This document shows positions 1 to 64,000 of a stretch of DNA of 64,000 bases, piece by piece (positions within the stretch are counted from its first letter, which is position 1; each line of letters starts with the position of its first letter). The stretch covers positions 62,001 through 126,000 of the forward strand of contig NZ_AUHD01000009.1 in the NCBI RefSeq assembly GCF_000423005.1. The letters are read 5' to 3'. The DNA comes from Gelidibacter mesophilus DSM 14095. Lineage in GTDB: Bacteria; Bacteroidota; Bacteroidia; Flavobacteriales; Flavobacteriaceae. A model generated the notes under the pieces. It was not told the origin of the DNA, searched no databases, and worked only from the letters and a program-made list of their open reading frames with translations. The position numbers and the translations under genes were made by a program.

Positions 1-447
1 AGTGACGTTCAAGATTTAAATTGGGTACAATTACTCAACGCTTATACCTGTACGGAATGCGGACGTTGTACAAGTGAATGCCCAGCTAATATAACAGGCA
101 AAAAACTCTCTCCACGTAAAATCATGATGGATACGCGTGACCGATTAGAGGAAGTTGGCAAAAACATTGATGCCAACAACGGTGTATTTAAGGATGATGG
201 CAAACAATTGCTGGATGATTATATTACGCGCGAAGAGCTGTGGGCCTGTACCACGTGTAATGCTTGTGTAGAAGCTTGCCCTGTGAGCATCGACCCTATG
301 TCAATTATTATGGAGATGCGGAATTATTTGGTGATGGAGCAATCTGCCGCACCAATGGAGCTTAATAATATGATGACCAATATTGAAAATAATGGCGCCC
401 CATGGCCTTATAATCAAATGGACAGATTGAATTGGAAAAACGAGTAA
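1..447 (+). CDS. 4Fe-4S dicluster (Fe-S)-binding oxidoreductase subunit, C-terminal part
   Basis: The reading frame is open from base 1, so the gene starts upstream of the window; 148 residues are visible. Two 4Fe-4S cluster motifs of the C-x2-C-x2-C-x3-C-P type are present, with Cys at fragment residues 17, 20, 23, 27 and at 83, 86, 89, 93. This is the HdrC/GlcF-like ferredoxin module. The next gene carries two CCG domains, so the pair resembles a heterodisulfide-reductase-type electron transfer complex; such pairs are usual in flavobacteria. The electron donor and acceptor are unknown. Family is clear from the motifs; the substrate is not. The missing N-terminal part would normally be a membrane or Fe-S domain of several hundred residues. 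Confidence 0.85.
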   Translation, partial: SDVQDLNWVQLLNAYTCTECGRCTSECPANITGKKLSPRKIMMDTRDRLEEVGKNIDANNGVFKDDGKQLLDDYITREELWACTTCNACVEACPVSIDPMSIIMEMRNYLVMEQSAAPMELNNMMTNIENNGAPWPYNQMDRLNWKNE

Positions 448-529
448 TTTTATAAGAGTTTGTAGGTTTTAGGTTCAGACGCTATAAGCATTTAGACCCA
501 TCATCATATAAACTCATAAACATATAATA

Positions 530-1321
530 ATGAGCGAACAACTTATTGTGCCAACAATGGCAGAATTCATGGCTCAGGGCAAACATCCCGAAGTTTTATT
601 TTGGGTAGGTTGTGCTGGAAGTTTTGATGATAGAGCAAAAAAAATAACCAAGGCATTTGTCCGTATTCTAAATAAATCGAACGTAGAATTTGCCGTTTTA
701 GGAACTGAAGAAAGCTGTACTGGCGACCCTGCAAAACGTGCAGGAAATGAATTTCTTTTTCAGATGCAGGCAGCTACCAATATTGAAGTGCTGAATGGTT
801 ATGAAATTAAGAAAATAGTGACCGCTTGTCCGCATTGCTTCAATACCATAAAAAATGAATATCCAGGACTTGGTGGCAACTATCAGATCATGCACCATAC
901 CCAGTTTCTGAAATCGCTTTTAGATGAAGGACGTCTTACCGTTGAAGGCGGTCAATTTAAAGGCAAACGGATTACCTTTCACGATCCGTGTTACTTGGGG
1001 CGTGGTAATGATGTTTATGAAGCACCAAGAGATTTATTAAGAAAGTTGGATGTGGAATTGGTGGAGATGAAGAGTTGTAAATCACGCGGACTTTGTTGTG
1101 GCGCTGGAGGTGCACAAATGTTTAAGGATGCTGAACCAGGAAATAAAGAAATCAACGTAAAACGTACAGAAGAAGCCATTGACGTGAAACCAGAAATTGT
1201 GGCTGCGGGATGCCCTTTCTGTAATACCATGTTGACTGACGGTGTGAAAGCTACTAATAAGGAGTCTGAAATTGCGGTGATGGATATTGCGGAATTAATT
1301 GCAAATGCACAGGATCTATAA
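530..1321 (+). CDS. CCG-domain (Fe-S)-binding protein, HdrB-like
   Basis: 263 residues with two cysteine-rich CCG domains. The first has C28, a single C63 where the CC pair is expected, and C100-x2-C103. The second is complete, with C154, C183, the C189-C190-G motif and C228-x2-C231. In HdrB the complete CCG module holds a non-cubane Fe-S cluster. No signal peptide or membrane segment is visible, so it is probably cytoplasmic and partners the preceding ferredoxin-type subunit, 82 bases upstream on the same strand. The stop codon overlaps the serB start by one base (TAATG), which suggests translational coupling. The lost cysteine in the first domain suggests that only the second binds a cluster; this is inference. 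Confidence 0.88.
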   Translation: MSEQLIVPTMAEFMAQGKHPEVLFWVGCAGSFDDRAKKITKAFVRILNKSNVEFAVLGTEESCTGDPAKRAGNEFLFQMQAATNIEVLNGYEIKKIVTACPHCFNTIKNEYPGLGGNYQIMHHTQFLKSLLDEGRLTVEGGQFKGKRITFHDPCYLGRGNDVYEAPRDLLRKLDVELVEMKSCKSRGLCCGAGGAQMFKDAEPGNKEINVKRTEEAIDVKPEIVAAGCPFCNTMLTDGVKATNKESEIAVMDIAELIANAQDL

Positions 1322-2574
1322 TGCCTACTGAGATATTTTTATTGAACATTTCAGGACAGGATAAGCCTGGATTGACTTCAGGTCTAACTAATGTTTTAGC
1401 GCAATATGGTGCTAAAGTATTGGATATTGGTCAGGCCAATATCCACGATACGTTATCCTTGGGCTTTCTTTTTGAGGTGGAGTCTGGTGATAAATCGGCT
1501 GCCGTTTTAAAAGATTTATTGTTTAAAGCCTATGAGCTTGGTGTAAAAGCTAAATTCAAACCCATCTCATCTGAAGATTATGAAAAGTGGGTGAGCAACC
1601 AAGGTAAAGATCGTTATATCATTACCATTTTGGGTGAAAAATTGACTGCAGAACAGATTTCTACGGTAACCCAAGTTATTTCCGAAAAAAACCTCAATAT
1701 TGATGCTATCAAAAGGTTAACGGGTCGTATCTCCTTGATTGAACAGGATGATTACCCCAGAGCTTCCATACAGCTTTCCATTAGAGGTAAAATTGAGAAT
1801 AAAGCAGAATTTACTAAAAAATTCATGCAAATTTCTCATGATCTCAGTGTAGATATTGCTTTTCAGGAAGATAATATATACCGACGTAACAGGCGTTTAG
1901 TGTGTTTTGATATGGATTCCACATTGATTCAAGCGGAAGTCATTGACAAATTAGCTGAATTGGCAGGTGTTGGAGATGAAGTAAAAGCAATTACAGAATC
2001 TGCGATGAATGGCCACATTGATTTTAATGAAAGCTTCAAAAGCAGAATGAAACTTTTAAAAGGTTTAAGCGAAGATGTGCTTCATGATGTTGCTGTTAAT
2101 TTACCGATTACCAAAGGTGCTAGAAGACTGATTGATACCTTGAAAAAATATGGTTTTAAAACGGCTATCTTATCTGGCGGATTTACTTATTTTGGACATT
2201 ATTTGCAAAAGGAATTGGGTATTGATTATGTATATGCCAACCAATTGGAGATTATAGATGGCAAACTCACAGGTAATTATCTTGGAGAGATTGTTGATGG
2301 GAATAAAAAAGCAGAATACCTCAAGGAAATTGCGAAAAGGGAGGGTATAGATATCGCTCAAACCATTGCCGTTGGCGATGGCGCAAATGATTTGCCAATG
2401 CTTAATCTCGCTGGATTGGGAATTGCATTTCATGCAAAGCCAACAGTAAAGAACAATGTGCCGAGTTCGATATCGAGTATAGGCCTAGACGGTGTGCTGT
2501 ACTTATTGGGCTATCATGACAGACATATTGATTTAATTGAATATCCCACGGTAGAATCCTTACCGTTTTCATAG
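1321..2574 (+). CDS. serB: Phosphoserine phosphatase with N-terminal ACT domains
   Basis: 417 residues. Two ACT-like regulatory domains occupy roughly residues 1-85 and 95-185. The C-terminal half is a HAD phosphatase: motif I is DMDST at 197-201 (nucleophile D197, general acid D199) and motif IV is GDGAND around 352-357. This is the SerB architecture, the last step of serine synthesis (O-phosphoserine to serine plus phosphate); ACT domains commonly sense amino acids. The start is fixed by the one-base overlap with the stop of the preceding gene. It is cytoplasmic, of normal length for the ACT-containing form, with all key residues intact. Confidence 0.93.
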   Translation: MPTEIFLLNISGQDKPGLTSGLTNVLAQYGAKVLDIGQANIHDTLSLGFLFEVESGDKSAAVLKDLLFKAYELGVKAKFKPISSEDYEKWVSNQGKDRYIITILGEKLTAEQISTVTQVISEKNLNIDAIKRLTGRISLIEQDDYPRASIQLSIRGKIENKAEFTKKFMQISHDLSVDIAFQEDNIYRRNRRLVCFDMDSTLIQAEVIDKLAELAGVGDEVKAITESAMNGHIDFNESFKSRMKLLKGLSEDVLHDVAVNLPITKGARRLIDTLKKYGFKTAILSGGFTYFGHYLQKELGIDYVYANQLEIIDGKLTGNYLGEIVDGNKKAEYLKEIAKREGIDIAQTIAVGDGANDLPMLNLAGLGIAFHAKPTVKNNVPSSISSIGLDGVLYLLGYHDRHIDLIEYPTVESLPFS

Positions 2575-2693
2575 TGTTATTATACAAACCGAACGCAATT
2601 ATATCGTGAAAATGTCCAATGGTGGCTTTTTACAATTAATGACTTAAGTCACAATAGTTTGAAAAGATTCTAAATAATTCAATACCTGTTCCT

Positions 2694-3209
2694 ATGTTCA
2701 CCAATCAGCAAATCAACTTAGAGACTTTGCCTTCTATTGATGACGTAGACTTCAAGCCTATTTCAAAACAGTACCTTAAAATTATTGTTATAAATAGAGT
2801 CTTTCTTTATCTTCTTATAATGGCAGGACTGTTTTTTGCCAAATTTATGGTTAAGGAAGATAATTTCCATTCGTTATTTTGGTATGCTTTCGCGTTAGCC
2901 GTGATATTTTTCATTCTTAATTTGATTACAGCACTCATGGCTTTCAAAAAACGAAAATATGCCATAAGGGAGCAGGACGTTATTTATTCGCAAGGACTTT
3001 TGGTGAGTTCAATGGCTACGGTTCCTATTTCGCGCGTTCAGCATATAGAAATTTCCCGAAGTTGGTTGGCCCGCAAATTAAATTTGGCCACCTTAAAAAT
3101 TTTTACAGCAGGCGAGTCGGGTATTGATTTAAAGATAGATGGCTTAGACTATAGCGAAGCGCAAAAAATCAATGATTTTTTAAGTAAAAAAGTGAATGGA
3201 CCCGATTGA
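2694..3209 (+). CDS. bPH2 (YdbS-like) membrane protein
   Basis: 171 residues with two hydrophobic segments at roughly 29-50 and 58-82, followed by a bacterial PH-like domain (bPH2, formerly DUF304) at about 85-165. This matches the YdbS family, whose members sit next to a longer YdbT-like protein in many bacteria, as here. The function of the pair is not established; a role in export or in membrane-protein or lipid homeostasis is often proposed. The gene overlaps the next one by 14 bases, a strong sign of co-translation. Membrane location is seen directly from hydrophobicity. Confidence 0.85.
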   Translation: MFTNQQINLETLPSIDDVDFKPISKQYLKIIVINRVFLYLLIMAGLFFAKFMVKEDNFHSLFWYAFALAVIFFILNLITALMAFKKRKYAIREQDVIYSQGLLVSSMATVPISRVQHIEISRSWLARKLNLATLKIFTAGESGIDLKIDGLDYSEAQKINDFLSKKVNGPD

Positions 3210-4692
3210 TTTTTATCAACCTTCACGGCAATCCCCCAAAGGAATTCTCGTCATCTTTGCCCTCAATACGGTCAAGTTTATAAGACGTTTCTTCGTTCTG
3301 TTTGTGGCATTTGGCTTGTCATTATCAAAAAAGGAATCGTTTTCATTCTTATCAACAACCAATCTCACGCTCATCATTCTCGGAATCTTTCTAGTGATTT
3401 TTGTATTTGCCATTCTCAAATACCTCAATTTTAAATTCCATCTTGTTGAGGATGAATTTCATTTGTCAGCGGGCATTATCAATAAAGACGCGACCATTAT
3501 TCCAAAGTCTAAAATTCAGAATGTTTATATTAAACAAAATTTTATCCAGCAGCTTATTAATGTGGTGTCCTTAACCATCGAAACTGCAGGTGATGATAAA
3601 GCTGAAATTGAAATTAACGCTTTAGATAGAACTACAGCTCTTGATCTTAAAAAACAATTATTTAGCAGGACTCAGGGTGTTGACCCCAATTTAGTTGGCC
3701 AATCCTCTCAAAACAATGTGTTTTTCAAGGCTTCGGTTATGCGGTTATTTTTGGAAGGCATCTCTCAAAACCATATAAAAAGTCTGTTGGTCATCGTTCC
3801 TTTCTTGTTTGGGTTGTATCATGAATTCGAGAAATACCTTCAAGATTTCGGAATCTCTGATCGTTTAATTTCGTCGGTAAATTTTGAGACGGGCAGTTTT
3901 CTCAACCTTATTTTAGCCAATATCTTCATTGTAATTCTTGCAATTTTGGTCTCAATGGTGTTTTCCGTGCTCAACACCTTTGTCTCTAATTTTAACCTAG
4001 AAGTTGTTGAAAACAACGAGACGCTTGAAATTAACAAAGGACTGTTCAATAAGTTCTCACTGATTTTGACACCAGTTAAAATTCAAAATATCATTGTTAA
4101 AACAAACCGGCTAAAACAGTATTTAGGATTGCATACGGTCTCTATAAAACAGGCTATGGTAAACAAGAAACAGCAAAGAAATTTTAAGGTCGTAGCTTTA
4201 GAGAAGCCTCAAGTGCTGCTTTTAATCCAAAAGATTTTTACGCGGTATAATGGTGAAGGAACGTATAAGAAACCCAATATTTATTACAAACGTTTGCTGA
4301 TTTGGCGGTCTTCTTTTTTTGGAGCATTAGCCAATATTCCAGCTTTTTTAATTTTGGGGAATTCATTTTGGCTAATTAATAGTGTCATCATTACTTGGAT
4401 TGTTTTGTTTGTCCATTTCACCTATAAAAAGGCCAGTTATCAAATTACCGAAGAATATCTTACGGTCAATGGCGGGTTTATTGATCGGGTGCACAATATC
4501 AGTGAACTTCATAAAATCCAATCGGTTGAATTAAAACAGAGCATTTTTCAAAAACGAAAGAAGATTGCCTCCCTCTATATTGCTACGGCCTCCAATCAGG
4601 TTAAGATACCTTATATCACTGAAGATACAGCGAAATCAATCCATGATTATCTCCTGTTTAAGATTGAATCCGCAGGTAGAGATTGGAAGTAA
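3196..4692 (+). CDS. bPH2 (YdbT-like) multi-domain membrane protein
   Basis: 498 residues. Three bPH2-like repeats can be recognised by a recurring pattern of an I-P/I-Q-N step followed by amphipathic strands, near residues 75-150, 270-345 and 410-490. Paired membrane helices separate them, near 20-75, 195-265 and 365-400. This is the YdbT architecture and it partners the 171-residue bPH2 protein that overlaps its start. The molecular role is unknown. No catalytic motif is visible, so it is probably a membrane scaffold or binding protein. The stop codon ends 33 bases before the start chosen for the next gene, so the three genes probably form one transcript. Confidence 0.85.
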   Translation: MDPIDFYQPSRQSPKGILVIFALNTVKFIRRFFVLFVAFGLSLSKKESFSFLSTTNLTLIILGIFLVIFVFAILKYLNFKFHLVEDEFHLSAGIINKDATIIPKSKIQNVYIKQNFIQQLINVVSLTIETAGDDKAEIEINALDRTTALDLKKQLFSRTQGVDPNLVGQSSQNNVFFKASVMRLFLEGISQNHIKSLLVIVPFLFGLYHEFEKYLQDFGISDRLISSVNFETGSFLNLILANIFIVILAILVSMVFSVLNTFVSNFNLEVVENNETLEINKGLFNKFSLILTPVKIQNIIVKTNRLKQYLGLHTVSIKQAMVNKKQQRNFKVVALEKPQVLLLIQKIFTRYNGEGTYKKPNIYYKRLLIWRSSFFGALANIPAFLILGNSFWLINSVIITWIVLFVHFTYKKASYQITEEYLTVNGGFIDRVHNISELHKIQSVELKQSIFQKRKKIASLYIATASNQVKIPYITEDTAKSIHDYLLFKIESAGRDWK

Positions 4693-4725
4693 TTGCGTAC
4701 TTTTGTAGTCAGAAAAAATAAAACT

Positions 4726-5211
4726 ATGTTAGTTGATTTTAATACTTTGCCCGAAGAATCTAAAGTGTGGATTTACCAAGCCAATCGCTCCTTTACGGAT
4801 GATGAGATTGTAGAAATAGAATCTAAACTCGATACCTTTCTGTCAAATTGGGCCGCTCACGGTAGTGATTTGCAGGCGGGATATCTCGTGAAATATAAAA
4901 GATTTATCGTCATTGCTTTAAATCAAAATGTAAATAATGCAACAGGATGTAGTATTGATGCTTCTGTTCATTTCATCCAACAATTGGAGAAAGATTATCA
5001 TGTGGATCTTTTAGATAAAATGAATGTGTCCTATAAACAAGGTGATTTTATTGCTTACAAGACCTTATTGGAATTTAAAAAAATGGCCAAAGACAAAGCG
5101 GTTTCAAAAAACACAATCGTCTTCAATAATTTGGTCAATAATATTATGGAGTTTAATGAAAACTGGGAAGTTCCAGCCAGTGAAAGTTGGCACGGTCGGT
5201 TTTTAAACTAA
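4726..5211 (+). CDS. Conserved flavobacterial protein of unknown function
   Basis: 161 residues from the ATG at 4726. An in-frame TTG at 4693 would add 11 residues but touches the upstream stop, so the ATG is preferred. The protein is soluble with no signal peptide. Such proteins are often labelled ABC transporter ATPase in flavobacterial genomes, but no Walker A, Walker B or ABC signature can be seen, so I do not accept that label. Visible features are an acidic N-terminus and a conserved-looking C-terminal ending rich in Trp and Glu. It lies directly behind the bPH2 genes and probably shares their transcript. Function unknown. Confidence 0.7.
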   Translation: MLVDFNTLPEESKVWIYQANRSFTDDEIVEIESKLDTFLSNWAAHGSDLQAGYLVKYKRFIVIALNQNVNNATGCSIDASVHFIQQLEKDYHVDLLDKMNVSYKQGDFIAYKTLLEFKKMAKDKAVSKNTIVFNNLVNNIMEFNENWEVPASESWHGRFLN

Positions 5212-5547
5212 AATCTGCACGGTTTTGAAGAGTGGCATTTGTTGAAGTTTAGGTCTCCAAAACGTGCTATTGTTATGCTAATTGTTAGCATTTGTCTCTA
5301 TTTTATCTGTGATATAAAAATATATTTAGAAGACTGATTCTGAATGGATCATTACTTTATATGCCATATTTTGTAAAGTAAACCTCACTCTTTGTTCTTT
5401 TATGGATGTGGCGCTATTCCTTTTCTTAAACAATTGATTGCTTCATTATAAAACTATCTTAAAGTATTGTTAGCTTCAATGTAAAAGTGGTATTTTGCGG
5501 CTCCATTTATGATTGTTATTAAGACCCTAAAAAAGACTTCTATTTAT
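5212..5547. other. Intergenic region before the GH3/serine hydrolase gene
   Basis: 336 bases without a supportable gene. It is AT-rich with stops in all frames. The only recognisable signal is a candidate promoter at 5467-5497, listed separately. I see no terminator hairpin behind the upstream gene. Confidence 0.6.
5467..5497 (+). promoter_or_regulatory. Candidate Bacteroidota promoter
   Basis: TTG at 5467-5469 and TATTTTG at 5491-5497 are separated by 21 bases, close to the Bacteroidota -33/-7 arrangement (TTG, 17-23 bases, TAnnTTTG), although the -7 box is one base short of consensus. Transcription would begin near 5502-5505. That leaves only a few bases before the ATG at 5509 and supports the ATG at 5548. 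Confidence 0.4.
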
Positions 5548-8466
5548 ATGCGCTTTATAGTTTCCCTCATTATATTTTTCTTTATTTCGTTACCCATTTT
5601 CGCACAAAAATCAGTAAACCCGTTATTCGCAAAAGATACTATAGCTCAGCAAAAATGGGTGGACAGTATATATGACGGGATGGATTTACGTCAACGTGTA
5701 GGACAATTGTTCATGGCAAGAGCGGTCTCCAATAACAACAAATCCAATGAAGCTCAGGTTGCCAGATTAATAAATGAGCAACAAATAGGTGGTCTTATCT
5801 ATTCTACGGGAGGTCCTGTAAAACAAGCCCAATTAAATAACCGATACCAGGCCATTTCAAAGGTGCCTTTGCTTATTGGAATGGATGCGGAATGGGGACT
5901 GAGCATGCGCTTGGATTCTACTTACGCTTTCCCTTATAACATGACGCTTGGCGCCATTACCGACTCAAAAATTGTGGAGCAAGTAGGCCGGCAAATTGGT
6001 GAACATAGCAAGCGCATTGGTGTCCATTTTAATTTTGCACCCGCCGTTGATATCAATACCAATCCTAAGAACCCAATTATAGGAAATCGTTCCTTTGGAG
6101 AAGATAGAGATAATGTGACGGCTAAAGGTTTGGCATTTATGAAAGGCATGCAAGATGCTGGGGTGTTGGCCAATGCAAAACATTTTCCTGGTCATGGAGA
6201 TACGGATACCGATAGCCATAAAACACTACCCACTATAAATTTTAATGAAAAACGGATTGATTCCATCGAATTATATCCTTATAAAAAACTCATTCAAGAA
6301 GGGTTGTCGAGCGTGATGGTGGCGCATTTAAACGTGCCAAGTCTAGAACCTAAAGCAGGGACGCCATCATCTTTATCGAAGCATATTATTACAGATCTTT
6401 TAAAGGAGCGTTTGCAGTTTGAAGGTTTGATTTTTACAGATGCTTTAGAAATGAAGGGCGTTTCCAATTTCAGCAAGCCTGGAGATATAGATCTTGCTGC
6501 CTTTTTGGCTGGAAATGATGTGCTTTTGATTTCTGAAAATGTACCAGTTGCCATTGATAAAATAGTGGCGGCCTATGAAACCAAACAGATTACTGAAGAG
6601 CGATTGGCACATTCTGTCAAAAAGATTTTAATGGCTAAATATAAAGTTGGTCTTCATACATTCAGCCCGATAGGAACGACGCATCTTGTGGAAGATCTTA
6701 ACCGGTTAAAGGATGATTTACTTTACGAAAAGGTTATGGAGAACGCTATAACCGTAGTACGTAATCAAAAGGAAATTCTGCCTTTAAGACATTTGGAAAC
6801 CAAAAAGATAGCTTATGTGGAAATGGGCGATGCGCTTGATAATTCGGCATATCTCGAAGAATTGAGGAAATACGCAAAGGTTCATCAAGTTAAAGCCGCA
6901 AGGCTCGATGAACTGATCACTAAACTTCAAAACTATAATACGGTGATTGTTGGGTTTCATAAATCGAATGTCAATCCGTGGAAACCTTATCAATTTTCAG
7001 ATAAAGAAATGGTTTGGCTTTACGAGATGGCACGAACCAATACGGTAATCTTAGACGTTTTTGCAAGACCGTATGCGCTAATTGATCTGCATTCAGTAGA
7101 AAATATTGAGGGCATTGTGGTCAGCTATCAAAATAGTGAAATTTCCATGCGTAAATCTGCACAACTCTTATTTGGAGCAATTCCCGCAAAGGGAACCTTA
7201 CCGGTCTCTACTGGAGAACATTTTAAAGTTGGTGACGGTTTTATTTATAATGGCATCCAATCTCTGAGTTATGGTCTTCCGGAATCTGTTGGAATGAGTT
7301 CTGAGAAATTAAAGAAGATCGATTCGATGGCGAACATTACAATTAACCATAAGGCAGCACCAGGATTACAAATTCTAGTGGCACGAAAGGGTAAAGTGGT
7401 GTATAATAAAGCCTTTGGCAAACACACTTACGAAGGTAAAGAAAAGGTAGATTTGGATGATATGTACGATGTGGCCTCACTCACAAAAATATTGGCAACG
7501 TTACCACTTTTAATGGAATTGGAAGAAAAGGGCATTGTCAATACCGATACAAAACTTTCTCAAATTCTTCCTGAATATAAGGATTCCAACAAGAAAAATG
7601 TCACCTTAAAGCAAATGTTATCACATTATGCCAGGCTAAAGCCTTGGATTCCTTTTTATACGGCAACTTTGGATGCTTCCAAAAAACCGGATCCAAAGTA
7701 TTACAGAAGAGTATCAAGCCCTATGTACAGCGTTAAGGTGGCTGATGAAATGTATTTGAGACATGATTATCCGGATACCATTCAGAAATTAATAAAGGAC
7801 AGTGACTTGTTATCAAGTTTAAGTTACCGATACAGTGATTTTCCCTACTTTATCTTAAAGAAATATATTGAAGAATATTATGGGAAAGGCCTGGATGAAT
7901 TGGTTCAAGAGCATTTTTACCAATCTTTAGGAGCTAATCATACCACATATAATCCATCGGCTCTCTTTAGCAATTCCCAATTGGTACCAACTGAAATTGA
8001 TAACTATTATCGCCATCAGACCATTCAGGGCTATGTACATGACATGGGTGCGGCGATGCAAAATGGTGTAGGTGGCCATGCAGGTGTTTTTAGCAATAGT
8101 AACGATGTGGCAAAAATTATGCAAATGTATCTTCAAAAAGGTTATTATGGCGGAAAACGGTATTTAAAGGCAGAAACTATTGATAAGTTTAATTACTGTT
8201 ATTATTGTGGAAATGGTGTTAGAAGAGGCATTGGTTTTGATAAACCGCAATTAGGAAGCAAAGGTCCAACTTGCGGCTGTGTTTCGTTGTCAAGTTTTGG
8301 CCATTCAGGATTTACGGGAACGTATGCTTGGGCAGATCCTGATGAACAGATCATTTATGTGTTTTTGTCCAACCGGACCTATCCAAATGCCACTAATAAT
8401 ATTTTACTGAAAGAAGGCATCAGGACTGAGATACAACGCCTCATTTACGAGGCAATTATTGACTAA
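5548..8466 (+). CDS. Secreted GH3 beta-N-acetylhexosaminidase-like / serine hydrolase fusion
   Basis: 972 residues from the ATG at 5548; an ATG at 5509 in the same frame gives 13 more. The chosen start gives a classical signal peptide ending in IFAQ. The first half is a family 3 glycoside hydrolase with the NagZ-type motif KHFPGHGDTDTDSH at 211-224 and a catalytic Asp in TDALEM at 298. The second half is a class C beta-lactamase/DD-peptidase fold with S644-x2-K647, Y762-S and H919-S-G in place of KTG. NagZ-type enzymes cleave GlcNAc-anhydroMurNAc in wall recycling; the serine domain may cleave a peptide or ester. This fusion is common in Bacteroidota. The site is probably periplasmic, with a peptidoglycan-derived substrate as inference. 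All catalytic residues appear intact. Confidence 0.88.
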   Translation: MRFIVSLIIFFFISLPIFAQKSVNPLFAKDTIAQQKWVDSIYDGMDLRQRVGQLFMARAVSNNNKSNEAQVARLINEQQIGGLIYSTGGPVKQAQLNNRYQAISKVPLLIGMDAEWGLSMRLDSTYAFPYNMTLGAITDSKIVEQVGRQIGEHSKRIGVHFNFAPAVDINTNPKNPIIGNRSFGEDRDNVTAKGLAFMKGMQDAGVLANAKHFPGHGDTDTDSHKTLPTINFNEKRIDSIELYPYKKLIQEGLSSVMVAHLNVPSLEPKAGTPSSLSKHIITDLLKERLQFEGLIFTDALEMKGVSNFSKPGDIDLAAFLAGNDVLLISENVPVAIDKIVAAYETKQITEERLAHSVKKILMAKYKVGLHTFSPIGTTHLVEDLNRLKDDLLYEKVMENAITVVRNQKEILPLRHLETKKIAYVEMGDALDNSAYLEELRKYAKVHQVKAARLDELITKLQNYNTVIVGFHKSNVNPWKPYQFSDKEMVWLYEMARTNTVILDVFARPYALIDLHSVENIEGIVVSYQNSEISMRKSAQLLFGAIPAKGTLPVSTGEHFKVGDGFIYNGIQSLSYGLPESVGMSSEKLKKIDSMANITINHKAAPGLQILVARKGKVVYNKAFGKHTYEGKEKVDLDDMYDVASLTKILATLPLLMELEEKGIVNTDTKLSQILPEYKDSNKKNVTLKQMLSHYARLKPWIPFYTATLDASKKPDPKYYRRVSSPMYSVKVADEMYLRHDYPDTIQKLIKDSDLLSSLSYRYSDFPYFILKKYIEEYYGKGLDELVQEHFYQSLGANHTTYNPSALFSNSQLVPTEIDNYYRHQTIQGYVHDMGAAMQNGVGGHAGVFSNSNDVAKIMQMYLQKGYYGGKRYLKAETIDKFNYCYYCGNGVRRGIGFDKPQLGSKGPTCGCVSLSSFGHSGFTGTYAWADPDEQIIYVFLSNRTYPNATNNILLKEGIRTEIQRLIYEAIID

Positions 8467-8588
8467 TTGGAGTAAAAAGTTATAGGTTGAAATTGTGTTA
8501 AGTACATTAATTTAGTAGTTAAGTAATTTTAATAGAATAGAAAATAATAACTTTATAGGCTTCAAGCATCTAACATAAAACTAAAATA

Positions 8589-9728
8589 ATGAAAATAGGA
8601 ATCGTATGTTATCCAACCTTTGGAGGTAGCGGCGTGGTGGCAACCGAGCTCGGTTTGGCCTTGTCCAAGCGAGGTCATGAAATTCACTTTATCACCTATA
8701 GCCAACCTGTAAGATTGGATTTGTTGGGCAGCAATGTGCATTATCACGAAGTAACCGTTCCGGAATATCCTTTGTTTTTATACCAACCCTATGAACTAGC
8801 TTTATCGAGTAAACTCGTAGATATGGTGAAGCTTCATGAGATTGAAATTTTACATGTCCATTATGCTATTCCACATGCTTATGCGGCCTATATGGCAAAA
8901 ATGATGCTTCAGGAAGAAGGGATTTATATTCCTATTGTAACCACCCTTCATGGTACGGATATTACGCTAGTTGGAAGTCACCCGTTTTATAAACCTGCAG
9001 TTAGTTTTAGCATTAACAATTCTGACGCCGTAACTTCCGTTTCTCAAAGCTTAAAGGACGATACGCTGCGCTTGTTCGCAATTAAAAAGGAGATCGAAGT
9101 GATTCCTAATTTTATTGATTTTAGCCGTCATAAATCCGAATTTACAGACTGTCAAAGGGATGTCATGGCAAAGGAGGATGAAATGATTATTACCCATATC
9201 AGCAATTTCAGAAAGGTAAAAAACATACCTGATGTGGTAAAGATATTTTACAATATTCAAAAGAAAATACCCGCAAAATTGATGATGGTTGGTGAAGGTC
9301 CAGAAAAAGCAGAAGCTGAGAAGTTATGCGAGAAGTTGGGGATTATGGATAAAGTGGTGTTTTTTGGAAACAGTCATGAAATTGACAGAATTTTATGTTT
9401 TAGCGATTTGTTTTTACTGCCATCCCAAACTGAAAGTTTTGGTTTGGCGGCTTTAGAGGCAATGGCTTCTGGAGTGCCTGTTATTTCTAGTAATACAGGA
9501 GGAATTCCAGAAGTAAATATTGATGGCGTTTCCGGATTTTTGAGCGATGTCAATGATGTTGAGCACATGTCAAACAACGCCATTTATATTTTAAGTGATG
9601 AAGAACGTCTCAAAACTTTTAAACTTAATGCCACTAAAGAATCTGCTAAATTTGCCATAGAAAATGTTGTGCCTCAATATGAAGATATTTATGTGAGGAC
9701 CTTAAAAAATTGTGAACTAGTAAAATAA
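8589..9728 (+). CDS. bshA: N-acetyl-alpha-D-glucosaminyl L-malate synthase
   Basis: 379 residues, GT4 glycosyltransferase. The N-terminus has the BshA-type glycine-rich start CYPTFGGSGVVATELG, and the C-terminal half has the GT4 nucleotide-sugar site with QTESFGLAALEAMASG. It transfers GlcNAc from UDP-GlcNAc to L-malate, the first step of bacillithiol synthesis, in the cytoplasm. The other bsh genes are not in the window. Its presence says that this organism uses bacillithiol as a low-molecular-weight thiol, which matters for interpreting the glutathione-synthetase-like gene at 22224. It stands alone between a secreted hydrolase and an AraC regulator. Confidence 0.93.
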   Translation: MKIGIVCYPTFGGSGVVATELGLALSKRGHEIHFITYSQPVRLDLLGSNVHYHEVTVPEYPLFLYQPYELALSSKLVDMVKLHEIEILHVHYAIPHAYAAYMAKMMLQEEGIYIPIVTTLHGTDITLVGSHPFYKPAVSFSINNSDAVTSVSQSLKDDTLRLFAIKKEIEVIPNFIDFSRHKSEFTDCQRDVMAKEDEMIITHISNFRKVKNIPDVVKIFYNIQKKIPAKLMMVGEGPEKAEAEKLCEKLGIMDKVVFFGNSHEIDRILCFSDLFLLPSQTESFGLAALEAMASGVPVISSNTGGIPEVNIDGVSGFLSDVNDVEHMSNNAIYILSDEERLKTFKLNATKESAKFAIENVVPQYEDIYVRTLKNCELVK

Positions 9729-9790
9729 GTTTTATCTTTAAAAATTCTGCCTGCAATCTGTTTGTTGGGAGTCTAAAACTTCCCCTATGT

Positions 9791-10813
9791 ATGATTAATA
9801 TAAAAGTCAACTCTTTACCAGTAGATTTGGTCATAAAAGATTTGGCTACAGCCTTTCAATTACCCTTCCAGCTTAACTGTAGAGAATATCTTGTTAAGCT
9901 TTCAGAAAATATAGGTGAAGGGTATATTATGGCAATGATGTTAGAGTCAGGGCTTGGTATCATCGAGTACCATTGTAAATTTAAAATGGATGTCGAAATT
10001 CATTTTGTTAAGGATTTTACTCATCCCCTGAAGTTTTTATACTGTACCAAAGGGAGTTTCAATCATCGTTTTTCCAATGAAGATACGCTTCATGACCTTC
10101 ACCAATACCAACAGGCAATTGTGGCAAGTCAAGGTTTTAATGGCCATATCATAAGTTTTAAAAAGGACGAAGAGGTCAATCTTTATAGTTTGGAAATGGA
10201 TAGGGAGTCTTTTATGCTCTACGATCAGTGCCCGCCAGAAGTTTTTAAATCTGATTTAAAAGAGATTTTTGGAGATGTGCTAGCCAAAAAAAGCTTTTAT
10301 CATGAAGGCTATTATAGTTTGGCGCTTGCCGAAGTGTTTGAGCAGATTAAAAACTTTAATGATAATTATTTTTTAAGAACTATTTTTATGATCAGTAGTG
10401 GGTATCAATTGTTGGGAAACCAGATTGCCCAATACCAAGATGATCAAAATAATGAGGAAAATAGGCATGTTTTAAGACAGTATGAAGTGTCGAGAGTAAA
10501 GGAAGCCGTTCAATTCATCCATGAAAATATTGAACGTACAAATACTATCAGTGATATTTGTAAGGAGGTTGGCCTTACCGAAGCCAAACTACAGGAAGGT
10601 TTTAAAGTTCTGTATAATTCCACAATCAACAATTATATTAATGATGTGCGCATGAATCTTGCTTCACAATTATTAAGAAGTACCAACTTTAATATCTCTG
10701 AGATTGTGTACAAGGTGGGTTTGACGAGTAGAAGTTATTTCTCAAAAATCTTTAAGGAAGAATACCAGATGACTCCAACGGAATACCGTCAAAAGCATAT
10801 TAAAACACCATAA
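9791..10813 (+). CDS. AraC family transcriptional regulator
   Basis: 340 residues. The last 100 residues hold two helix-turn-helix motifs of the AraC/XylS family (ISDICKEVGLTEAKLQEGF and the following ISEIVYKVGLTSRSYFSKIF region, ending in PTEYRQ). The N-terminal 230 residues look like a cupin-type sensing region, but the ligand cannot be read from the sequence. The gene is transcribed alone; a bidirectional terminator follows it and separates it from the convergent barrel gene. The target genes are unknown. Confidence 0.88.
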   Translation: MINIKVNSLPVDLVIKDLATAFQLPFQLNCREYLVKLSENIGEGYIMAMMLESGLGIIEYHCKFKMDVEIHFVKDFTHPLKFLYCTKGSFNHRFSNEDTLHDLHQYQQAIVASQGFNGHIISFKKDEEVNLYSLEMDRESFMLYDQCPPEVFKSDLKEIFGDVLAKKSFYHEGYYSLALAEVFEQIKNFNDNYFLRTIFMISSGYQLLGNQIAQYQDDQNNEENRHVLRQYEVSRVKEAVQFIHENIERTNTISDICKEVGLTEAKLQEGFKVLYNSTINNYINDVRMNLASQLLRSTNFNISEIVYKVGLTSRSYFSKIFKEEYQMTPTEYRQKHIKTP

Positions 10814-10814
10814 A

Positions 10815-10844
10815 AAAACCATCACATTGCATTGTGATGGTTTT
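10815..10844. terminator. Bidirectional intrinsic terminator
   Basis: A perfect 12-bp inverted repeat (10815-10826 with 10833-10844) with a 6-base loop. It starts with four A and ends with four T, so it can work on both strands between two convergent genes. Confidence 0.85.
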
Positions 10845-10883
10845 GCTATTATTGTAATCTTCAGTTAGAGAAGATTGTTTTAA

Positions 10884-11381
10884 TTAAAATCGGTATCTGA
10901 TCCCTAATGCAATATCAAAGTCTAAATCGTCATTATAGTCATTTCCAAAAGCAAGCTCTGGTCTAAAATCAAGAGATAGCATTAAAGGAATGTCAAAAAC
11001 ATATTCAATTCCTATGTTACCAGCGATAAAACCGAAAGTTTGATTGTCTTTTACCTTTCTATCGTTATTGTCATAATATTTGTATCCATAACTCCCAAGA
11101 CCAGCACCAGGACCCGCATACCAATTGAAGCCCCCATCAATATTCCAAACCCACTGGTAAATCCCTGCAAGTTTAAAACCATCGTAGTCATCACCGGTTC
11201 GAATCCCTAAATCTAATTCTAATCGGTTGTTAGAGCCTAGGGCGCGTTGGTAGGAGACTTCAGCACCAAAACCATCACTATCACCAATACGTAAACCAAT
11301 GGCATTGTCAGCAATGTCTTGTGCATTCATAAATACTGTACCTCCAATAAAAGCAATAGCGATTAAAAATATTTTCTTCAT
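10884..11381 (-). CDS. Small outer-membrane beta-barrel-like protein
   Basis: 165 residues. It begins with a signal peptide ending in FMNAQ and ends in Phe after alternating aromatic/polar strands (FDIALGIRYRF), the usual signature of an outer-membrane barrel. Many short Gly/Tyr/Asp-rich strands fit an eight-stranded barrel. No catalytic motif is seen; its role may be structural. It is transcribed alone, convergent to the AraC gene. A promoter -7 box lies 22 bases upstream of the start. The family assignment comes from overall pattern rather than a diagnostic motif. Confidence 0.75.
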   Translation of the reverse strand: MKKIFLIAIAFIGGTVFMNAQDIADNAIGLRIGDSDGFGAEVSYQRALGSNNRLELDLGIRTGDDYDGFKLAGIYQWVWNIDGGFNWYAGPGAGLGSYGYKYYDNNDRKVKDNQTFGFIAGNIGIEYVFDIPLMLSLDFRPELAFGNDYNDDLDFDIALGIRYRF

Positions 11382-11403
11382 AATAGTTATTTTAAAATTT
11401 TAC

Positions 11404-11411
11404 CAAAATTA
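11404..11411 (-). promoter_or_regulatory. -7 promoter element TAATTTTG of the barrel gene
   Basis: On the minus strand this reads TAATTTTG, a perfect TAnnTTTG match, 22 bases upstream of the start at 11381. No convincing -33 box was identified. Confidence 0.5.
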
Positions 11412-11525
11412 CATTTTGAATTGATATCTGTAAGAAAATATAACGCCAATTTTATGTTAATATTGGCAAAATACTCCTAATTTTAGATCAAAATTTTAAT
11501 AGCCCTCTGAATTTTTGTAAAACAG

Positions 11526-14453
11526 ATGATTAAAGACCTGAGTACCCCATTACAAAATCTCAAAAAACAGTTGCAAGGACAATTGTTTACAGATGATTTA
11601 ATGAAAGCCTTATATGCAACAGATGCTTCTGTGTATCGAAAATTGCCGTTAGCTGTTGCCTACCCAATTGACGAGGCCGATCTAAAGCTTTTGATACTTT
11701 TTGCGCACTCCCATAAAACATCTTTAATCCCCCGGACTGCAGGTACCTCTCTGGCAGGCCAATGTGTGGGCGAGGGTATTGTAGTGGATGTTTCAAAGCA
11801 TTTCACTAAAATTATTAAGGTTGATGAGGCGGTCAAAACGGTTACTGTACAGCCAGGAGTCGTTAGAGATGAGCTCAATAATTTCTTAAAATCGTTTGGT
11901 CTTTTTTTTGGTCCAAACACGTCTACCTCCAATCGGTGTATGATTGGCGGCATGGTGGGGAATAATTCTTCAGGCACTACCTCAATTCAATATGGGGTTA
12001 CTAGGGATAAAGTGTTACAAATGAAAACTTTGTTGAGTGATGGGAGTGAAGTCATTTTTAAAAATCTCAACAAAGCAGAGTTTTTTGAAAAGACCAAACT
12101 CAATACTTTAGAAGGAGGAATTTATAAAACGTTATATAAGGAGCTTCATCCGGAAGAGGTTCAAAAGCGTATTGTCGATAATTTTCCAAAACCTGAGATC
12201 CATCGCAGAAATACCGGTTATGCTATTGATGAGCTATTAAAGAATGCGATCTTTTCTGAAAGTGCTGAAGACTTTAATATGTGCAAGTTGTTATCCGGCA
12301 GTGAAGGAACTTTGGCATTTACAACAGAGATAACCCTGCAATTGGATGCGTTGCCACCAACAGAAAGCATGATGGTTGCGGCTCATTTTGAGAGTATAGA
12401 GAAATGTTTGCAGAGTGTAGCACTGACCATGGAGCATCATCTTTTTACTTGTGAAATGATGGATAAAACGATTTTAGATTGCACCAAACAGAATAAAACC
12501 CAAGCTGAAAACAGAACTTTTATAATTGATGACCCCAAGGCTATTTTAATGTGCGAGGTACGGGCAGACTCGTTTGAATCCGTTCAAAAACAAACGGAGC
12601 TACTTGTTAAGGATATTCAAGAGTCTGGATTGAGTTATGCATACCCCGTTCTTATTGGACCGGAGATAGAAAAAGCTGTGGAGTTGAGAAAGGCAGGGTT
12701 AGGACTTCTAGGAAATATGATTGGTGATAAAAAATCAGCCGCCTGCATTGAGGACACTGCCGTCGCATTACCTGATTTGGCCAATTATATCAATGAGTTT
12801 ACAGTTTTGATGAAGGGCCATAACCAAGAGGCTATTTATTACGCCCACGCGGGAGCAGGAGAATTGCATCTCAGGCCCATCCTCAATCTTAAAAAAAGTG
12901 AAGATGTGGCCATGTTCAGGCAAATCACCACAGATGTGGCTCATTTAGTGAAAAAATACCGAGGCTCTATGAGTGGTGAGCATGGTGATGGAATTGTTCG
13001 GGCTGAATTTATTCCGTTGATGATTGGTGAAGAAAATTATCAATTATTAAAGCGTGTGAAAAAAGCTTTTGATCCACTGGATATCTTTAATCCGGGAAAA
13101 ATTGTGGATGCCTATGCCATGGATGAGAACCTCCGATATCAAGCCGATAGAACGGAGCCAGAAATTGATACCCTTATGGACTTTTCTGCTTCCTTGGGTA
13201 TTTTGAGAGAAGCTGAAAAGTGTAATGGATCAGGAGATTGTAGAAAACTCCCAGAATTTGGCGGTAGTATGTGCCCAAGTTATAGAGCAACCCGAAATGA
13301 AAAAGATACAACGCGGGCAAGGGCAAATGCATTGCGTGAGTTTTTGACAAATTCAGAGAAAGCGAATAAATTCGATCATAAAGAATTAAAGGATGTTTTT
13401 GATCTTTGTTTAAGTTGTAAAGCGTGTGCGAGTGAATGTCCGAGCAGTGTAGATGTGGCCAGTTTAAAAGCCGAGTTTCTGTACCAATATCAAAAGGCAA
13501 ATGGCGTGTCTTTAAGAACAAAACTGTTCGCCTATAATAATGATCTGAATGCTCTGGGAAGTATGTTCCCTGGACTCACAAATTATGTTTTTAATAACAA
13601 TTTTACCGCCTCGATCTTAAAAAAGACATTTAAGATAGCGAAGCAAAGATCGCTACCTTTGATTTCAAAAAAGAGTTTAAATAAATACATACAAAACATT
13701 GATATACAATTAAATGAGCATGTCTATATAGGGACTATTCATTTCTTCAATGATGAGTTTACAAACCATCTGGACACACCGATTGGTCAGGACGCTATTG
13801 CACTTTTGAAAGGTCTTAATTATCAAGTGAAATTTGTTTCACATTCAGAATCTGGGCGCGCATTTATATCTAAAGGACTCCTTGAACAAGCTAAAAAAGT
13901 AGCCAATGAAAACGTTGCCATTTTTAAAGATTTGGTTTCTGTAGAAACCCCTTTAATTGGAATTGAGCCTTCTGCGATTTTGACGCTTACGGACGAAGTT
14001 CCAAAATTGGCAGATGATAAAGTCGCAGCAAAACATATTGCCAAACACACGTTTTTGATCGAGGAATTTATTCAACAGGAAATCAATTTAGGAAACATCA
14101 AAGCCTCACAGTTTACAAAAGAAGCTAAAACGATCAAGTTTCATGGTCACTGTCATCAAAAGGCTTTACGCAGTCAATTGTCTAGTTTTGCGGTTCTGAA
14201 TTTACCGGAGAATTACAAAGTCACCATAATCCCAAGTGGCTGTTGTGGAATGGCAGGAAGTTTTGGATATGAAGAAGAACATTATGAAGTAAGTATGCAA
14301 GTGGGAGAGCAAACCTTATTTCCTGCGGTTAGGAGAGCTCCTGAGACGACATTGATCTCCGCAAATGGAACAAGTTGCAGGCACCAAATATTGGATGGTA
14401 CCCAAAGAGAAGCGTTGCATCCTATTACCATTTTGAGGCGTGCACTTTTATAG
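11526..14453 (+). CDS. FAD-linked oxidase / 4Fe-4S / CCG fusion (D-lactate or 2-hydroxyacid dehydrogenase type)
   Basis: 975 residues joining GlcD-like and GlcF-like halves. Residues about 35-270 form the FAD-binding PCMH domain (RTAGTSLAGQCVGEG, then the MIGGMVGNNSSG motif), about 270-540 the FAD-oxidase C domain ending in GEHGDGIVR and FNPGKIVD. A cluster region begins at C566, followed by C628-x2-C631-x2-C634-x3-C638. The C-terminus has a partial CCG region (HCHQKAL, then C906-C907-G). The family oxidises D-2-hydroxyacids such as D-lactate and passes electrons to the quinone pool at the cytoplasmic face of the membrane. The exact substrate cannot be told. It is transcribed alone. Confidence 0.88.
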   Translation: MIKDLSTPLQNLKKQLQGQLFTDDLMKALYATDASVYRKLPLAVAYPIDEADLKLLILFAHSHKTSLIPRTAGTSLAGQCVGEGIVVDVSKHFTKIIKVDEAVKTVTVQPGVVRDELNNFLKSFGLFFGPNTSTSNRCMIGGMVGNNSSGTTSIQYGVTRDKVLQMKTLLSDGSEVIFKNLNKAEFFEKTKLNTLEGGIYKTLYKELHPEEVQKRIVDNFPKPEIHRRNTGYAIDELLKNAIFSESAEDFNMCKLLSGSEGTLAFTTEITLQLDALPPTESMMVAAHFESIEKCLQSVALTMEHHLFTCEMMDKTILDCTKQNKTQAENRTFIIDDPKAILMCEVRADSFESVQKQTELLVKDIQESGLSYAYPVLIGPEIEKAVELRKAGLGLLGNMIGDKKSAACIEDTAVALPDLANYINEFTVLMKGHNQEAIYYAHAGAGELHLRPILNLKKSEDVAMFRQITTDVAHLVKKYRGSMSGEHGDGIVRAEFIPLMIGEENYQLLKRVKKAFDPLDIFNPGKIVDAYAMDENLRYQADRTEPEIDTLMDFSASLGILREAEKCNGSGDCRKLPEFGGSMCPSYRATRNEKDTTRARANALREFLTNSEKANKFDHKELKDVFDLCLSCKACASECPSSVDVASLKAEFLYQYQKANGVSLRTKLFAYNNDLNALGSMFPGLTNYVFNNNFTASILKKTFKIAKQRSLPLISKKSLNKYIQNIDIQLNEHVYIGTIHFFNDEFTNHLDTPIGQDAIALLKGLNYQVKFVSHSESGRAFISKGLLEQAKKVANENVAIFKDLVSVETPLIGIEPSAILTLTDEVPKLADDKVAAKHIAKHTFLIEEFIQQEINLGNIKASQFTKEAKTIKFHGHCHQKALRSQLSSFAVLNLPENYKVTIIPSGCCGMAGSFGYEEEHYEVSMQVGEQTLFPAVRRAPETTLISANGTSCRHQILDGTQREALHPITILRRALL

Positions 14454-14583
14454 TAATTGGCACTAATTCCTACCATTGCTTCAAAAAACTAAACTCTAGC
14501 TAGGTTTGGCTTGAAGAAAAGAGGTTTAAAATAAAAACTGAAACTCAAAGATACTAGCAATTGATTTTCAGTTTATTATAAAA

Positions 14584-15348
14584 ATGTTAGTTAGAGTTAT
14601 TTTTATGAGAATTTTTCCTACAATCTTGATCCTTTTTATTTCATTTTCGATTCATGCGCAAAAATTATTGGAAACTCCTCCAGGGACACTAAGAATAAAT
14701 GACAGTGTGTTTATGGACAAAGGACCTGTAGATAATTTGATGTATTTAGAGTTTACTAATAGTGTGCAAGAACTATGGAGTTACGCTCTTCATGACTCTT
14801 TAAAATCTTTAGAACTTGGAAATATAGACAGATCGCTTGGCACACATTCATTGAATGAGAATCAAAATAAGGAGATTTATGATAGAGTTACTATAGCTCA
14901 AAACTTGGAATTATCAAAAGAAGTTGATATTTCTACGTACTTCAACCACCCAAAATATAGATATCATCCAGTAATCGGAATATCGAAAGATTTAGCCGAA
15001 CTGTTTTGTGAATGGCGAACTGACCTGGTGAATTTAAGATGGAGTAAAGAATTAAAAGACAGTCAAAATTATAAGAAGATTAAATATCGTCTTCCAACGC
15101 TTAAAGAATACATGTTGGCAAAGGATTATTTCGAAAAAAATTATAAACTTCTAGAAATAGACGAAAGATTACCTTTAAAAATAGATCTGAAAGAACTCAG
15201 AAATCAAGATAAATTCATACTATTCAATAATTCAGAATTCACTTCAAGAGATCAAAATTTTAGAGAAGAGTTAATCACGTCGGACCAAGCGAATCAAACA
15301 GAAGAAAAATATGTGTTTTTCCGTTGCATATGTGAAGTGGAAAAATAG
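14584..15348 (+). CDS. Secreted SUMF1-like (formylglycine-generating-enzyme fold) protein
   Basis: 254 residues; an internal ATG at 14605 would give a tighter signal peptide (MRIFPTILILFISFSIHAQ). The mature part shows a faint SUMF1/GldK-GldJ-like order: PGTLRINDSVFMDKGPV near the start, the HPVIGISKDLAELFCEWR block in the middle, RLPTLKEY after it and an F-R-C ending. This resembles the catalytically inactive SUMF1-fold proteins of gliding/type IX secretion. It is an isolated paralogue with no Gld genes near it. Local base composition is more AT-rich than neighbours. Enzymatic activity is not supported. Confidence 0.6.
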   Translation: MLVRVIFMRIFPTILILFISFSIHAQKLLETPPGTLRINDSVFMDKGPVDNLMYLEFTNSVQELWSYALHDSLKSLELGNIDRSLGTHSLNENQNKEIYDRVTIAQNLELSKEVDISTYFNHPKYRYHPVIGISKDLAELFCEWRTDLVNLRWSKELKDSQNYKKIKYRLPTLKEYMLAKDYFEKNYKLLEIDERLPLKIDLKELRNQDKFILFNNSEFTSRDQNFREELITSDQANQTEEKYVFFRCICEVEK

Positions 15349-15715
15349 CTATAGCCAGCGCCATATAGCGCAAATGGCAGGTTTTATAGAGAAAACGAAA
15401 TTAGTTTTCATATCAAATAGAATTGTAAGGCCGAAAATACTTATATCTATTATCGCGAACTGCTTGATGTTATTTGACACCGTTCATTATAACATTTATG
15501 CATAGATTAATAAAAATCATATCATTTTTTGAATTGGACTCCTGTTTTTATTTTCTATCTAAGTCATTACAGATTGAAAATGAGCGATCCATATAATAAT
15601 CATGAAGATTTCTTAAGGAATTGTTACCTTTCTGCAATTAAAAACCCTAAAAACGTTTTAAAATTCTATTTTTGTTTCTCTCAGAATACATTTACATTAG
15701 TATAAAAAAATATTT
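15349..15715. other. AT-rich intergenic region before aroC
   Basis: 367 bases without a supportable gene. A 64-codon open frame reaches into it from the end of the previous gene but has no family features. A weak -7-like box (TACATTTA, 15687-15694) lies upstream of aroC without a well-placed -33 partner. Confidence 0.5.
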
Positions 15716-16783
15716 ATGGCAGGAAATTCCTTCGGAAAATTGTTCAAACTCACAACTTTTGGTGAGTCTCACGGCGTTGCAATTGGTGGCGTTATTGATG
15801 GATGTCCATCAGGAATACAGTTAGATTTTGAAGCCATTCAGTTAGAAATGGACCGCCGCAAACCAGGACAGTCTGATATTGTGACCCAACGAAAAGAGTC
15901 CGATGTTGTTGAATTTCTATCTGGCATCTTTGAAGGTCAAACAACGGGTACTCCAATTGGTTTCATTATCAAAAATACCGATCAAAAATCAAATGATTAT
16001 TCACATATAAAAGACGTTTATCGTCCAAGCCACGCAGACTATACCTATGATAAAAAATATGGTGTTCGCGATTATAGAGGGGGCGGACGAAGTTCAGCAA
16101 GAGAAACGGCGTGTAGAGTTGTGGCAGGTGCGATTGCAAAACAAATGTTGAAGGAGGTTAAAATTCATGCTTACACCTCTTCAGTTGGAGATCTGTTTTT
16201 AGATAAACCATATCAAGATCTTGACTTCTCGAAAATTGAAAGTAACACTGTGCGTTGTCCTGATGAAGCCATTGCAAATCAGATGATTGAAAGAATCAGG
16301 GAGATTAGAAAGCAAGGTGATACTATTGGTGGAACAGTCACTTGTGTGATTCAAAATCTGCCCGTAGGACTTGGAGAACCTGTCTTTGATAAATTGCATG
16401 CAGAACTTGGCAAAGCCATGTTATCAATCAATGCTGTAAAAGGATTTGAGTATGGCAGCGGTTTCTGTGGTGCTAAAATGAAAGGCAGTGAGCACAACGA
16501 TCAATTTAATCCAGACGGAAGTACTAAAACCAATCTGTCAGGAGGCATCCAGGGAGGCATCAGCAATGGTATGGATATTTATTTCAGAGTCGCATTCAAA
16601 CCTGTGGCCACTATCATTCAAAAACAAAACACCCTCGACAATAAAGGCGCTATTGTAGAAATGCAGGGAAAAGGAAGACATGATCCTTGTGTGGTGCCAC
16701 GAGCCATACCCATAGTAGAGGCTATGGCGGCGTTGGTTTTGGCCGATTACCAACTCCTGCGCAGGCAGGAGTCTCATGAATAA
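15716..16783 (+). CDS. aroC: Chorismate synthase
   Basis: 355 residues, full length. Diagnostic motifs are the GES-HG start ([18 protein letters not shown]), the [14 protein letters not shown] block, [12 protein letters not shown] and the late [18 protein letters not shown] motif. It converts EPSP to chorismate with reduced FMN, the last step of the shikimate pathway, in the cytoplasm. The catalytic core is intact. The last seven residues (RRQESHE) are encoded by a REP-like palindrome that has become the gene end; see findings. No other aro gene is near. Confidence 0.95.
16753..16772. repeat. REP-like palindrome inside the 3' end of aroC
   Basis: ACTCCTGC and GCAGGAGT form a perfect 8-bp stem around the loop GCAG. 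It resembles the CTGC/GCAG palindromes scattered in flavobacterial genomes and encodes the aroC C-terminus. A related palindrome lies at 16929-16948. Confidence 0.6.
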
Positions 16784-16928
16784 ATTGCTTTAACTTGAAT
16801 GCGGGAGACAACAATCGTCCACTATTCAAACCGAAAACAGATCCGACCACGCGCCTAAAGTTGGTAGATAGCCTCAATAAAAATATGGACGCTCATTGCT
16901 GAAGGATTAAATTATAATTATTAAATAG

Positions 16929-16948
16929 ATTCCTGTCTTCGCAGGAAT
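16929..16948. repeat. REP-like palindrome before the symporter gene
   Basis: ATTCCTG and CAGGAAT form a 7-bp stem, extended by a T-G pair, around CTTC. It is the same class of element as 16753-16772 and ends 7 bases before the start of the next gene. Confidence 0.6.
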
Positions 16949-16955
16949 AAAGCAT

Positions 16956-18401
16956 ATGAAAAAACTAGCACTACATTGGAAAATCATCATTGGAATGGTC
17001 CTTGGGGTAATCTGGGCATTGTTGTCCAGTTATATGGGTTGGAGCTCATTTACTATCGATTGGATTGACCCGTTTGGTATTATTTTTATCAATTTATTGA
17101 AACTAATTGCCGTCCCTTTAGTTTTGTTTTCCATCATTAGCGGTGTAGCCAATATTGGGGATCCCTCGAGTTTAGGGAGAATGGGAGGGAAAACCTTGCT
17201 CATTTATATGTTGACCACCGTTTTGGCAATTTCTCTAGGGCTTTTTCTTGTAAATACCGTTAAGCCGGGAAAGCTTATTGACGAACAAAGCCGAATAGAC
17301 AACCGAATTAATTACGAAATCTGGGCAGATTCTCAAGGCCACGAAATTAAGGATGGCATCAATTATTTAAAAGATCCAGAGTTTTTTGAGCGTGCACAAG
17401 AGATTTCAGAGCTCACCAAAAGTGAATTGAAAGAAGTGTCCTTAGCTGATAAAATGGAAACCGTTGAAAAACAAAAAGAGAGTTCCCCTTTGCAGCCTTT
17501 GATTGATGTTGTTCCCGAGAACTTTTTCTTCTCTTTGTCTAACAATGGATTAATGCTTCAAATTATATTTTTCGCATTGTTTTTTGGGGTTTGCCTCCTG
17601 TTTATTCCTAATGAAAAATCGCAACCCGTCTTAACCTTGGTGGAAGGGATAAATAGTGTATTTTTAAAAATGGTGGATTTGGTGATGCAGGCCGCACCGT
17701 TTTTTGTGTTTGCCTTATTGGCTGGAGTCGTCAGTAAAATGGCAGGTGATGATATTGGGAAGGTTGTCGAAATTTTTAAAGGGCTAAGCTGGTATTCACT
17801 AATTGTAGTTATAGGGTTGGTCCTGATGATTTTTGTCATTTATCCGCTGATCCTAAAATTATTTGTAAAGAAAATATCTTATAAAGGTTTTTTTAAAGCT
17901 ATGAGTCCGGCGCAAACATTAGCTTTTTCTACGTCCAGTAGTGCAGCAACGCTTCCTGCTACCATGGAGTGTGTGGAGCAAAATCTTGGTGTTGACAAAA
18001 AAATAAGCAGTTTCGTGCTGCCTATCGGTGCCACGGTCAATATGGATGGCACCAGTCTTTATCAAGCAATAGCCGTGGTTTTTTTAGCGCAACTACACAT
18101 GATAGATCTTACGGCCGGTCAACAGTTTACCATTGTAATCACAACTACTTTGGCGTCTATTGGAACAGCGGCAGTGCCTAGTGCTGGTTTAGTGATGCTT
18201 ATAGTCGTTATGAATTCAGTAGGTCTTAATCCTGCGTGGATTGCCATTATTTTCCCAGTAGATCGTATTCTGGATATGTTGAGAACTGTTGTTAATGTTA
18301 CAGGAGACGCCACAGTTTGTACTATCGTCGCCGATGGCGAAAATATGTTGCATTATCAAGAAAGTAAAGATCCTTCGGAAACATTTGAAGTGGAATCCTA
18401 A
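16956..18401 (+). CDS. Dicarboxylate/amino acid:cation symporter (DAACS family)
   Basis: 481 residues, inner-membrane, about eight transmembrane helices plus two re-entrant loops. The family signature is present: the serine-rich stretch AFSTSSSAATLPATMECVEQ, then the NMDGTSLYQAIAVVFLAQ motif and the C-terminal INVTGD-like sequence (VVNVTGDATVCTIVAD). It takes up glutamate, aspartate or C4-dicarboxylates with protons or sodium. An unusual hydrophilic insert of about 70 residues follows the second or third helix (near 115-185). The start ATG at 16956 lies just behind a REP-like hairpin. The substrate cannot be chosen between GltP- and DctA-type. Confidence 0.9.
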   Translation: MKKLALHWKIIIGMVLGVIWALLSSYMGWSSFTIDWIDPFGIIFINLLKLIAVPLVLFSIISGVANIGDPSSLGRMGGKTLLIYMLTTVLAISLGLFLVNTVKPGKLIDEQSRIDNRINYEIWADSQGHEIKDGINYLKDPEFFERAQEISELTKSELKEVSLADKMETVEKQKESSPLQPLIDVVPENFFFSLSNNGLMLQIIFFALFFGVCLLFIPNEKSQPVLTLVEGINSVFLKMVDLVMQAAPFFVFALLAGVVSKMAGDDIGKVVEIFKGLSWYSLIVVIGLVLMIFVIYPLILKLFVKKISYKGFFKAMSPAQTLAFSTSSSAATLPATMECVEQNLGVDKKISSFVLPIGATVNMDGTSLYQAIAVVFLAQLHMIDLTAGQQFTIVITTTLASIGTAAVPSAGLVMLIVVMNSVGLNPAWIAIIFPVDRILDMLRTVVNVTGDATVCTIVADGENMLHYQESKDPSETFEVES

Positions 18402-18403
18402 AA

Positions 18404-19309
18404 TCAAATATGTGCAGCACGCCGTCTATTAATTCTATTTTTTATCACTGAAAAGTTGAATAGAATAATGGATAAAAGAATTAAGAGATAGCACATGCCT
18501 TCCAATACGCTAATTTTTTCATCAAAATAGAAAATGGCGAACATAAAATTTATAAGAGGATTCAAATAGATAAAAACGCCCACTACAGAGGAATTCAAAC
18601 CTCTTAGCGCATAAATATTAAGAAACATGGGAATGATTGTAAATACTATGGCAATCAAAGCTAACATTCCGTAAAAGAAAGGTGTTTTCTCATTTGGAGA
18701 TTCATAGGTAGCTATGAAGGGCAGCAGAAAAATCACTGCAAAAAACACTTGAATGGTTAATACTAAAAACCGATCCAATTCCTGGTTTTTACGCTGCAAT
18801 ACCAAATATAGCGCGTAAGTAAGCGCAATGATCATACTGTAAAACAAATCCGTAATATTGCCTAAAGAAAGGAGTAAACAGCCTGTTAAACTCAAAATCA
18901 CAGAGGCCCATTGTAATTTGAACAGTCTTTCCTTCAGAATTAAATAGGCCAGGACCATGGTTAAAATTGGGCATATGAGATAGGCCAACGACGTTGCGCT
19001 GACGCTCACGTTGTTCATCACATAAATATAAATATACCAGTTTAAGGCCAAAAACAGTCCGCTCAGAATGTTGACGATGACGATACGTCGTTTATCTGTT
19101 CCTCCTAAGCCTTTAAACAGGTTGAGGTTTGTTTTTAATACTTTGGGACGTAATACTAAAGATACGAAAAGCATGATCACCACTGACCCAAGGGTGCGAT
19201 AGCTCAGGATGTCAAAAGCTGAAAAATCATCCAAAGATTTTAGCACAAGACTAAAAAATCCCCAAATAGTAAAGGCCGTTATGACTGCAATATAATATTT
19301 TGAATTCAT
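18404..19309 (-). CDS. EamA family transporter, RarD-like
   Basis: 301 residues with ten predicted transmembrane helices in two five-helix EamA halves. The N-terminus (ITAFTIWGFFSLVLKSLDDF) and the conserved NWYIYIYVMNN segment match the RarD subgroup of the drug/metabolite transporter superfamily. The substrate of RarD is uncertain. It is convergent with the symporter gene, with 2 bases between the two stops and no visible terminator. It is divergent from the QEGLA cluster. Confidence 0.85.
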   Translation of the reverse strand: MNSKYYIAVITAFTIWGFFSLVLKSLDDFSAFDILSYRTLGSVVIMLFVSLVLRPKVLKTNLNLFKGLGGTDKRRIVIVNILSGLFLALNWYIYIYVMNNVSVSATSLAYLICPILTMVLAYLILKERLFKLQWASVILSLTGCLLLSLGNITDLFYSMIIALTYALYLVLQRKNQELDRFLVLTIQVFFAVIFLLPFIATYESPNEKTPFFYGMLALIAIVFTIIPMFLNIYALRGLNSSVVGVFIYLNPLINFMFAIFYFDEKISVLEGMCYLLILLSIILFNFSVIKNRINRRRAAHI

Positions 19310-19443
19310 TGCGCTATTTTTCAGTAAGCGTACAAAGGTATTCTAAAAAATGACCGCAATCGTGTAAAATTACTTTAATAAACGACGGTCCTATTAGGAT
19401 ATGTTTTATGCCTAAATTCTCATTAATTAACTAATTTTTACCA

Positions 19444-19483
19444 TTTTGATTACCGCTTAACAGAACATTATTCGATAAATTTG
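19444..19483 (+). promoter_or_regulatory. Candidate promoter of the QEGLA cluster
   Basis: TAAATTTG at 19476-19483 is a perfect TAnnTTTG -7 box. TTTTG at 19444-19448 could be the -33 element, but the gap of 27 bases is longer than usual. The leader would be about 50 bases. Confidence 0.45.
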
Positions 19484-19542
19484 TTAAGATGTGAGAATTT
19501 TATGGCAATTATAAGGCCTAAAATTCTTTTAAATTTCAACGT

Positions 19543-20373
19543 ATGCAAAAATTATCCATTGAAGATATCATATCAAAAATAGAAGCAGAAGAATTGTTCC
19601 ATGCGGTATCCGAAGATTATTCGTTTACCATAAAAATTGATGACTATGTGCCCTATGTCTGTGCTGCAGTGCACAACGGACATCAATTCCGAAAGGAATT
19701 ATGGGAAAAATGCCTGCATACAGAGTATGAACGGTGGTATGAGGAAGACCCCAAGACAAAGACCATGCTAAAACCCCATCCTATTGTCATTTCAGGTATG
19801 GATTCTAGGTTTGAATATGATTTGAACAGAGATCCCGACAACGCCATTTACGAGGATGCCTGGGGAAAACAACTATGGGAAAATCCTTTGACGGCCGATG
19901 AGAAATCGACCAGTCTCAATAAGCATCAGAATTTTTACAAAGTGGTTTACGCACTTATAAAGACCTTAGAATTGAAGTTTGGATGCTGTGTTGTTTATGA
20001 TTTGCACAGTTATAATTGGAAGCGTTGGGACAGAGAGGTGCCAACTTGGAATTTGGGAACTTCAAACATTGATAACAAACGGTATGAAAATGCTGTGGAG
20101 GCATGGAGAAAGCAGCTATCACAAATTAAGTTGCCAAACGCTATTCCAACCACAGCCAAAGTTAATGATACGTTTCAGGGTAACGGCTATTTTTTAAAAT
20201 TCATTACCTCTAATTTCAATAATACGCTGGTTTTGGCTACTGAGGTTGCTAAGATTTACTGTGATGAGCTAGGTCAGGTAATTTATCCTGAAGTAGTTTC
20301 CGCAATTAGAAAGGGCTTAAAAAAGCAATTGCCGGAACATGCTTCCAATTTCTATAATATTTATTCTAATTAA
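19543..20373 (+). CDS. N-formylglutamate amidohydrolase-like protein
   Basis: 276 residues, soluble, no signal peptide. Motifs of the FGase/Zn-amidohydrolase family include the early VCAAVHNGHQFRKEL (H as possible metal ligand), SGMDSRFEYDLNRDPDNAIYED, and VYDLHSYNW. In histidine breakdown this fold hydrolyses N-formylglutamate; here no hut gene is present and the gene abuts a DUF1704 gene with zero intervening bases, so a role with the neighbours as an amidase on an unknown substrate is more likely. First gene of a three-gene transcript. Confidence 0.82.
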   Translation: MQKLSIEDIISKIEAEELFHAVSEDYSFTIKIDDYVPYVCAAVHNGHQFRKELWEKCLHTEYERWYEEDPKTKTMLKPHPIVISGMDSRFEYDLNRDPDNAIYEDAWGKQLWENPLTADEKSTSLNKHQNFYKVVYALIKTLELKFGCCVVYDLHSYNWKRWDREVPTWNLGTSNIDNKRYENAVEAWRKQLSQIKLPNAIPTTAKVNDTFQGNGYFLKFITSNFNNTLVLATEVAKIYCDELGQVIYPEVVSAIRKGLKKQLPEHASNFYNIYSN

Positions 20374-22212
20374 ATGATTAAAGAACACGACATAGATGCT
20401 GAATTAGTTGAAACTATTTGTAAAGACATTCAGGATAATGTTCCTGTAAATGCCGCTTTGCCAAAAAATGGCCTGTTGCATATAGACAAATTGTTGCCAT
20501 TTATATGTGTTTACAGATACAAAGAACAAGACGTATACTTTTCAAGACTTTTGAAGACACAAGCGTCGTATTTAATTGCAGAAGAAACTATTGAAATTTC
20601 ACATCTTTTGGAAGCCATACGATTGATTACTTCAGAAAAGTTTGATGCTTTTTTGATCTTGGAATTATGGCCCAATAAGCAATCCTTAAAAAGTCAATTC
20701 CAGATTTATGGACCAAAAGAGAAGTCAATGGAAACCATCAATGCGCTCAGCGATGGTTTTAACGAAATAAAGAAAACATTGTCAAAGGTGAGTACCAAAG
20801 TCATTCATACAGAGTTTAGACATCCAAAGCAATTGTCTCCCTTATTGGATGTAAATACCTCTAAAAAGTTGGGTGCCCTAATTATTGGAATCTCAGTGCC
20901 AGCGGTCTATCAGAACACAGAAACCGATGCGCTGTACTCTTTGTTTTTTAGGAAATTCTACACCATATTTTCTGAAACGATAAAAAGAGCAGTATATGAA
21001 TTTATACGAGTGCAAACCACCGATGCGTTTGAAAATTATTTAATGTTAGGCAAAACTCATATAGATGCTGCAACTATCACTTCTGATACCCAAATTGCGG
21101 AAATCAGTGAAAAAATGTCATTTCTATTAAGTGTCACTCCAGTGAATAGCAACGAGGAATGGGATAAGTTCGAGCAAAATGACTTTAAGACTCCCCCAAA
21201 ATTTAAATATCGGTTGATTGCGATAGATCCTGAATTGGAAAAGCGCAAACTTTATAATATTCCGATAGATCTCGTTGAAGATCCTACAATAGCCTTTATC
21301 CTAAGGGGTAAACGTCTTGAAATTGAGAAACAATTGACAATGCTGGAGGAGCGGGGTACTGATAATTTTAAGTTTATCGGACAAAGTCTCTACGGTGTGA
21401 TCAGGGAAGATGTTTTGGAAGCAGCGGAATTAATTTTGAAAACTTATCCCAAGGGAGAAGTCATTCAAAGCTCCAAACGTTTTAACAGTGCGGAATTTGC
21501 AGAGCGTGCCCAACGGGAAATTGATTTTTATGCCCAAAAATTCCCAGATTTAGAGCTCGGAATAGAGGTTAGGGATGATGTTGCCGGCATTATGGTATCA
21601 AAGTCAAAATTGCTGATCAATAATGAAATGGATCTAGACGCAAGTAGGTGTGATGCCTTGATTCAACACGAAATCGGAACCCATATATTGACCTATTGCA
21701 ATGGAAAAAGTCAACCTCTAAAGCAGATGTATGAAGGTTTTGAAGGGTATGATCAGTTACAGGAAGGATTGGCGGTAATTGCTGAATACTTGGTTGGTGG
21801 GTTGACCGTTAATCGGTTGCGACTGCTGGCGGGGCGGATTATTGCTGTACAATCTTTGGTAGAAAATGCCAGCTTTACAGAAACCTTTGAACTGCTGAGA
21901 AGTTCCTATGCTTTTCCTAATCGTGTTGCCTATTATATCAGCATGCGTGTTTACAGAGGTGGAGGGCTCACAAAAGATGCCGTATACTTGGCCGGACTTA
22001 TGGATTTGATGTCCTATTTGGAACAGGGAGGGAGGCTAGAGCCACTTTATACGGGCAAATTCAACACTACCCATATTAAATTGATTGAAGAATTACTTTA
22101 CAGAAATGTTCTGAAGCAACCTATCTTACCAAATTTTTTAGAACGAAATGAGGTAAAGGAACGCTTGAAAAAGTTAAGGAACGGGATGAATATTGTTGAT
22201 CTTGTAAAATAA
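20374..22212 (+). CDS. QEGLA-motif (DUF1704/TIGR02421) putative zinc carboxypeptidase
   Basis: 612 residues. The C-terminal 300 residues carry H432-E433-IGT-H437, an HExxxH zinc site, and the family-naming Q463-E-G-L-A467, whose Glu is a candidate third ligand. The N-terminal 290 residues are a family-specific region without a recognised motif. The TIGR name speaks of flavohemoglobin expression modulation, but no flavohemoglobin gene is near. Eukaryotic DUF1704 relatives (MATCAP, KIAA0895L) are tubulin carboxypeptidases, so a peptide C-terminal hydrolase is a reasonable inference. The gene starts directly after the stop of the preceding one, and an ATP-grasp gene follows after 11 bases. Cytoplasmic. 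Confidence 0.85.
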   Translation: MIKEHDIDAELVETICKDIQDNVPVNAALPKNGLLHIDKLLPFICVYRYKEQDVYFSRLLKTQASYLIAEETIEISHLLEAIRLITSEKFDAFLILELWPNKQSLKSQFQIYGPKEKSMETINALSDGFNEIKKTLSKVSTKVIHTEFRHPKQLSPLLDVNTSKKLGALIIGISVPAVYQNTETDALYSLFFRKFYTIFSETIKRAVYEFIRVQTTDAFENYLMLGKTHIDAATITSDTQIAEISEKMSFLLSVTPVNSNEEWDKFEQNDFKTPPKFKYRLIAIDPELEKRKLYNIPIDLVEDPTIAFILRGKRLEIEKQLTMLEERGTDNFKFIGQSLYGVIREDVLEAAELILKTYPKGEVIQSSKRFNSAEFAERAQREIDFYAQKFPDLELGIEVRDDVAGIMVSKSKLLINNEMDLDASRCDALIQHEIGTHILTYCNGKSQPLKQMYEGFEGYDQLQEGLAVIAEYLVGGLTVNRLRLLAGRIIAVQSLVENASFTETFELLRSSYAFPNRVAYYISMRVYRGGGLTKDAVYLAGLMDLMSYLEQGGRLEPLYTGKFNTTHIKLIEELLYRNVLKQPILPNFLERNEVKERLKKLRNGMNIVDLVK

Positions 22213-22223
22213 AATCAATAAAA

Positions 22224-23264
22224 ATGAAAATAGGATTTATAATAAATGACCACGCCACGGAAAAATGGAATTATACAACCCCAGCGTTAGGTTTTTCGGC
22301 CTATAAGAGAGGGCATGAAGTTTTTTTTATTGGTGTGGGAGAGCTCTCTTATGCCTCAAAAGGACATCTTAACGTAAGATGTAAAACTATAAAAGATAGA
22401 GTCTTTAAAGGAGAGGAAACCTACTTTAAGGCGGTTCAAAAAGAAGAATTTGTTAATTTATCTTCTAATGATTTAGATGTGTTGTTCTTGCGGAACAATC
22501 CTGCTGATGAAATTAACGAGCGTGATTGGGCTTATAATGCGGCTTTTATATTTGGAGAAATAGCCATGCGTAACGGTGTTATTGTACTCAACCACCCCAG
22601 TAGTTTGGCTGGTGCTGTCAATAAAATGTACTTTCAGCATTTTCCAGAAATTCTACGTCCAAAAACAATTATTACCAGAGATCACAATGAGATAAAGGAA
22701 TTTTTCAAGGAACAAAAACAAAAAATGATTCTCAAGCCTTTACAAGGATCTGGCGGTACCAATGTGTTTATGATGGATAAGAAAAATGAACACAATCTCT
22801 CTCAAACTATTGATGCTATTTGTCGAGATGGATTCGTGATTGCCCAAGAGTACCTCACAGAGGCCACTGGAGGTGATACGCGTTTGTTTTTAATGAATGG
22901 TGTGCCTTTACAGGTAAATGGTCAATATGCGCTCATGCAACGTGTCAATGCATCCGGTGATATTAGAAGCAATATTCATGCTGGGGGTAAACCTGAAAAA
23001 GTGAAAATGACCGATCAGATTATGGAACTTGCAGATATTGTTAGACCCAAACTTGTCCAAGACGGCATGTTTTTGGTGGGAATCGACATTGTAGGCTCCA
23101 AGTTGATGGAGATTAATGTTTTCAGTCCAGGTGGATTGAATGTGATGGGCCAAATGTACGAAGCTGATTTTGCGACACCTGTAATTGAAGCGATTGAACG
23201 AAAAGTCTATTATAAGAGCATGTATAACGATTATCTGTATAATAGCCGATTGGCAACCTTGTAG
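22224..23264 (+). CDS. ATP-grasp ligase, glutathione-synthetase-like, of the QEGLA cluster
   Basis: 346 residues. The ATP-grasp features are clear: the glycine-rich loop KPLQGSGGTNVFMM, the DTRLFLMNG strand and the Mg-binding tail GIDIVGSKLMEINVFSPGG. This closely resembles GshB. The organism encodes bshA, a marker of bacillithiol use, and no gshA is seen here, so this enzyme more probably joins a carboxylate and an amine on another small molecule or peptide. Third gene of the cluster. Fold assignment is firm, product is unknown. Confidence 0.85.
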   Translation: MKIGFIINDHATEKWNYTTPALGFSAYKRGHEVFFIGVGELSYASKGHLNVRCKTIKDRVFKGEETYFKAVQKEEFVNLSSNDLDVLFLRNNPADEINERDWAYNAAFIFGEIAMRNGVIVLNHPSSLAGAVNKMYFQHFPEILRPKTIITRDHNEIKEFFKEQKQKMILKPLQGSGGTNVFMMDKKNEHNLSQTIDAICRDGFVIAQEYLTEATGGDTRLFLMNGVPLQVNGQYALMQRVNASGDIRSNIHAGGKPEKVKMTDQIMELADIVRPKLVQDGMFLVGIDIVGSKLMEINVFSPGGLNVMGQMYEADFATPVIEAIERKVYYKSMYNDYLYNSRLATL

Positions 23265-23624
23265 AATTCAGAGGGCATACAGAATTATCTTGAGGTAAAT
23301 TAGTTTCGAAATTTGAAATTTGAAGGGTTGAACCTATGCGTTTTTTATTTTCCTAAATTCAAGTTTCAATGTGTAATGAATTCCTTTTGTTGAGAGTTAC
23401 CATTAGCAGATGAATTTGACACGTTTGATTGTTTAATCAAATATTTAATGACTTATAACGATTATTTTATTTGATCATGAGTTAAAGTTTTAGATTTACA
23501 GTATCAAATTAATGTGCTATTAATCAAACTATTATTCCCTCAATAATAGTTGAAAATTTAAAATTACCGTTGTTTAAAGCAGCTGCTGAAGATTAAAAAA
23601 AGTCCTCGATCGAGGACTTTTTTT
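23265..23624. other. AT-rich intergenic region
   Basis: About 360 bases without a supportable gene, between the QEGLA cluster and a convergent gene. Its only recognisable structure is the strong bidirectional terminator at 23595-23626. Confidence 0.6.
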
Positions 23625-23626
23625 TT
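23595..23626. terminator. Strong bidirectional terminator
   Basis: An 18-base perfect palindrome (AGTCCTC-GATC-GAGGACT) flanked by a run of A on the left and eight or more T on the right. It serves the QEGLA cluster on the plus strand and the DCC gene on the minus strand, whose stop codon overlaps its T run. Confidence 0.88.
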
Positions 23627-24041
23627 ATAAAAACTTTGACTTTAATTCCTTTGTGGGGATCATGCATTCTTCTTTCTTGCCGTACCATTGGTATCTGTTC
23701 TTGGCAATATAATCATACACCCAATTCCTGATAAATGCTGGGACAATTAGAAAAATGGCCAGGACATTTCTAGGAAAACCTAATTTTGAGGCAATTTTTA
23801 AGGCCGCTGTTGATTTATAGGAAATCCCATTTTGAGGCGAATAGAGCAAGATTGAATCAGTTTTTGTGGTGTCAATGGTGAACTTTTCAAGGACAGCCTG
23901 ACCAATCTCACTTTGTAATGCGGTATAACGAAATACATCATTCTTATCATGTTTAATGACATATTGGACTGACGCATCACAAAGGTTGCACACCCCATCA
24001 AATAGAATTAGTTTCTTGTTTTTTTCTAAATTTATGGACAT
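23625..24041 (-). CDS. DCC1-like thiol-disulfide oxidoreductase (DUF393)
   Basis: 138 residues. Near the N-terminus is the family signature DGVCNLCDASVQYV with the C18-x2-C21 redox pair in a thioredoxin-like fold. This is the YuxK/DCC family, of unknown substrate. No signal peptide, so cytoplasmic. The gene lies 54 bases behind the mutS2-like gene on the same strand and may share its transcript. Full length. Confidence 0.87.
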   Translation of the reverse strand: MSINLEKNKKLILFDGVCNLCDASVQYVIKHDKNDVFRYTALQSEIGQAVLEKFTIDTTKTDSILLYSPQNGISYKSTAALKIASKLGFPRNVLAIFLIVPAFIRNWVYDYIAKNRYQWYGKKEECMIPTKELKSKFL

Positions 24042-24095
24042 GCTATTTTATCTTTTAAACTATTATACTGAAACCGATAACCGATGGCTGCCAAC

Positions 24096-26258
24096 TCATT
24101 TAACCGCTTCTACCAGTTCCAGCTGTTCCACGCTTACATTTGTCGTAAACATACCGTAGTTCACTACAGCCTTGTTTTTTTCAAGTTTATCAATGCTTCC
24201 AACGGCGCGTCCATCTTGTAATCTTACTCGATCACCAATTTTGAAAATGCGCGTTGGTTTTGGTGCAGCCTCCACTTTTTTCTTGGCTGCTTTCTTTTTC
24301 TGCCGAATGACTTCAACTGTCTTTTCAGCTTCCTCTATGACATGTTGCTCCTTCGCTTTCTGAACTTTTTTAACTTTAGCCGATACTTTTTTTCGTTTGG
24401 AATTTTCAATTTGAACCACTTTGAACAATTCCGCCATAAGTTCACGTTTTTGATTGTTATTAAAATACCGTTCAGAAAGGTCATTCATTTTCTGACCCAA
24501 ATAAATCAAACGTTGGTTGCTGTCATAAAGCTCTTGATAATTTTCAAGCTTTTTTTGAATTTTCTGATTGGTTTCTTCAAGTTTCTCTGCTTCACTTAAT
24601 TTCTTTTGTTCATTGACTTTAAGCGATCGCTCGGTTTTTTCAAGTTTAGAGCGTTCTTTTTGAAGTTTTGCTATGGTAGCATCAAATCTTACCTTGCCGC
24701 GTTCTATCTTCTTTTTTGCCCGATTGACCAAGCTAAATGGAATGCCATTCTTTTGGGCGACTTCAAACGTAAAAGAACTACCGGCTTGGCCCAGTGCTAG
24801 TTTAAACATGGGTTCCAGACTTTTCTCATCAAACATCATATTGGCATTTTGCATATAAGGCAATTCATTGGCCAAAAGCTTGAGATTGGAGTAGTGGGTA
24901 GTTATAATGCCGTAAGCCTCTCTATGGTAAAATTCCTCCAAGAAGGTTTCAGCCAAAGCACCTCCCAATTCAGGATCACTTCCTGTTCCAAATTCATCAA
25001 TTAAAAAAAGGGTGTTCTTGTTGCATTTCTTTAAGAAATAATTCATTTGTTTTAAGCGGTAACTATAGGTGCTCAAATGGTTTTCAATGGATTGGTTGTC
25101 GCCTATGTCTGTTAAAATCCGATCAAAAAGACAAACTTTACTGCGTTCATGGACCGGAATTAAAAGTCCGCTTTGCAACATCACCTGCAACAAACCGACT
25201 GTTTTTAAAGTGATGCTTTTTCCACCGGCGTTTGGACCGGAAATAACAATAACTCTATTGTCAGGACGTAATTCAATGGATTGTGGAAAAGTTTTTACAT
25301 TTTTCTTTTGATTGGCAATATAAAGTAGCGGATGAATGGCATCTCTTAAAATATAATCTCTATTTTCAGTGATTTCAGGTAAAATGGCGTTAATGGATTG
25401 TGCGTATTTAGCTTTCGCATAAGTAACGTCAAGCGAAGTTAAAAATTCTTGATAATTCTTTAATAAACCGCGAAATGGCCTTGTAAAATTGGTGAGCTGC
25501 TTAAGTATTTTTGTAACTTCTTCTGTTTCCTCAAATACCAAATTGCTAAGCTCTCGAGTGTATCTAAAAGTTGCTTCTGGTTCAATATAAACAATACTTC
25601 CTGTTTTGCTTCCACCCAAAATAGCACCTTTTACCTTGCGTCTGTACATGGCTTTGACTGCTAGCACACGCTTGTTTTCTACTACAGACTCCCTAATATC
25701 ATCCAAATAATCCAAAGTGCTGTAAGAGTTTAAGGCCGATACAAAACTCTGGTTGATCTTTCCTCTTATTATATTGATATCCTGTCTAAGCCTAAATAAT
25801 TCCTGTGAAGCATTGTCTTTAACATCCCCAAAACGGTCAATAACAGCATCTATTTCATTGATCACTTCAGTGTTGATGGGAATGGCAGAAGAAAATTCAA
25901 AGAGGTTAGGGTAGTATTCCTTAAATTTCTTTAAGAAACCAATAATTTCATTACTTGAAATAGAAATGGCTTTAATTTTTTTAAAGCTTCCTGTTTCCAA
26001 GTATGAGTTTTCTATTTTGAGCAGTTGAAGCTCTTTGGTAATGGGTTCAAACCCATGATTTGGAATGCGGTTGTCATTTTCAAAAGAGGCCAAAAAGTCA
26101 TTGGTAAGCTGCAAGGCGTTTTGTAGGTCTTCCTTTTTTGAATAGGGAGCGGTCAACAATGCCTTTTCGGTACCTAAATGCGTGATGCAGTAGGTTGCCA
26201 TTTGACTTAAAACCGTATGAAATTCAATGTCCTTAAGCGTTTTTTCGTTAATGTGCAT
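24096..26258 (-). CDS. MutS2-like ATPase without Smr domain
   Basis: 720 residues. The N-terminal half has the clamp and lever helices of MutS family proteins; near residues 340-350 is the Walker A loop SGPNAGGKS, and near 415 the Walker B with LIDEFGTGSDP. A long basic coiled coil (about 515-640) follows. The C-terminus is a KOW/SH3-like strand region (IFKIGDRVRLQDG...). The Smr nuclease domain that ends canonical MutS2 is absent. MutS2 acts on branched DNA or on collided ribosomes in other bacteria; without Smr a nuclease role is doubtful. Start ATG at 26258 is the first plausible one. Divergent from ung. Confidence 0.87.
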   Translation of the reverse strand: MHINEKTLKDIEFHTVLSQMATYCITHLGTEKALLTAPYSKKEDLQNALQLTNDFLASFENDNRIPNHGFEPITKELQLLKIENSYLETGSFKKIKAISISSNEIIGFLKKFKEYYPNLFEFSSAIPINTEVINEIDAVIDRFGDVKDNASQELFRLRQDINIIRGKINQSFVSALNSYSTLDYLDDIRESVVENKRVLAVKAMYRRKVKGAILGGSKTGSIVYIEPEATFRYTRELSNLVFEETEEVTKILKQLTNFTRPFRGLLKNYQEFLTSLDVTYAKAKYAQSINAILPEITENRDYILRDAIHPLLYIANQKKNVKTFPQSIELRPDNRVIVISGPNAGGKSITLKTVGLLQVMLQSGLLIPVHERSKVCLFDRILTDIGDNQSIENHLSTYSYRLKQMNYFLKKCNKNTLFLIDEFGTGSDPELGGALAETFLEEFYHREAYGIITTHYSNLKLLANELPYMQNANMMFDEKSLEPMFKLALGQAGSSFTFEVAQKNGIPFSLVNRAKKKIERGKVRFDATIAKLQKERSKLEKTERSLKVNEQKKLSEAEKLEETNQKIQKKLENYQELYDSNQRLIYLGQKMNDLSERYFNNNQKRELMAELFKVVQIENSKRKKVSAKVKKVQKAKEQHVIEEAEKTVEVIRQKKKAAKKKVEAAPKPTRIFKIGDRVRLQDGRAVGSIDKLEKNKAVVNYGMFTTNVSVEQLELVEAVK

Positions 26259-26371
26259 TCCGTGTTTTAGATATTTTTATTGACATCAAATTTAAGGAAA
26301 TTTAAAGTTTTGAGAGTTATATTTTAACAGATACAAAAATCAACTTATTTTTATATAAACGAAACGCAATC

Positions 26372-27037
26372 ATGGAGGTTCATATACACCCAAGTTGGAA
26401 AAAGCAACTGCAACCAGAATTTGAAAAGGCATATTTTAAGGATTTAATGGCTTTTGTGGACCAGGAGTATGAAAAACATACCTGTTATCCAAAGAAAGAG
26501 GACATTTTCAATGCTTTTAATTGGTGTCCATTTGATCAAGTAAAGGTCGTTATTATAGGTCAAGATCCCTATCACGGTGCAGGTCAAGCCAATGGTTTGT
26601 GTTTTTCAGTAAATGATGGGATTGCGCATCCGCCATCCCTAAGAAATATTTTTAAAGAGTTGGGCGATAATGTAGCCAAACCCTATCCAAATTCAGGAAA
26701 CTTAGAATCTTGGGCTAAGCAAGGTGTTTTGATGTTAAATGCCACGTTAACAGTTCGTCAAGGAATGGCCGGGAGCCATCAAAAAAAAGGATGGGAAACT
26801 TTTACGAATTGCGTCATACAAACAGTAAGTAATCAAAAAACGAATGTTGTTTTCTTGCTTTGGGGAAGTTTTGCCAAACAAAAGTCAAAGCTTATAGACG
26901 CTTCAAAACATTCGATTATTGAATCAGGGCATCCGTCGCCTTTAAGTGCAAATAGAGGATATTGGTTTGGAAACAAATGTTTTAGTAAGACTAACTTCCT
27001 GTTTGAGCAAGCTGGTGTGCCTCCAATTGATTGGTAA
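26372..27037 (+). CDS. ung: Uracil-DNA glycosylase
   Basis: 221 residues, family 1 UDG. The water-activating motif GQDPYHG is present with D65, followed by the GLCFSV strand. The HPSPLSANRG motif with catalytic H187 is intact. It removes uracil from DNA to begin base excision repair in the cytoplasm. Full length for the bacterial family (about 220-230). It is divergent from the MutS2-like gene with a 113-base gap. The 254 bases after its stop hold no convincing gene: a 74-codon open frame there begins inside ung and is low-complexity. Confidence 0.95.
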   Translation: MEVHIHPSWKKQLQPEFEKAYFKDLMAFVDQEYEKHTCYPKKEDIFNAFNWCPFDQVKVVIIGQDPYHGAGQANGLCFSVNDGIAHPPSLRNIFKELGDNVAKPYPNSGNLESWAKQGVLMLNATLTVRQGMAGSHQKKGWETFTNCVIQTVSNQKTNVVFLLWGSFAKQKSKLIDASKHSIIESGHPSPLSANRGYWFGNKCFSKTNFLFEQAGVPPIDW

Positions 27038-27291
27038 TTATAGTAGGAATTCTTTTAATTGGTTGTGCCTTAACCGCCGATTTTTGCTTTGTTTTATTGC
27101 AGCTAAATGCAAGTAGGAGAAAATTTAAAACCACTAACGAAGTAATAACTAAAGTAATTATCGTGATCATAATTGTTAATTTATGTCAGAAAACTGTGAC
27201 GATTTGGATTTGCGAAAGTAACAATTTTTTCGATAAAGTTAACCTTAAAAGGTAAAAAACTTAGTTAAAAGGTAAAATCGATAGAAATATT

Positions 27292-28179
27292 TCAAATATT
27301 TTTTACAATATCACGATATGGTCTTTGTTCTGAAAGAATGTCTAGCTTAATTAATTTTTGCTGGACTCTTTTCACGGTAGCTTCGTCTAAATTAGATTGT
27401 GACCATTCCGTTAAAGTAAGCCATTCTTGAACATCTTCGAGTTTTAATTCATAGCGGTTCGAAATCATTCTATCAATACTCGGTATTTCCTTAAAATCAA
27501 TGGTGGTATTATTGATAATCTCTAGGATAATTTTAACGATGGACTCATTTGCTTTCAAAAGCTCATTTCGTACGGCAATAACAAAACACGGCCATGGCGT
27601 AGGGCAATTTGCAATTCGTCTGAAAACGCCAGAATCTACTATGGGTTTGGTCATAAACTTTTCCCACATAAAATAATCAGCATCGCCATTGCTCAGTGCT
27701 TTAACGGCACCTTCCAAATCTTGTATGACTTCAAATTTTAGATCTGTATCTAAATTCCAGCCATTATTTTCGGCGTTGATATACGCCATGAGGTGTGAGC
27801 CTGAACCATATCTGCTAATGGCACAACGTTTACCTCTTAAGTCTTCAACAGATTTTAAATCAGAATCTGCCGCTACATGAATTCCCCAAATAAGGGGTGT
27901 TTCTACAAAAATCTGAACAATTTTACTTGGATTTCCTTCTGCAATATCCTTAACAATGCCTTCGGTAAGAATCACGGCCATGTCTATGTCTCCAGCTCTC
28001 AGGGCTTCGCTCATGGCACCAGTACCACCAGGATAGTCTTCCCAACGCAGGTTGATATTCTCCTCTTTATATTCTCCATTTTTGAGCGTTAAATACCACG
28101 CAAGATTAAAATGTTCCGGTACACCACCAATTTTCACTGTCGTCATTGAAGATCTCATTTTTAAATTCTGAAAGCCCAA
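27292..28179 (-). CDS. NMT1/SsuA-like substrate-binding-fold protein without signal peptide
   Basis: 295 residues; an internal ATG at 28158 (giving MRSSMTTVKIGG...) is a plausible true start. The fold is a type II periplasmic binding protein: MTTVKIGGVPEHFNLAWY, then GTGAMSEALRAGDIDMAVIL, then SVEDLRGKRCAISRYGSGSH, as in aliphatic sulfonate or pyrimidine-precursor binding proteins. There is no signal peptide or lipobox and no ABC permease or ATPase beside it. It therefore is probably a cytoplasmic ligand-binding or enzymatic relative. The ligand is unknown. Confidence 0.75.
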   Translation of the reverse strand: MGFQNLKMRSSMTTVKIGGVPEHFNLAWYLTLKNGEYKEENINLRWEDYPGGTGAMSEALRAGDIDMAVILTEGIVKDIAEGNPSKIVQIFVETPLIWGIHVAADSDLKSVEDLRGKRCAISRYGSGSHLMAYINAENNGWNLDTDLKFEVIQDLEGAVKALSNGDADYFMWEKFMTKPIVDSGVFRRIANCPTPWPCFVIAVRNELLKANESIVKIILEIINNTTIDFKEIPSIDRMISNRYELKLEDVQEWLTLTEWSQSNLDEATVKRVQQKLIKLDILSEQRPYRDIVKNI

Positions 28180-28241
28180 TGGAAGTTGGGAAGAATTTGT
28201 TATTTTCTAGTTTTGTTTTTAAAATCCTAGCACATTTAAAA

Positions 28242-29111
28242 TTATTCTACCAGTTTGTCTAAGGTATAAGTAATTAAATTATTTACAAGACTTGTTGGAT
28301 CCTTACTAAATTCGCCAGTCGCCCTATTGGCAATTATGGCGTTCAGCGATAAAGCTTTATGGCCCAAGAGCGCTGATAAGCAATAAATTCCTGCGGTTTC
28401 CATTTCCAGATTGGTAATGGGCATATTATCATAATTAAAACTCGCCAATTTTTCATTCAGATCATCGTCTTGCACAGGAAGCCTTAAAACCCTCCCCTGA
28501 GGTCCGTAAAATCCAACATTTGTTGCTGTAAAACCTTTGATAGTTCTGTCTGAACTAAATTTTTGCAACAATTCATCATTACATTTTACAATATATGGTT
28601 TTGATTTTAATGGGCTCCAATGGGTATGTTTTATGAGTGCTTCTGAAATTTTATGGTTTTGAATGTTCTCATTTTTGTAAAAATGCAACAAGCTGTCAAA
28701 ACCTGCGGCATAACCACTTATCAGAAATGAATCTATGGGGATTTCTTTCTGAATAGAGCCTGAGGTTCCAACTCTGATGATTTCTAATGTGGTCAGCTGA
28801 TCTTTAATTTCACGCTTTTCCAAATCGATATTGACCAAAGCATCCAATTCATTTAATACAATATCAATATTATCAGTTCCAATTCCGGTTGAAATGACTG
28901 AAATACGCTTTCCTTTATAAGTTCCGGTCTGGGTGTGAAACTCTCTTTTTTGGGTTTGAAATTCTATGGCGTCAAAGTGCTCAGTAATTTTTCCCACACG
29001 ATCAGGATCTCCAACGGTGATGATAGTTTTGGCAAGATGCTCGGGTCTTAAATTAAGGTGGTACACACTGCCATCCGGATTGAGTATAAGTTCTGATGCT
29101 TTTATAGACAT
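28242..29111 (-). CDS. Nucleoside phosphorylase (uridine phosphorylase-like)
   Basis: 289 residues, PNP/UDP family. Visible family landmarks: the phosphate site in TVGDPDRVGKI near residue 33, STGIGTDNIDIVLNEL near 72, the purine/pyrimidine pocket GTSGSIQ in the middle and the late MPITNLEMETAGIYCLSALLG with the ribose-binding EMET. It cleaves nucleosides with phosphate to base and ribose-1-phosphate in salvage. The start overlaps the stop of the DUF1835 gene by one base (TAATG), so it belongs to a tightly coupled operon with DUF1835 and SUI1. Base preference not assigned. Confidence 0.88.
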   Translation of the reverse strand: MSIKASELILNPDGSVYHLNLRPEHLAKTIITVGDPDRVGKITEHFDAIEFQTQKREFHTQTGTYKGKRISVISTGIGTDNIDIVLNELDALVNIDLEKREIKDQLTTLEIIRVGTSGSIQKEIPIDSFLISGYAAGFDSLLHFYKNENIQNHKISEALIKHTHWSPLKSKPYIVKCNDELLQKFSSDRTIKGFTATNVGFYGPQGRVLRLPVQDDDLNEKLASFNYDNMPITNLEMETAGIYCLSALLGHKALSLNAIIANRATGEFSKDPTSLVNNLITYTLDKLVE

Positions 29112-30040
29112 TACGTAGTTTTTATGAGTTTGTTTTGAATCTTACTGAATTTAAAATCCAGCTTTTTAACGCCTCCAAAAATCATTGGAGCCGTTAATTC
29201 TGATGAAAAATCGCGCTGCCCTAAAATAGCTTCATGACCTTTCCTATTTAAAACAAGTTGCTCCGCTTCTTGTACATAAAACATTTCTAGCGAATCAATC
29301 ATTCTGTTGATTTGAAGGTCTCCAAAGCCATAATAGCCTTGAAAATTGAGGATGTACCCCATTAAATGGCGTTTTGATTTTATATTATGATCTAAAATCA
29401 TATGAAGAGTATGCATTTCTAAAGTTGAAAAGCCTGTTCTATAATCTGGAAAACGTTCTAAATGTGCTTTTAAACAGTTGCTCAAATACGGAAAAGACGA
29501 CTTTTGAACAATAAATGGCTTCAAGAGATTGTGATCTTTGCCGCAATAAATACGCCATAAAGAACCCATTAAACTAGTGTCCGCTTCTGTAATTGCGATT
29601 TTATCTTGATATAGTTTCCGGAGCTGATCGGGTTTTAAGTCGGCAAGTGCCTTAAGATCCTTTTCTCCTTTTATCCGTCCACTACACACTAAAAATAGTG
29701 GTAAATCTATTTTTTTATTCTTTAAGATGTTTATGACAGCCATAAGATTGATATGACAGAACAAATCATATTCAAACCATAATATAATTTCATCGAACTG
29801 ATCAGTATGGTTTAAAATATCCAACTCGTCTTTTAGCTCGTCTTCATTGATTTCAATATCATAAAAATTTAATAGAAATTCCTTTCGAAGGTTGAAAAAC
29901 TCCTCAGAAACAACCTGTTCTGTAGTTGGTCCTTCACAAAGCATTTCCTGCCAAGTTAGAAAATGACCTTTAATCTTCAGATCTTTCAAATAATCCGTCA
30001 GATTATTGCCGTTGGTAATATGTAGAATCTTAGATGCCAT
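29111..30040 (-). CDS. DUF1835 domain-containing protein
   Basis: 309 residues, soluble. The N-terminus matches DUF1835 (ILHITNGNNLTDYLKDLKIKG), with the typical LTWQEMLCEGP following. The C-terminal part is helical and contains a winged-helix-like stretch near 235-285. No catalytic motif is evident and the biochemical function is unknown. The gene overlaps the start of the nucleoside phosphorylase and the stop of the SUI1 gene (TGATG), so the three proteins are made together. Confidence 0.82.
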   Translation of the reverse strand: MASKILHITNGNNLTDYLKDLKIKGHFLTWQEMLCEGPTTEQVVSEEFFNLRKEFLLNFYDIEINEDELKDELDILNHTDQFDEIILWFEYDLFCHINLMAVINILKNKKIDLPLFLVCSGRIKGEKDLKALADLKPDQLRKLYQDKIAITEADTSLMGSLWRIYCGKDHNLLKPFIVQKSSFPYLSNCLKAHLERFPDYRTGFSTLEMHTLHMILDHNIKSKRHLMGYILNFQGYYGFGDLQINRMIDSLEMFYVQEAEQLVLNRKGHEAILGQRDFSSELTAPMIFGGVKKLDFKFSKIQNKLIKTT

Positions 30041-30363
30041 CAGCCACCAACACGTTTTACATTAAATCCCTTTTCTTTTAAAAGCTTCATGATTTTATCT
30101 CTATAATCGCCTTGAATGATGATTTTATCATCCTTAAAACTTCCGCCAACACTTAAAGTTGTTTTAAGTTCTTTGGCTAAAATTTTAAAATCTTCCGAAG
30201 CGCCATTATATCCTTCTAAAATAGTAATGGGTTTTCCCTTTCGCTTCTCATATTTGCATAGAATTGGATCATCCTGTAACCAAATATTGGAAGGTTCAGC
30301 TTCTGGGGTTTCTTCCGGGGTGTGTTCTGGAAACAACTTTTTGAGTTGATCTTGTATATCCAT
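30040..30363 (-). CDS. SUI1/eIF1-like translation factor (YciH family)
   Basis: 107 residues. The C-terminal 70 residues are a SUI1 domain (KGKPITILEGYNGASEDFKILAKELKT, then GGSFKDDKIIIQGDYRDKIMKLLKEKGF). Bacterial YciH resembles eukaryotic eIF1 and can influence start selection in vitro, but its role in cells is unsettled. It leads the operon SUI1-DUF1835-nucleoside phosphorylase by overlapping genes. Full length for the family. It lies 124 bases behind the oxygenase gene; that gap contains only low-complexity TGGTTATGGATTA-like direct repeats. Confidence 0.9.
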   Translation of the reverse strand: MDIQDQLKKLFPEHTPEETPEAEPSNIWLQDDPILCKYEKRKGKPITILEGYNGASEDFKILAKELKTTLSVGGSFKDDKIIIQGDYRDKIMKLLKEKGFNVKRVGG

Positions 30364-30487
30364 TTTTTGTAGTCTCAGTATTGGTTATGGATTATCGGTT
30401 GTGGGTTATCTGTAATCAGTAATCGGTAATAAGTTCCAGTTTACCTCGCCAACTGCTGACTGCCATTTGTCAACTGAAGACTGCCAA

Positions 30488-31438
30488 CTATTTTTTAATC
30501 AATCCTAATTCCAATAAACGTTCATGTAAAAATTCGCCGGCTGTAATATCTTCAAACTGTTTGGGATGGTCTTTATCAATACAGCTCTCTAGGACGTCCA
30601 ATTTCATTTCGCTGATAGGATGCATGAAAAAAGGAATGGAATACCGTGAAGTTCCCCATAATTCTTTTGGCGGATTCACCACGCGATGGATGGTTGATTT
30701 TAGTTTGTTATTAGTATGACGAGACAGCATATCACCAACATTGATCATCAATTCATCTGGTGCCGCAATGGCATCAAGCCATTCTCCTTTATGATTTTGA
30801 ACTTGTAGACCGCGACCTTGCGCACCCATTAAAAGAGTAATTAGATTAATGTCGCCATGAGCTGCCGCACGAACTGCATTCTTAGGCTCTTCTGTAATTG
30901 GAGGATAATGGATAGGTCTTAAAATGGAGTTTCCGTTATATATATAATTATCAAAATAGGTTTCCTCTAAATCTAAATGCAACGCCAAAGCTCTTAAGAC
31001 GTATTTGGCTGTTTTTTCAAGCATTGCATATGCTTCTTTACCAACTTCATTAAATTTTGGCAATTCGGTAACCGTGACATTTTTGGGATATTCTTTCATT
31101 CGAACCGGATCGTCCTCCACATACTGACCGAAATGCCAAAATTCTTTTAAATCGCCTTGTTTTTGACCTTTAGCACTTTCTTTTCCGAAAGATACATAGC
31201 CACGCTGTCCGCCAATTCCTGGGATTTCGTATTTTTCTTTTTGGTCCAAAGGCAATGAAAAGAAATTTTTAATCTCTTCATATAAATCTTCTACTAATTT
31301 ATCGTCTAAAAAATGGCCTTTAAGCGCTACAAAACCTATTTCTTCATAAGCTTTGCCTATTTCATCAATAAACTTTTGCTTTCTAACCGGATCTCCAGAA
31401 ACAAAATCCTGAAGATTAACACTTGGTATCACATTCAT
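30488..31438 (-). CDS. Isopenicillin-N-synthase-like 2-oxoglutarate/Fe(II) oxygenase
   Basis: 316 residues, no signal peptide. The facial triad is visible: HGD with H194 and D196, the distal His in KSTIHRVVNP, and the 2OG-binding Arg-x-Ser in RYSIPFF. The N-terminal DIOX_N part starts at IPSVNLQDF. The family includes IPNS, plant dioxygenases and ethylene-forming enzymes. No biosynthetic neighbours are present, so the substrate is unknown. All metal ligands are intact, so it is probably active. Confidence 0.88.
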   Translation of the reverse strand: MNVIPSVNLQDFVSGDPVRKQKFIDEIGKAYEEIGFVALKGHFLDDKLVEDLYEEIKNFFSLPLDQKEKYEIPGIGGQRGYVSFGKESAKGQKQGDLKEFWHFGQYVEDDPVRMKEYPKNVTVTELPKFNEVGKEAYAMLEKTAKYVLRALALHLDLEETYFDNYIYNGNSILRPIHYPPITEEPKNAVRAAAHGDINLITLLMGAQGRGLQVQNHKGEWLDAIAAPDELMINVGDMLSRHTNNKLKSTIHRVVNPPKELWGTSRYSIPFFMHPISEMKLDVLESCIDKDHPKQFEDITAGEFLHERLLELGLIKK

Positions 31439-31530
31439 TTTTCTATATGTTTTAGATTTAACTGCCTGTATTACAAAAGTAACGAAATACTGTTAAAAGT
31501 ACTCGCTTTATTACGCTAATTATGGACTGA

Positions 31531-31565
31531 TTTGAGGCCAATCTCTCGATTTTTATTTACATTTG
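31531..31565 (+). promoter_or_regulatory. Promoter of the E1 dehydrogenase gene
   Basis: TTTG at 31531-31534 and TACATTTG at 31558-31565, a perfect TAnnTTTG box, 23 bases apart. The leader to the ATG at 31586 would be only about 14 bases. Confidence 0.6.
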
Positions 31566-31585
31566 AGTTTTAAATCTAGAACCTT

Positions 31586-33586
31586 ATGTTGACATCTACC
31601 AAGAGTCATATCAATTACGATAAGAAAAATCTTGACGACCGAATACTTCTTCAACTTTATAAAAATATGTTGAAGCCACGATTGATTGAAGAGAAGATGT
31701 TGATTCTCTTGCGCCAGGGCAAAGTTTCCAAATGGTTTTCAGGTATTGGCCAAGAAGCTATATCTGTTGGCGTAACAATGGCGTTGCAAGCAAACGAATA
31801 CATTTTGCCAATGCACCGAAATCTCGGTGTGTTTACCACTCGTGATATTCCGCTGCACAGACTGTTCAGTCAGTGGCAGGGAAAGGCGAATGGTTTTACG
31901 AAAGGACGTGATCGTTCGTTTCATTTTGGTACGCAAGAGTATCATATTGTGGGGATGATTTCACATTTAGGTCCGCAATTGGGTGTGGCAGATGGAATTG
32001 CTCTGGCAAGTAAACTAAAAAATAAAGGTCAGGTAACGGCCGTCTTTACTGGAGAAGGAGGGACTAGTGAAGGTGATTTTCATGAAGCGCTGAACGTTGC
32101 CTCGGTCTGGCAATTGCCTGTGATCTTTTGTATTGAAAATAATGGTTATGGCTTGTCCACTCCAACGTCTGAGCAGTATTACTGCAAGGATTTGGCAGAT
32201 AGAGGTAAAGGCTACGGTATTGATTCCTTTATTTTGGATGGAAACAACATTCTAGAAGTCTACGGGAAAGTTTTGAAATTAGCGGAAAGCGTGCGTAAAC
32301 GTCCCCGTCCGATATTGCTCGAGTTTAAGACCTTTAGAATGCGCGGTCATGAGGAGGCAAGCGGCACCAAATACGTTCCTCAAGAATTGATGACAGAATG
32401 GGAAACCAAAGATCCGATCACTAATTATAGAAATTATCTATTAAACTTAGGCATTTTGACTAGCGCCATAGATAAAGAACTACATACTACTATTAAAGCA
32501 GAAATTGACGAAGCGCTTCAAACTGCAGGTGAAGAAGAAGCCATAGTTGCTGATGAAAGCGTAGAACTTGGAGATGTTTATAAACCTTATGAATACAAGC
32601 ATATTGATGCGGATTTGCCTTCAGAGAACATTCGGTTCATTGATGCTATTTCGCAGGGTTTAAGACAAAGCATGCAGCGTCATCGCGATTTGGTCATTAT
32701 GGGACAGGACATTGCCGAATATGGCGGAGTCTTTAAAATTACAGAGGGATTTGTGGAAGAGTTTGGAAACGAACGTGTGCGCAATACGCCCATTTGTGAA
32801 TCGGCCATTGTTGAAGCGGGGATGGGCTTGTCTATTGCGGGGATGAAAGCAGTTGTTGAAATGCAGTTTGCAGACTTTGTGAGTTCTGGCTTTAATCCGA
32901 TTGTGAATTATTTAGCAAAATCTTATTACCGCTGGAACCAGAATGCAGATGTGGTGGTAAGAATGCCTTGCGGTGCAGGTGTTGCGGCCGGACCTTTCCA
33001 TTCTCAGACCAATGAAGCATGGTTTACTAAAACGCCTGGATTGAAAGTGGTGTATCCGGCATTTCCATATGATGCGAAAGGTTTGTTAGCCACGGCCATA
33101 AATGACCCTAATCCCGTTTTGTATTTTGAACATAAAGCTTTGTACAGAAGCATACGCCAGGAAGTGCCAACGGAATATTTTACCATTCCTTTTGGAAAAG
33201 CCTCCGTTTTAAAGGAGGGTCAATCCATAACTATCATCACTTATGGGGCTGGGGTACATTGGGCGTTGGATGTCCTAGAGAAAAACACAGACATTTCAGC
33301 TGATCTTATTGATTTAAGAACACTTCAACCTTTAGATACTCGAGCAATTTATAAGTCGGTCAGAAAAACAGGACGCGCCATCATTCTTCAGGAAGATTCC
33401 ATGTTTGGCGGAATTGCAAGTGATCTGTCAGCTTTGATTATGGAAAATTGTTTTGAGTATTTGGACGCTCCAGTAAAACGAGTAGCAAGTATGGAAACGC
33501 CCATTCCTTTTATCAATCAATTGGAAGATCAATACTTGGCGAAAGGGAAATTTGAGATGGCTTTGAGGGCCGTTTTGGAATATTGA
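31586..33586 (+). CDS. 2-oxoacid dehydrogenase E1, fused alpha and beta subunits
   Basis: 666 residues. Residues about 20-330 are E1 alpha with the ThDP motif GEGGTSEGDFHEALN followed by ENNGYGLSTPTS. Residues about 345-666 are E1 beta (ISQGLRQSMQRHRDLVIMGQDIAEYGG and the late TYGAGVHWALD). In most bacteria these are two genes. The family decarboxylates branched-chain 2-oxoacids or pyruvate and passes the acyl group to an E2; the E2 and E3 genes are not here. The branched-chain type fits best, because flavobacteria make iso-branched fatty acids from such substrates, but this is inference. Confidence 0.9.
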   Translation: MLTSTKSHINYDKKNLDDRILLQLYKNMLKPRLIEEKMLILLRQGKVSKWFSGIGQEAISVGVTMALQANEYILPMHRNLGVFTTRDIPLHRLFSQWQGKANGFTKGRDRSFHFGTQEYHIVGMISHLGPQLGVADGIALASKLKNKGQVTAVFTGEGGTSEGDFHEALNVASVWQLPVIFCIENNGYGLSTPTSEQYYCKDLADRGKGYGIDSFILDGNNILEVYGKVLKLAESVRKRPRPILLEFKTFRMRGHEEASGTKYVPQELMTEWETKDPITNYRNYLLNLGILTSAIDKELHTTIKAEIDEALQTAGEEEAIVADESVELGDVYKPYEYKHIDADLPSENIRFIDAISQGLRQSMQRHRDLVIMGQDIAEYGGVFKITEGFVEEFGNERVRNTPICESAIVEAGMGLSIAGMKAVVEMQFADFVSSGFNPIVNYLAKSYYRWNQNADVVVRMPCGAGVAAGPFHSQTNEAWFTKTPGLKVVYPAFPYDAKGLLATAINDPNPVLYFEHKALYRSIRQEVPTEYFTIPFGKASVLKEGQSITIITYGAGVHWALDVLEKNTDISADLIDLRTLQPLDTRAIYKSVRKTGRAIILQEDSMFGGIASDLSALIMENCFEYLDAPVKRVASMETPIPFINQLEDQYLAKGKFEMALRAVLEY

Positions 33587-33716
33587 TATTCGTGAAGACT
33601 AATCTAAAAGTTAAGGAAATTAAATAGCTAAATTGCAATCACCATAACTTTTCAAATATTACTTTTTTTTCCTTAACTTACAGAAACAAAACTTCACTTT
33701 TTTAAAACGAAATATT

Positions 33717-33920
33717 ATGAGCGAGATAAAAATATATTCAGGCAACTCTCAAGTAACTGTCATGGAAATCAAAAATCTATTGGAAAATGAACACATTGAA
33801 TATCAGGTTTTGAACAAATCGGATTCTACTTACCCTGGAATTTATGGTGACATAGAAATTTACGTCTCTGAAGCCGATGCGAATAAAGCCCAAGAGTTAG
33901 TAGGAAATGTCAAGTTGTAA
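33717..33920 (+). CDS. DUF2007-type small protein
   Basis: 67 residues. The sequence has the short alpha/beta pattern of DUF2007 (putative signal-transducing protein): IKIYSGNSQVTVMEIKNLLE, a second strand, and EIYVSEADANKAQELV at the end. Function unknown. It is transcribed alone and followed immediately by a strong terminator, which supports it as a real gene. Confidence 0.75.
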   Translation: MSEIKIYSGNSQVTVMEIKNLLENEHIEYQVLNKSDSTYPGIYGDIEIYVSEADANKAQELVGNVKL

Positions 33921-33940
33921 ATACGATTGCATCTACATAG

Positions 33941-33967
33941 AAAAAGTCCGCTCTAAGCGGACTTTTT
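33941..33967. terminator. Bidirectional terminator
   Basis: A perfect 12-bp stem with a 3-base loop, an A run on the left and a T run on the right. It lies between the DUF2007 gene and the convergent dipeptidase gene. Confidence 0.88.
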
Positions 33968-33990
33968 TAATAGCTTTTAGTATTTAATTT

Positions 33991-35304
33991 CTAACTTTTC
34001 ATCTTCTCAGCATAGGCCTGAACTTCGTCTAGAACCCTTAAGAGGTTTCCGCTCCATAACATTCCAATCTGCTCTTCTGTATACCCACGTTTAACAAGTT
34101 CTAAGGTAACATTAAAAGTTTCGGAGGCGTCATTCCAGCCTTCGATACCGCCGCCGCCGTCAAAATCACTGCTGATGCCCACATGTTCAATACCAATTTT
34201 ATTCACCATATAATCGAGATGGTCAATAAAATCAGCTACATTGACTGCTGGTGGCACATCTTTCATCGTTTTCATTTGCGCTTCAACCAAAGGCTTAACT
34301 TTTTGTAAAACATCAGAATAAGCATTACGCTCATCTTCAGATAATTCTTTAAGATCATCCCAATCCAAATATGCCACGTTCATGGAATCCATGATTTTTA
34401 AAGCCACTTCCTTTTTAAAGGCCGTATGTTTTTCGTTTTTTTCAATATCCAAATAGCCAGCAAAAGCAACGGTTTGGACAACACCACCATTTTTCTTTAA
34501 CCACTCTAATTGTTCGTCATCTAAATTTCGACTGTGGTCACACAGAGCTCTTGCTGAAGAATGCGAAGCTATAATTGGTACTTCTGATAGCTCAATCATA
34601 TCTCTCATGGCTTCCTTGCTTGGATGGGATACATCTATCATCATACCCAAGCGGTTCATTTCCTTAATGACTTGTTTGCCTAGATTGCTTAAGCCGTCGT
34701 GAAGCCAAATTGAATCTAATTCACCCGTATTACTATCACTCAATTGACTGTGGCCGTTATGTGCCAAGGACATATAGCGTCCGCCTAAATCATAGAAGCG
34801 TTCCACGTTTTTAATATCCTTACCTACCGGGTATCCATTTTCAATTCCGATCATGGCCACTTTTTTGCCAGATTTTACAATGCGCCTTACGTCATCAGAC
34901 GTTAAAGCCAGTTCAATTTGGTCTGGAGCAATGTTTTCTACCAACTTGTGGATGGCATCAAATTTACCCATCGCCGTCTCATGTGCCTTTTTAAAACCGG
35001 CATCATCCAATTCCTCCTGCCCTGTGTAGACAATAAACCAAGCGACGTCCAACCCGCCTTGATCCATTTTTGGTAAGGTGACTTGCGAATCGAGATCTTG
35101 TGTATAATTTGTGGTATCAGTGAAGTTTTTGACATTAAAATCACAATGTGTATCAAGGGTGATAACCCGTTCATGTATCGCTTTTGCACGTTCCAAAAGA
35201 GCTATGGAATCTTGTTTTGAATCGGTTTCGGTCATTGATTTTTTGTCGTCTTTACAGCTCATGAAAAGCGTGATTAAACTTAGGGTAAAAATTGTTTTTC
35301 TCAT
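33991..35304 (-). CDS. Membrane dipeptidase lipoprotein, peptidase M19
   Basis: 437 residues from the ATG at 35304; 10 more codons are open upstream, but this start gives a proper lipoprotein signal, with Cys after LFMS near residue 17. The mature enzyme is the TIM-barrel renal dipeptidase fold: the metal motif DTHCDF, GIENGYPVG, LAHNGHSQLSDS, IDVSHPS and IASHSSARALCDH are all present. Zn-dependent cleavage of dipeptides outside the cytoplasm is expected. The metal-site His and Asp residues are intact. Divergent from the DPBB-like lipoprotein gene. Confidence 0.9.
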   Translation of the reverse strand: MRKTIFTLSLITLFMSCKDDKKSMTETDSKQDSIALLERAKAIHERVITLDTHCDFNVKNFTDTTNYTQDLDSQVTLPKMDQGGLDVAWFIVYTGQEELDDAGFKKAHETAMGKFDAIHKLVENIAPDQIELALTSDDVRRIVKSGKKVAMIGIENGYPVGKDIKNVERFYDLGGRYMSLAHNGHSQLSDSNTGELDSIWLHDGLSNLGKQVIKEMNRLGMMIDVSHPSKEAMRDMIELSEVPIIASHSSARALCDHSRNLDDEQLEWLKKNGGVVQTVAFAGYLDIEKNEKHTAFKKEVALKIMDSMNVAYLDWDDLKELSEDERNAYSDVLQKVKPLVEAQMKTMKDVPPAVNVADFIDHLDYMVNKIGIEHVGISSDFDGGGGIEGWNDASETFNVTLELVKRGYTEEQIGMLWSGNLLRVLDEVQAYAEKMKS

Positions 35305-35369
35305 AGGATGGTTTACTAAAAATTGAAATGACAAGTTACAAAAATGTATTTATGTTGTATATTTATTTT

Positions 35370-35771
35370 ATGCAAATCCGATTTCTGTTTTTGGCGTTAG
35401 TGGTCCTTGGTTGTTCTGAAAAAAAAAATGAGGAACCCAATTATTATTGGGATTCGATTGTTGTAACGGCTTCTGCTTACAATTCTACGGTCAGACAAAC
35501 TAGCAAAAATCCGCACATCACTGCTTTTGGGGATAGCTTAAAACCGGGCATGAGATATATTGCGGTCTCCAGAGACTTGTTGCGGAAGGGTCTAAAACAT
35601 AATACTCCTGTCGTAATTGAAGGGTTTGAAGGCATTTATTTGGTAAAGGATAAGATGCATTATAAATGGCGTAATCATATCGATATTTATATGGGAGAGG
35701 ATATTGAAGCCGCAAAGGAGTGGGGAAGAAGAAAAGTGTGTATTGATTATAGGTTGCCTATTGAAGATTAA
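35370..35771 (+). CDS. Small lipoprotein with 3D/double-psi-barrel-like domain
   Basis: 133 residues from the ATG at 35370, which gives a lipoprotein signal with Cys after VVLG; in-frame ATGs upstream reach into the neighbouring gene region. The mature part contains VTASAYNSTVRQTSKNP, ITAFGDSLKPGMRYIAVS and VVIEGFEGIYLVKDKMHYKW..HIDIYMG, which fits the 3D domain of lytic-transglycosylase-like proteins. The final Asp in IDIYMG and the D of KDKM correspond to the conserved acidic residues. A wall-related role is likely but unproven. A hairpin follows the stop. Confidence 0.75.
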   Translation: MQIRFLFLALVVLGCSEKKNEEPNYYWDSIVVTASAYNSTVRQTSKNPHITAFGDSLKPGMRYIAVSRDLLRKGLKHNTPVVIEGFEGIYLVKDKMHYKWRNHIDIYMGEDIEAAKEWGRRKVCIDYRLPIED

Positions 35772-35787
35772 AAATAATTAAAAAACC

Positions 35788-35815
35788 AACCTGTTTGATT
35801 CTTATCAAACAGGTT
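35788..35815. terminator. Hairpin between convergent genes
   Basis: An 11-bp perfect stem (35788-35798 with 35805-35815) with a 6-base loop, 16 bases after the stop of the DPBB-like gene. The A run on the left favours termination of minus-strand transcripts; the T run on the right is weak. Confidence 0.6.
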
Positions 35816-35884
35816 CGGTAAATTTTCGTGAGAAATAGTTTGAAATATCTTTCTTGATAGTCCAATTTATAAGCAAATCTATAA

Positions 35885-36446
35885 TTATTTTGTATCTGCC
35901 TCAGATAGCAGAAATGGATAGGCTTCCTTGATTTCTTTCAGTTCAGAAGCGGTTAATTTGTCTGGAGCTTTTCCAAAAAAAAGCATATCCATAAACTTCT
36001 CTAAGTTCATAGTATGCTTTTGAAAGTTCGTCTTGAACCGCAATAAATGTCTCATAATTAGAAGTTTCACTCGTACTTAGGGATACCACCGCTTTTTTAG
36101 GGTGGTCAGATAATAGGTTCATTTCTTTACCATTGCAATAGCTACAAGTCTCCTCGCCATTATTATCTATGAACAATTTTGTCAGATCTTTCAACTCGTT
36201 TAATTCAATAATTTTATCGTCAACCATCAATTCATTCTTTGAATTTAAATTGATTCTTAATATGTTACGTTCATTAATTTCTTCAGAACAGATTATGCCT
36301 GGAGGGCAGTCAGGTGGGAGTTTTCTATGAATGCCCTTATCGGTAGAAATCGTGGTGGTCACCAAAAAGAAGATCAATAATAAAAAAGCAATGTCTGCCA
36401 TGGAGCCCGCATTGACCTGTGGCGCTGATTTTTGTGAATGTCTCAT
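35885..36446 (-). CDS. ExbD/TolR family biopolymer transport protein, with apparent +1 frameshift
   Basis: The N-terminal 157 residues read well: basic start, PQVNAGSMADIAFLLLIFFLVTTTIST with the conserved membrane Asp of ExbD, then a periplasmic domain. At the 8-A run 35975-35982 (8 T on the coding strand) the frame ends after a short unlike tail at 35943. Reading 7 T instead joins the frame to GKAPDKLTASELKEIKEAYP...SEADTK, ending at 35885, which matches the usual flavobacterial ExbD tail and gives about 186 residues. ExbD works with ExbB and TonB to energise outer-membrane transport, but neither is near. The lesion is a real frameshift, slippage or sequence error. Confidence 0.8.
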
Positions 36447-36803
36447 AATGTGAAGTTTTTAAGGATATGTTAACGGAATCACAAAATTGATGCCAACTGA
36501 TATTCTACCTTATCATGGCCATGAATTATGGCCCACGCAAATGGCTCATTTTCAAAACGCAATTAAACACGTTTAATTTTTTCACACCAATAAAATGTCG
36601 GGTTTCTATCTGAATTATGAAGTTTTATGTGCTGGAGAAAAACATCACATAAAGATTATGATGGGATAATTGAAAAAATAGAAAGTCTTGGATTGAAAAA
36701 AGCGATTAAATAAATGATAAGTTTATTTAACCGCTTTTGTTGATAAGTGTAAATTATAAAACTGTGGCCTAAATCTATTTGACCTTTAATAATTATAAAA
36801 ATA
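36447..36803. other. Intergenic region with minus-strand terminator
   Basis: 357 bases between the ExbD gene and the glutamate-synthase-like gene. It contains the terminator at 36697-36738. Two 28-codon open frames on the plus strand (36490-36576 and 36627-36713) look partly coding, but they are short, lack homology I recognise, and the second overlaps the terminator. Confidence 0.5.
36697..36738 (-). terminator. Terminator of the glutamate-synthase-like gene
   Basis: An imperfect stem of 16-17 bp with a short loop. On the minus strand it ends in a run of six T, 66 bases after the stop at 36804. Confidence 0.8.
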
Positions 36804-38393
36804 TTACTTCATAATACGCGTCAATTGGAAAAACTTCTGATAACTCTCAGGTATTGTGTTAATATCCAATAAAGAACCAGGTTCCATAGAAGGATAAATT
36901 TCATCAAAAGTTTTCACTTCCGTGAGCCCCATTCTTTTACTTATATGGCCGCGTGTCAATTCGCTAGGGTCATTTAAACCAGCTGCGGCAACAAGTTCTA
37001 GGAAACTGTGTATTGTTGCTTCGTGATATCTTTTGGCTCTAGGCCATTTATCTTCCACTACCAATCCTTTGACTAAGGAAGCATTTTGTGTAGCCACACC
37101 AGTCGGACACGTGTTTAAGTTACATTGTAAAGCTTGTATACATCCAACCGCTAACATCATAGCACGCGCACTATTACAGCCGTCTGCACCAAATGCCAAC
37201 GCTCTTGCCATGTGAAATCCTGTGATGATTTTACCTGCCACAATCACTTTAATATCTTGTCTCAAGTTAAAGCCAACTAAGGTGTCATGAACAAAAATTA
37301 AGCCTTCGCGAAGTGGCATTCCCATGGAATTTGAAAACTCAACGGGTGATGCACCTGTTCCTCCTTCACCACCATCAATAGTAATAAAATCAGGTTTTAT
37401 TCCTGTATAAACCATCGCCTCACAAAAATCCATGAATTCTTGTTTTCTTCCTACGCATAATTTAAAACCAATTGGTTTGCCATCAGACAATTCTCTAAGT
37501 CTTTTAATAAAATACATAAACTCAATAGGATCTGCAAAGGCTGTATGAGATGGGGGAGAGTGCACTGCGATTCCTGGTTTTACGTGTCTTATCCTGGCTA
37601 TTTCTTCAGTATTTTTTGCTGCTGGTAAAATGCCTCCATGACCAGGTTTAGCACCTTGGGATAATTTGATCTCAATCATCTTTACCTGAGGTCTTGAAGA
37701 GTTTTCTTTAAAAGTTACTTCATTGAAAGTACCGTCATCATTTCGACATCCAAAATACCCAGTACCAATTTGCCAGATGAGGTCACCGCCATTTTCAAGA
37801 TGGTAATCACTTATTCCACCTTCACCTGTATTATGGGCAAAATTACCCATTTTGGCGCCTTTGTTTAATGCCAATACTGCATTTTTACTCAATGAACCAA
37901 AGCTCATGGCTGAAATATTCAAAAGGCTTGAAGAATAAGGTTGTTTACACTCCTTGCCTCCAATTAATAATCTAGGAAATTCTCCAATTTCTTTTGGGTT
38001 TTGTTTGGCATACATCGAATGTTCCAACCATTCATATCCTGAATGATAGAGGTCCATTTGGGTTCCGAAAGGCTCAGTATCAGTTTGACCTTTAGCCCTT
38101 CTATATATTAACGATCTTAAAATCCGGTTTAATGGTCTTCCTTCTGTATCAGTCTCAACAAAATATTGCATGATTTCTGGACGGATGGATTCTAGAATGT
38201 ATCTTGCCCGACCAATTAACGGGAAGTTTCTTCGGATGGTATGACTCTTTTGGAAGATGTCAAAAACACCCAACATTATTAAAGGAAGCACTAAAACAAA
38301 AGCCCATAAAATAGGGCTCCATAAAAATGCAAATCCAACAATGGCTACTACTATGATAACCGAAATTAAAATAAATTGTTCGCGAACTTTCAT
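36804..38393 (-). CDS. FMN-binding glutamate-synthase-like protein
   Basis: 529 residues. An N-terminal membrane anchor (two hydrophobic segments, about 8-42) precedes a TIM-barrel glutamate-synthase central domain: SSLLNISAMSFGSLSKNAVLALNKGAK, then GEGGIS, the Fe-S-type Cys region GCIQALQCNLNTCPTGVATQ, and IDGGEGGTGASP. This is the stand-alone GltB-like subgroup seen in many bacteria, without the amidotransferase domain. The natural reaction is not known; a glutamate-synthase-like use of FMN and an iron-sulfur cluster is the family inference. It has its own terminator. Confidence 0.88.
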   Translation of the reverse strand: MKVREQFILISVIIVVAIVGFAFLWSPILWAFVLVLPLIMLGVFDIFQKSHTIRRNFPLIGRARYILESIRPEIMQYFVETDTEGRPLNRILRSLIYRRAKGQTDTEPFGTQMDLYHSGYEWLEHSMYAKQNPKEIGEFPRLLIGGKECKQPYSSSLLNISAMSFGSLSKNAVLALNKGAKMGNFAHNTGEGGISDYHLENGGDLIWQIGTGYFGCRNDDGTFNEVTFKENSSRPQVKMIEIKLSQGAKPGHGGILPAAKNTEEIARIRHVKPGIAVHSPPSHTAFADPIEFMYFIKRLRELSDGKPIGFKLCVGRKQEFMDFCEAMVYTGIKPDFITIDGGEGGTGASPVEFSNSMGMPLREGLIFVHDTLVGFNLRQDIKVIVAGKIITGFHMARALAFGADGCNSARAMMLAVGCIQALQCNLNTCPTGVATQNASLVKGLVVEDKWPRAKRYHEATIHSFLELVAAAGLNDPSELTRGHISKRMGLTEVKTFDEIYPSMEPGSLLDINTIPESYQKFFQLTRIMK

Positions 38394-38638
38394 CTCTTAA
38401 ATTGATTTAAAGTACAAATATACTACTACAAAATTGGATTGCATACTAAAACGAAATAGTTTAAAACAATTTCTGCATAATTTAATTCAATATTCGAAAT
38501 TGGCGCTAAAAAATGATGTGATTTTCTAAGATTTACACACTTATTTTAATTGAAAATAGTTATCTTTTGGAGCATATTAATGACCCTTTTCAAACTTACT
38601 CAGGTAATTAACTCTACAGAATTTAAACGCCATTACCG

Positions 38639-39406
38639 ATGATAGCAGCCATAACACTTTTTTTAGTCGTTTCACTATCGGCATTAATAACTAAAATTGC
38701 TACTATTTCTTTAATCCATACTGGGCTTTCTACAGATAGCGCCAAGTTTCAAGCGCGCTCTGCCTATACTGGCGTTGGATTTACTACCTCCGAATCTGAG
38801 AAAATTATGAGCCATCCCGTTAGAAGGCGCATTGTTTTTAATTTAATGATTATAGGAAATGCAGGGATTGTAACGGTCATGTCGTCTTTGATATTGACGT
38901 TCATATTGCCAGAAACCTTAGTATCAAAACTCTACGGATTGTCCGTTGTTGTGGTGGGGATGAGCTTAATCTGGTGGGCTATAAAAAGCAAATGGGTGGA
39001 CAGAGCGCTGTCTGCCTTGATTGTGAGAATGCTGAGACGTTATACCGATATGGAAATACAGGATTTTGCCGCAGTTTTGCATTTAAAAGATGATTTTAAG
39101 GTAAGCGAAAAGTTGATTGGTAACGCGGATTGGATGGCACATAAATCGTTAAAAGATCTCAATTTAAGAGAAGAAGGTCTTACCGTTTTGGGCATTGATA
39201 GGCATGGGATTGATTATTTAGGATCGCCAGGTGGAAGCGCGGTAATTTTGCCAAAAGATGTGGTTACCGTTTATGGCAAGTCAGAGGTGATAAAAAGTGT
39301 TTTTAAGCGTAAACAAAACTTTAGTGCAGAAGTGGAACATCAGACTTTTATGAAAAAAGAAGAAGACCGTCTTAAAGAACAGGACCATCCCAAAAGCAAG
39401 AGCTAA
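38639..39406 (+). CDS. Membrane protein with RCK_C (TrkA-C) domain and channel-like loop
   Basis: 255 residues. Helix 1 is about 3-25 and helices 2 and 3 about 66-90 and 93-113. Between helix 1 and helix 2 lies SAYTGVGFTT (41-50), which resembles a potassium-channel or Trk-type selectivity loop. The cytoplasmic C-terminal part (about 140-210) is a TrkA C-terminal RCK domain (GNADWMAHKSLKDLNLREEGLTVLGIDR). This is annotated in many Bacteroidota as a potassium-transport-related protein. Ion transport is an inference from the loop; no NAD-binding RCK_N domain is present. Confidence 0.75.
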   Translation: MIAAITLFLVVSLSALITKIATISLIHTGLSTDSAKFQARSAYTGVGFTTSESEKIMSHPVRRRIVFNLMIIGNAGIVTVMSSLILTFILPETLVSKLYGLSVVVVGMSLIWWAIKSKWVDRALSALIVRMLRRYTDMEIQDFAAVLHLKDDFKVSEKLIGNADWMAHKSLKDLNLREEGLTVLGIDRHGIDYLGSPGGSAVILPKDVVTVYGKSEVIKSVFKRKQNFSAEVEHQTFMKKEEDRLKEQDHPKSKS

Positions 39407-39464
39407 TACAGGGCACTTTAACAAAGTTTTAATCTAGATCACCAAATTTGTTAATCATGGTTTT

Positions 39465-39472
39465 TATCTTTG
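39465..39472 (+). promoter_or_regulatory. -7 element TATCTTTG
   Basis: A perfect TAnnTTTG match. The nearest TTTG (39447-39450) is only 14 bases upstream, so the -33 box is uncertain. It may serve the MFS gene, with a leader of about 120 bases. Confidence 0.4.
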
Positions 39473-39602
39473 CAGATGAGGAGTAAACCACAGGAATTGT
39501 AAATATAGAAGGACACCATTTCTTTAATAGCCCATTATAGCCCCTTAATAGTTTTTATACCAAATTAAAAACTCACACCTCGAAATTCCAGCAAAGGATT
39601 TA

Positions 39603-40766
39603 ATGACACAAAAACTATCAAACTCGATCTTGTACCTCATGAGCCTCTCTGCAGGTCTTGTCGTGGCCAACCTGTATTACAATCAACCTCTTTTAAATCT
39701 TATCTCTGAGACTTTTAGCGTTACTGAAGCTGCAGTCAGCAATGTGGCACTTGCTACCCAATTGGGGTATGCTTTTGGTTTGTTGTTTATTATTCCCTTG
39801 GGAGACAAGCTCTCGAACCATCAAATTCTTCAAATTGATTTTGTTCTTATGATTCTTGCACTTATTGCGGCGGGGATTTCTCAAACCTTGTTTGCGCTTA
39901 TCGTCAGCAGTTTTTTTATCGGATTCACCTCTGCAATTCCGCAGCTCTTTGTGCCAATGGCTGCGCAAATGACTGATGAAAAGGGGAGAGGCCGTGCTAT
40001 AGGGATTGTCATGAGTGGATTGTTGATAGGGATTCTTGGAAGCCGTATCATTAGTGGTTATATTGGTGAAGCGTTTGGGTGGCGCGTCATGTATTATGCC
40101 GCAACGGTGTTGATGGTGCTCCTTTTTGCGGTTTTAAGATGGAAGCTGCCTAAATTAACCCCAAATTATCCTGGCAGCTATGGAGATTTAATGGTGTCGC
40201 TCTGGCATTATTTTAAGACAGAGCCGTCGTTACGATTAGCAGCATTAAGAGGAGCGCTTGCGTTTGCAGGACTCAGCGCTTTTTGGACGACTTTGGTCTT
40301 TCTTATGGAAGATGCGTTTGGGTATGGAAGTACTATTACTGGGGCTTTCGGAATATTCGGAATCGCCGGAGCACTGGGCGCCACTGTAGTGGGTAAGCTT
40401 AACGATAAAGTCAACAAAAATAAGATTATTCTTTATTCATCAATTTTGATAGTTCTATCTTGGTTAGTTTTCTTGCTGTCCGAGCATTCTATTACCGGAT
40501 TGATTGTGGGAGTTGTTTTGGTTGATTTAGGATTGCAGGCTTTGCATATCACCAACCAAAATATAATTTTTTCTAAAAATCCTGAAGCGCGCAATCGGGT
40601 TAACACCATATATATGGTAGGGTTTTTTATTGGCGGCGCGTTGGGTACCACTCTAGGTGCCATGGCTTGGCAACACTGGAGATGGACGGGCGTAAGTTGG
40701 CTTGGTATGCTCTTATCGGTGTCCATAGTACTTGTGCACATTATGTTTAAGAAAAAAATAATATAA
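39603..40766 (+). CDS. MFS transporter
   Basis: 387 residues with 12 predicted transmembrane helices. The MFS loop motif A-like sequence after helix 2 (PLGDKLSNHQILQ) and the helix-4 region (PQLFVPMAAQMTDEKGRGRAIGIVMSG) match sugar-efflux/DHA-type permeases. The N-terminus MTQKLSNSILYLMSLSAGLVVANLYYNQPLL is typical of the YnfM/AraJ-like group. The substrate is unknown. Seven bases separate its stop from the DsrE gene, so the two are co-transcribed. Confidence 0.87.
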   Translation: MTQKLSNSILYLMSLSAGLVVANLYYNQPLLNLISETFSVTEAAVSNVALATQLGYAFGLLFIIPLGDKLSNHQILQIDFVLMILALIAAGISQTLFALIVSSFFIGFTSAIPQLFVPMAAQMTDEKGRGRAIGIVMSGLLIGILGSRIISGYIGEAFGWRVMYYAATVLMVLLFAVLRWKLPKLTPNYPGSYGDLMVSLWHYFKTEPSLRLAALRGALAFAGLSAFWTTLVFLMEDAFGYGSTITGAFGIFGIAGALGATVVGKLNDKVNKNKIILYSSILIVLSWLVFLLSEHSITGLIVGVVLVDLGLQALHITNQNIIFSKNPEARNRVNTIYMVGFFIGGALGTTLGAMAWQHWRWTGVSWLGMLLSVSIVLVHIMFKKKII

Positions 40767-40773
40767 AAGAATT

Positions 40774-41313
40774 ATGAAAACCGCACTAGCACTACACTTC
40801 GTTTTGATACTATTACTCACTCAAAGTACTATGAACGCACAAAACTGGGAAACACCAATTATTGAAGGCTACGGAAAAATAGTCCATTACGATAATGCAC
40901 AAAACAAGCCTGACCCAAGTAAAGTATATAAAATCATATTTCATATTAAGGAAGGTAAGGAACGGGAAGCTGTTAATGAAGGTCTTTGGAAAATAGCGCG
41001 ACTTATTAATCTCATGGGGAGTTATAAAGTGCCTCAAGAAAATTTAAAAATTGTGGCAATTGTAAGCGGAACTGCGACGCCCTTTGTGCTAACGGACAAA
41101 GCGCATCAACTAAGGGCGCATCGTGACAATCCAAATTTGGACTTGTTAAGTAAATTGAAGAACCATGATGTAAAGATTTTGGTTTGCGGTCAAGCTTTGG
41201 CAAAACACAAGATTGAGGCAGAGGATGATTTAAATCCTTATATTGAAATTACCACTTCAGCTTTAGTGGCCATACCAAGCTATCAAATGGAAGGTTATAT
41301 GCCTATGTTCTAA
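40774..41313 (+). CDS. Secreted DsrE-like protein
   Basis: 179 residues. A signal peptide (MKTALALHFVLILLLTQSTMNAQ) precedes a DsrE/F-like domain: KVYKIIFHIKEGKEREAVNEGLWKIARLINLMG, KIVAIVSGTATPFVL and LKNHDVKILVCGQALAKHKI with the single Cys of the family. DsrE proteins carry sulfur atoms in sulfur relay, but secreted forms with one Cys have no assigned role. It follows the MFS gene closely. The downstream regulator gene has its own promoter. Confidence 0.82.
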   Translation: MKTALALHFVLILLLTQSTMNAQNWETPIIEGYGKIVHYDNAQNKPDPSKVYKIIFHIKEGKEREAVNEGLWKIARLINLMGSYKVPQENLKIVAIVSGTATPFVLTDKAHQLRAHRDNPNLDLLSKLKNHDVKILVCGQALAKHKIEAEDDLNPYIEITTSALVAIPSYQMEGYMPMF

Positions 41314-41352
41314 TCTTCTGGAAATAATTGGGTATTAATCACTGTAACAAAA

Positions 41353-41399
41353 CTTTAATACAAATTAGTTCGCTATGTTATGAACTAAGTGTATATTTG
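41353..41399 (+). promoter_or_regulatory. Promoter and palindromic operator of the GbsR/MarR gene
   Basis: A perfect inverted repeat, TTAGTTC at 41365-41371 and GAACTAA at 41382-41388 with a 10-base spacer, lies between CTTTAAT (41353-41359) and the -7 box TATATTTG (41392-41399). It sits exactly between -33 and -7 positions, so binding would block transcription, and it precedes the regulator gene itself. The same arrangement recurs at 41963 and 59815. Confidence 0.75.
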
Positions 41400-41413
41400 G
41401 TAAAAAGTTAGTC

Positions 41414-41899
41414 ATGGCCATTGCAAAAGTAAAACTAAAACTTATTGAAGAGATAGGTCTTCGTTTGGAGACAAAACTACGTATTGCCCCTTTGGCAGCT
41501 CGTATATATGCATTATTGACCTTGTCCTCTTTTGAAGGGTTGACATTTGAAGAGATTCGCGAAATCATTGGTTCCAGTAAAAGTTCCACCTCGGTAAACC
41601 TGAATGTGCTTACCCAGTTGAAACATATTGAATATTACACAAAATCCGGCGATAGAAAGCGCTATTTTAGAGCTTCTAAATATTTTCAATTAACAAATCT
41701 AGAAGCGTATCACGAGTCTTTGGAAAATGAGATTAAGTTGGTTGAAAAGATCAACTCTTATAATAAGATTCATTTTCCAGAAAAATTTGTAAATGAAAAA
41801 TCACTGGGGGATATCGCAAAGGACTACCTCCTTAAAACTCAAGATTTAGTAGCGCTTACAGTTGAAAAGATTAAAGCGCATCAAATTTCTGAAGAATAA
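41414..41899 (+). CDS. GbsR/MarR family transcriptional regulator
   Basis: 161 residues. A winged helix-turn-helix occupies about 25-95 (PLAARIYALLTLSSFEGLTFEEIREIIGSSKSSTSVNLNVLTQLKHIEYY), followed by a helical dimerisation region. This is the GbsR subgroup of MarR-like regulators. A palindrome in its own promoter and identical sites before two other genes suggest that it is the factor binding there, including itself. The effector is unknown. The leader from the -7 box is short (about 8 bases). The regulator stands between the DsrE gene and the PepSY-like gene. Confidence 0.88.
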   Translation: MAIAKVKLKLIEEIGLRLETKLRIAPLAARIYALLTLSSFEGLTFEEIREIIGSSKSSTSVNLNVLTQLKHIEYYTKSGDRKRYFRASKYFQLTNLEAYHESLENEIKLVEKINSYNKIHFPEKFVNEKSLGDIAKDYLLKTQDLVALTVEKIKAHQISEE

Positions 41900-41950
41900 T
41901 TTAGAGTTTCCATTCATTCCATTTTATCCTAAAACTAAACTTTAACAATA

Positions 41951-41997
41951 GTTTATACTTATTTAGTTCGTAATGATATGAACTAATCGTATATTCG
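41951..41997 (+). promoter_or_regulatory. Second copy of the operator, before the PepSY-like gene
   Basis: TTAGTTC at 41963-41969 and GAACTAA at 41980-41986, with a 10-base spacer, followed by TATATTCG at 41990-41997 (one mismatch to TAnnTTTG). Distance from GAAC to the -7 box is the same as at 41382. An upstream GTTTATA (41951) occupies the -33 position. Confidence 0.75.
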
Positions 41998-42019
41998 TTG
42001 TTAACCATTATTTATCACT

Positions 42020-42462
42020 ATGAAAACTTTAAAATAGCGTTGCTTGCAATATTTGCAACAGCAACAATAAATGCACAAAGTCTCGTTGAGACTCAAGTGC
42101 CAAAGAATTTTACTGAAGGTCTTTTAAAAGTCTATCCCAATGCTGAAGATATAGAATGGGAAAGAAGCAATGATAATTACAAAGTAGAATTTAAAGTAGG
42201 AGATCTAGATCGCACAGTCCATTTTAATAAGACCGGCAATAGGGTGAGAGTTGAGGCAGAGATGGTAAAAACTGAATTGCCTGCAGCCCTTGTTGAGGCA
42301 ATTAAAAAAGATTATTCAGATTTTATTTTGGAATCCGTTTATTCTATTACTAAAAACAACATCACCACTTATAAGGTCATGCTTCAAAAAAGAGATTGGG
42401 TTGAAGAAATTATGTTGAGATACAGCGTTTCCGGTGAGGTTTTAGGTGTAGATAAATATTGA
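42020..42462 (+). CDS. PepSY-like secreted protein, frameshifted in its signal peptide
   Basis: The body (about 125 residues) fits PepSY-like proteins of Bacteroidota: NFTEGLLKVYPNAEDIEWERS, then YKVEFKVGDLDRTVHF and a second strand-rich half. The natural start is the ATG at 42020 (MKTLK...), but that frame meets TAG at 42035. One extra A in the run 42031-42034 would restore MKTLKIALLAIFATATINAQ, a classical signal peptide. Reading instead from TTG at 41998 places the start next to the -7 box, upstream of the expected transcript start, so it is not credible. Probable operator-controlled member of the GbsR regulon. Confidence 0.75.
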
Positions 42463-42546
42463 ATTTTTGTATGATCTAAAAAAGGTATGGTTGTTGAAAA
42501 GAATCCTTCATTCAAAAACATAGAAATAAAAACTAAAAAAAATAAC

Positions 42547-43383
42547 ATGAAATTTAAAATTGCCACACTAGCACTAATCGCTTTTACGATGATGAGTTGT
42601 AATTCTGTAAAAAAAACAAACACTGGAGCTTCCTCGAGCCCGAATTCCGGAAGCGTAGGTGAGGCTGGGTCAAAGTCCATTGAAGACACCAAATGGATTA
42701 TTACCACCTTGGAAGGTCAGGATATGTCAGAAAGAGAAAAAAATGGTCAAATAATTCACTTCACGTTGCATTCTAAAGATAATAGGGTTAGCGGTTTTTC
42801 AGGTTGCAATTCCTTTATGGGGACTTACAAATTGGAAAAAGACAATCTGATCTCATTTTCTCAAATGGCGTCAACGCGTATGGCTTGCCCGGATACCAAA
42901 ATCAATGAATCGCAGATTTTAAGCATTTTTGAGACTGCAGATAATTTTACGATTTCAAACGGGAAGTTAGCGTTAAACAAAGTTAAGAGAGCACCTCTAG
43001 CAGAATTTAAAAAAGGAGTTATGGATAAGGAACCAATTGTTGAAAAATATTGGAAGTTGAAAACCTTACAAGGAAAGGACGTTAAAATGGCGGACAACCA
43101 AGAACGTGAGATATTTTTCACTTTAAAATCTCAAGGTAACCGAGTTACAGGATTTGCTGGATGTAATACCATCAATGGTGAATATACTCTTGAAGAAGGC
43201 AACCGCATTCGGTTTAAGGGTATGCTGACTACTTTAAAGGCGTGTCCTAATGTGGCAATCAATGAGTCTGAGTTTTTAAAAGTCTTTGAGCTTGCAGATA
43301 ATTATACTATCGTGGATGACGTATTGAGTTTAAATGTGGGCAGAAGAGCGCCATTGGCCGTATTTGAAGCCGTTTATTTTTAA
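42547..43383 (+). CDS. Lipoprotein with two META (HslJ/DUF306-like) domains
   Basis: 278 residues from the ATG at 42547; an upstream in-frame ATG adds 20 unlike residues. The signal ends in TMMSC, a lipoprotein Cys. Two META repeats follow, about 50-155 and 165-275. Each has W-x-L/I...GQ/K, the GFSGCN or GFAGCN motif, and a RMACP or LKACP turn, so the gene arose by internal duplication. In E. coli HslJ is a heat-inducible META protein involved in novobiocin resistance. Here the location beside regulator and baeRF genes suggests a stress role. Envelope-located. Confidence 0.85.
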   Translation: MKFKIATLALIAFTMMSCNSVKKTNTGASSSPNSGSVGEAGSKSIEDTKWIITTLEGQDMSEREKNGQIIHFTLHSKDNRVSGFSGCNSFMGTYKLEKDNLISFSQMASTRMACPDTKINESQILSIFETADNFTISNGKLALNKVKRAPLAEFKKGVMDKEPIVEKYWKLKTLQGKDVKMADNQEREIFFTLKSQGNRVTGFAGCNTINGEYTLEEGNRIRFKGMLTTLKACPNVAINESEFLKVFELADNYTIVDDVLSLNVGRRAPLAVFEAVYF

Positions 43384-43463
43384 CTACCGTCTTTTAATAG
43401 ACTTGAGTTTATAAAAAAATAATTTAGAGTAAAGTATTTATTAATCAATTTAAAACTTGAAAA

Positions 43464-44537
43464 ATGAACACCACCTTAAAACAATTAAAAGATATCACTT
43501 CGGAAAATTGCGTTACAGTAATTATGAATTCCCACAGAACGAAACCGGACTATCTTAAAGATGAATTGACGCTTAAAAACCTGATCAAAGAAGTTGAGAC
43601 AAGACTCCTTGCAGATACGACCAAACGCGATGCAACACTATTAATAGATAAATTACGGACACTGGCAAAAGGTATAGACCATAGTCATAATTTAGACAGT
43701 TTATTTCTTTTTGTAAATCACGATATTGCGGAGTTTACCAGATTGCCAATAAAGGTTGTTGATCGTGTTGTCATAGATAATACCTTTGCCACAAGGGACT
43801 TGGTAAGATCGATGCACGCAGAATCCCATTATTATATTTTGGTTTTAAGTCAAGACAAAGCACGATTAATTGAGGCATTGAATGATCAAGTGGTCAAAGA
43901 ATTTAAATCGCCTTTTCCTATTGAGAACCAAGAATTTTTTACTAGAAATAAAGCAGAAGCCGCTACGGCATCGCGACAAACAAATTTGATAGGTGAGTTT
44001 TTTAATCGGGTGGATAAAGAAGTCAATGTCATTAGAAAACAGAATCCACTACCGGTTTTAATTACTACTGTTGAAGAGAATTTCGCGGAATATTTAAAAA
44101 TGGCAGATGAGCAGCAGACAATTTTCGATACGTTTTTAAACAAGAACCGAATGGAAGAGAAAGATCATGCCATTGTTTCTGAAGCTTACAAGATTATTGA
44201 AGCACACAACACTAAAAGAAATACTGATAGAAAATCAGAATTGTTAAAAGCAGTCTCCGAGAATAAATTTTTAAGTGACACTAATGAGATTTGGAGAGCT
44301 CTTTCTGAAGGTAAAATTCAAACTCTTTTCATAGAGCAAGGGTTGTTTCAGCCTGCAATACTCGAAAATGATGAGGTTGTTTATGTTTCAGAAGACCATA
44401 GAACCGATAAGGATGTTATAGATGACATTTATGATGAAATGATTGAGTTAAATATGAATTATGGCGGTGACGTTGTATTCCTTCCTAAAGGAGAGTTAGC
44501 CAAGTTTAATGGTTTTGGTGCAGTAACACGCTATTAA
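43464..44537 (+). CDS. baeRF family protein, Balon-like candidate ribosome hibernation factor
   Basis: 357 residues, soluble. The length, the start (MNTTLKQLKDITSENCVTVIMNSHRTKP) and the ending with YGGDVVFLPKGELAKFNGFGAVTRY match the bacterial archaeo-eukaryotic release factor (eRF1-like) family, specifically the baeRF3-type group that includes Balon of Psychrobacter. Balon binds stalled ribosomes in cold shock. The eRF1-like NIKS and GGQ loops are not visible, which is also true of Balon-type proteins. Neighbours are an SDR, DUF488, an epimerase and HdeD, so this looks like a general stress cluster. I infer ribosome protection; it is not shown. Confidence 0.75.
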   Translation: MNTTLKQLKDITSENCVTVIMNSHRTKPDYLKDELTLKNLIKEVETRLLADTTKRDATLLIDKLRTLAKGIDHSHNLDSLFLFVNHDIAEFTRLPIKVVDRVVIDNTFATRDLVRSMHAESHYYILVLSQDKARLIEALNDQVVKEFKSPFPIENQEFFTRNKAEAATASRQTNLIGEFFNRVDKEVNVIRKQNPLPVLITTVEENFAEYLKMADEQQTIFDTFLNKNRMEEKDHAIVSEAYKIIEAHNTKRNTDRKSELLKAVSENKFLSDTNEIWRALSEGKIQTLFIEQGLFQPAILENDEVVYVSEDHRTDKDVIDDIYDEMIELNMNYGGDVVFLPKGELAKFNGFGAVTRY

Positions 44538-44556
44538 AATTAATTGAAAATTAAAA

Positions 44557-44598
44557 ATAGGCATTAGTTGAAAAATTAGTAATTTAACTAATGCCTAT
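44557..44598. terminator. Long hairpin after the baeRF gene
   Basis: A perfect 13-bp stem (44557-44569 with 44586-44598) with a 16-base loop, 19 bases after the stop. It is not followed by a T run, so it may be a weak terminator or an mRNA 3' stabiliser before the SDR gene. Confidence 0.5.
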
Positions 44599-44657
44599 AA
44601 TTATTTAAAGAGCTATTTAGTAATTCTACTAATTGTCAAACTAAAAATATTATCATC

Positions 44658-45467
44658 ATGGGTGCTAAAAAAAACTTAATTGTAATTACTGGAGGTGCCG
44701 GAGGCATAGGGCAAGCATGTGCTCAAGCTTTTAGGAATCAACCCATAATTATAACAGATTATTCTCAAGATCAAGTAAACAAAACTGTTGAAAGCTTATC
44801 TAATGAAGGTTTTGATGTATCGGGGATTGCTTGTGATATCACGGATAAAAATGACATTGAAAATCTTATTAAATTTGTCTCTGAAAAAGGAGCGCTTAAA
44901 GCTATGATTCACACTGCAGGGGTGAGTGGAACGGTTAAAGACCTGAAAAAAGTCTTTACCATTGATTTGGTTGCAACAGAGCTATTGATTGATGCTTTTT
45001 ATAAACTTGCCGAAAAAGGATCTGTGGCGGTATTGCTCTCTTCTATGATGGCGCACACCGTTCCTGCAAATCCAGAATATGATAAAGCACTTGCAAATCC
45101 GCAAGCAGGAGATTCGTTTGACATTGTAAGCAAGTTTGTTAACGGTTCTTCGGATAAGATGTATGATTTTGCAAAACGCGGTGTTCATTTGCTAAGTCAT
45201 AAAAACGCCACCAAATGGGGAGAAAAAGGGGCAAGAATTGTTACTGTCTCGCCTGGGGTTATTGAAACCCCTATGGCATTAAAAGCTGCCGCCGAACACC
45301 CTGAGAGAATGGAGATGATCAAACAGGCAACACCTTTAAAACGAAATGGCCAACCGGAAGATGTGGCTGGCGTCGTTCAGTTTTTAACAACAGATGCGGC
45401 CAGTTTTATTACAGGAACTGATATTTTGGTAGATGGCGGCGTGATCAAGGTTATTGCAAAAATGTAA
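44658..45467 (+). CDS. SDR family oxidoreductase
   Basis: 269 residues, classical short-chain dehydrogenase. The cofactor loop GGAGGIG is at 12-18 region and the active Y169-x3-K173 is present (MYDFAKRG). Between them is an atypical 30-residue insert rich in acidic and Asn residues (near 132-165). The C-terminal SFITGTDILVDGG is the usual SDR end. NAD(P)-dependent alcohol/ketone chemistry, substrate unknown. It is part of the cluster following the baeRF gene. Catalytic residues intact. Confidence 0.88.
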   Translation: MGAKKNLIVITGGAGGIGQACAQAFRNQPIIITDYSQDQVNKTVESLSNEGFDVSGIACDITDKNDIENLIKFVSEKGALKAMIHTAGVSGTVKDLKKVFTIDLVATELLIDAFYKLAEKGSVAVLLSSMMAHTVPANPEYDKALANPQAGDSFDIVSKFVNGSSDKMYDFAKRGVHLLSHKNATKWGEKGARIVTVSPGVIETPMALKAAAEHPERMEMIKQATPLKRNGQPEDVAGVVQFLTTDAASFITGTDILVDGGVIKVIAKM

Positions 45468-45499
45468 TCAATTTTGTGTAAAACAGTGTCATTATCATA

Positions 45500-46021
45500 A
45501 TGCAAAAACGCAAAACCATATGGACCATTGGACATTCCACCAGAACTTCTGAGGAGTTTTTGGACTTGCTAAAAAATGATCAGATCGCTCAACTTATTGA
45601 TGTAAGGCGCTTTCCAGGCTCACGGAAATTTCCCCAATTCAATACTCAGAATTTAGAGGATACATTGTCGGCAAACGGAATTGAATATTTACACCTAGAG
45701 GCATTGGGAGGCAGACGCAAGGCTTTAGAGAATTCTAAAAATACGGTTTGGAATCACCCGTCCTTTAGAGGTTACGCTGATTATATGGAAACCTCTGAAT
45801 TTGATGACGTTTTTAAGATATTGGAAACTTTAGCATCTGAAGATAGATGTGCTATCATGTGTTCTGAAGCGGTTTGGTGGCGCTGCCATCGCTCAATGAT
45901 TGCAGATCGGCTCAAAGCAAATGGTTGGCAGGTCATCCATATTCTAGGACAAAAGCAACACCAGGAACATCCGTTTACCAGACCTGCGAAATTAGAAAAC
46001 GGACAACTGACCTATCATTAA
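45500..46021 (+). CDS. DUF488 domain protein
   Basis: 173 residues. The start IWTIGHSTRTSEEFLDLLK, then LIDVRRFPGSRKFPQFN, and the Cys-containing CAIMCSEAVWWRCHRSMIAD motif are diagnostic of DUF488. Members are often linked to stress or DNA/RNA-damage contexts, but their reaction is unknown. It lies 32 bases after the SDR gene, in a likely operon, and 22 bases before the epimerase gene. Full length. Confidence 0.88.
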   Translation: MQKRKTIWTIGHSTRTSEEFLDLLKNDQIAQLIDVRRFPGSRKFPQFNTQNLEDTLSANGIEYLHLEALGGRRKALENSKNTVWNHPSFRGYADYMETSEFDDVFKILETLASEDRCAIMCSEAVWWRCHRSMIADRLKANGWQVIHILGQKQHQEHPFTRPAKLENGQLTYH

Positions 46022-46043
46022 AATGTAAATGTAAAAATCACAC

Positions 46044-47081
46044 ATGATTAAGGATAAAAACACAGAACACCATATTCAAAAGAGTAACATTCTAGTCACC
46101 GGTGCTTCCGGTACTGTTGGTTTTGAAGTTTTAAAGCAACTTCTTGAAAAGGAAAATTATAATGTTTTTGTTTTTGATAAAAAAACGAAACTTTCCGAAG
46201 AAAAGTTAGAACCGTTGGCACATCAAATGGTTCTTTTATATGGTGATATTTCAAATCCTAAAGATTTGGAGTCCCTAAAAAATATCGATGCCGTCATCCA
46301 TTTGGCGGCCATTATTCCACCGCTTGCGGATGAACACCCAGAATTGGCCCAAAAAGTCAATACAGAGGGCACTCAAAATCTAATCCACCAATTAGAAAAA
46401 CACTCGCCCAATGCATTTTTCATGTACAGTTCCAGCATTTCTGTTTATGGCGACCGTATTGAGAATCCCTATATAGAAGTTGGCGATGCCTTGATCCCGA
46501 GTGAAGGAGATGCCTATGCCAAAACTAAAATTTTAGCAGAAAGAAGTTTGAAAGAAAGTAAACTCGACTGGACAATTTTTAGGTTGGCTGCGATTATGGG
46601 CAATCATAAAATATCAAAATTAATGTTTCATCAGCCTCTTAATACGGCTTTAGAAATTGCGACTCCCAGAGATACGGCGAGAGCTTTTGTGAACGGGATT
46701 GAAAAACAATTGGAACTTTCAAAACGGATTTTTAATTTAGGTGGCGGTGAAAGTTGCAGAATAAGTTATGAGCATTTTCTAGAGCGGTCGTTCGCAATCT
46801 TCGGATTAGGAAAATTGAGCTTTCCAGAGCACAGTTTCGCAGATAAAAATTTCCATTGTGGGTTTTATGCTGATGGTGATGCTCTTGAAGAAATCGTCCA
46901 TTTTAGACAAGATTCTTTGGAGGATTATTTTAAAATGGAAGCAGAGAAAGTGTCAGTTGTAAAGAAAGCCGCGGCCTCCATATTTAAGGTGCCCATTAAA
47001 TGGTATCTCTTAAAACAATCAGAACCATATCACGTCTATAAAGAAAACGACCAAAAGGCAATGGCACATTACTTTAATTAA
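46044..47081 (+). CDS. NAD-dependent epimerase/dehydratase family protein
   Basis: 345 residues, extended SDR fold. The N-terminal glycine motif is NILVTGASGTVGFEVLK and the active site is Y-x3-K in GDAYAKTKILAERSL, with SSSISVYGD before it. The last 60 residues are basic and helical. The family acts on nucleotide sugars or related carbonyls; no partner gene points to a substrate. It continues the operon from DUF488 and precedes DUF2141 by 17 bases. Confidence 0.85.
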   Translation: MIKDKNTEHHIQKSNILVTGASGTVGFEVLKQLLEKENYNVFVFDKKTKLSEEKLEPLAHQMVLLYGDISNPKDLESLKNIDAVIHLAAIIPPLADEHPELAQKVNTEGTQNLIHQLEKHSPNAFFMYSSSISVYGDRIENPYIEVGDALIPSEGDAYAKTKILAERSLKESKLDWTIFRLAAIMGNHKISKLMFHQPLNTALEIATPRDTARAFVNGIEKQLELSKRIFNLGGGESCRISYEHFLERSFAIFGLGKLSFPEHSFADKNFHCGFYADGDALEEIVHFRQDSLEDYFKMEAEKVSVVKKAAASIFKVPIKWYLLKQSEPYHVYKENDQKAMAHYFN

Positions 47082-47098
47082 ACACAGAAGATAACATT

Positions 47099-47515
47099 AT
47101 GAAGACCTTATTTTTATATATAGCTCTAATAACTGGGTTCTTTGCCAATGATAACCCGAAATTGACCATCAATATTACCAATATCGAATCCATTAAGGGC
47201 AAAGTGGTTATTGGTGTTTATAGTTCTGGCAAGAATTTTTTGAAAGATGGAGCTGAAGTAAAAAACTATACCTTTAAGGTAGATGGCAAGTCAAAGCAGA
47301 TTGTAATTACGGATCTGCCAAAGGGTGATTACGCCATTTCAATGTATCACGACGAAAATTCGGATGATGAGTGCAACCTTAATTTCCTTGGAATCCCTAA
47401 GGAAGGCTACGGATTTTCTAACAATATCAAACCGAAGTTTTCAGCGCCAACTTATGAGGATTGTAAATTTTCATTGGTAAAAGACGAATTCTTAACTATA
47501 AAACTTATCAATTAG
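47099..47515 (+). CDS. Secreted DUF2141 protein
   Basis: 138 residues. A short signal peptide (ending near residue 16, FFAND) precedes the DUF2141 domain: INITNIESIKGKVVIGVYSS, FKVDGKSKQIVITDLPKGDYAISMYHDENSDDECNLNFLGIPKEGYGFSNN. The HDENSD stretch is the family hallmark, perhaps binding a cation. Its role is unknown. It is the last-but-one gene of the stress-like operon and ends 60 bases before the HdeD-like gene. Confidence 0.87.
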   Translation: MKTLFLYIALITGFFANDNPKLTINITNIESIKGKVVIGVYSSGKNFLKDGAEVKNYTFKVDGKSKQIVITDLPKGDYAISMYHDENSDDECNLNFLGIPKEGYGFSNNIKPKFSAPTYEDCKFSLVKDEFLTIKLIN

Positions 47516-47575
47516 AAAATAGTTGTCAAATCATTTTACTATATTTAATACGAACCAACTTAAATAAATAAAAAT

Positions 47576-48214
47576 ATGGAAGCAACATTTTTAAAATCAA
47601 TCAAAAGCGCATTAAAATATTGGTATATTCCGTTATTGGTGGGCATCTTTTTTGTTATTGTAAGTATCGTGTCGTTCACATCCCCAGGAGCTTCATTGTT
47701 AACCTTATCTTTTCTTTTTGCAATTTCATTTGTATTTGGTGGGCTTTCAGAAGCTGTTTTTTCGATTGTCAATAGACACCAATTGGAAAATTGGGGTTGG
47801 TCTTTGGCGTTTGGAACCATCACATTTCTAGTAGGAATTTCACTTATGATTCATCCAGCATTATCCATTAGTGTGATGGCGTTTTATATAGGTTTCATTA
47901 TCCTATTCCGATCCGTATCTTCAATTGGTTTTGCTATGGATATGAAAAGATATGGTGAAAAGAATTGGGGCTTATTATTGGTATTAGGAATTTTAGGAAC
48001 TATCTTTTCTTTTATATTGATTTGGAATCCGCTGTTTGCAGGTATGAGCATCGTAGTCTTGATTGCGTTGAGCTTTTTTTTCGCAGGTCTTTACAGCATT
48101 CTTCTTGCGTTTCAATTAAGAAAACTTCACAAATCATCTAAAAAAATATCGCCAGAATTAAGAAAGCGATATGAAGAATTATCGAGAGATATTGATAGAG
48201 AATGGGGCGCTTAA
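47576..48214 (+). CDS. HdeD-like (DUF308) membrane protein
   Basis: 212 residues with six predicted transmembrane helices in three pairs, matching HdeD/DUF308. The helices begin at WYIPLLVGIFFVIVSIVSF, ASLLTLSFLFAISFVFGGLSEAV and similar. The C-terminal tail (RKLHKSSKKISPELRKRYEELSRD) is charged and cytoplasmic. In E. coli hdeD belongs to an acid-resistance locus, but its mechanism is not known. It closes the cluster that starts with the regulator. About 190 bases without a gene follow. Confidence 0.87.
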   Translation: MEATFLKSIKSALKYWYIPLLVGIFFVIVSIVSFTSPGASLLTLSFLFAISFVFGGLSEAVFSIVNRHQLENWGWSLAFGTITFLVGISLMIHPALSISVMAFYIGFIILFRSVSSIGFAMDMKRYGEKNWGLLLVLGILGTIFSFILIWNPLFAGMSIVVLIALSFFFAGLYSILLAFQLRKLHKSSKKISPELRKRYEELSRDIDREWGA

Positions 48215-48404
48215 TATTTAATTAAACTGAAAATAAATAATTCACCTGGTGTATCCAGAGTTGTTTTTAATGGTGAAATGATGCCGTAATTCAATATGGA
48301 GCGTCAAGAATAGAGATGGCTTTTTTAGTCAATTAAATTCAATGCGCCATGGTGAACGATGGATTTTTAACCTTGAACGCTCATACAACATTTAAAAACT
48401 TATT

Positions 48405-48869
48405 ATGAACATAAGAAACGCAACCTTAGAAGATTTAACAATTATTCATGAAATTGAAACCTTAAGTTTTGCAGATGACAGTTATCCGCCATTTGTTTTA
48501 AGACAGTTGTTCGATATTTCCCATGAGTATTTTCTGGTTGCGGAAGATGATGACAAAAAAATCATGGGTTATGTCATTGGGAACATCAATAAAAACAATG
48601 GTCGCGCTTGGTTGCTGTCTTTGGGCGTTCATCCTGATGCCCGAGGTAAAAAGATGGGAAGATTACTCACTGAAAAGTTAATTGAACTGCTGGAGAACGA
48701 CTTGAGTACAGAAATTTGCCTAACAGTCCATCCCGATAATGCTTCAGCAAAAAAAATATATGAAGATCTTGGCTTTAAATCTGTGAATACTTATGATAAT
48801 TATTATAATGATCTTGAAGCTCGGTTGTTGATGAAAAAGCAATTGATCACCTTAAGATTTAATGCTTAA
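48405..48869 (+). CDS. GNAT family N-acetyltransferase
   Basis: 154 residues. The acetyl-CoA-binding motif is LLSLGVHPDARGKKMGRLLTEKLIE, with the Q/R-x-x-G-x-G/A-like loop here as ARGKKMG. The VHPDNASAKKIYEDLGFKS motif is typical of RimI-like enzymes. The substrate (a protein N-terminus or a small amine) cannot be told. Eleven bases separate it from the amidohydrolase lipoprotein gene. Confidence 0.85.
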   Translation: MNIRNATLEDLTIIHEIETLSFADDSYPPFVLRQLFDISHEYFLVAEDDDKKIMGYVIGNINKNNGRAWLLSLGVHPDARGKKMGRLLTEKLIELLENDLSTEICLTVHPDNASAKKIYEDLGFKSVNTYDNYYNDLEARLLMKKQLITLRFNA

Positions 48870-48880
48870 AAGCAGCACAA

Positions 48881-50608
48881 ATGAAACAGAGTATAGTCAT
48901 TATTATCATACTGATCTTATTTTTTAGCTGTAAGGACAGTGAGAAAACAAATGGCATTGAGCAGACGGCCACCAACAATGCGCAGTTGTATTTTAATGGA
49001 GCTATCATCACCATGGCTTCTGATGAGGTAGCGTATGCGGAGGCACTTGTTGAGGAAAATGGCAGGATTGTTTTTGTTGGAAGTCAGAAAGATGCCGAAT
49101 CAGAATATGAAAATGCTAGCAAAATAAATCTCAATGGAAACACTTTGCTACCTGGTTTTATTGATCCGCATAGCCATTTTGGGATGGTTTCCAATACCAT
49201 GGCGCAGGTTGACCTTAATCCAGAACCGGTAGGAACGGTGGTCAATATTGACGATATCCTGAACAAATTACAAGCCTTTAAAGAAAATCACAATATAGCT
49301 GATGGCGAATGGATTTTTGGTTGGGGTTACGACGACGGAGAATTGGCTGAAAAGCGCCATCCAACCAAAAGAGACATCGATAAGGTGTTGCCAAGCAATC
49401 CGGTGTATTTGCAACATACCAGTGGGCATATGGGGGTGGCAAATACAATGGCACTTGAGAAGTTAAATGTCAATGCCGAAAGTAAGAATCCAGAAGGCGG
49501 AAACATAGAACGTTTTCCAAACACTAAAGAACCAACAGGTTTAGTGCAAGAAACTGCCATGTATCCGTTTGTGGGAAATATGTTGGAAATACTGGCGAAA
49601 GATCAATCCAAATATTTTGATACCACACAAGAATATTATGCATCTCATGGCATTACTACAGCTCAGGATGGAATGACTGATAGAAACACCATTCGCTTCT
49701 TTCAATCGCAAGCCGATGCAGGAAAATTGAATATTGATCTCATTTCCCTGGCAGGGTACGCAGAATTGGATAGCAATATTAAAGACAGTACTCTTCAATT
49801 TAAAAACTACAACAACGGATTTAAAGTACAAGGCACAAAAATTGTTGCCGATGGTTCGCCTCAAGGTAAGACCGCTTTCTTTACTAAGCCTTTTTTGACT
49901 GAGGTGCCTGGTTGTTCTAACGATTGTAGGGGTTTGCCAAGTTTATCTCAAGAAACCATCAATACATTATTTCTTACAGCATATAAAAATGACAATCAAT
50001 TATTTATTCATTGTAACGGTGATGCCACAGTGGATATGATCATTGAAGCACATGAAAATGCCTGTAAACAATTAGGTCAACCTTTGGATAAAGATAGAAG
50101 AACCATTATCATTCATGCGCAATTCTCACGGCCTGACCAATTGGAGATGTTTGTGAAATACAAGATGGAACCTTCATTTTTTACCAACCATGCGTTCTTT
50201 TGGGGCGATGTTCACGTAGAAAATTTGGGTAAGGAAAGAGCACATTTTTTAAGTCCGATGGTTTTTGCACATCAATTGGGATTAAAACCCACCAACCATT
50301 CGGATGCTACTGTTACGCCAATCAATCCACTTTTTACAATTTGGTCTGCGGTAAATCGTGTATCACGTTCAGGAGCTGTGATTGGCGAAGATGAGAGAAC
50401 AACGCCTTATTTGGCAATTCAAGCCATTACCAGCAACGCCGCCTATGAATATTTTGAAGAGGACTTGAAAGGTTCCTTATCTAAAGGTAAGCTTTCGGAT
50501 TTCGTGATTTTAGACAAAAATCCGCTAAAAGTAGAACCCATGGAAATCAAAAATATTCAAGTCTTAGAAACGATAAAAGAAGGAAAGACTATTTATAAAC
50601 GGAAATGA
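48881..50608 (+). CDS. Amidohydrolase lipoprotein (YtcJ-like, Amidohydro_3)
   Basis: 575 residues. A lipoprotein signal peptide ends at FFSC (Cys near residue 17). The metal-dependent TIM-barrel hydrolase shows GNTLLPGFIDPHSHFGM (H-x-H), IIIHAQFS, the His in THHSDATV-like TNHSDATVTPI and a C-terminal AYEYFEEDLKGSLSKGKLSDFVILDKNPL. It resembles YtcJ-type predicted metal amidohydrolases. The substrate is unknown. It is probably anchored to the cell envelope. The terminator at 50644 follows its stop. Confidence 0.87.
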   Translation: MKQSIVIIIILILFFSCKDSEKTNGIEQTATNNAQLYFNGAIITMASDEVAYAEALVEENGRIVFVGSQKDAESEYENASKINLNGNTLLPGFIDPHSHFGMVSNTMAQVDLNPEPVGTVVNIDDILNKLQAFKENHNIADGEWIFGWGYDDGELAEKRHPTKRDIDKVLPSNPVYLQHTSGHMGVANTMALEKLNVNAESKNPEGGNIERFPNTKEPTGLVQETAMYPFVGNMLEILAKDQSKYFDTTQEYYASHGITTAQDGMTDRNTIRFFQSQADAGKLNIDLISLAGYAELDSNIKDSTLQFKNYNNGFKVQGTKIVADGSPQGKTAFFTKPFLTEVPGCSNDCRGLPSLSQETINTLFLTAYKNDNQLFIHCNGDATVDMIIEAHENACKQLGQPLDKDRRTIIIHAQFSRPDQLEMFVKYKMEPSFFTNHAFFWGDVHVENLGKERAHFLSPMVFAHQLGLKPTNHSDATVTPINPLFTIWSAVNRVSRSGAVIGEDERTTPYLAIQAITSNAAYEYFEEDLKGSLSKGKLSDFVILDKNPLKVEPMEIKNIQVLETIKEGKTIYKRK

Positions 50609-50643
50609 GACGGAGCGTTACGTTGAATCAGCTTTTTGAAAAG

Positions 50644-50676
50644 TAGATGAATCTTCGTATTCATCTAGCAATTTTT
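50644..50676 (+). terminator. Terminator after the amidohydrolase gene
   Basis: A 9-bp perfect stem (50644-50652 with 50659-50667) around a 6-base loop, then GCA and six T. It lies 36 bases after the stop. Confidence 0.75.
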
Positions 50677-50709
50677 TCCTTAAAATCACCATCACATCAT
50701 ATAAACACA

Positions 50710-50735
50710 CCTAATAGGTTTTAAGACCTACCAGG
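50710..50735. repeat. REP-like palindrome at the left edge of a higher-GC block
   Basis: CCTAATAGGT and ACCTACCAGG form an imperfect hairpin (outer CCT/AGG, inner TAGGT/ACCTA, AA opposite CC) around TTTAAG. Elements of this type recur in Bacteroidota intergenic DNA. It lies 34 bases upstream of the higher-GC genes. Confidence 0.5.
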
Positions 50736-50768
50736 CCGGCAAATCACACGCGCAAAAAATTAATTATC

Positions 50769-52394
50769 ATGGACATAGCAATCGTAGGAGGTGGAATTTC
50801 AGGTTTAGTCTCAGCTTTTGAGCTCAGCGAAGATCCCTCTCTAAACATTACCCTTATCGAATCAAGTGACACTTGTGGCGGAAAAATGAAAGGCTACTTC
50901 AATCCCGACAAACAACGTTTTGAAGAACATTCCATTAGGGCATTGAGCTCCACTTATTTTGCGCTTTTTGATGTGTTTTATCGGGCAGGCATTTTGGATA
51001 CCTTGACTGCGGTGGATAATTATATGTTCTATGAAAGCAAATCGGGTAAAAAAGTAGCGGTGGACCGTACGGACAACTTGACCTTGGAAACGTTCAAGGC
51101 TCTTGTAAAAACCTTTGATTTATCGCTAACGGACATGATGGGATTAGCCAAAAAAATCCTGCATCATGTGAATGCTTCCAATGAGGAGCGTGGGAAAATG
51201 GCTTTCCAGAAAGCAGGAGAGGTTATTGAAATTGATGATTTTGATGCCCATACCCAACAATTCATCATCAACTGGTTCGGGATCTTGACGGGCGCACGTA
51301 TGGAAAGTAAGGCCGTGGACATCATGGACAGTTTTTTGCTCATGTTCATGCCCATGAGCGAGAGTCCGCATTTGCCAGCAGGAAAACATTCAAAGTCCTA
51401 TTGTTTTAACCGGCCAACCTCGGAAGTGGTGGCGCTGCTGGTGGAAAAACTTAAGCAACGGGGCGTTAAATTTATTTTTGATACGCGCTTGACCAATGTG
51501 ACGAGGGATGACAGTGCAGATAAAATTGTATTAAAAATGGCGTCTGATACGTTAGATAAACCATCTTATGATGCCTGTATCATGGCCGTACCGCATGAAG
51601 TGATGTGGAACGTGGGGTTGATGCCCCAGGTCAAGAAGACTTTCAACGATGAATGGTCTTTTGGCACACAGTTCGCCATGGACCATTTGCCCGAAGCCTT
51701 AACCGATTTTGCCGGAAAATCCTATAATTTAAGTTTTGATGCGCCGTGGAATATCGTGTTTCAGATCCAGCATCAAGACGGATTTTGGAAAGAGGTCGAG
51801 TTTCCCACATCTCATCCCTATAATCTGTCGGCTACCTGTAGTTCCCCTTTTAATAAAGGATTACTTTATGGCAAGCGTTTTATGGAATGTACGCCTACAG
51901 AAGCAAAACACGAAATTTTGTACCAATTGGGAATTACGTCGGAGGCAGAACGGGAAGGATTGGTTGCCCATGCCGCGATTGATCCGGTCTATTTAAAATA
52001 CACCGAAGACTGGGAACCTTACGCCTTACTGGAAACAACCTCTTTGGGCATATTGCAGGATAACGGAAAACGTTGGGTTGATTTGGCGCAGATCTACGTG
52101 CGTTCTGCAGAGGATGAGGAAATCCAGGTAAAAACAGCAATGGACGGAGTATTTCTGGCGGGCGAGGTCGTAAGTGTGCCGGGGAAATGGAAAATCCCGA
52201 CCATGGAACAAGCCGCCATGTCTGGCAAACAAGCGGCCAAGGCAGTGTTTGGATTTGGAGCTATGGACAGAACGGTGACCATGGAATTTGCCACCCTTGA
52301 AAGTACAAAAGGATTTAAACTGATGGAAGGTATTTTGGCTGGACTGACAGGATTGGCCAAAATAATTCCGACTAGTAAAAGTAAGAACGATTAG
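50769..52394 (+). CDS. FAD-dependent amine-oxidase-like oxidoreductase
   Basis: 541 residues. The N-terminal dinucleotide motif is IAIVGGGISGLVSAFELSE with a following E-x-S-D-T-C-G-G-K (FAD binding), and the C-terminal FAD motif is VFLAGEVVSVPGKWKIPTMEQAAMSG. The pattern matches the phytoene-desaturase/hydroxysqualene-dehydroxylase group of the amine-oxidase superfamily. No carotenoid or hopanoid gene is near, so the substrate is open. Higher GC than surrounding genes. It is 11 bases before the MDR gene, so the two are co-transcribed. Confidence 0.82.
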   Translation: MDIAIVGGGISGLVSAFELSEDPSLNITLIESSDTCGGKMKGYFNPDKQRFEEHSIRALSSTYFALFDVFYRAGILDTLTAVDNYMFYESKSGKKVAVDRTDNLTLETFKALVKTFDLSLTDMMGLAKKILHHVNASNEERGKMAFQKAGEVIEIDDFDAHTQQFIINWFGILTGARMESKAVDIMDSFLLMFMPMSESPHLPAGKHSKSYCFNRPTSEVVALLVEKLKQRGVKFIFDTRLTNVTRDDSADKIVLKMASDTLDKPSYDACIMAVPHEVMWNVGLMPQVKKTFNDEWSFGTQFAMDHLPEALTDFAGKSYNLSFDAPWNIVFQIQHQDGFWKEVEFPTSHPYNLSATCSSPFNKGLLYGKRFMECTPTEAKHEILYQLGITSEAEREGLVAHAAIDPVYLKYTEDWEPYALLETTSLGILQDNGKRWVDLAQIYVRSAEDEEIQVKTAMDGVFLAGEVVSVPGKWKIPTMEQAAMSGKQAAKAVFGFGAMDRTVTMEFATLESTKGFKLMEGILAGLTGLAKIIPTSKSKND

Positions 52395-52405
52395 AACAAA
52401 AAGCC

Positions 52406-53431
52406 ATGAGCAAGGAACAAAATAAAGAAATCGTATTGGCCGAACACCCCAAGGGCGTGCCTACAAAAGAAACGTTTAAAATCAACGACATTGACCTGCC
52501 CAGCCCCAAAGATGGGGAATTGCTGCTCAAAACCATTTATGTGTCGGTTGATCCGGGCAAGCGCGGTTTTATGGATAAAGGTGAGGACAATGCTGCGGGT
52601 AAAAAGTTTCAATTGGATGAAGCCATTACAAGCCGTTCGGATGCCCAGGTTTTAGAAAGCAAATCTGACGCTTTTAAAAAAGATGATATCGTGCACGGCC
52701 GTTTGGCGTGGAAAAAATTTCAGGCCGTACCGACAGACGGGCTGGAAAAGGTGGATCCGGAACTGGCACCCCTCCAAACCTCTGTAAGTGTATTGGGCGT
52801 GACAGGCCTGGCCGCTTATTTTGGATTACTGAAAATCGGAAAGCCCAAAAAAGGGGAAACGGTGGTGGTCTCGGGAGCTGCCGGTTCTGTAGGAAGTACC
52901 GTCGCCCAAATTGCCAAGATCAAAGGGTGCAGGGTTGTCGGCATTGCAGGTTCAAAAGCAAAGATTGATTATCTGGAAAATGAACTGGGCATCGACAAAG
53001 GTATCAACTATAAAAAAACAGTGAATATGGAAAGTGCCATCAAAGAGGCTTGTCCTGATGGGGTGGATGTGTTTTTTGATAATGTGGGAGGCGATCTTTT
53101 TGATGCGGTGTTTGCGAATAGCAACCGCAAATCGCGGATGGTTATTTGTGGACAGATAGCAGAATATAATGATGATGACCAGCCAGAAGGACCGAGGCCG
53201 CAGCACCTGCTCATTAAAAAATCGGCAAAAATTGAAGGTTTTGTGGTATTCGATTTTGAAGATGAATTTGACGAGGCGAAAAAACAGTTGGCAGATTGGT
53301 ACAACAGCGGCAAATTGAAATACAAGGAAAATCTGGTGGAAGGTTTTGAGAACATTCCCTCAGCATTCATCGGTTTGTTTTCTGGTGAAAATATCGGAAA
53401 ACAAATGGTGAAAGTTTCAGAGGAAGAATAA
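52406..53431 (+). CDS. NADP-dependent oxidoreductase, MDR superfamily (alkenal-reductase-like)
   Basis: 341 residues. The nucleotide loop VVVSGAAGSVGSTVAQIAK is typical of zinc-independent medium-chain reductases such as 2-alkenal, leukotriene or curcumin reductases. The YVSVDPGKRGFMDKG region near 50-65 and DGVDVFFDNVGGDLFD in the middle also match. No Zn-ligand Cys cluster is present. It reduces conjugated C=C bonds with NADPH; the true substrate is unknown. Two 60-base samples from this gene have 50% and 55% GC by hand count, well above the surrounding genes. Confidence 0.88.
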   Translation: MSKEQNKEIVLAEHPKGVPTKETFKINDIDLPSPKDGELLLKTIYVSVDPGKRGFMDKGEDNAAGKKFQLDEAITSRSDAQVLESKSDAFKKDDIVHGRLAWKKFQAVPTDGLEKVDPELAPLQTSVSVLGVTGLAAYFGLLKIGKPKKGETVVVSGAAGSVGSTVAQIAKIKGCRVVGIAGSKAKIDYLENELGIDKGINYKKTVNMESAIKEACPDGVDVFFDNVGGDLFDAVFANSNRKSRMVICGQIAEYNDDDQPEGPRPQHLLIKKSAKIEGFVVFDFEDEFDEAKKQLADWYNSGKLKYKENLVEGFENIPSAFIGLFSGENIGKQMVKVSEEE

Positions 53432-53631
53432 ATAAGGAGTCGCAGTGGTATAAAGGAGGAGACCTTTTAAAAGTCATTTCAGCCTGCCTTGGAACATCCG
53501 ATCTCGCATGTAGCGTTTTGGCTCTAAAAGCGAAGCGGTCTTGAATCCCAGTTCTTTTCCCAGCAACACCCGAATAAAACTAGAAGCCTACAACAATGGC
53601 CTAAAATAAAATATCATTAATAAACACTTAT

Positions 53632-54411
53632 ATGGATACATCAAAATTTTTTGACTTAAAAGGAAAAACCGCAATCGTCACTGGCGGGGCAAACGGCATC
53701 GGGAAAGCGAGTTGTGAGATACTGGCTGCTTTTGGCGCCAACGTTGTGGTTTCCGATTACAATTTGGAGGACGCCAAAAAAACGTCCAAAGAAATCAATG
53801 GCAACGGCGGAAAAAGCATTGCTATCGATTGTGACGTAACCAAAGACGAAGCTCTGGTTAATTTAGTGGACAAAACCATGGCGGAATTTGGAAGCATCGA
53901 AATTTTGGTAAACAATGTTGGTGGAGGCGGTGCAGGTAAGGAAAGCCCGTATGATATTGACGTGGAGCAGTTTAAAAAAGTGTTCGAAATGAACGTTTTC
54001 AGTATGTGGCGATTGTGCCAATTGGTGGCGCCCCACATGGAAAAGGCGGGCTACGGCAGTATCATAAACATGTCATCCATGGCATCCATTAACAAGAGTC
54101 CGGCCATTAGTGCTTATGCCTCTTCCAAAGCTGCCATCAACCACATGACGCGTAATTTGGCATTCGATTATGGTCCGGCAAATATCCGAATCAACGCCAT
54201 TGGCCCTGGAGCCACAAAAACACATGCCCTTAGTACGGTGTTGACCCCCGAGCTGGAAAAGGCAATGTTAAAGCATACCCCCATCAAAAGATTGGGAGAA
54301 GCGGAGGATATTGCAGGCGCCGTCCTTTATTTTGCAGCACCTATCTCCAGCTGGACCAGTGGACAGGTGATTTTTGTCAATGGTGGCGGTGAACAGACCT
54401 TGGACATGTAA
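53632..54411 (+). CDS. SDR family oxidoreductase (7-alpha-hydroxysteroid-dehydrogenase-like)
   Basis: 259 residues. Cofactor loop TGGANGIG, then NVGGGGAG, the catalytic Y162-x3-K166 in SAYASSKAAINHM, and the SSWTSGQVIFVNGGG end. The sequence most resembles hydroxysteroid dehydrogenases and glucose dehydrogenase-like SDRs. Substrate unknown. A 200-base gene-free gap with elevated GC precedes it, in which no feature is recognised. With the FAD and MDR genes it forms a redox group of similar composition. Confidence 0.88.
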   Translation: MDTSKFFDLKGKTAIVTGGANGIGKASCEILAAFGANVVVSDYNLEDAKKTSKEINGNGGKSIAIDCDVTKDEALVNLVDKTMAEFGSIEILVNNVGGGGAGKESPYDIDVEQFKKVFEMNVFSMWRLCQLVAPHMEKAGYGSIINMSSMASINKSPAISAYASSKAAINHMTRNLAFDYGPANIRINAIGPGATKTHALSTVLTPELEKAMLKHTPIKRLGEAEDIAGAVLYFAAPISSWTSGQVIFVNGGGEQTLDM

Positions 54412-54460
54412 AGCAACATATCACATAAAAGCTTAAGTTTAAAATGTATTGATGTTACGG

Positions 54461-54508
54461 GCGCAGTCGAAATGCTTTCAATAGGAGCGGCTCAATCTTC
54501 GACTGCGC
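54461..54508. repeat. Inverted repeat at the right edge of the higher-GC block
   Basis: GCGCAGTCGAA (54461-54471) and TTCGACTGCGC (54498-54508) pair perfectly over 11 bp around a 26-base loop. The TTCGACTGCGCT motif is a familiar dispersed repeat of Bacteroidota genomes. Confidence 0.6.
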
Positions 54509-54538
54509 TTATTATTTGAAACTTGATGCTTCAAAACA

Positions 54539-55438
54539 ATGGAAAAAGCACTGCAGAATAAATGGGTTTTATTAATCACCCTAGCCATAACCTGGGGAAG
54601 CGTTTTTATATTGATCAAAAAATCATTGCTGGTTTTTGATCCCTACGAAATTGGTGCGGTGCGTATGGTCATTTCAGGAATTGTTTTGGTGAAATTTGCC
54701 TTGCCAGCATTGCGAAAGATGTCAAAAAGCACCTTGCTCTGGGTGGCTGTTGCCGGATTTTTCGGGAATTTTTTTCCCACCTTTTTGTTTCCAATGGCCC
54801 AAACCCATGTGAGCAGCGCCATGGCGGGAATTTTAAATGTTTTGGTACCTATCTTTGTCTTGCTGTTTGGGTTTTTGTTCTTTGGGATCAAAAGTAGGAC
54901 CATTCAAGTGGTTGGTGCCGTGTTTGGGTTTTTGGGCGCTGCCATGTTAGTTTATTTTTCGGGAACCACTAATGAAGGCACCCAATTTTGGTATGCCTTA
55001 CTCATTGTTTTGGCTACCGCTTGCTTTGGACTTTCCGCCTTAATCGTTAAATATAAATTGGACCATGTTCCCTCACTTCAATTATCCAGCAGCGCCATCA
55101 CGCTGTGGATGGTCCCTTCTTTTATCGCCTTATTGTTTACAAACTTTTTTAAGGGTTTTGAATCCAATTCAGAAACCTGGGAGGCCATGGGCTATTTGAT
55201 AATATTGGCCATTTGGAGTACTGCCATCTGTGGCGTTTTGTATTATAAACTTATTCAGAGGGCGTCTCCCATTTTTGCCAGCACAGTGACCTACCTGTCG
55301 CCTGCGGTTGCTGTGTTCTGGGGACTGGTGGATGGTGAAAAATTCACGATCTGGTATCTTGTAGGAGGCGTGCTGATTTTAATTAGTATCTATTTAATTA
55401 GGGAGCAAAATAAAAAACCGCAACCTTTGCCCAATTAA
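54539..55438 (+). CDS. EamA (DMT) family transporter, first tandem copy
   Basis: 299 residues, ten predicted transmembrane helices in two EamA domains. Both repeat the start motif (ITLAITWGSVFILIKKSLLVFDPYEIGAVRM) and the end (YYKLIQRASPIFASTVTYLSPAVAVFWGLVDGE). It exports an unknown metabolite. The next gene is a close paralogue, so this is a tandem duplication. It lies directly behind the inverted repeat 54461-54508. Confidence 0.86.
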   Translation: MEKALQNKWVLLITLAITWGSVFILIKKSLLVFDPYEIGAVRMVISGIVLVKFALPALRKMSKSTLLWVAVAGFFGNFFPTFLFPMAQTHVSSAMAGILNVLVPIFVLLFGFLFFGIKSRTIQVVGAVFGFLGAAMLVYFSGTTNEGTQFWYALLIVLATACFGLSALIVKYKLDHVPSLQLSSSAITLWMVPSFIALLFTNFFKGFESNSETWEAMGYLIILAIWSTAICGVLYYKLIQRASPIFASTVTYLSPAVAVFWGLVDGEKFTIWYLVGGVLILISIYLIREQNKKPQPLPN

Positions 55439-55478
55439 GCAAAAATTTAGAATGAGATTGCTTTAATTTGTAGATAAA

Positions 55479-56381
55479 ATGTTCCAATTATTTAAAAACA
55501 AATGGTTTCTCCTTGCGATTATCGCGTTGACTTGGGGAAGCTCCTTTATATTAGTTAAGAAATCTTTGGTCGCATTCTCGCCCTATGAGATTGGTGCCAT
55601 TCGTGTTGCAGTCTCTGGATTGATTTTGGCAGGAATTGGCATTCCTGCTATTATTAAAATGCCGGGTAAAACTTTATTTTGGGTAGTTGTTGCCGGATTT
55701 TTTGGAAACTTTCTACCGATGTTCCTATTTCCTATTGCACAACAGGAAGTGAGCAGCTCTTTAGCGGGCATATTAGATTCATTGGTGCCTATGTTTGTAT
55801 TGGCCTTTGGATTTATGTTTTTCGGAATTAAAAGCAGGTGGTCTCAAGTTGTTGGCGCCATTATTGGATTTATTGGAGCAGCAAGCCTTATTTATTTTTC
55901 CGAAGCCAATACTGAAGGTTCCCAATTTTGGTATGCCATGTTGGTCGTGTTGGCCGGAGCGTCTTACGGGATTAATGCGTTGTTGATCAAAGAGAAAATT
56001 CCCAACCTGTCATCCCTAAAGCTTACCGCTGCAGTGTTTACATTTTGGGCCATTCCTTCTGTGGTCATCTTGTATTTTACGGGGTTGTTCCAAAATTTTG
56101 AGATGACGCCGGAAAGAACTGAAGCCATCGGGTATCTTGGTTTTCTGACAATTTTCGGTACCGCTATTGCAATGTCCCTGTATTATAAACTCATTCAAAA
56201 CACTTCCTCTATTTTTGCAAGTTCTGTAAGCTATTTATTGCCTATCGTTGCCGTAATTTGGGGTATTTTGGATGGTGAGACATTCACCTTTTGGTATGTT
56301 ATTGGAGGCGTATTGATTTTAATAGGTATCTATTTAATTCGCGAGAAGAAGAAAAATCCGCAACTGGTGCCACGCAACTAG
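55479..56381 (+). CDS. EamA (DMT) family transporter, second tandem copy
   Basis: 300 residues, ten predicted transmembrane helices. Aligning by eye with the previous gene shows matching blocks throughout: WGSSFILVKKSLVAFSPYEIGAIRVAVSG, WVVVAGFFGNFLPMFLFPIAQ and YYKLIQNTSSIFASSVSYLLPIVAVIWGILDGE. Forty bases separate the two genes. Its base composition is closer to the ordinary window than that of the first copy, which suggests that the copies diverged or arrived at different times. The substrate is unknown. Confidence 0.86.
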   Translation: MFQLFKNKWFLLAIIALTWGSSFILVKKSLVAFSPYEIGAIRVAVSGLILAGIGIPAIIKMPGKTLFWVVVAGFFGNFLPMFLFPIAQQEVSSSLAGILDSLVPMFVLAFGFMFFGIKSRWSQVVGAIIGFIGAASLIYFSEANTEGSQFWYAMLVVLAGASYGINALLIKEKIPNLSSLKLTAAVFTFWAIPSVVILYFTGLFQNFEMTPERTEAIGYLGFLTIFGTAIAMSLYYKLIQNTSSIFASSVSYLLPIVAVIWGILDGETFTFWYVIGGVLILIGIYLIREKKKNPQLVPRN

Positions 56382-56519
56382 ACGTTTATGAAGGGGTTGG
56401 TTATTGTATAATCCATTTGTGAATTTAGCACAAGCGAAAACTTGTCTTATTCTTAAGGTTTTTTTATGCCTGAATATTTGTAAATGCTTTCAAAATTCAT
56501 TATATTCTTCACTTCGGAA

Positions 56520-56575
56520 AAATAACGCCAAAACTTCGGTTTTGCTCCATCATTTAACGGAGGTTCGCGTTATTT
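56520..56575 (+). ncRNA. Candidate structured RNA with perfect three-way junction
   Basis: A 9-bp outer stem (AAATAACGC at 56520-56528 with GCGTTATTT at 56567-56575) encloses two hairpins: CAAAAC-TTCG-GTTTTG (56529-56544), closed by the stable UUCG-type tetraloop, and CTCC...GGAG (56545-56562) with a 10-base loop. The strand 56563-56566 joins them. A -7-like box (AATATTTG) lies about 40 bases upstream. It could be an RNA gene, a leader, or a dispersed repeat. Confidence 0.45.
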
Positions 56576-56627
56576 CTTTTGCGGCAATATCGCAGTTTTT
56601 CCATTCCATAGAATTATTAATTGTTTG

Positions 56628-56656
56628 AAAAAGCACCGATGAATTTCGATGTTTTT
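56628..56656 (+). terminator. Candidate terminator behind the structured element
   Basis: Five A, then an imperfect 6-bp stem with one C-A mismatch around TGAATT, then five T. It ends 26 bases before the tmm start and could end a transcript from the structured element. Confidence 0.35.
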
Positions 56657-56676
56657 ACAAATATAAAACCGTATGA

Positions 56677-58092
<1,416 letters not shown>

Positions 58093-58175
58093 GCACTTTG
58101 ATTATTTTGAGCTAGAAATATGTCAAAACCTTGGGTTGAATACCTTGCGTGCTCTTCCTGAAAATGTTAATTTAG

Positions 58176-58223
58176 ACCTCACAGATGCCAAACCGAACGC
58201 TTCGGATCTGTGAGGTTTTTTTT
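58176..58223 (+). terminator. Terminator after tmm
   Basis: An 11-bp outer stem (58176-58186 with 58206-58216) and an inner CCGAA-CGC-TTCGG hairpin with a 6-base left bulge, followed by eight T. It lies 83 bases after the tmm stop. Confidence 0.85.
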
Positions 58224-58319
58224 GGTTTTGAATGAAATTATGATGAAGAAATATATTACTTTAACTTTTGATCTCAATCAGAGTTGTTTGTGTAATTGGT
58301 ATAAATAGGGTTTCAAAAT

Positions 58320-59771
58320 ATGAATTGGATTTTACTCGCAGAAATAGCATATGCACTTTTGGTGATCATTGTCATTTTAAGAGTGTTGCTTGATACTCGA
58401 AGTAGTACAAAGGCTTTGGCATATATTCTATTTATAATTTTTGTTCCGTTCATTGGAATGATCTTTTATTTTACGGTGGGTATCAATTACCGAAAGCGAA
58501 AGCTCTATTCGAAAAAAATCGTTGAGGATGAGCCTTTTCGAAAAAGTATTAAAAGCAAGTTACATGCATATTCTGAATCTATTAGTCATTCGGGCTTATT
58601 GGCTTCAGAGTACCAAAACTTGTCAGAGTTTATCCTTCGTTCCGGCAGTAGTCCCCTAACAGCTAATAACAGAGTCAAATTACTTATCAACGGCGAAGAA
58701 AAATTTCCGGAACTATTAGCTGCATTAGAAAACGCCAAATCCCATATTCATATTGAATATTATATTTATGAAGATGATGTTACAGGAAATTCTGTGGCTG
58801 ACGTTCTCATTAGGAAAGCACAAGAAGGTGTTGAGGTTCGTTTTATGTATGATGATTTTGGTAGTCGGCTTGGAAGGGCATTCATCAAAAAATTGGAAGA
58901 CGCAGGGGTTCAAACCATTCCATTTTACAAGATCATCTGGTATGCTTTTGCCAACCGGCTCAATTATAGGAATCACCGGAAAATAATTATCATTGACGGC
59001 ACAACCAGTTTTATTGGTGGTATCAATATGAGTGATCGCTACCGTAATGATTTTCAAAAAGAAAACCACTTGTTTTGGCGAGATACCCACCTGATGATAG
59101 AAGGGGTGGCAACATCCTATTTACAATATTTATTTTTATGCGATTGGAATTTTTGCAGTCCACACCGTTTAGATTACGACAAAGTTTATTTTCCTGACCA
59201 ATCAAATCACGAGGTTTTAGAAGATGAAGTTGTTCAGATAGCAGCGTCCGGTCCAGACAGTCCACAGCCGCTTATTTTTTATTCTTTATTGGAAGCAATT
59301 GCTTCTGCAAAGAAATGTATTTATATCACCAGCCCTTATTTTATTCCAGGTGAAAGTTTAATGGATGTATTGATTATAGCCGTTCAGAGTGGCTTGGACG
59401 TCAAAATTTTAATCCCGGGCATCTCAGACTCCAAAATGGTCAATGCTGCGGCAGGTGCTTATTATACAGAATTAATACAGTATGGTGCCAAAATCTATAA
59501 ATATAACAAAGGCTTTGTTCATGCCAAGACTATGGTTATTGACGATAATTTAGCCATAGTTGGGTCGGCAAATATGGATTACAGAAGTTTTGATCTCAAC
59601 TTTGAGGTCAATGCAATGGTCTACAGTAAAACAATTGCAAGACAACTTACCGAAGTATTTGAAGAGGATTTAGCGGCGTCTGAACTCATCGATGCAGAAC
59701 AATGGTTAAGTCGTCCAAAATACATGAAATTGTGGGAAAAAATGGTGCGCTTGTTATCCCCATTTCTCTAA
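58320..59771 (+). CDS. cls: Cardiolipin synthase
   Basis: 483 residues. Two N-terminal membrane helices (about 3-22 and 35-58) are followed by two phospholipase D domains with HKD motifs at H219-x-K221-x4-D226 and H401-x-K403-x4-D408, each with the following G/S-N-M-D-Y/R. This is the Cls architecture, joining two phosphatidylglycerols to cardiolipin in the inner membrane. All catalytic residues are present. It is transcribed alone; the operator-controlled barrel gene follows. Confidence 0.92.
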   Translation: MNWILLAEIAYALLVIIVILRVLLDTRSSTKALAYILFIIFVPFIGMIFYFTVGINYRKRKLYSKKIVEDEPFRKSIKSKLHAYSESISHSGLLASEYQNLSEFILRSGSSPLTANNRVKLLINGEEKFPELLAALENAKSHIHIEYYIYEDDVTGNSVADVLIRKAQEGVEVRFMYDDFGSRLGRAFIKKLEDAGVQTIPFYKIIWYAFANRLNYRNHRKIIIIDGTTSFIGGINMSDRYRNDFQKENHLFWRDTHLMIEGVATSYLQYLFLCDWNFCSPHRLDYDKVYFPDQSNHEVLEDEVVQIAASGPDSPQPLIFYSLLEAIASAKKCIYITSPYFIPGESLMDVLIIAVQSGLDVKILIPGISDSKMVNAAAGAYYTELIQYGAKIYKYNKGFVHAKTMVIDDNLAIVGSANMDYRSFDLNFEVNAMVYSKTIARQLTEVFEEDLAASELIDAEQWLSRPKYMKLWEKMVRLLSPFL

Positions 59772-59799
59772 ATACTTCTTTATTAAAGATTTAACACAA

Positions 59800-59846
59800 C
59801 TTTAATTTTATATAGTTCGTAACCACACGAACCTTTTGTATATTTG
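59800..59846 (+). promoter_or_regulatory. Third copy of the operator, before the barrel gene at 59946
   Basis: GTTC at 59815-59818 and GAAC at 59829-59832 with the same 10-base spacer. CTTTAAT (59800-59806) and the -7 box TATATTTG (59839-59846) stand at exactly the same distances as in the promoter at 41353. Outer half-site bases are degenerate (TAGTTC/GAACCT). Confidence 0.7.
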
Positions 59847-59945
59847 AGGTTATCAGTTTTAACAATGTTAGGCTATCATTCCACTAAAGCAACAAGGTCT
59901 GTAAGGACTTTATGGATGATATCTCAACTCTAAAAATCGAACACT

Positions 59946-60662
59946 ATGATGAAAACAAATTACTCTTTTTCAGCCACTGCTGAAACTAAAACGGAACTTC
60001 TAGAAAAACCAAGATCTCTTGGTAAAAACTTGAACAACGCTCTATTATTAACAATAATAATGATATTGGGTGCAGTGGGGATGTCTCAAGCGCAATTGGC
60101 GGAAGGAGATTATATGATTGGAACAGACTTGGGTAGCGGCATCACCAGCACCGCAAGTAACGGTTTGTTTGGTTTTAACTTCGGTTTAAATGAAGGGGCA
60201 GGCTATAATGTTGGGCTCGCTCCAAAGGTAGGCTATTTTGTAGCCGACAATTTCATGATTGGTGCAATTGTAAATCTTGGATTTACAAAATCAGCCAAAT
60301 CTGAAGGAGCTTCTGAATCGACACTTTATGGTATCCAAGCCTTGTCAAGATACTATCTTGCTCCGGGAGAAAAGGGGGTAGATAACCTTCTTAGAAACGG
60401 ACGATTTTTCATGGAAGCCAATGCAGGTTTTGCTGGGGTAAATGTTAAAGAAGGACCTACAACCAATGGTTTTGCTTTTGGATTTGGACCTGGTTACTCT
60501 TATTTCATTACGGATAATGTAGGTTTGGAAACCTCATTAAAGTATAACGGACTTGTTGGTGGAGGAAATACTACCTATCAGCATAGTTTAGGTCTTAATG
60601 TCGGATTGCAAATTCATTTGCCATCTTCCCAGGCTAAAAGAGCGGTGAACGACAACCAATAA
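59946..60662 (+). CDS. Outer-membrane beta-barrel protein of the operator regulon
   Basis: 238 residues. After a long polar N-region of about 30 residues comes a hydrophobic signal core (NNALLLTIIMILGAVGMSQAQ), then a Gly-rich barrel with alternating aromatic strands. Examples are YMIGTDLGSGITS, FGFNFGLNEGAGYNVGLAPKVGYFVADNFMIGA and a C-terminal SLGLNVGLQIHLP. The barrel pattern fits eight to ten strands; OmpW-like is possible. The promoter carries the third operator, so the GbsR-like regulator 18 kb away is the probable controller. Leader about 90 bases. A terminator follows. Confidence 0.75.
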   Translation: MMKTNYSFSATAETKTELLEKPRSLGKNLNNALLLTIIMILGAVGMSQAQLAEGDYMIGTDLGSGITSTASNGLFGFNFGLNEGAGYNVGLAPKVGYFVADNFMIGAIVNLGFTKSAKSEGASESTLYGIQALSRYYLAPGEKGVDNLLRNGRFFMEANAGFAGVNVKEGPTTNGFAFGFGPGYSYFITDNVGLETSLKYNGLVGGGNTTYQHSLGLNVGLQIHLPSSQAKRAVNDNQ

Positions 60663-60680
60663 TATTTGATCAAAAATCAG

Positions 60681-60712
60681 GAGGGTTTCATTAGAAATCC
60701 TCTTTTTTTTTA
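60681..60712 (+). terminator. Terminator after the barrel gene
   Basis: A 9-bp stem with one G-U pair (60681-60689 with 60694-60702) around ATTA, followed by ten T. It lies 18 bases after the stop. Confidence 0.82.
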
Positions 60713-60902
60713 ATGATTATAGGGTTTATTTCAATGGCATCACCGGTCATCACTTATTATAGATTATAGGTATGACTTGGGCTAACACAAATCGCAATTG
60801 CGATAAAAAAGGAGCTCTCTATTTCTTATTTTTATTTGAATCAGAACTGATGCCTTTAGGTCAATAAAGAAAATCTTTAAATATAAGTAATCAAATTTAC
60901 AC

Positions 60903-61649
60903 ATGAAAAATTTAAAAGATCAAGTGATTATAGTTACGGGTGGAGCAGCCGGAATTTGAGGCGCAATCACCACTGTTTTGACAGAAAGAGGAGCGTCCGT
61001 TGTGGCTATAGATCTCAATGAAGACGCCGGCAAGGACAAAGAACTATCAAACCCTGAACAGATTGTATTCATGAATGGTGATATTTCGAAAGAAGCCGTA
61101 GCCAACGACGCTGTAAAAATGGCGATTTCAAAATTTGGAAAGTTAACAGGGTTGGTTAATAATGCACACGCATCAAAACAAAAGCCTTTCATGGAACAGA
61201 CTGAGGAGGATTGGGCTCTTTCTATGAATACCGGATTATATGGCACTTTAAATTTTATGAAAGCGGCCTATCCTGAGCTTAAAAAAACAAAAGGAGCCGT
61301 CGTGAATTTCGGATCTGGGGCCGCATTGCTTGGTCAGAAAAATCAAGTGAGTTATGCTGCAGCCAAGGAAGCCATCCGCGGATTGTCTCGGGTAGCCGCT
61401 AATGAATGGGCTGAAGATGGAATACGGGTAAACATCGTATGTCCGCTCGCATTTACTGAAGGTGTAGCCCAATGGAAAGAATCCCACCGTGACCAATATG
61501 ACGAAGTGGCTGGTAAGAACCCGATGCAGAGATTTGGAGATCCGCAGAAAGATATTGCGCCTATTATAGCATTTCTTTTAAGTGACGATAGTCAGTACAT
61601 GACTGGTCAGACACTTATGGCGGATGGTGGAGATATTAAATTGAGATAA
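60903..61649 (+). pseudogene. SDR family oxidoreductase interrupted by UGA in the cofactor loop
   Basis: From the ATG at 60903 the frame reads MKNLKDQVIIVTGGAAGI and then TGA at 60957-60959, where the TGGxxxGIG motif requires Gly (GGA; one G-to-T change). After the stop the frame stays open with all later SDR features: NNAHASKQ, FGSGAALLG, the catalytic Y151-x3-K155 and MTGQTLMADGG. A TTG at 60978 could start a protein without the cofactor loop, which would not be active. Only one base is wrong, so the lesion is recent or a sequence error. Function otherwise: NAD(P)-dependent dehydrogenase. Confidence 0.85.
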
Positions 61650-61746
61650 TACATCATAGGCAAGCACATGTTTTCTCATGCGCTGGTCCGTTAGAAATTG
61701 TCAATTATTTGGCACTCTTCATTTAAGTATTAAAAGCACATAACAC

Positions 61747-63057
61747 ATGCAAGAAAAACATATTGTCATTATTGGTGGAGGATTTGCAGGCGTGAATTTA
61801 GCAAAACAATTAGGAAATAAGGAAGGGCTGAAAGTGACTTTGGTCGATAGAAATAATTATAATTTCTTTCCACCTTTATTGTACCAGGTTGCTACAGGAA
61901 TGTTGGATATTTCGAGTATCTCTTTTCCGTTTCGCACCTTATTTATTAATTCTAAGAATTTGGCATTTAGGATTGGAGAATTGCAAGAGATTGTTCCCAA
62001 CCAAAAAAAAGTCATCTTATCCACCGGAGACCTTCATTATGATGCTTTGGTGCTTGCCACAGGCACAAAGAGTAATTATTTTGGTATGGAGAATATTGAG
62101 AAAAATTCTTTACCAATGAAAACGGTCAATGACGCTATTAAATTGAGAAATTATCTCATTATGGAAGGTGAGAAATACACCTATTGTACCAATGTTGACG
62201 AGAAACGCAAAATGCGGAATATAGTCATTTCTGGTGCAGGACCTTCAGGCGTTGAGATTGCCGGAATGATTGCCGAAATGCGCAATCGTAAATTGAGGGA
62301 TATTTATCCTGAATTGGTCGATGAAAGTTTAAATATATATCTTGTTGACGGCGCACCAACGGTATTGCCGCCAATGCGTGAAAAATCTCAGAAATACACC
62401 TTAAAGACGCTCAAAAAGATGGGTATCAACGTGAAGTTAAATAAGATGGTGTCTGATTTTAAGGACGATAAAGTTTTTTTTAAGGATGGAGAAACCATTG
62501 AAACTAAAACTTTGATTTGGACGGCTGGGGTGACGGCTATGAAATTTAAGGGAATCCCAGAAGCTTGCTATGAAAAAGGAAATCGGTTAATTGTGGATGC
62601 ATTTAATAAAGTTGAACAAATGGATCATATCTATGCGATTGGTGATACCTGCATTCAAACTACAGACTCCAATTTTCCGGAAGGTCATCCGCAACTAGGC
62701 GCGGTGGCGCAACAGCAAGGAAAACATTTGGCGAAAAATTTTGTGGCGATGGTAAAGAATGAAGAAATGACACCTTTTGAATATAGAGATAAGGGTGCAA
62801 TGGCAATCATTGGCGACCAAAAAGCAGTTGCGGATATGACTTTTCCAAAAACTACGCTTACGGGTTGGTTGGCTTGGTTTTCTTGGTTGTTTGTGCATTT
62901 GTTTCTGTTGGTAAGCTATAGAAATAGGTTTCGGACATTTTGGAACTGGTTCAATGCCTATCTCGGAAAGGGTCAATCTCAAGGTATAATGATCGGAAAA
63001 ACACCAGAAAATGCGCCTTTGTCGGATGAGATTAAGGACGAAATTACTGAGGTTTAA
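61747..63057 (+). CDS. Type II NADH:quinone dehydrogenase
   Basis: 436 residues. FAD motif GGGFAG at 10-15 and NAD(P)H motif GAGPSG at 163-168, the YQVATGMLDISSI signature of NDH-2 and the IYAIGDTC C-terminal FAD motif. Near 375-395 is the amphipathic/hydrophobic segment LTGWLAWFSWLFVHLFLLV that anchors NDH-2 to the membrane. It oxidises NADH and reduces quinone without pumping protons. Transcribed alone, after the broken SDR. The gene-free 262 bases behind it show no further feature. Confidence 0.88.
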   Translation: MQEKHIVIIGGGFAGVNLAKQLGNKEGLKVTLVDRNNYNFFPPLLYQVATGMLDISSISFPFRTLFINSKNLAFRIGELQEIVPNQKKVILSTGDLHYDALVLATGTKSNYFGMENIEKNSLPMKTVNDAIKLRNYLIMEGEKYTYCTNVDEKRKMRNIVISGAGPSGVEIAGMIAEMRNRKLRDIYPELVDESLNIYLVDGAPTVLPPMREKSQKYTLKTLKKMGINVKLNKMVSDFKDDKVFFKDGETIETKTLIWTAGVTAMKFKGIPEACYEKGNRLIVDAFNKVEQMDHIYAIGDTCIQTTDSNFPEGHPQLGAVAQQQGKHLAKNFVAMVKNEEMTPFEYRDKGAMAIIGDQKAVADMTFPKTTLTGWLAWFSWLFVHLFLLVSYRNRFRTFWNWFNAYLGKGQSQGIMIGKTPENAPLSDEIKDEITEV

Positions 63058-63319
63058 ATGCTCTGAATAACTCATTGCATCCTTATTCGATAATTAACAA
63101 TTATAAAGAGACTTGACATCTGCAATTATATAAAACTAACTACACTATTAAAATTGAGCTCCTTGCTATCTTTTTAAAAGGAAGTGCATGTCAAATTTAA
63201 ATTGAGTTAAAAAATTTTTCAAATGGGCTATAAATAAATTTGAAAAGAATTAAACTAGAGTCAGAATTATAAATGATCAAAAAAATTGATCTCATAACAT
63301 AAATTAAAACTTACAACAC

Positions 63320-63799
63320 ATGAAAACGAATATTGGAATTTCAAAAGAAAACAGAGAGAAAGTAACAGAGATTCTCGCTAAATTATTAGCGGATGAATTT
63401 GTTCTTTACACCAAAACATTAAGAGCACACTGGAATTTGGAAGGTCATGATTTCCATACTAAACATTTATTTTTTGAAGAGCATTACAATAGTATAAAAC
63501 GATTTACGGATAGTGTTGCGGAACGAATTAGAAAAGTAGGGCATTATGCTCCAGGAACTTTAAAAGAGTTTTTAGAACTTACCCATCTTACTGAGAAATA
63601 CTCTGGATCGAACACGAGCCATGATTATTCTGCAGCTTTGTTGGAAGATCATGATGCCATTATCCAATTTATTAGAGAGAATCTTTCTAAAGTGGAAGAC
63701 GATTTAAAAGATGCTGGGTCAGCCGATTTCTTAAACGGATTGATGCAGGAGCATGAAGAAATGGCTTGGATGCTGAGGGCAAGTATTGCCAAAGCTTAA
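63320..63799 (+). CDS. dps: Dps family ferritin-like DNA protection protein
   Basis: 159 residues. The intersubunit ferroxidase ligands are visible: H37 in AHWNLEG, H49 and E53 in TKHLFFEEHY, and D64-x3-E68 in FTDSVAERI. This is the standard Dps arrangement for binding iron with hydrogen peroxide, which protects DNA in starvation or oxidative stress. Basic N-terminal tail is moderate (MKTNIGISKENREK), so DNA binding is possible. Normal length. A strong terminator follows. Confidence 0.92.
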   Translation: MKTNIGISKENREKVTEILAKLLADEFVLYTKTLRAHWNLEGHDFHTKHLFFEEHYNSIKRFTDSVAERIRKVGHYAPGTLKEFLELTHLTEKYSGSNTSHDYSAALLEDHDAIIQFIRENLSKVEDDLKDAGSADFLNGLMQEHEEMAWMLRASIAKA

Positions 63800-63823
63800 C
63801 TTGGTAAGAGTTAAAATTTATTT

Positions 63824-63863
63824 AAGGTCAGATTTTGAAGTTTTTCAAAATCTGACCTTTTTC
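63824..63863 (+). terminator. Terminator after dps
   Basis: A 16-bp perfect stem (63824-63839 with 63844-63859) around GTTT, then a short T run. It lies 25 bases after the stop. Confidence 0.87.
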
Positions 63864-63953
63864 TTTAATACGTATTTAGAGTAGGGCAGGTAGTGCTACT
63901 TTGGAATTTATCATTGGATATTTGGGTTAATTCCAAATGCAATTAAGATAAAA

Positions 63954-64000
63954 ATGGATCTTTTGGGCAAACGACTAAAATATGCCAAGAAGGAAGTGGC
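63954..64000 (+). CDS. Start of an open frame cut by the window end
   Basis: An ATG at 63954 begins a frame reading MDLLGKRLKYAKKEV up to the window edge. Only 15 residues are visible, basic and helix-like, so no family can be named. It may be a new gene. Confidence 0.3.
   Translation, partial: MDLLGKRLKYAKKEV

Follow-up and report, generated by a model that had tools for sequence, protein, structure and literature searches.

What do three abutting genes, encoding a deacylase-like protein, a metallopeptidase-like protein and a ligase that carries a glutathione label in databases, do for Gelidibacter mesophilus? We addressed this question for a locus within a 64,000-nucleotide window, the whole stretch of DNA that was analysed. 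The open reading frame list places the three genes consecutively on the + strand, the first two directly abutting and the last two separated by 11 bases, at the positions and in the contiguous arrangement described by an earlier, sequence-only reading. The features referred to below are as follows.

19543..20373, + strand: FGase-like, predicted zinc amidohydrolase (deacylase), 276 aa; PF05013, 48.8 bits
20374..22212, + strand: long-form MATCAP/QEGLA predicted metallo-carboxypeptidase, 612 aa; PF08014, 311.4 bits
20374..21078, + strand: degenerate FGase-like domain, peptidase residues 1-235; hhalign probability 82.6
21667..21684, + strand: HEIGTH, the HExxxH metal site, peptidase residues 432-437; H432, E433 and H437 in 46/46
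21760..21774, + strand: QEGLA, peptidase residues 463-467; Q463, E464, G465 and A467 in 46/46
22224..23264, + strand: ATP-grasp, predicted amide ligase, GRB lineage, 346 aa; PF02955, 175 bits; PRK12458, 422.3 bits
23115..23135, + strand: ligase motif NVFSPGG, residues 298-304; canonical GshB has NVTSPT there

Promoter-like sites (13, against a shuffle mean of 15.9) and terminator-like sites (3, against 3.0) were at shuffle level, and none of the three proteins matched a PADLOC-DB model of anti-phage defence.

The trio is a genuine conserved unit, with an association far beyond chance in both co-occurrence and adjacency. A ligase gene lies no more than four genes away on the same strand at 73 of the 78 chromosomal QEGLA loci examined, so the conserved linkage in relatives on which the earlier reading had staked its case holds; ligase and deacylase are both present at 64 of the 78. 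The same gene order recurs on rhizobial plasmids. Strong ligase matches (>380 bits) were found in 27/32 QEGLA-positive genomes and in 0/28 QEGLA-negative genomes, where the best score was 97.8 bits. All 27 ligase-bearing genomes carry a deacylase, an FGase in 23 and an AspA type in four (L078, L081, L086 and L087), while the five QEGLA-positive genomes lacking the ligase gave no FGase match. Fusions of FGase and QEGLA occur in L013, Photobacterium GJ3 and DA100, and Vibrio HDW18. Since QEGLA stands alone at 5 of the 78 chromosomal loci, and also in Pseudoalteromonas and Aeromonas loci, the peptidase can apparently act without the ligase. About half of the sampled Flavobacteriaceae genomes (148/299) encode the peptidase family, which is also found on rhizobial megaplasmids.

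The 276-aa protein is placed in the FGase family by a Pfam search (PF05013, cut-off 28.9 bits). It retains the conserved positions H44, N95-R96, D153-x-H155 and E234, for which the family suggests putative metal and substrate roles. Active-site residues are unchanged in 61 of the 63 sequences compared, and the split follows the ligase: the site is intact in 61/61 FGases with a ligase in the locus and altered in 2/2 without one. In one clade an AstE/AspA-type deacylase takes the place of FGase. Both families hydrolyse N-acylated acidic amino acids, and they occupy an equivalent place in different clades. FGase and AspA are presumed to have a common fold; our profile comparison of the two gave no match (probability 1.0), and a phmmer search of the FGase against the PDB returned solely RNase H2 matches (E ~0.2). 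AlphaFold2 models built from 10-row alignments were unusable for both this protein (pLDDT 39.4) and the peptidase (pLDDT 38.1).

The peptidase scores well above the cut-off of 27 bits for PF08014 (MATCAP, formerly DUF1704) and below that of TIGR02421 (301.1 versus 338.65 bits). The HExxxH site and the QEGLA motif, both picked out in the sequence-only reading, are invariant at the listed positions across 46 long-form proteins, a set that includes near-copies. QEGLA aligns with EEGLA of human KIAA0895L, and its E464 is likely the third metal ligand. The protein thus combines a PF08014 match, an HExxxH site and a glutamate in the E-G motif, although its similarity to solved MATCAP is weak by sequence (E 0.073). 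Residues 1-235 match the FGase profile (hhalign probability 82.6; next best among 33 other clusters, 2.3) and lack the FGase active-site residues. Eukaryotic MATCAP-family proteins take C-terminal residues off tubulin (PMC10499314), in agreement with the earlier description of DUF1704 relatives as tubulin carboxypeptidases. By analogy with these relatives, the bacterial QEGLA protein is predicted to be a carboxypeptidase.

The ligase has both GshB-type domains above cut-off (GSH-S_ATP, PF02955; GSH-S_N, PF02951, 41 bits) and passes PRK12458, a model named glutathione synthetase, at 422.3 versus 408 bits. It misses both GshB equivalog cut-offs (TIGR01380, 204.2 versus 299.05 bits; NF003573, 215.7 versus 272) and reads NVFSPGG where all four GshB sequences compared have NVTSPT. 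Ligases of this kind form two lineages, GRA and GRB, apart from canonical GshB in a tree, and the window ligase groups with GRB; one GRA-lineage ligase passes NF003573 (283.9 versus 272 bits) and fails TIGR01380. A search for gshA (PF04262) found none in this genome, whereas the identical search recovered that of E. coli. The single GCS2-family gene (217.9 bits) scores 533.5 versus 371 bits for PRK13515, a YbdK-type carboxylate-amine ligase, and reaches none of the listed equivalog cut-offs for glutamate-cysteine ligase. YbdK-type enzymes may have weak glutamate-cysteine ligase activity. As noted earlier, bshA lies within the window (~8589-9704, 559.7 bits versus a cut-off of 273.7), and bshC is found elsewhere in the genome (475.4 bits). 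The missed equivalog cut-offs, the SPGG motif, the presence of bshA and bshC and the separate tree group all support the earlier judgement that glutathione is an unlikely product, and the database label of the ligase as a glutathione gene is very likely wrong.

Neighbouring genes tried as further module parts were set aside. A 3-mercaptopyruvate sulfurtransferase-like gene (c15) and a small c36 protein have similar genes, recognised from the starts of printed sequences, in G152, where the module is eroded and the ligase is down to a 72-residue remnant. BshC, identified by family search at one of the nine long-QEGLA loci that it adjoins, lies there in opposite orientation in related genera, and we treated it as marking a local insertion site.

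We tentatively favour a reading that falls somewhat short of probable, in which the three enzymes would work as a make-and-break module that assembles and dismantles an acylated dipeptide or small peptide, acyl-X-Y; bond chemistry, step order and the small-molecule nature of the substrate are inferred. The ATP-grasp enzyme would couple the acyl-X carboxylate to an amino acid, Y; the MATCAP/QEGLA metallo-carboxypeptidase would cleave Y off acyl-X-Y; and the FGase, or the AstE/AspA-type enzyme in one clade, would hydrolyse acyl-X to free X. Candidate acyl groups are formyl, acetyl, succinyl and gamma-glutamyl. This model is supported by adjacency, co-occurrence, the fusions, the deacylase swap, FGase decay without the ligase and ligase lineages that stand apart from GshB. 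It also draws on apparent co-induction at low salt: in a published table (PMC10308900), two Photobacterium damselae genes (RS17020 and RS17025), apparently the pair seen in Photobacterium GJ3 and DA100, are 38- and 28-fold up, and that transcriptome paper discusses the apparent ligase as the glutathione synthetase GshB. We count against the model the solo QEGLA loci, the PRK12458 name, the unusable structure models and the weak similarity to solved MATCAP. Were the compound an osmolyte, low-salt co-induction of ligase and hydrolases would run contrary to expectation.

The main rival, which we consider unlikely, is protein-tail editing: the ligase would add one or more residues to a bacterial protein's C-terminus and QEGLA would remove them, much like TTL and MATCAP acting on tubulin, while the FGase/AspA enzyme would trim or deprotect the tail in the manner of M14 cytosolic carboxypeptidases. 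Its appeal lies in the tubulin-cutting eukaryotic relatives (PMC10499314) and in RimK, a member of the same ATP-grasp group that extends ribosomal protein S6 and sits in this genome in an operon with an AspA-like gene and RimB. Three Vibrionaceae loci also have, immediately upstream of the unit, a gene of MaoP/DUF413 type whose product has an acidic tail; the last residue of these tails varies (Y, I or D) and is not conserved. E. coli MaoP is likewise acidic-tailed, and finding hdfR next to maoP is usual in gammaproteobacteria. No conserved substrate gene was seen next to the unit in Bacteroidota or rhizobia, which tells further against tail editing. We kept the MaoP acidic tail as a lead for a protein substrate.

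Peptide scavenging, in which QEGLA and FGase would digest imported or recycled small peptides with the ligase as an accessory, is quite improbable. Solo QEGLA adjoins GltP, a glutamate/dicarboxylate symporter, at five loci as well as in G380 and G395. However, AroC-GltP adjacency recurs in 18/28 QEGLA-negative genomes (five of the 18 reach just ~150-163 bits, which may reflect a different paralog). We therefore regard GltP as background synteny and, though it adjoins many loci, rejected it as a pathway part. Nor does scavenging predict the altered FGase active site in both ligase-less cases.

That the ligase makes glutathione or a close thiol, with the hydrolases recycling the tripeptide, is highly improbable: GshB-family membership with the PRK12458 name, the one GRA ligase above NF003573, the YbdK-type gene and the sulfurtransferase-like, DCC1 and BshC genes adjoining some loci speak for it, but against it stand the search that found no PF04262 gshA, the presence of bshA and bshC, both missed cut-offs, SPGG instead of SPT, a separate canonical-motif GshB-like gene in Sinorhizobium M103 besides the trio, and a sulfurtransferase that persists in G152 despite module erosion.

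Returning to the make-and-break model, a broader claim built on it is somewhat unlikely: that genes filed under glutathione synthesis in Bacteroidota, rhizobia and Vibrionaceae constitute an unrecognised salt-responsive pathway making and dismantling a new acylated peptide metabolite. If true, the family that includes eukaryotic MATCAP would have bacterial members that were already acting in opposition to an ATP-grasp ligase. Identifying the product would correct the glutathione synthetase annotation and uncover either a metabolite or a mark on proteins; it would also place the tubulin-detyrosinating enzyme family in a bacterial context. A search of the literature available to us for DUF1704 with ATP-grasp found no paper. 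The 2009 amidoligase survey by Iyer and colleagues may already list this neighbourhood, so we do not claim the association as unpublished. The AspA swap, the two ligase lineages, the degenerate peptidase domain, FGase decay without the ligase and the published salt regulation go beyond the sequence-only reading.

Among known systems, HutG N-formylglutamate deformylase shares the PF05013 domain, but the window FGase is far under the HutG cut-off (TIGR02017, 15.5 versus 278.75 bits) and no hut genes adjoin it in the listed window region. GshB shares family, domain order and a core ATP-grasp region that aligns with E. coli GshB along the chain at E 5.2e-35; setting it apart, beyond cut-offs, motif and tree, the trio-type ligase was found only alongside QEGLA in the 60 genomes searched. 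The MATCAP/TMCP tubulin carboxypeptidases have the same HExxxH and E-G motifs, whereas the bacterial protein adds an FGase-like N-terminal domain and adjoins a ligase. The RimK-AspA-like-RimB operon (L124) likewise joins an ATP-grasp ligase, an AspA-like hydrolase and a protease, but its ligase is RimK and RimB is a retropepsin-like protease rather than a MATCAP. Vertebrates handle N-acetylaspartylglutamate with the RIMKL ligase (RIMKLA/B), GCPII and ASPA. Although this is an analogy rather than a homologous pathway, and GCPII is no MATCAP relative, there too a single acyl dipeptide is the shared target of a ligase, a C-terminal peptidase and an N-deacylase, as we propose for the trio.

Family profile matches bear out the sequence-only reading that the window carries a contiguous FGase, MATCAP/QEGLA metallopeptidase (PF08014) and ATP-grasp ligase resembling glutathione synthetase (GshB). 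The genes concerned and two nearby features are:

14584-15348, + strand: 254-residue protein, FGE-sulfatase match sub-threshold (22.1 vs 23.3 bits)
18404-19309, opposite strand: EamA-type transporter, between GltP and FGase
19543-20373, + strand: FGase
20374-22212, + strand: QEGLA peptidase, long form (extra N-terminal part)
22224-23264, + strand: GshB-like ligase of lineage GRB, one of two lineages (GRA, GRB)

Searching with the peptidase retrieved nine related loci (eight Gelidibacter, one Lacinutrix), all of which keep the order FGase, long QEGLA, GRB ligase. Within Gelidibacter, the slot that GRA occupies elsewhere, with GltP on one side and FGase on the other, is taken by the EamA-type transporter, on the opposite strand. 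The window genome has two PRK12458 matches, the single strong one being the trio's own ligase and the second (83.9 bits) a RimK gene. On contig C5 of this genome (L124:3198-5557), RimK is clustered with genes for an AspA-like hydrolase and a RimB-like retropepsin, another grouping of ATP-grasp, deacylase-fold and protease genes. Contig C1 (L123:3701-7861) holds two ATP-grasp-like proteins and one glutamine-amidotransferase-like protein around a YbdK-type carboxylate-amine ligase, a candidate further peptide pathway.

Sampling across Bacteroidota found PF08014 in 10 of 148 genomes, and sampling of Flavobacteriaceae in 148 of 299. Loci were taken among the family matches listed (27 long-form, 33 short-form, high scorers preferred), with nine more from the phylum sample; because this choice favoured high scorers, partnerless loci may be under-represented. 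We found a same-strand ligase within four genes of QEGLA in 73 of 78 chromosomal loci (L022 and L067 being the same contig). Ligase and deacylase accompany it in 64 (63 by script, plus L105), a ligase without deacylase in nine, and QEGLA stands alone in five. Type I loci comprise a GRA ligase, FGase and short QEGLA (~390 aa), usually preceded by AroC and GltP. Type II, the window type, has FGase, long QEGLA (~610 aa) and GRB, in some genomes with an upstream GRA. Type IIIa (9 loci) pairs long QEGLA with GRB and no deacylase, and each of these genomes has a GRA-FGase-short QEGLA set at another site. Type IIIb (16 loci) adds an AstE/AspA-type gene, the one checked of the 16 matching PF24827 at 65.2 bits (cut-off 25). 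One locus encodes a long QEGLA followed by two tandem GRB ligases (L078:3812-5965).

Co-occurrence was assessed in 60 family genomes, 32 QEGLA-positive (hand-picked, including five solo cases lacking a ligase in the locus) and 28 QEGLA-negative. Ligase matches above 380 bits were present in 27/32 positive versus 0/28 negative genomes. The window FGase matched strongly in 23/32; those without a strong match comprise the five solo genomes plus four that carry the AspA type. G157 is the single negative genome with an FGase match (1/28): the gene sits close to the edge of its contig, and neither ligase nor QEGLA was found along the stretch read. Another negative, G152, retains a 72-residue ligase remnant behind GltP.

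The FGase active site is unchanged in 61 of 63 sequences, several of them near-copies, and a ligase lies in the locus of all 61. The exceptions, small in number at two, are G157 (H44, R96 and E234 substituted) and a Vibrio plasmid FGase-QEGLA fusion (D69 and H155 substituted), with no ligase at the plasmid locus, the part examined. A 667-residue FGase-QEGLA protein also follows a GRA ligase at L013. Of 33 neighbour-protein clusters other than the peptidase's own, FGase gives the top match to the profile of long-peptidase residues 1-235, at probability 82.6 versus 2.3 for the runner-up, and in that alignment the FGase D-x-H faces residues without His. By these profiles, the long form resembles an FGase fused to QEGLA in which the FGase portion would have lost activity, active FGase being supplied in trans.

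A scheme in which the ligase would make a product that QEGLA and FGase or AspA would dismantle fits best, because FGase is intact alongside the ligase and altered in both ligase-less cases, two deacylase families occupy the same place, and peptidase and deacylase occur fused. We favour a small-molecule product, since the ligase is GshB-like and no conserved partner protein was seen beside the unit; editing of a protein tail is the less probable alternative.

The gene unit extends beyond the phylum. FGase, QEGLA and ligase lie in the same order on plasmids of Sinorhizobium meliloti, Rhizobium CC1099, Shinella, Aminobacter and Pararhizobium, and in a plasmid record labelled Roseateles XES5, flagged UNVERIFIED_ORG and with surroundings matching Shinella. 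On two Photobacterium plasmids, FGase and QEGLA are fused into one gene that comes after a GRA ligase. Weak-scoring QEGLA genes of Pseudoalteromonas and Aeromonas had no partner at the locus examined. In all three Vibrionaceae loci, the gene directly upstream of the unit is of MaoP/DUF413 type and its product has an acidic C-terminal tail, ending ...DDDIDY in Photobacterium GJ3:

L153:4520-4987, MaoP/DUF413-type gene
L155:4396-4869, MaoP/DUF413-type gene
L156:6530-6889, MaoP/DUF413-type gene

Table 2 of PMC10308900 lists P. damselae A0J47_RS17020 ('Glutathione synthase GshB') and RS17025 (QEGLA), both on chromosome II, as 38.42-fold and 27.51-fold higher at 1% vs 3% NaCl; its authors discuss RS17020 as glutathione synthetase. 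We infer that these are the GRA-fusion pair, judging by the adjoining locus tags and by the other Photobacterium loci. Candidate salt-related neighbours at other loci are betIBA and a BCCT transporter (Pseudoalteromonas solo QEGLA, L032:1-6560), a cation/H+ antiporter operon (Shinella trio, L031:11101-15839) and a mechanosensitive channel (Pararhizobium, L159:13504-14570).

A 62-row ligase tree, omitting GRB near-copies and every second GRA, separates GRA, GRB and GshB (n = 4), with bootstrap/SH-aLRT of 95/91, 99/99 and 100/99 respectively; their mutual relation carries weaker support (81/47, with a program warning of long branches). Two of the four GshB are annotated as such, and the Sinorhizobium and Methylobacterium ones were assigned by motif and grouping. 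In the Sinorhizobium genome (M103), the SPT-motif GshB and the trio sit on different replicons, the plant-type gshA match is split into two pieces and the record splits QEGLA over two frames. All compared GRA (36/36) and GRB (44/44) ligases carry SPGG, SPGA or TPGG, whereas GshB (4/4) carries SPTG or SPTC.
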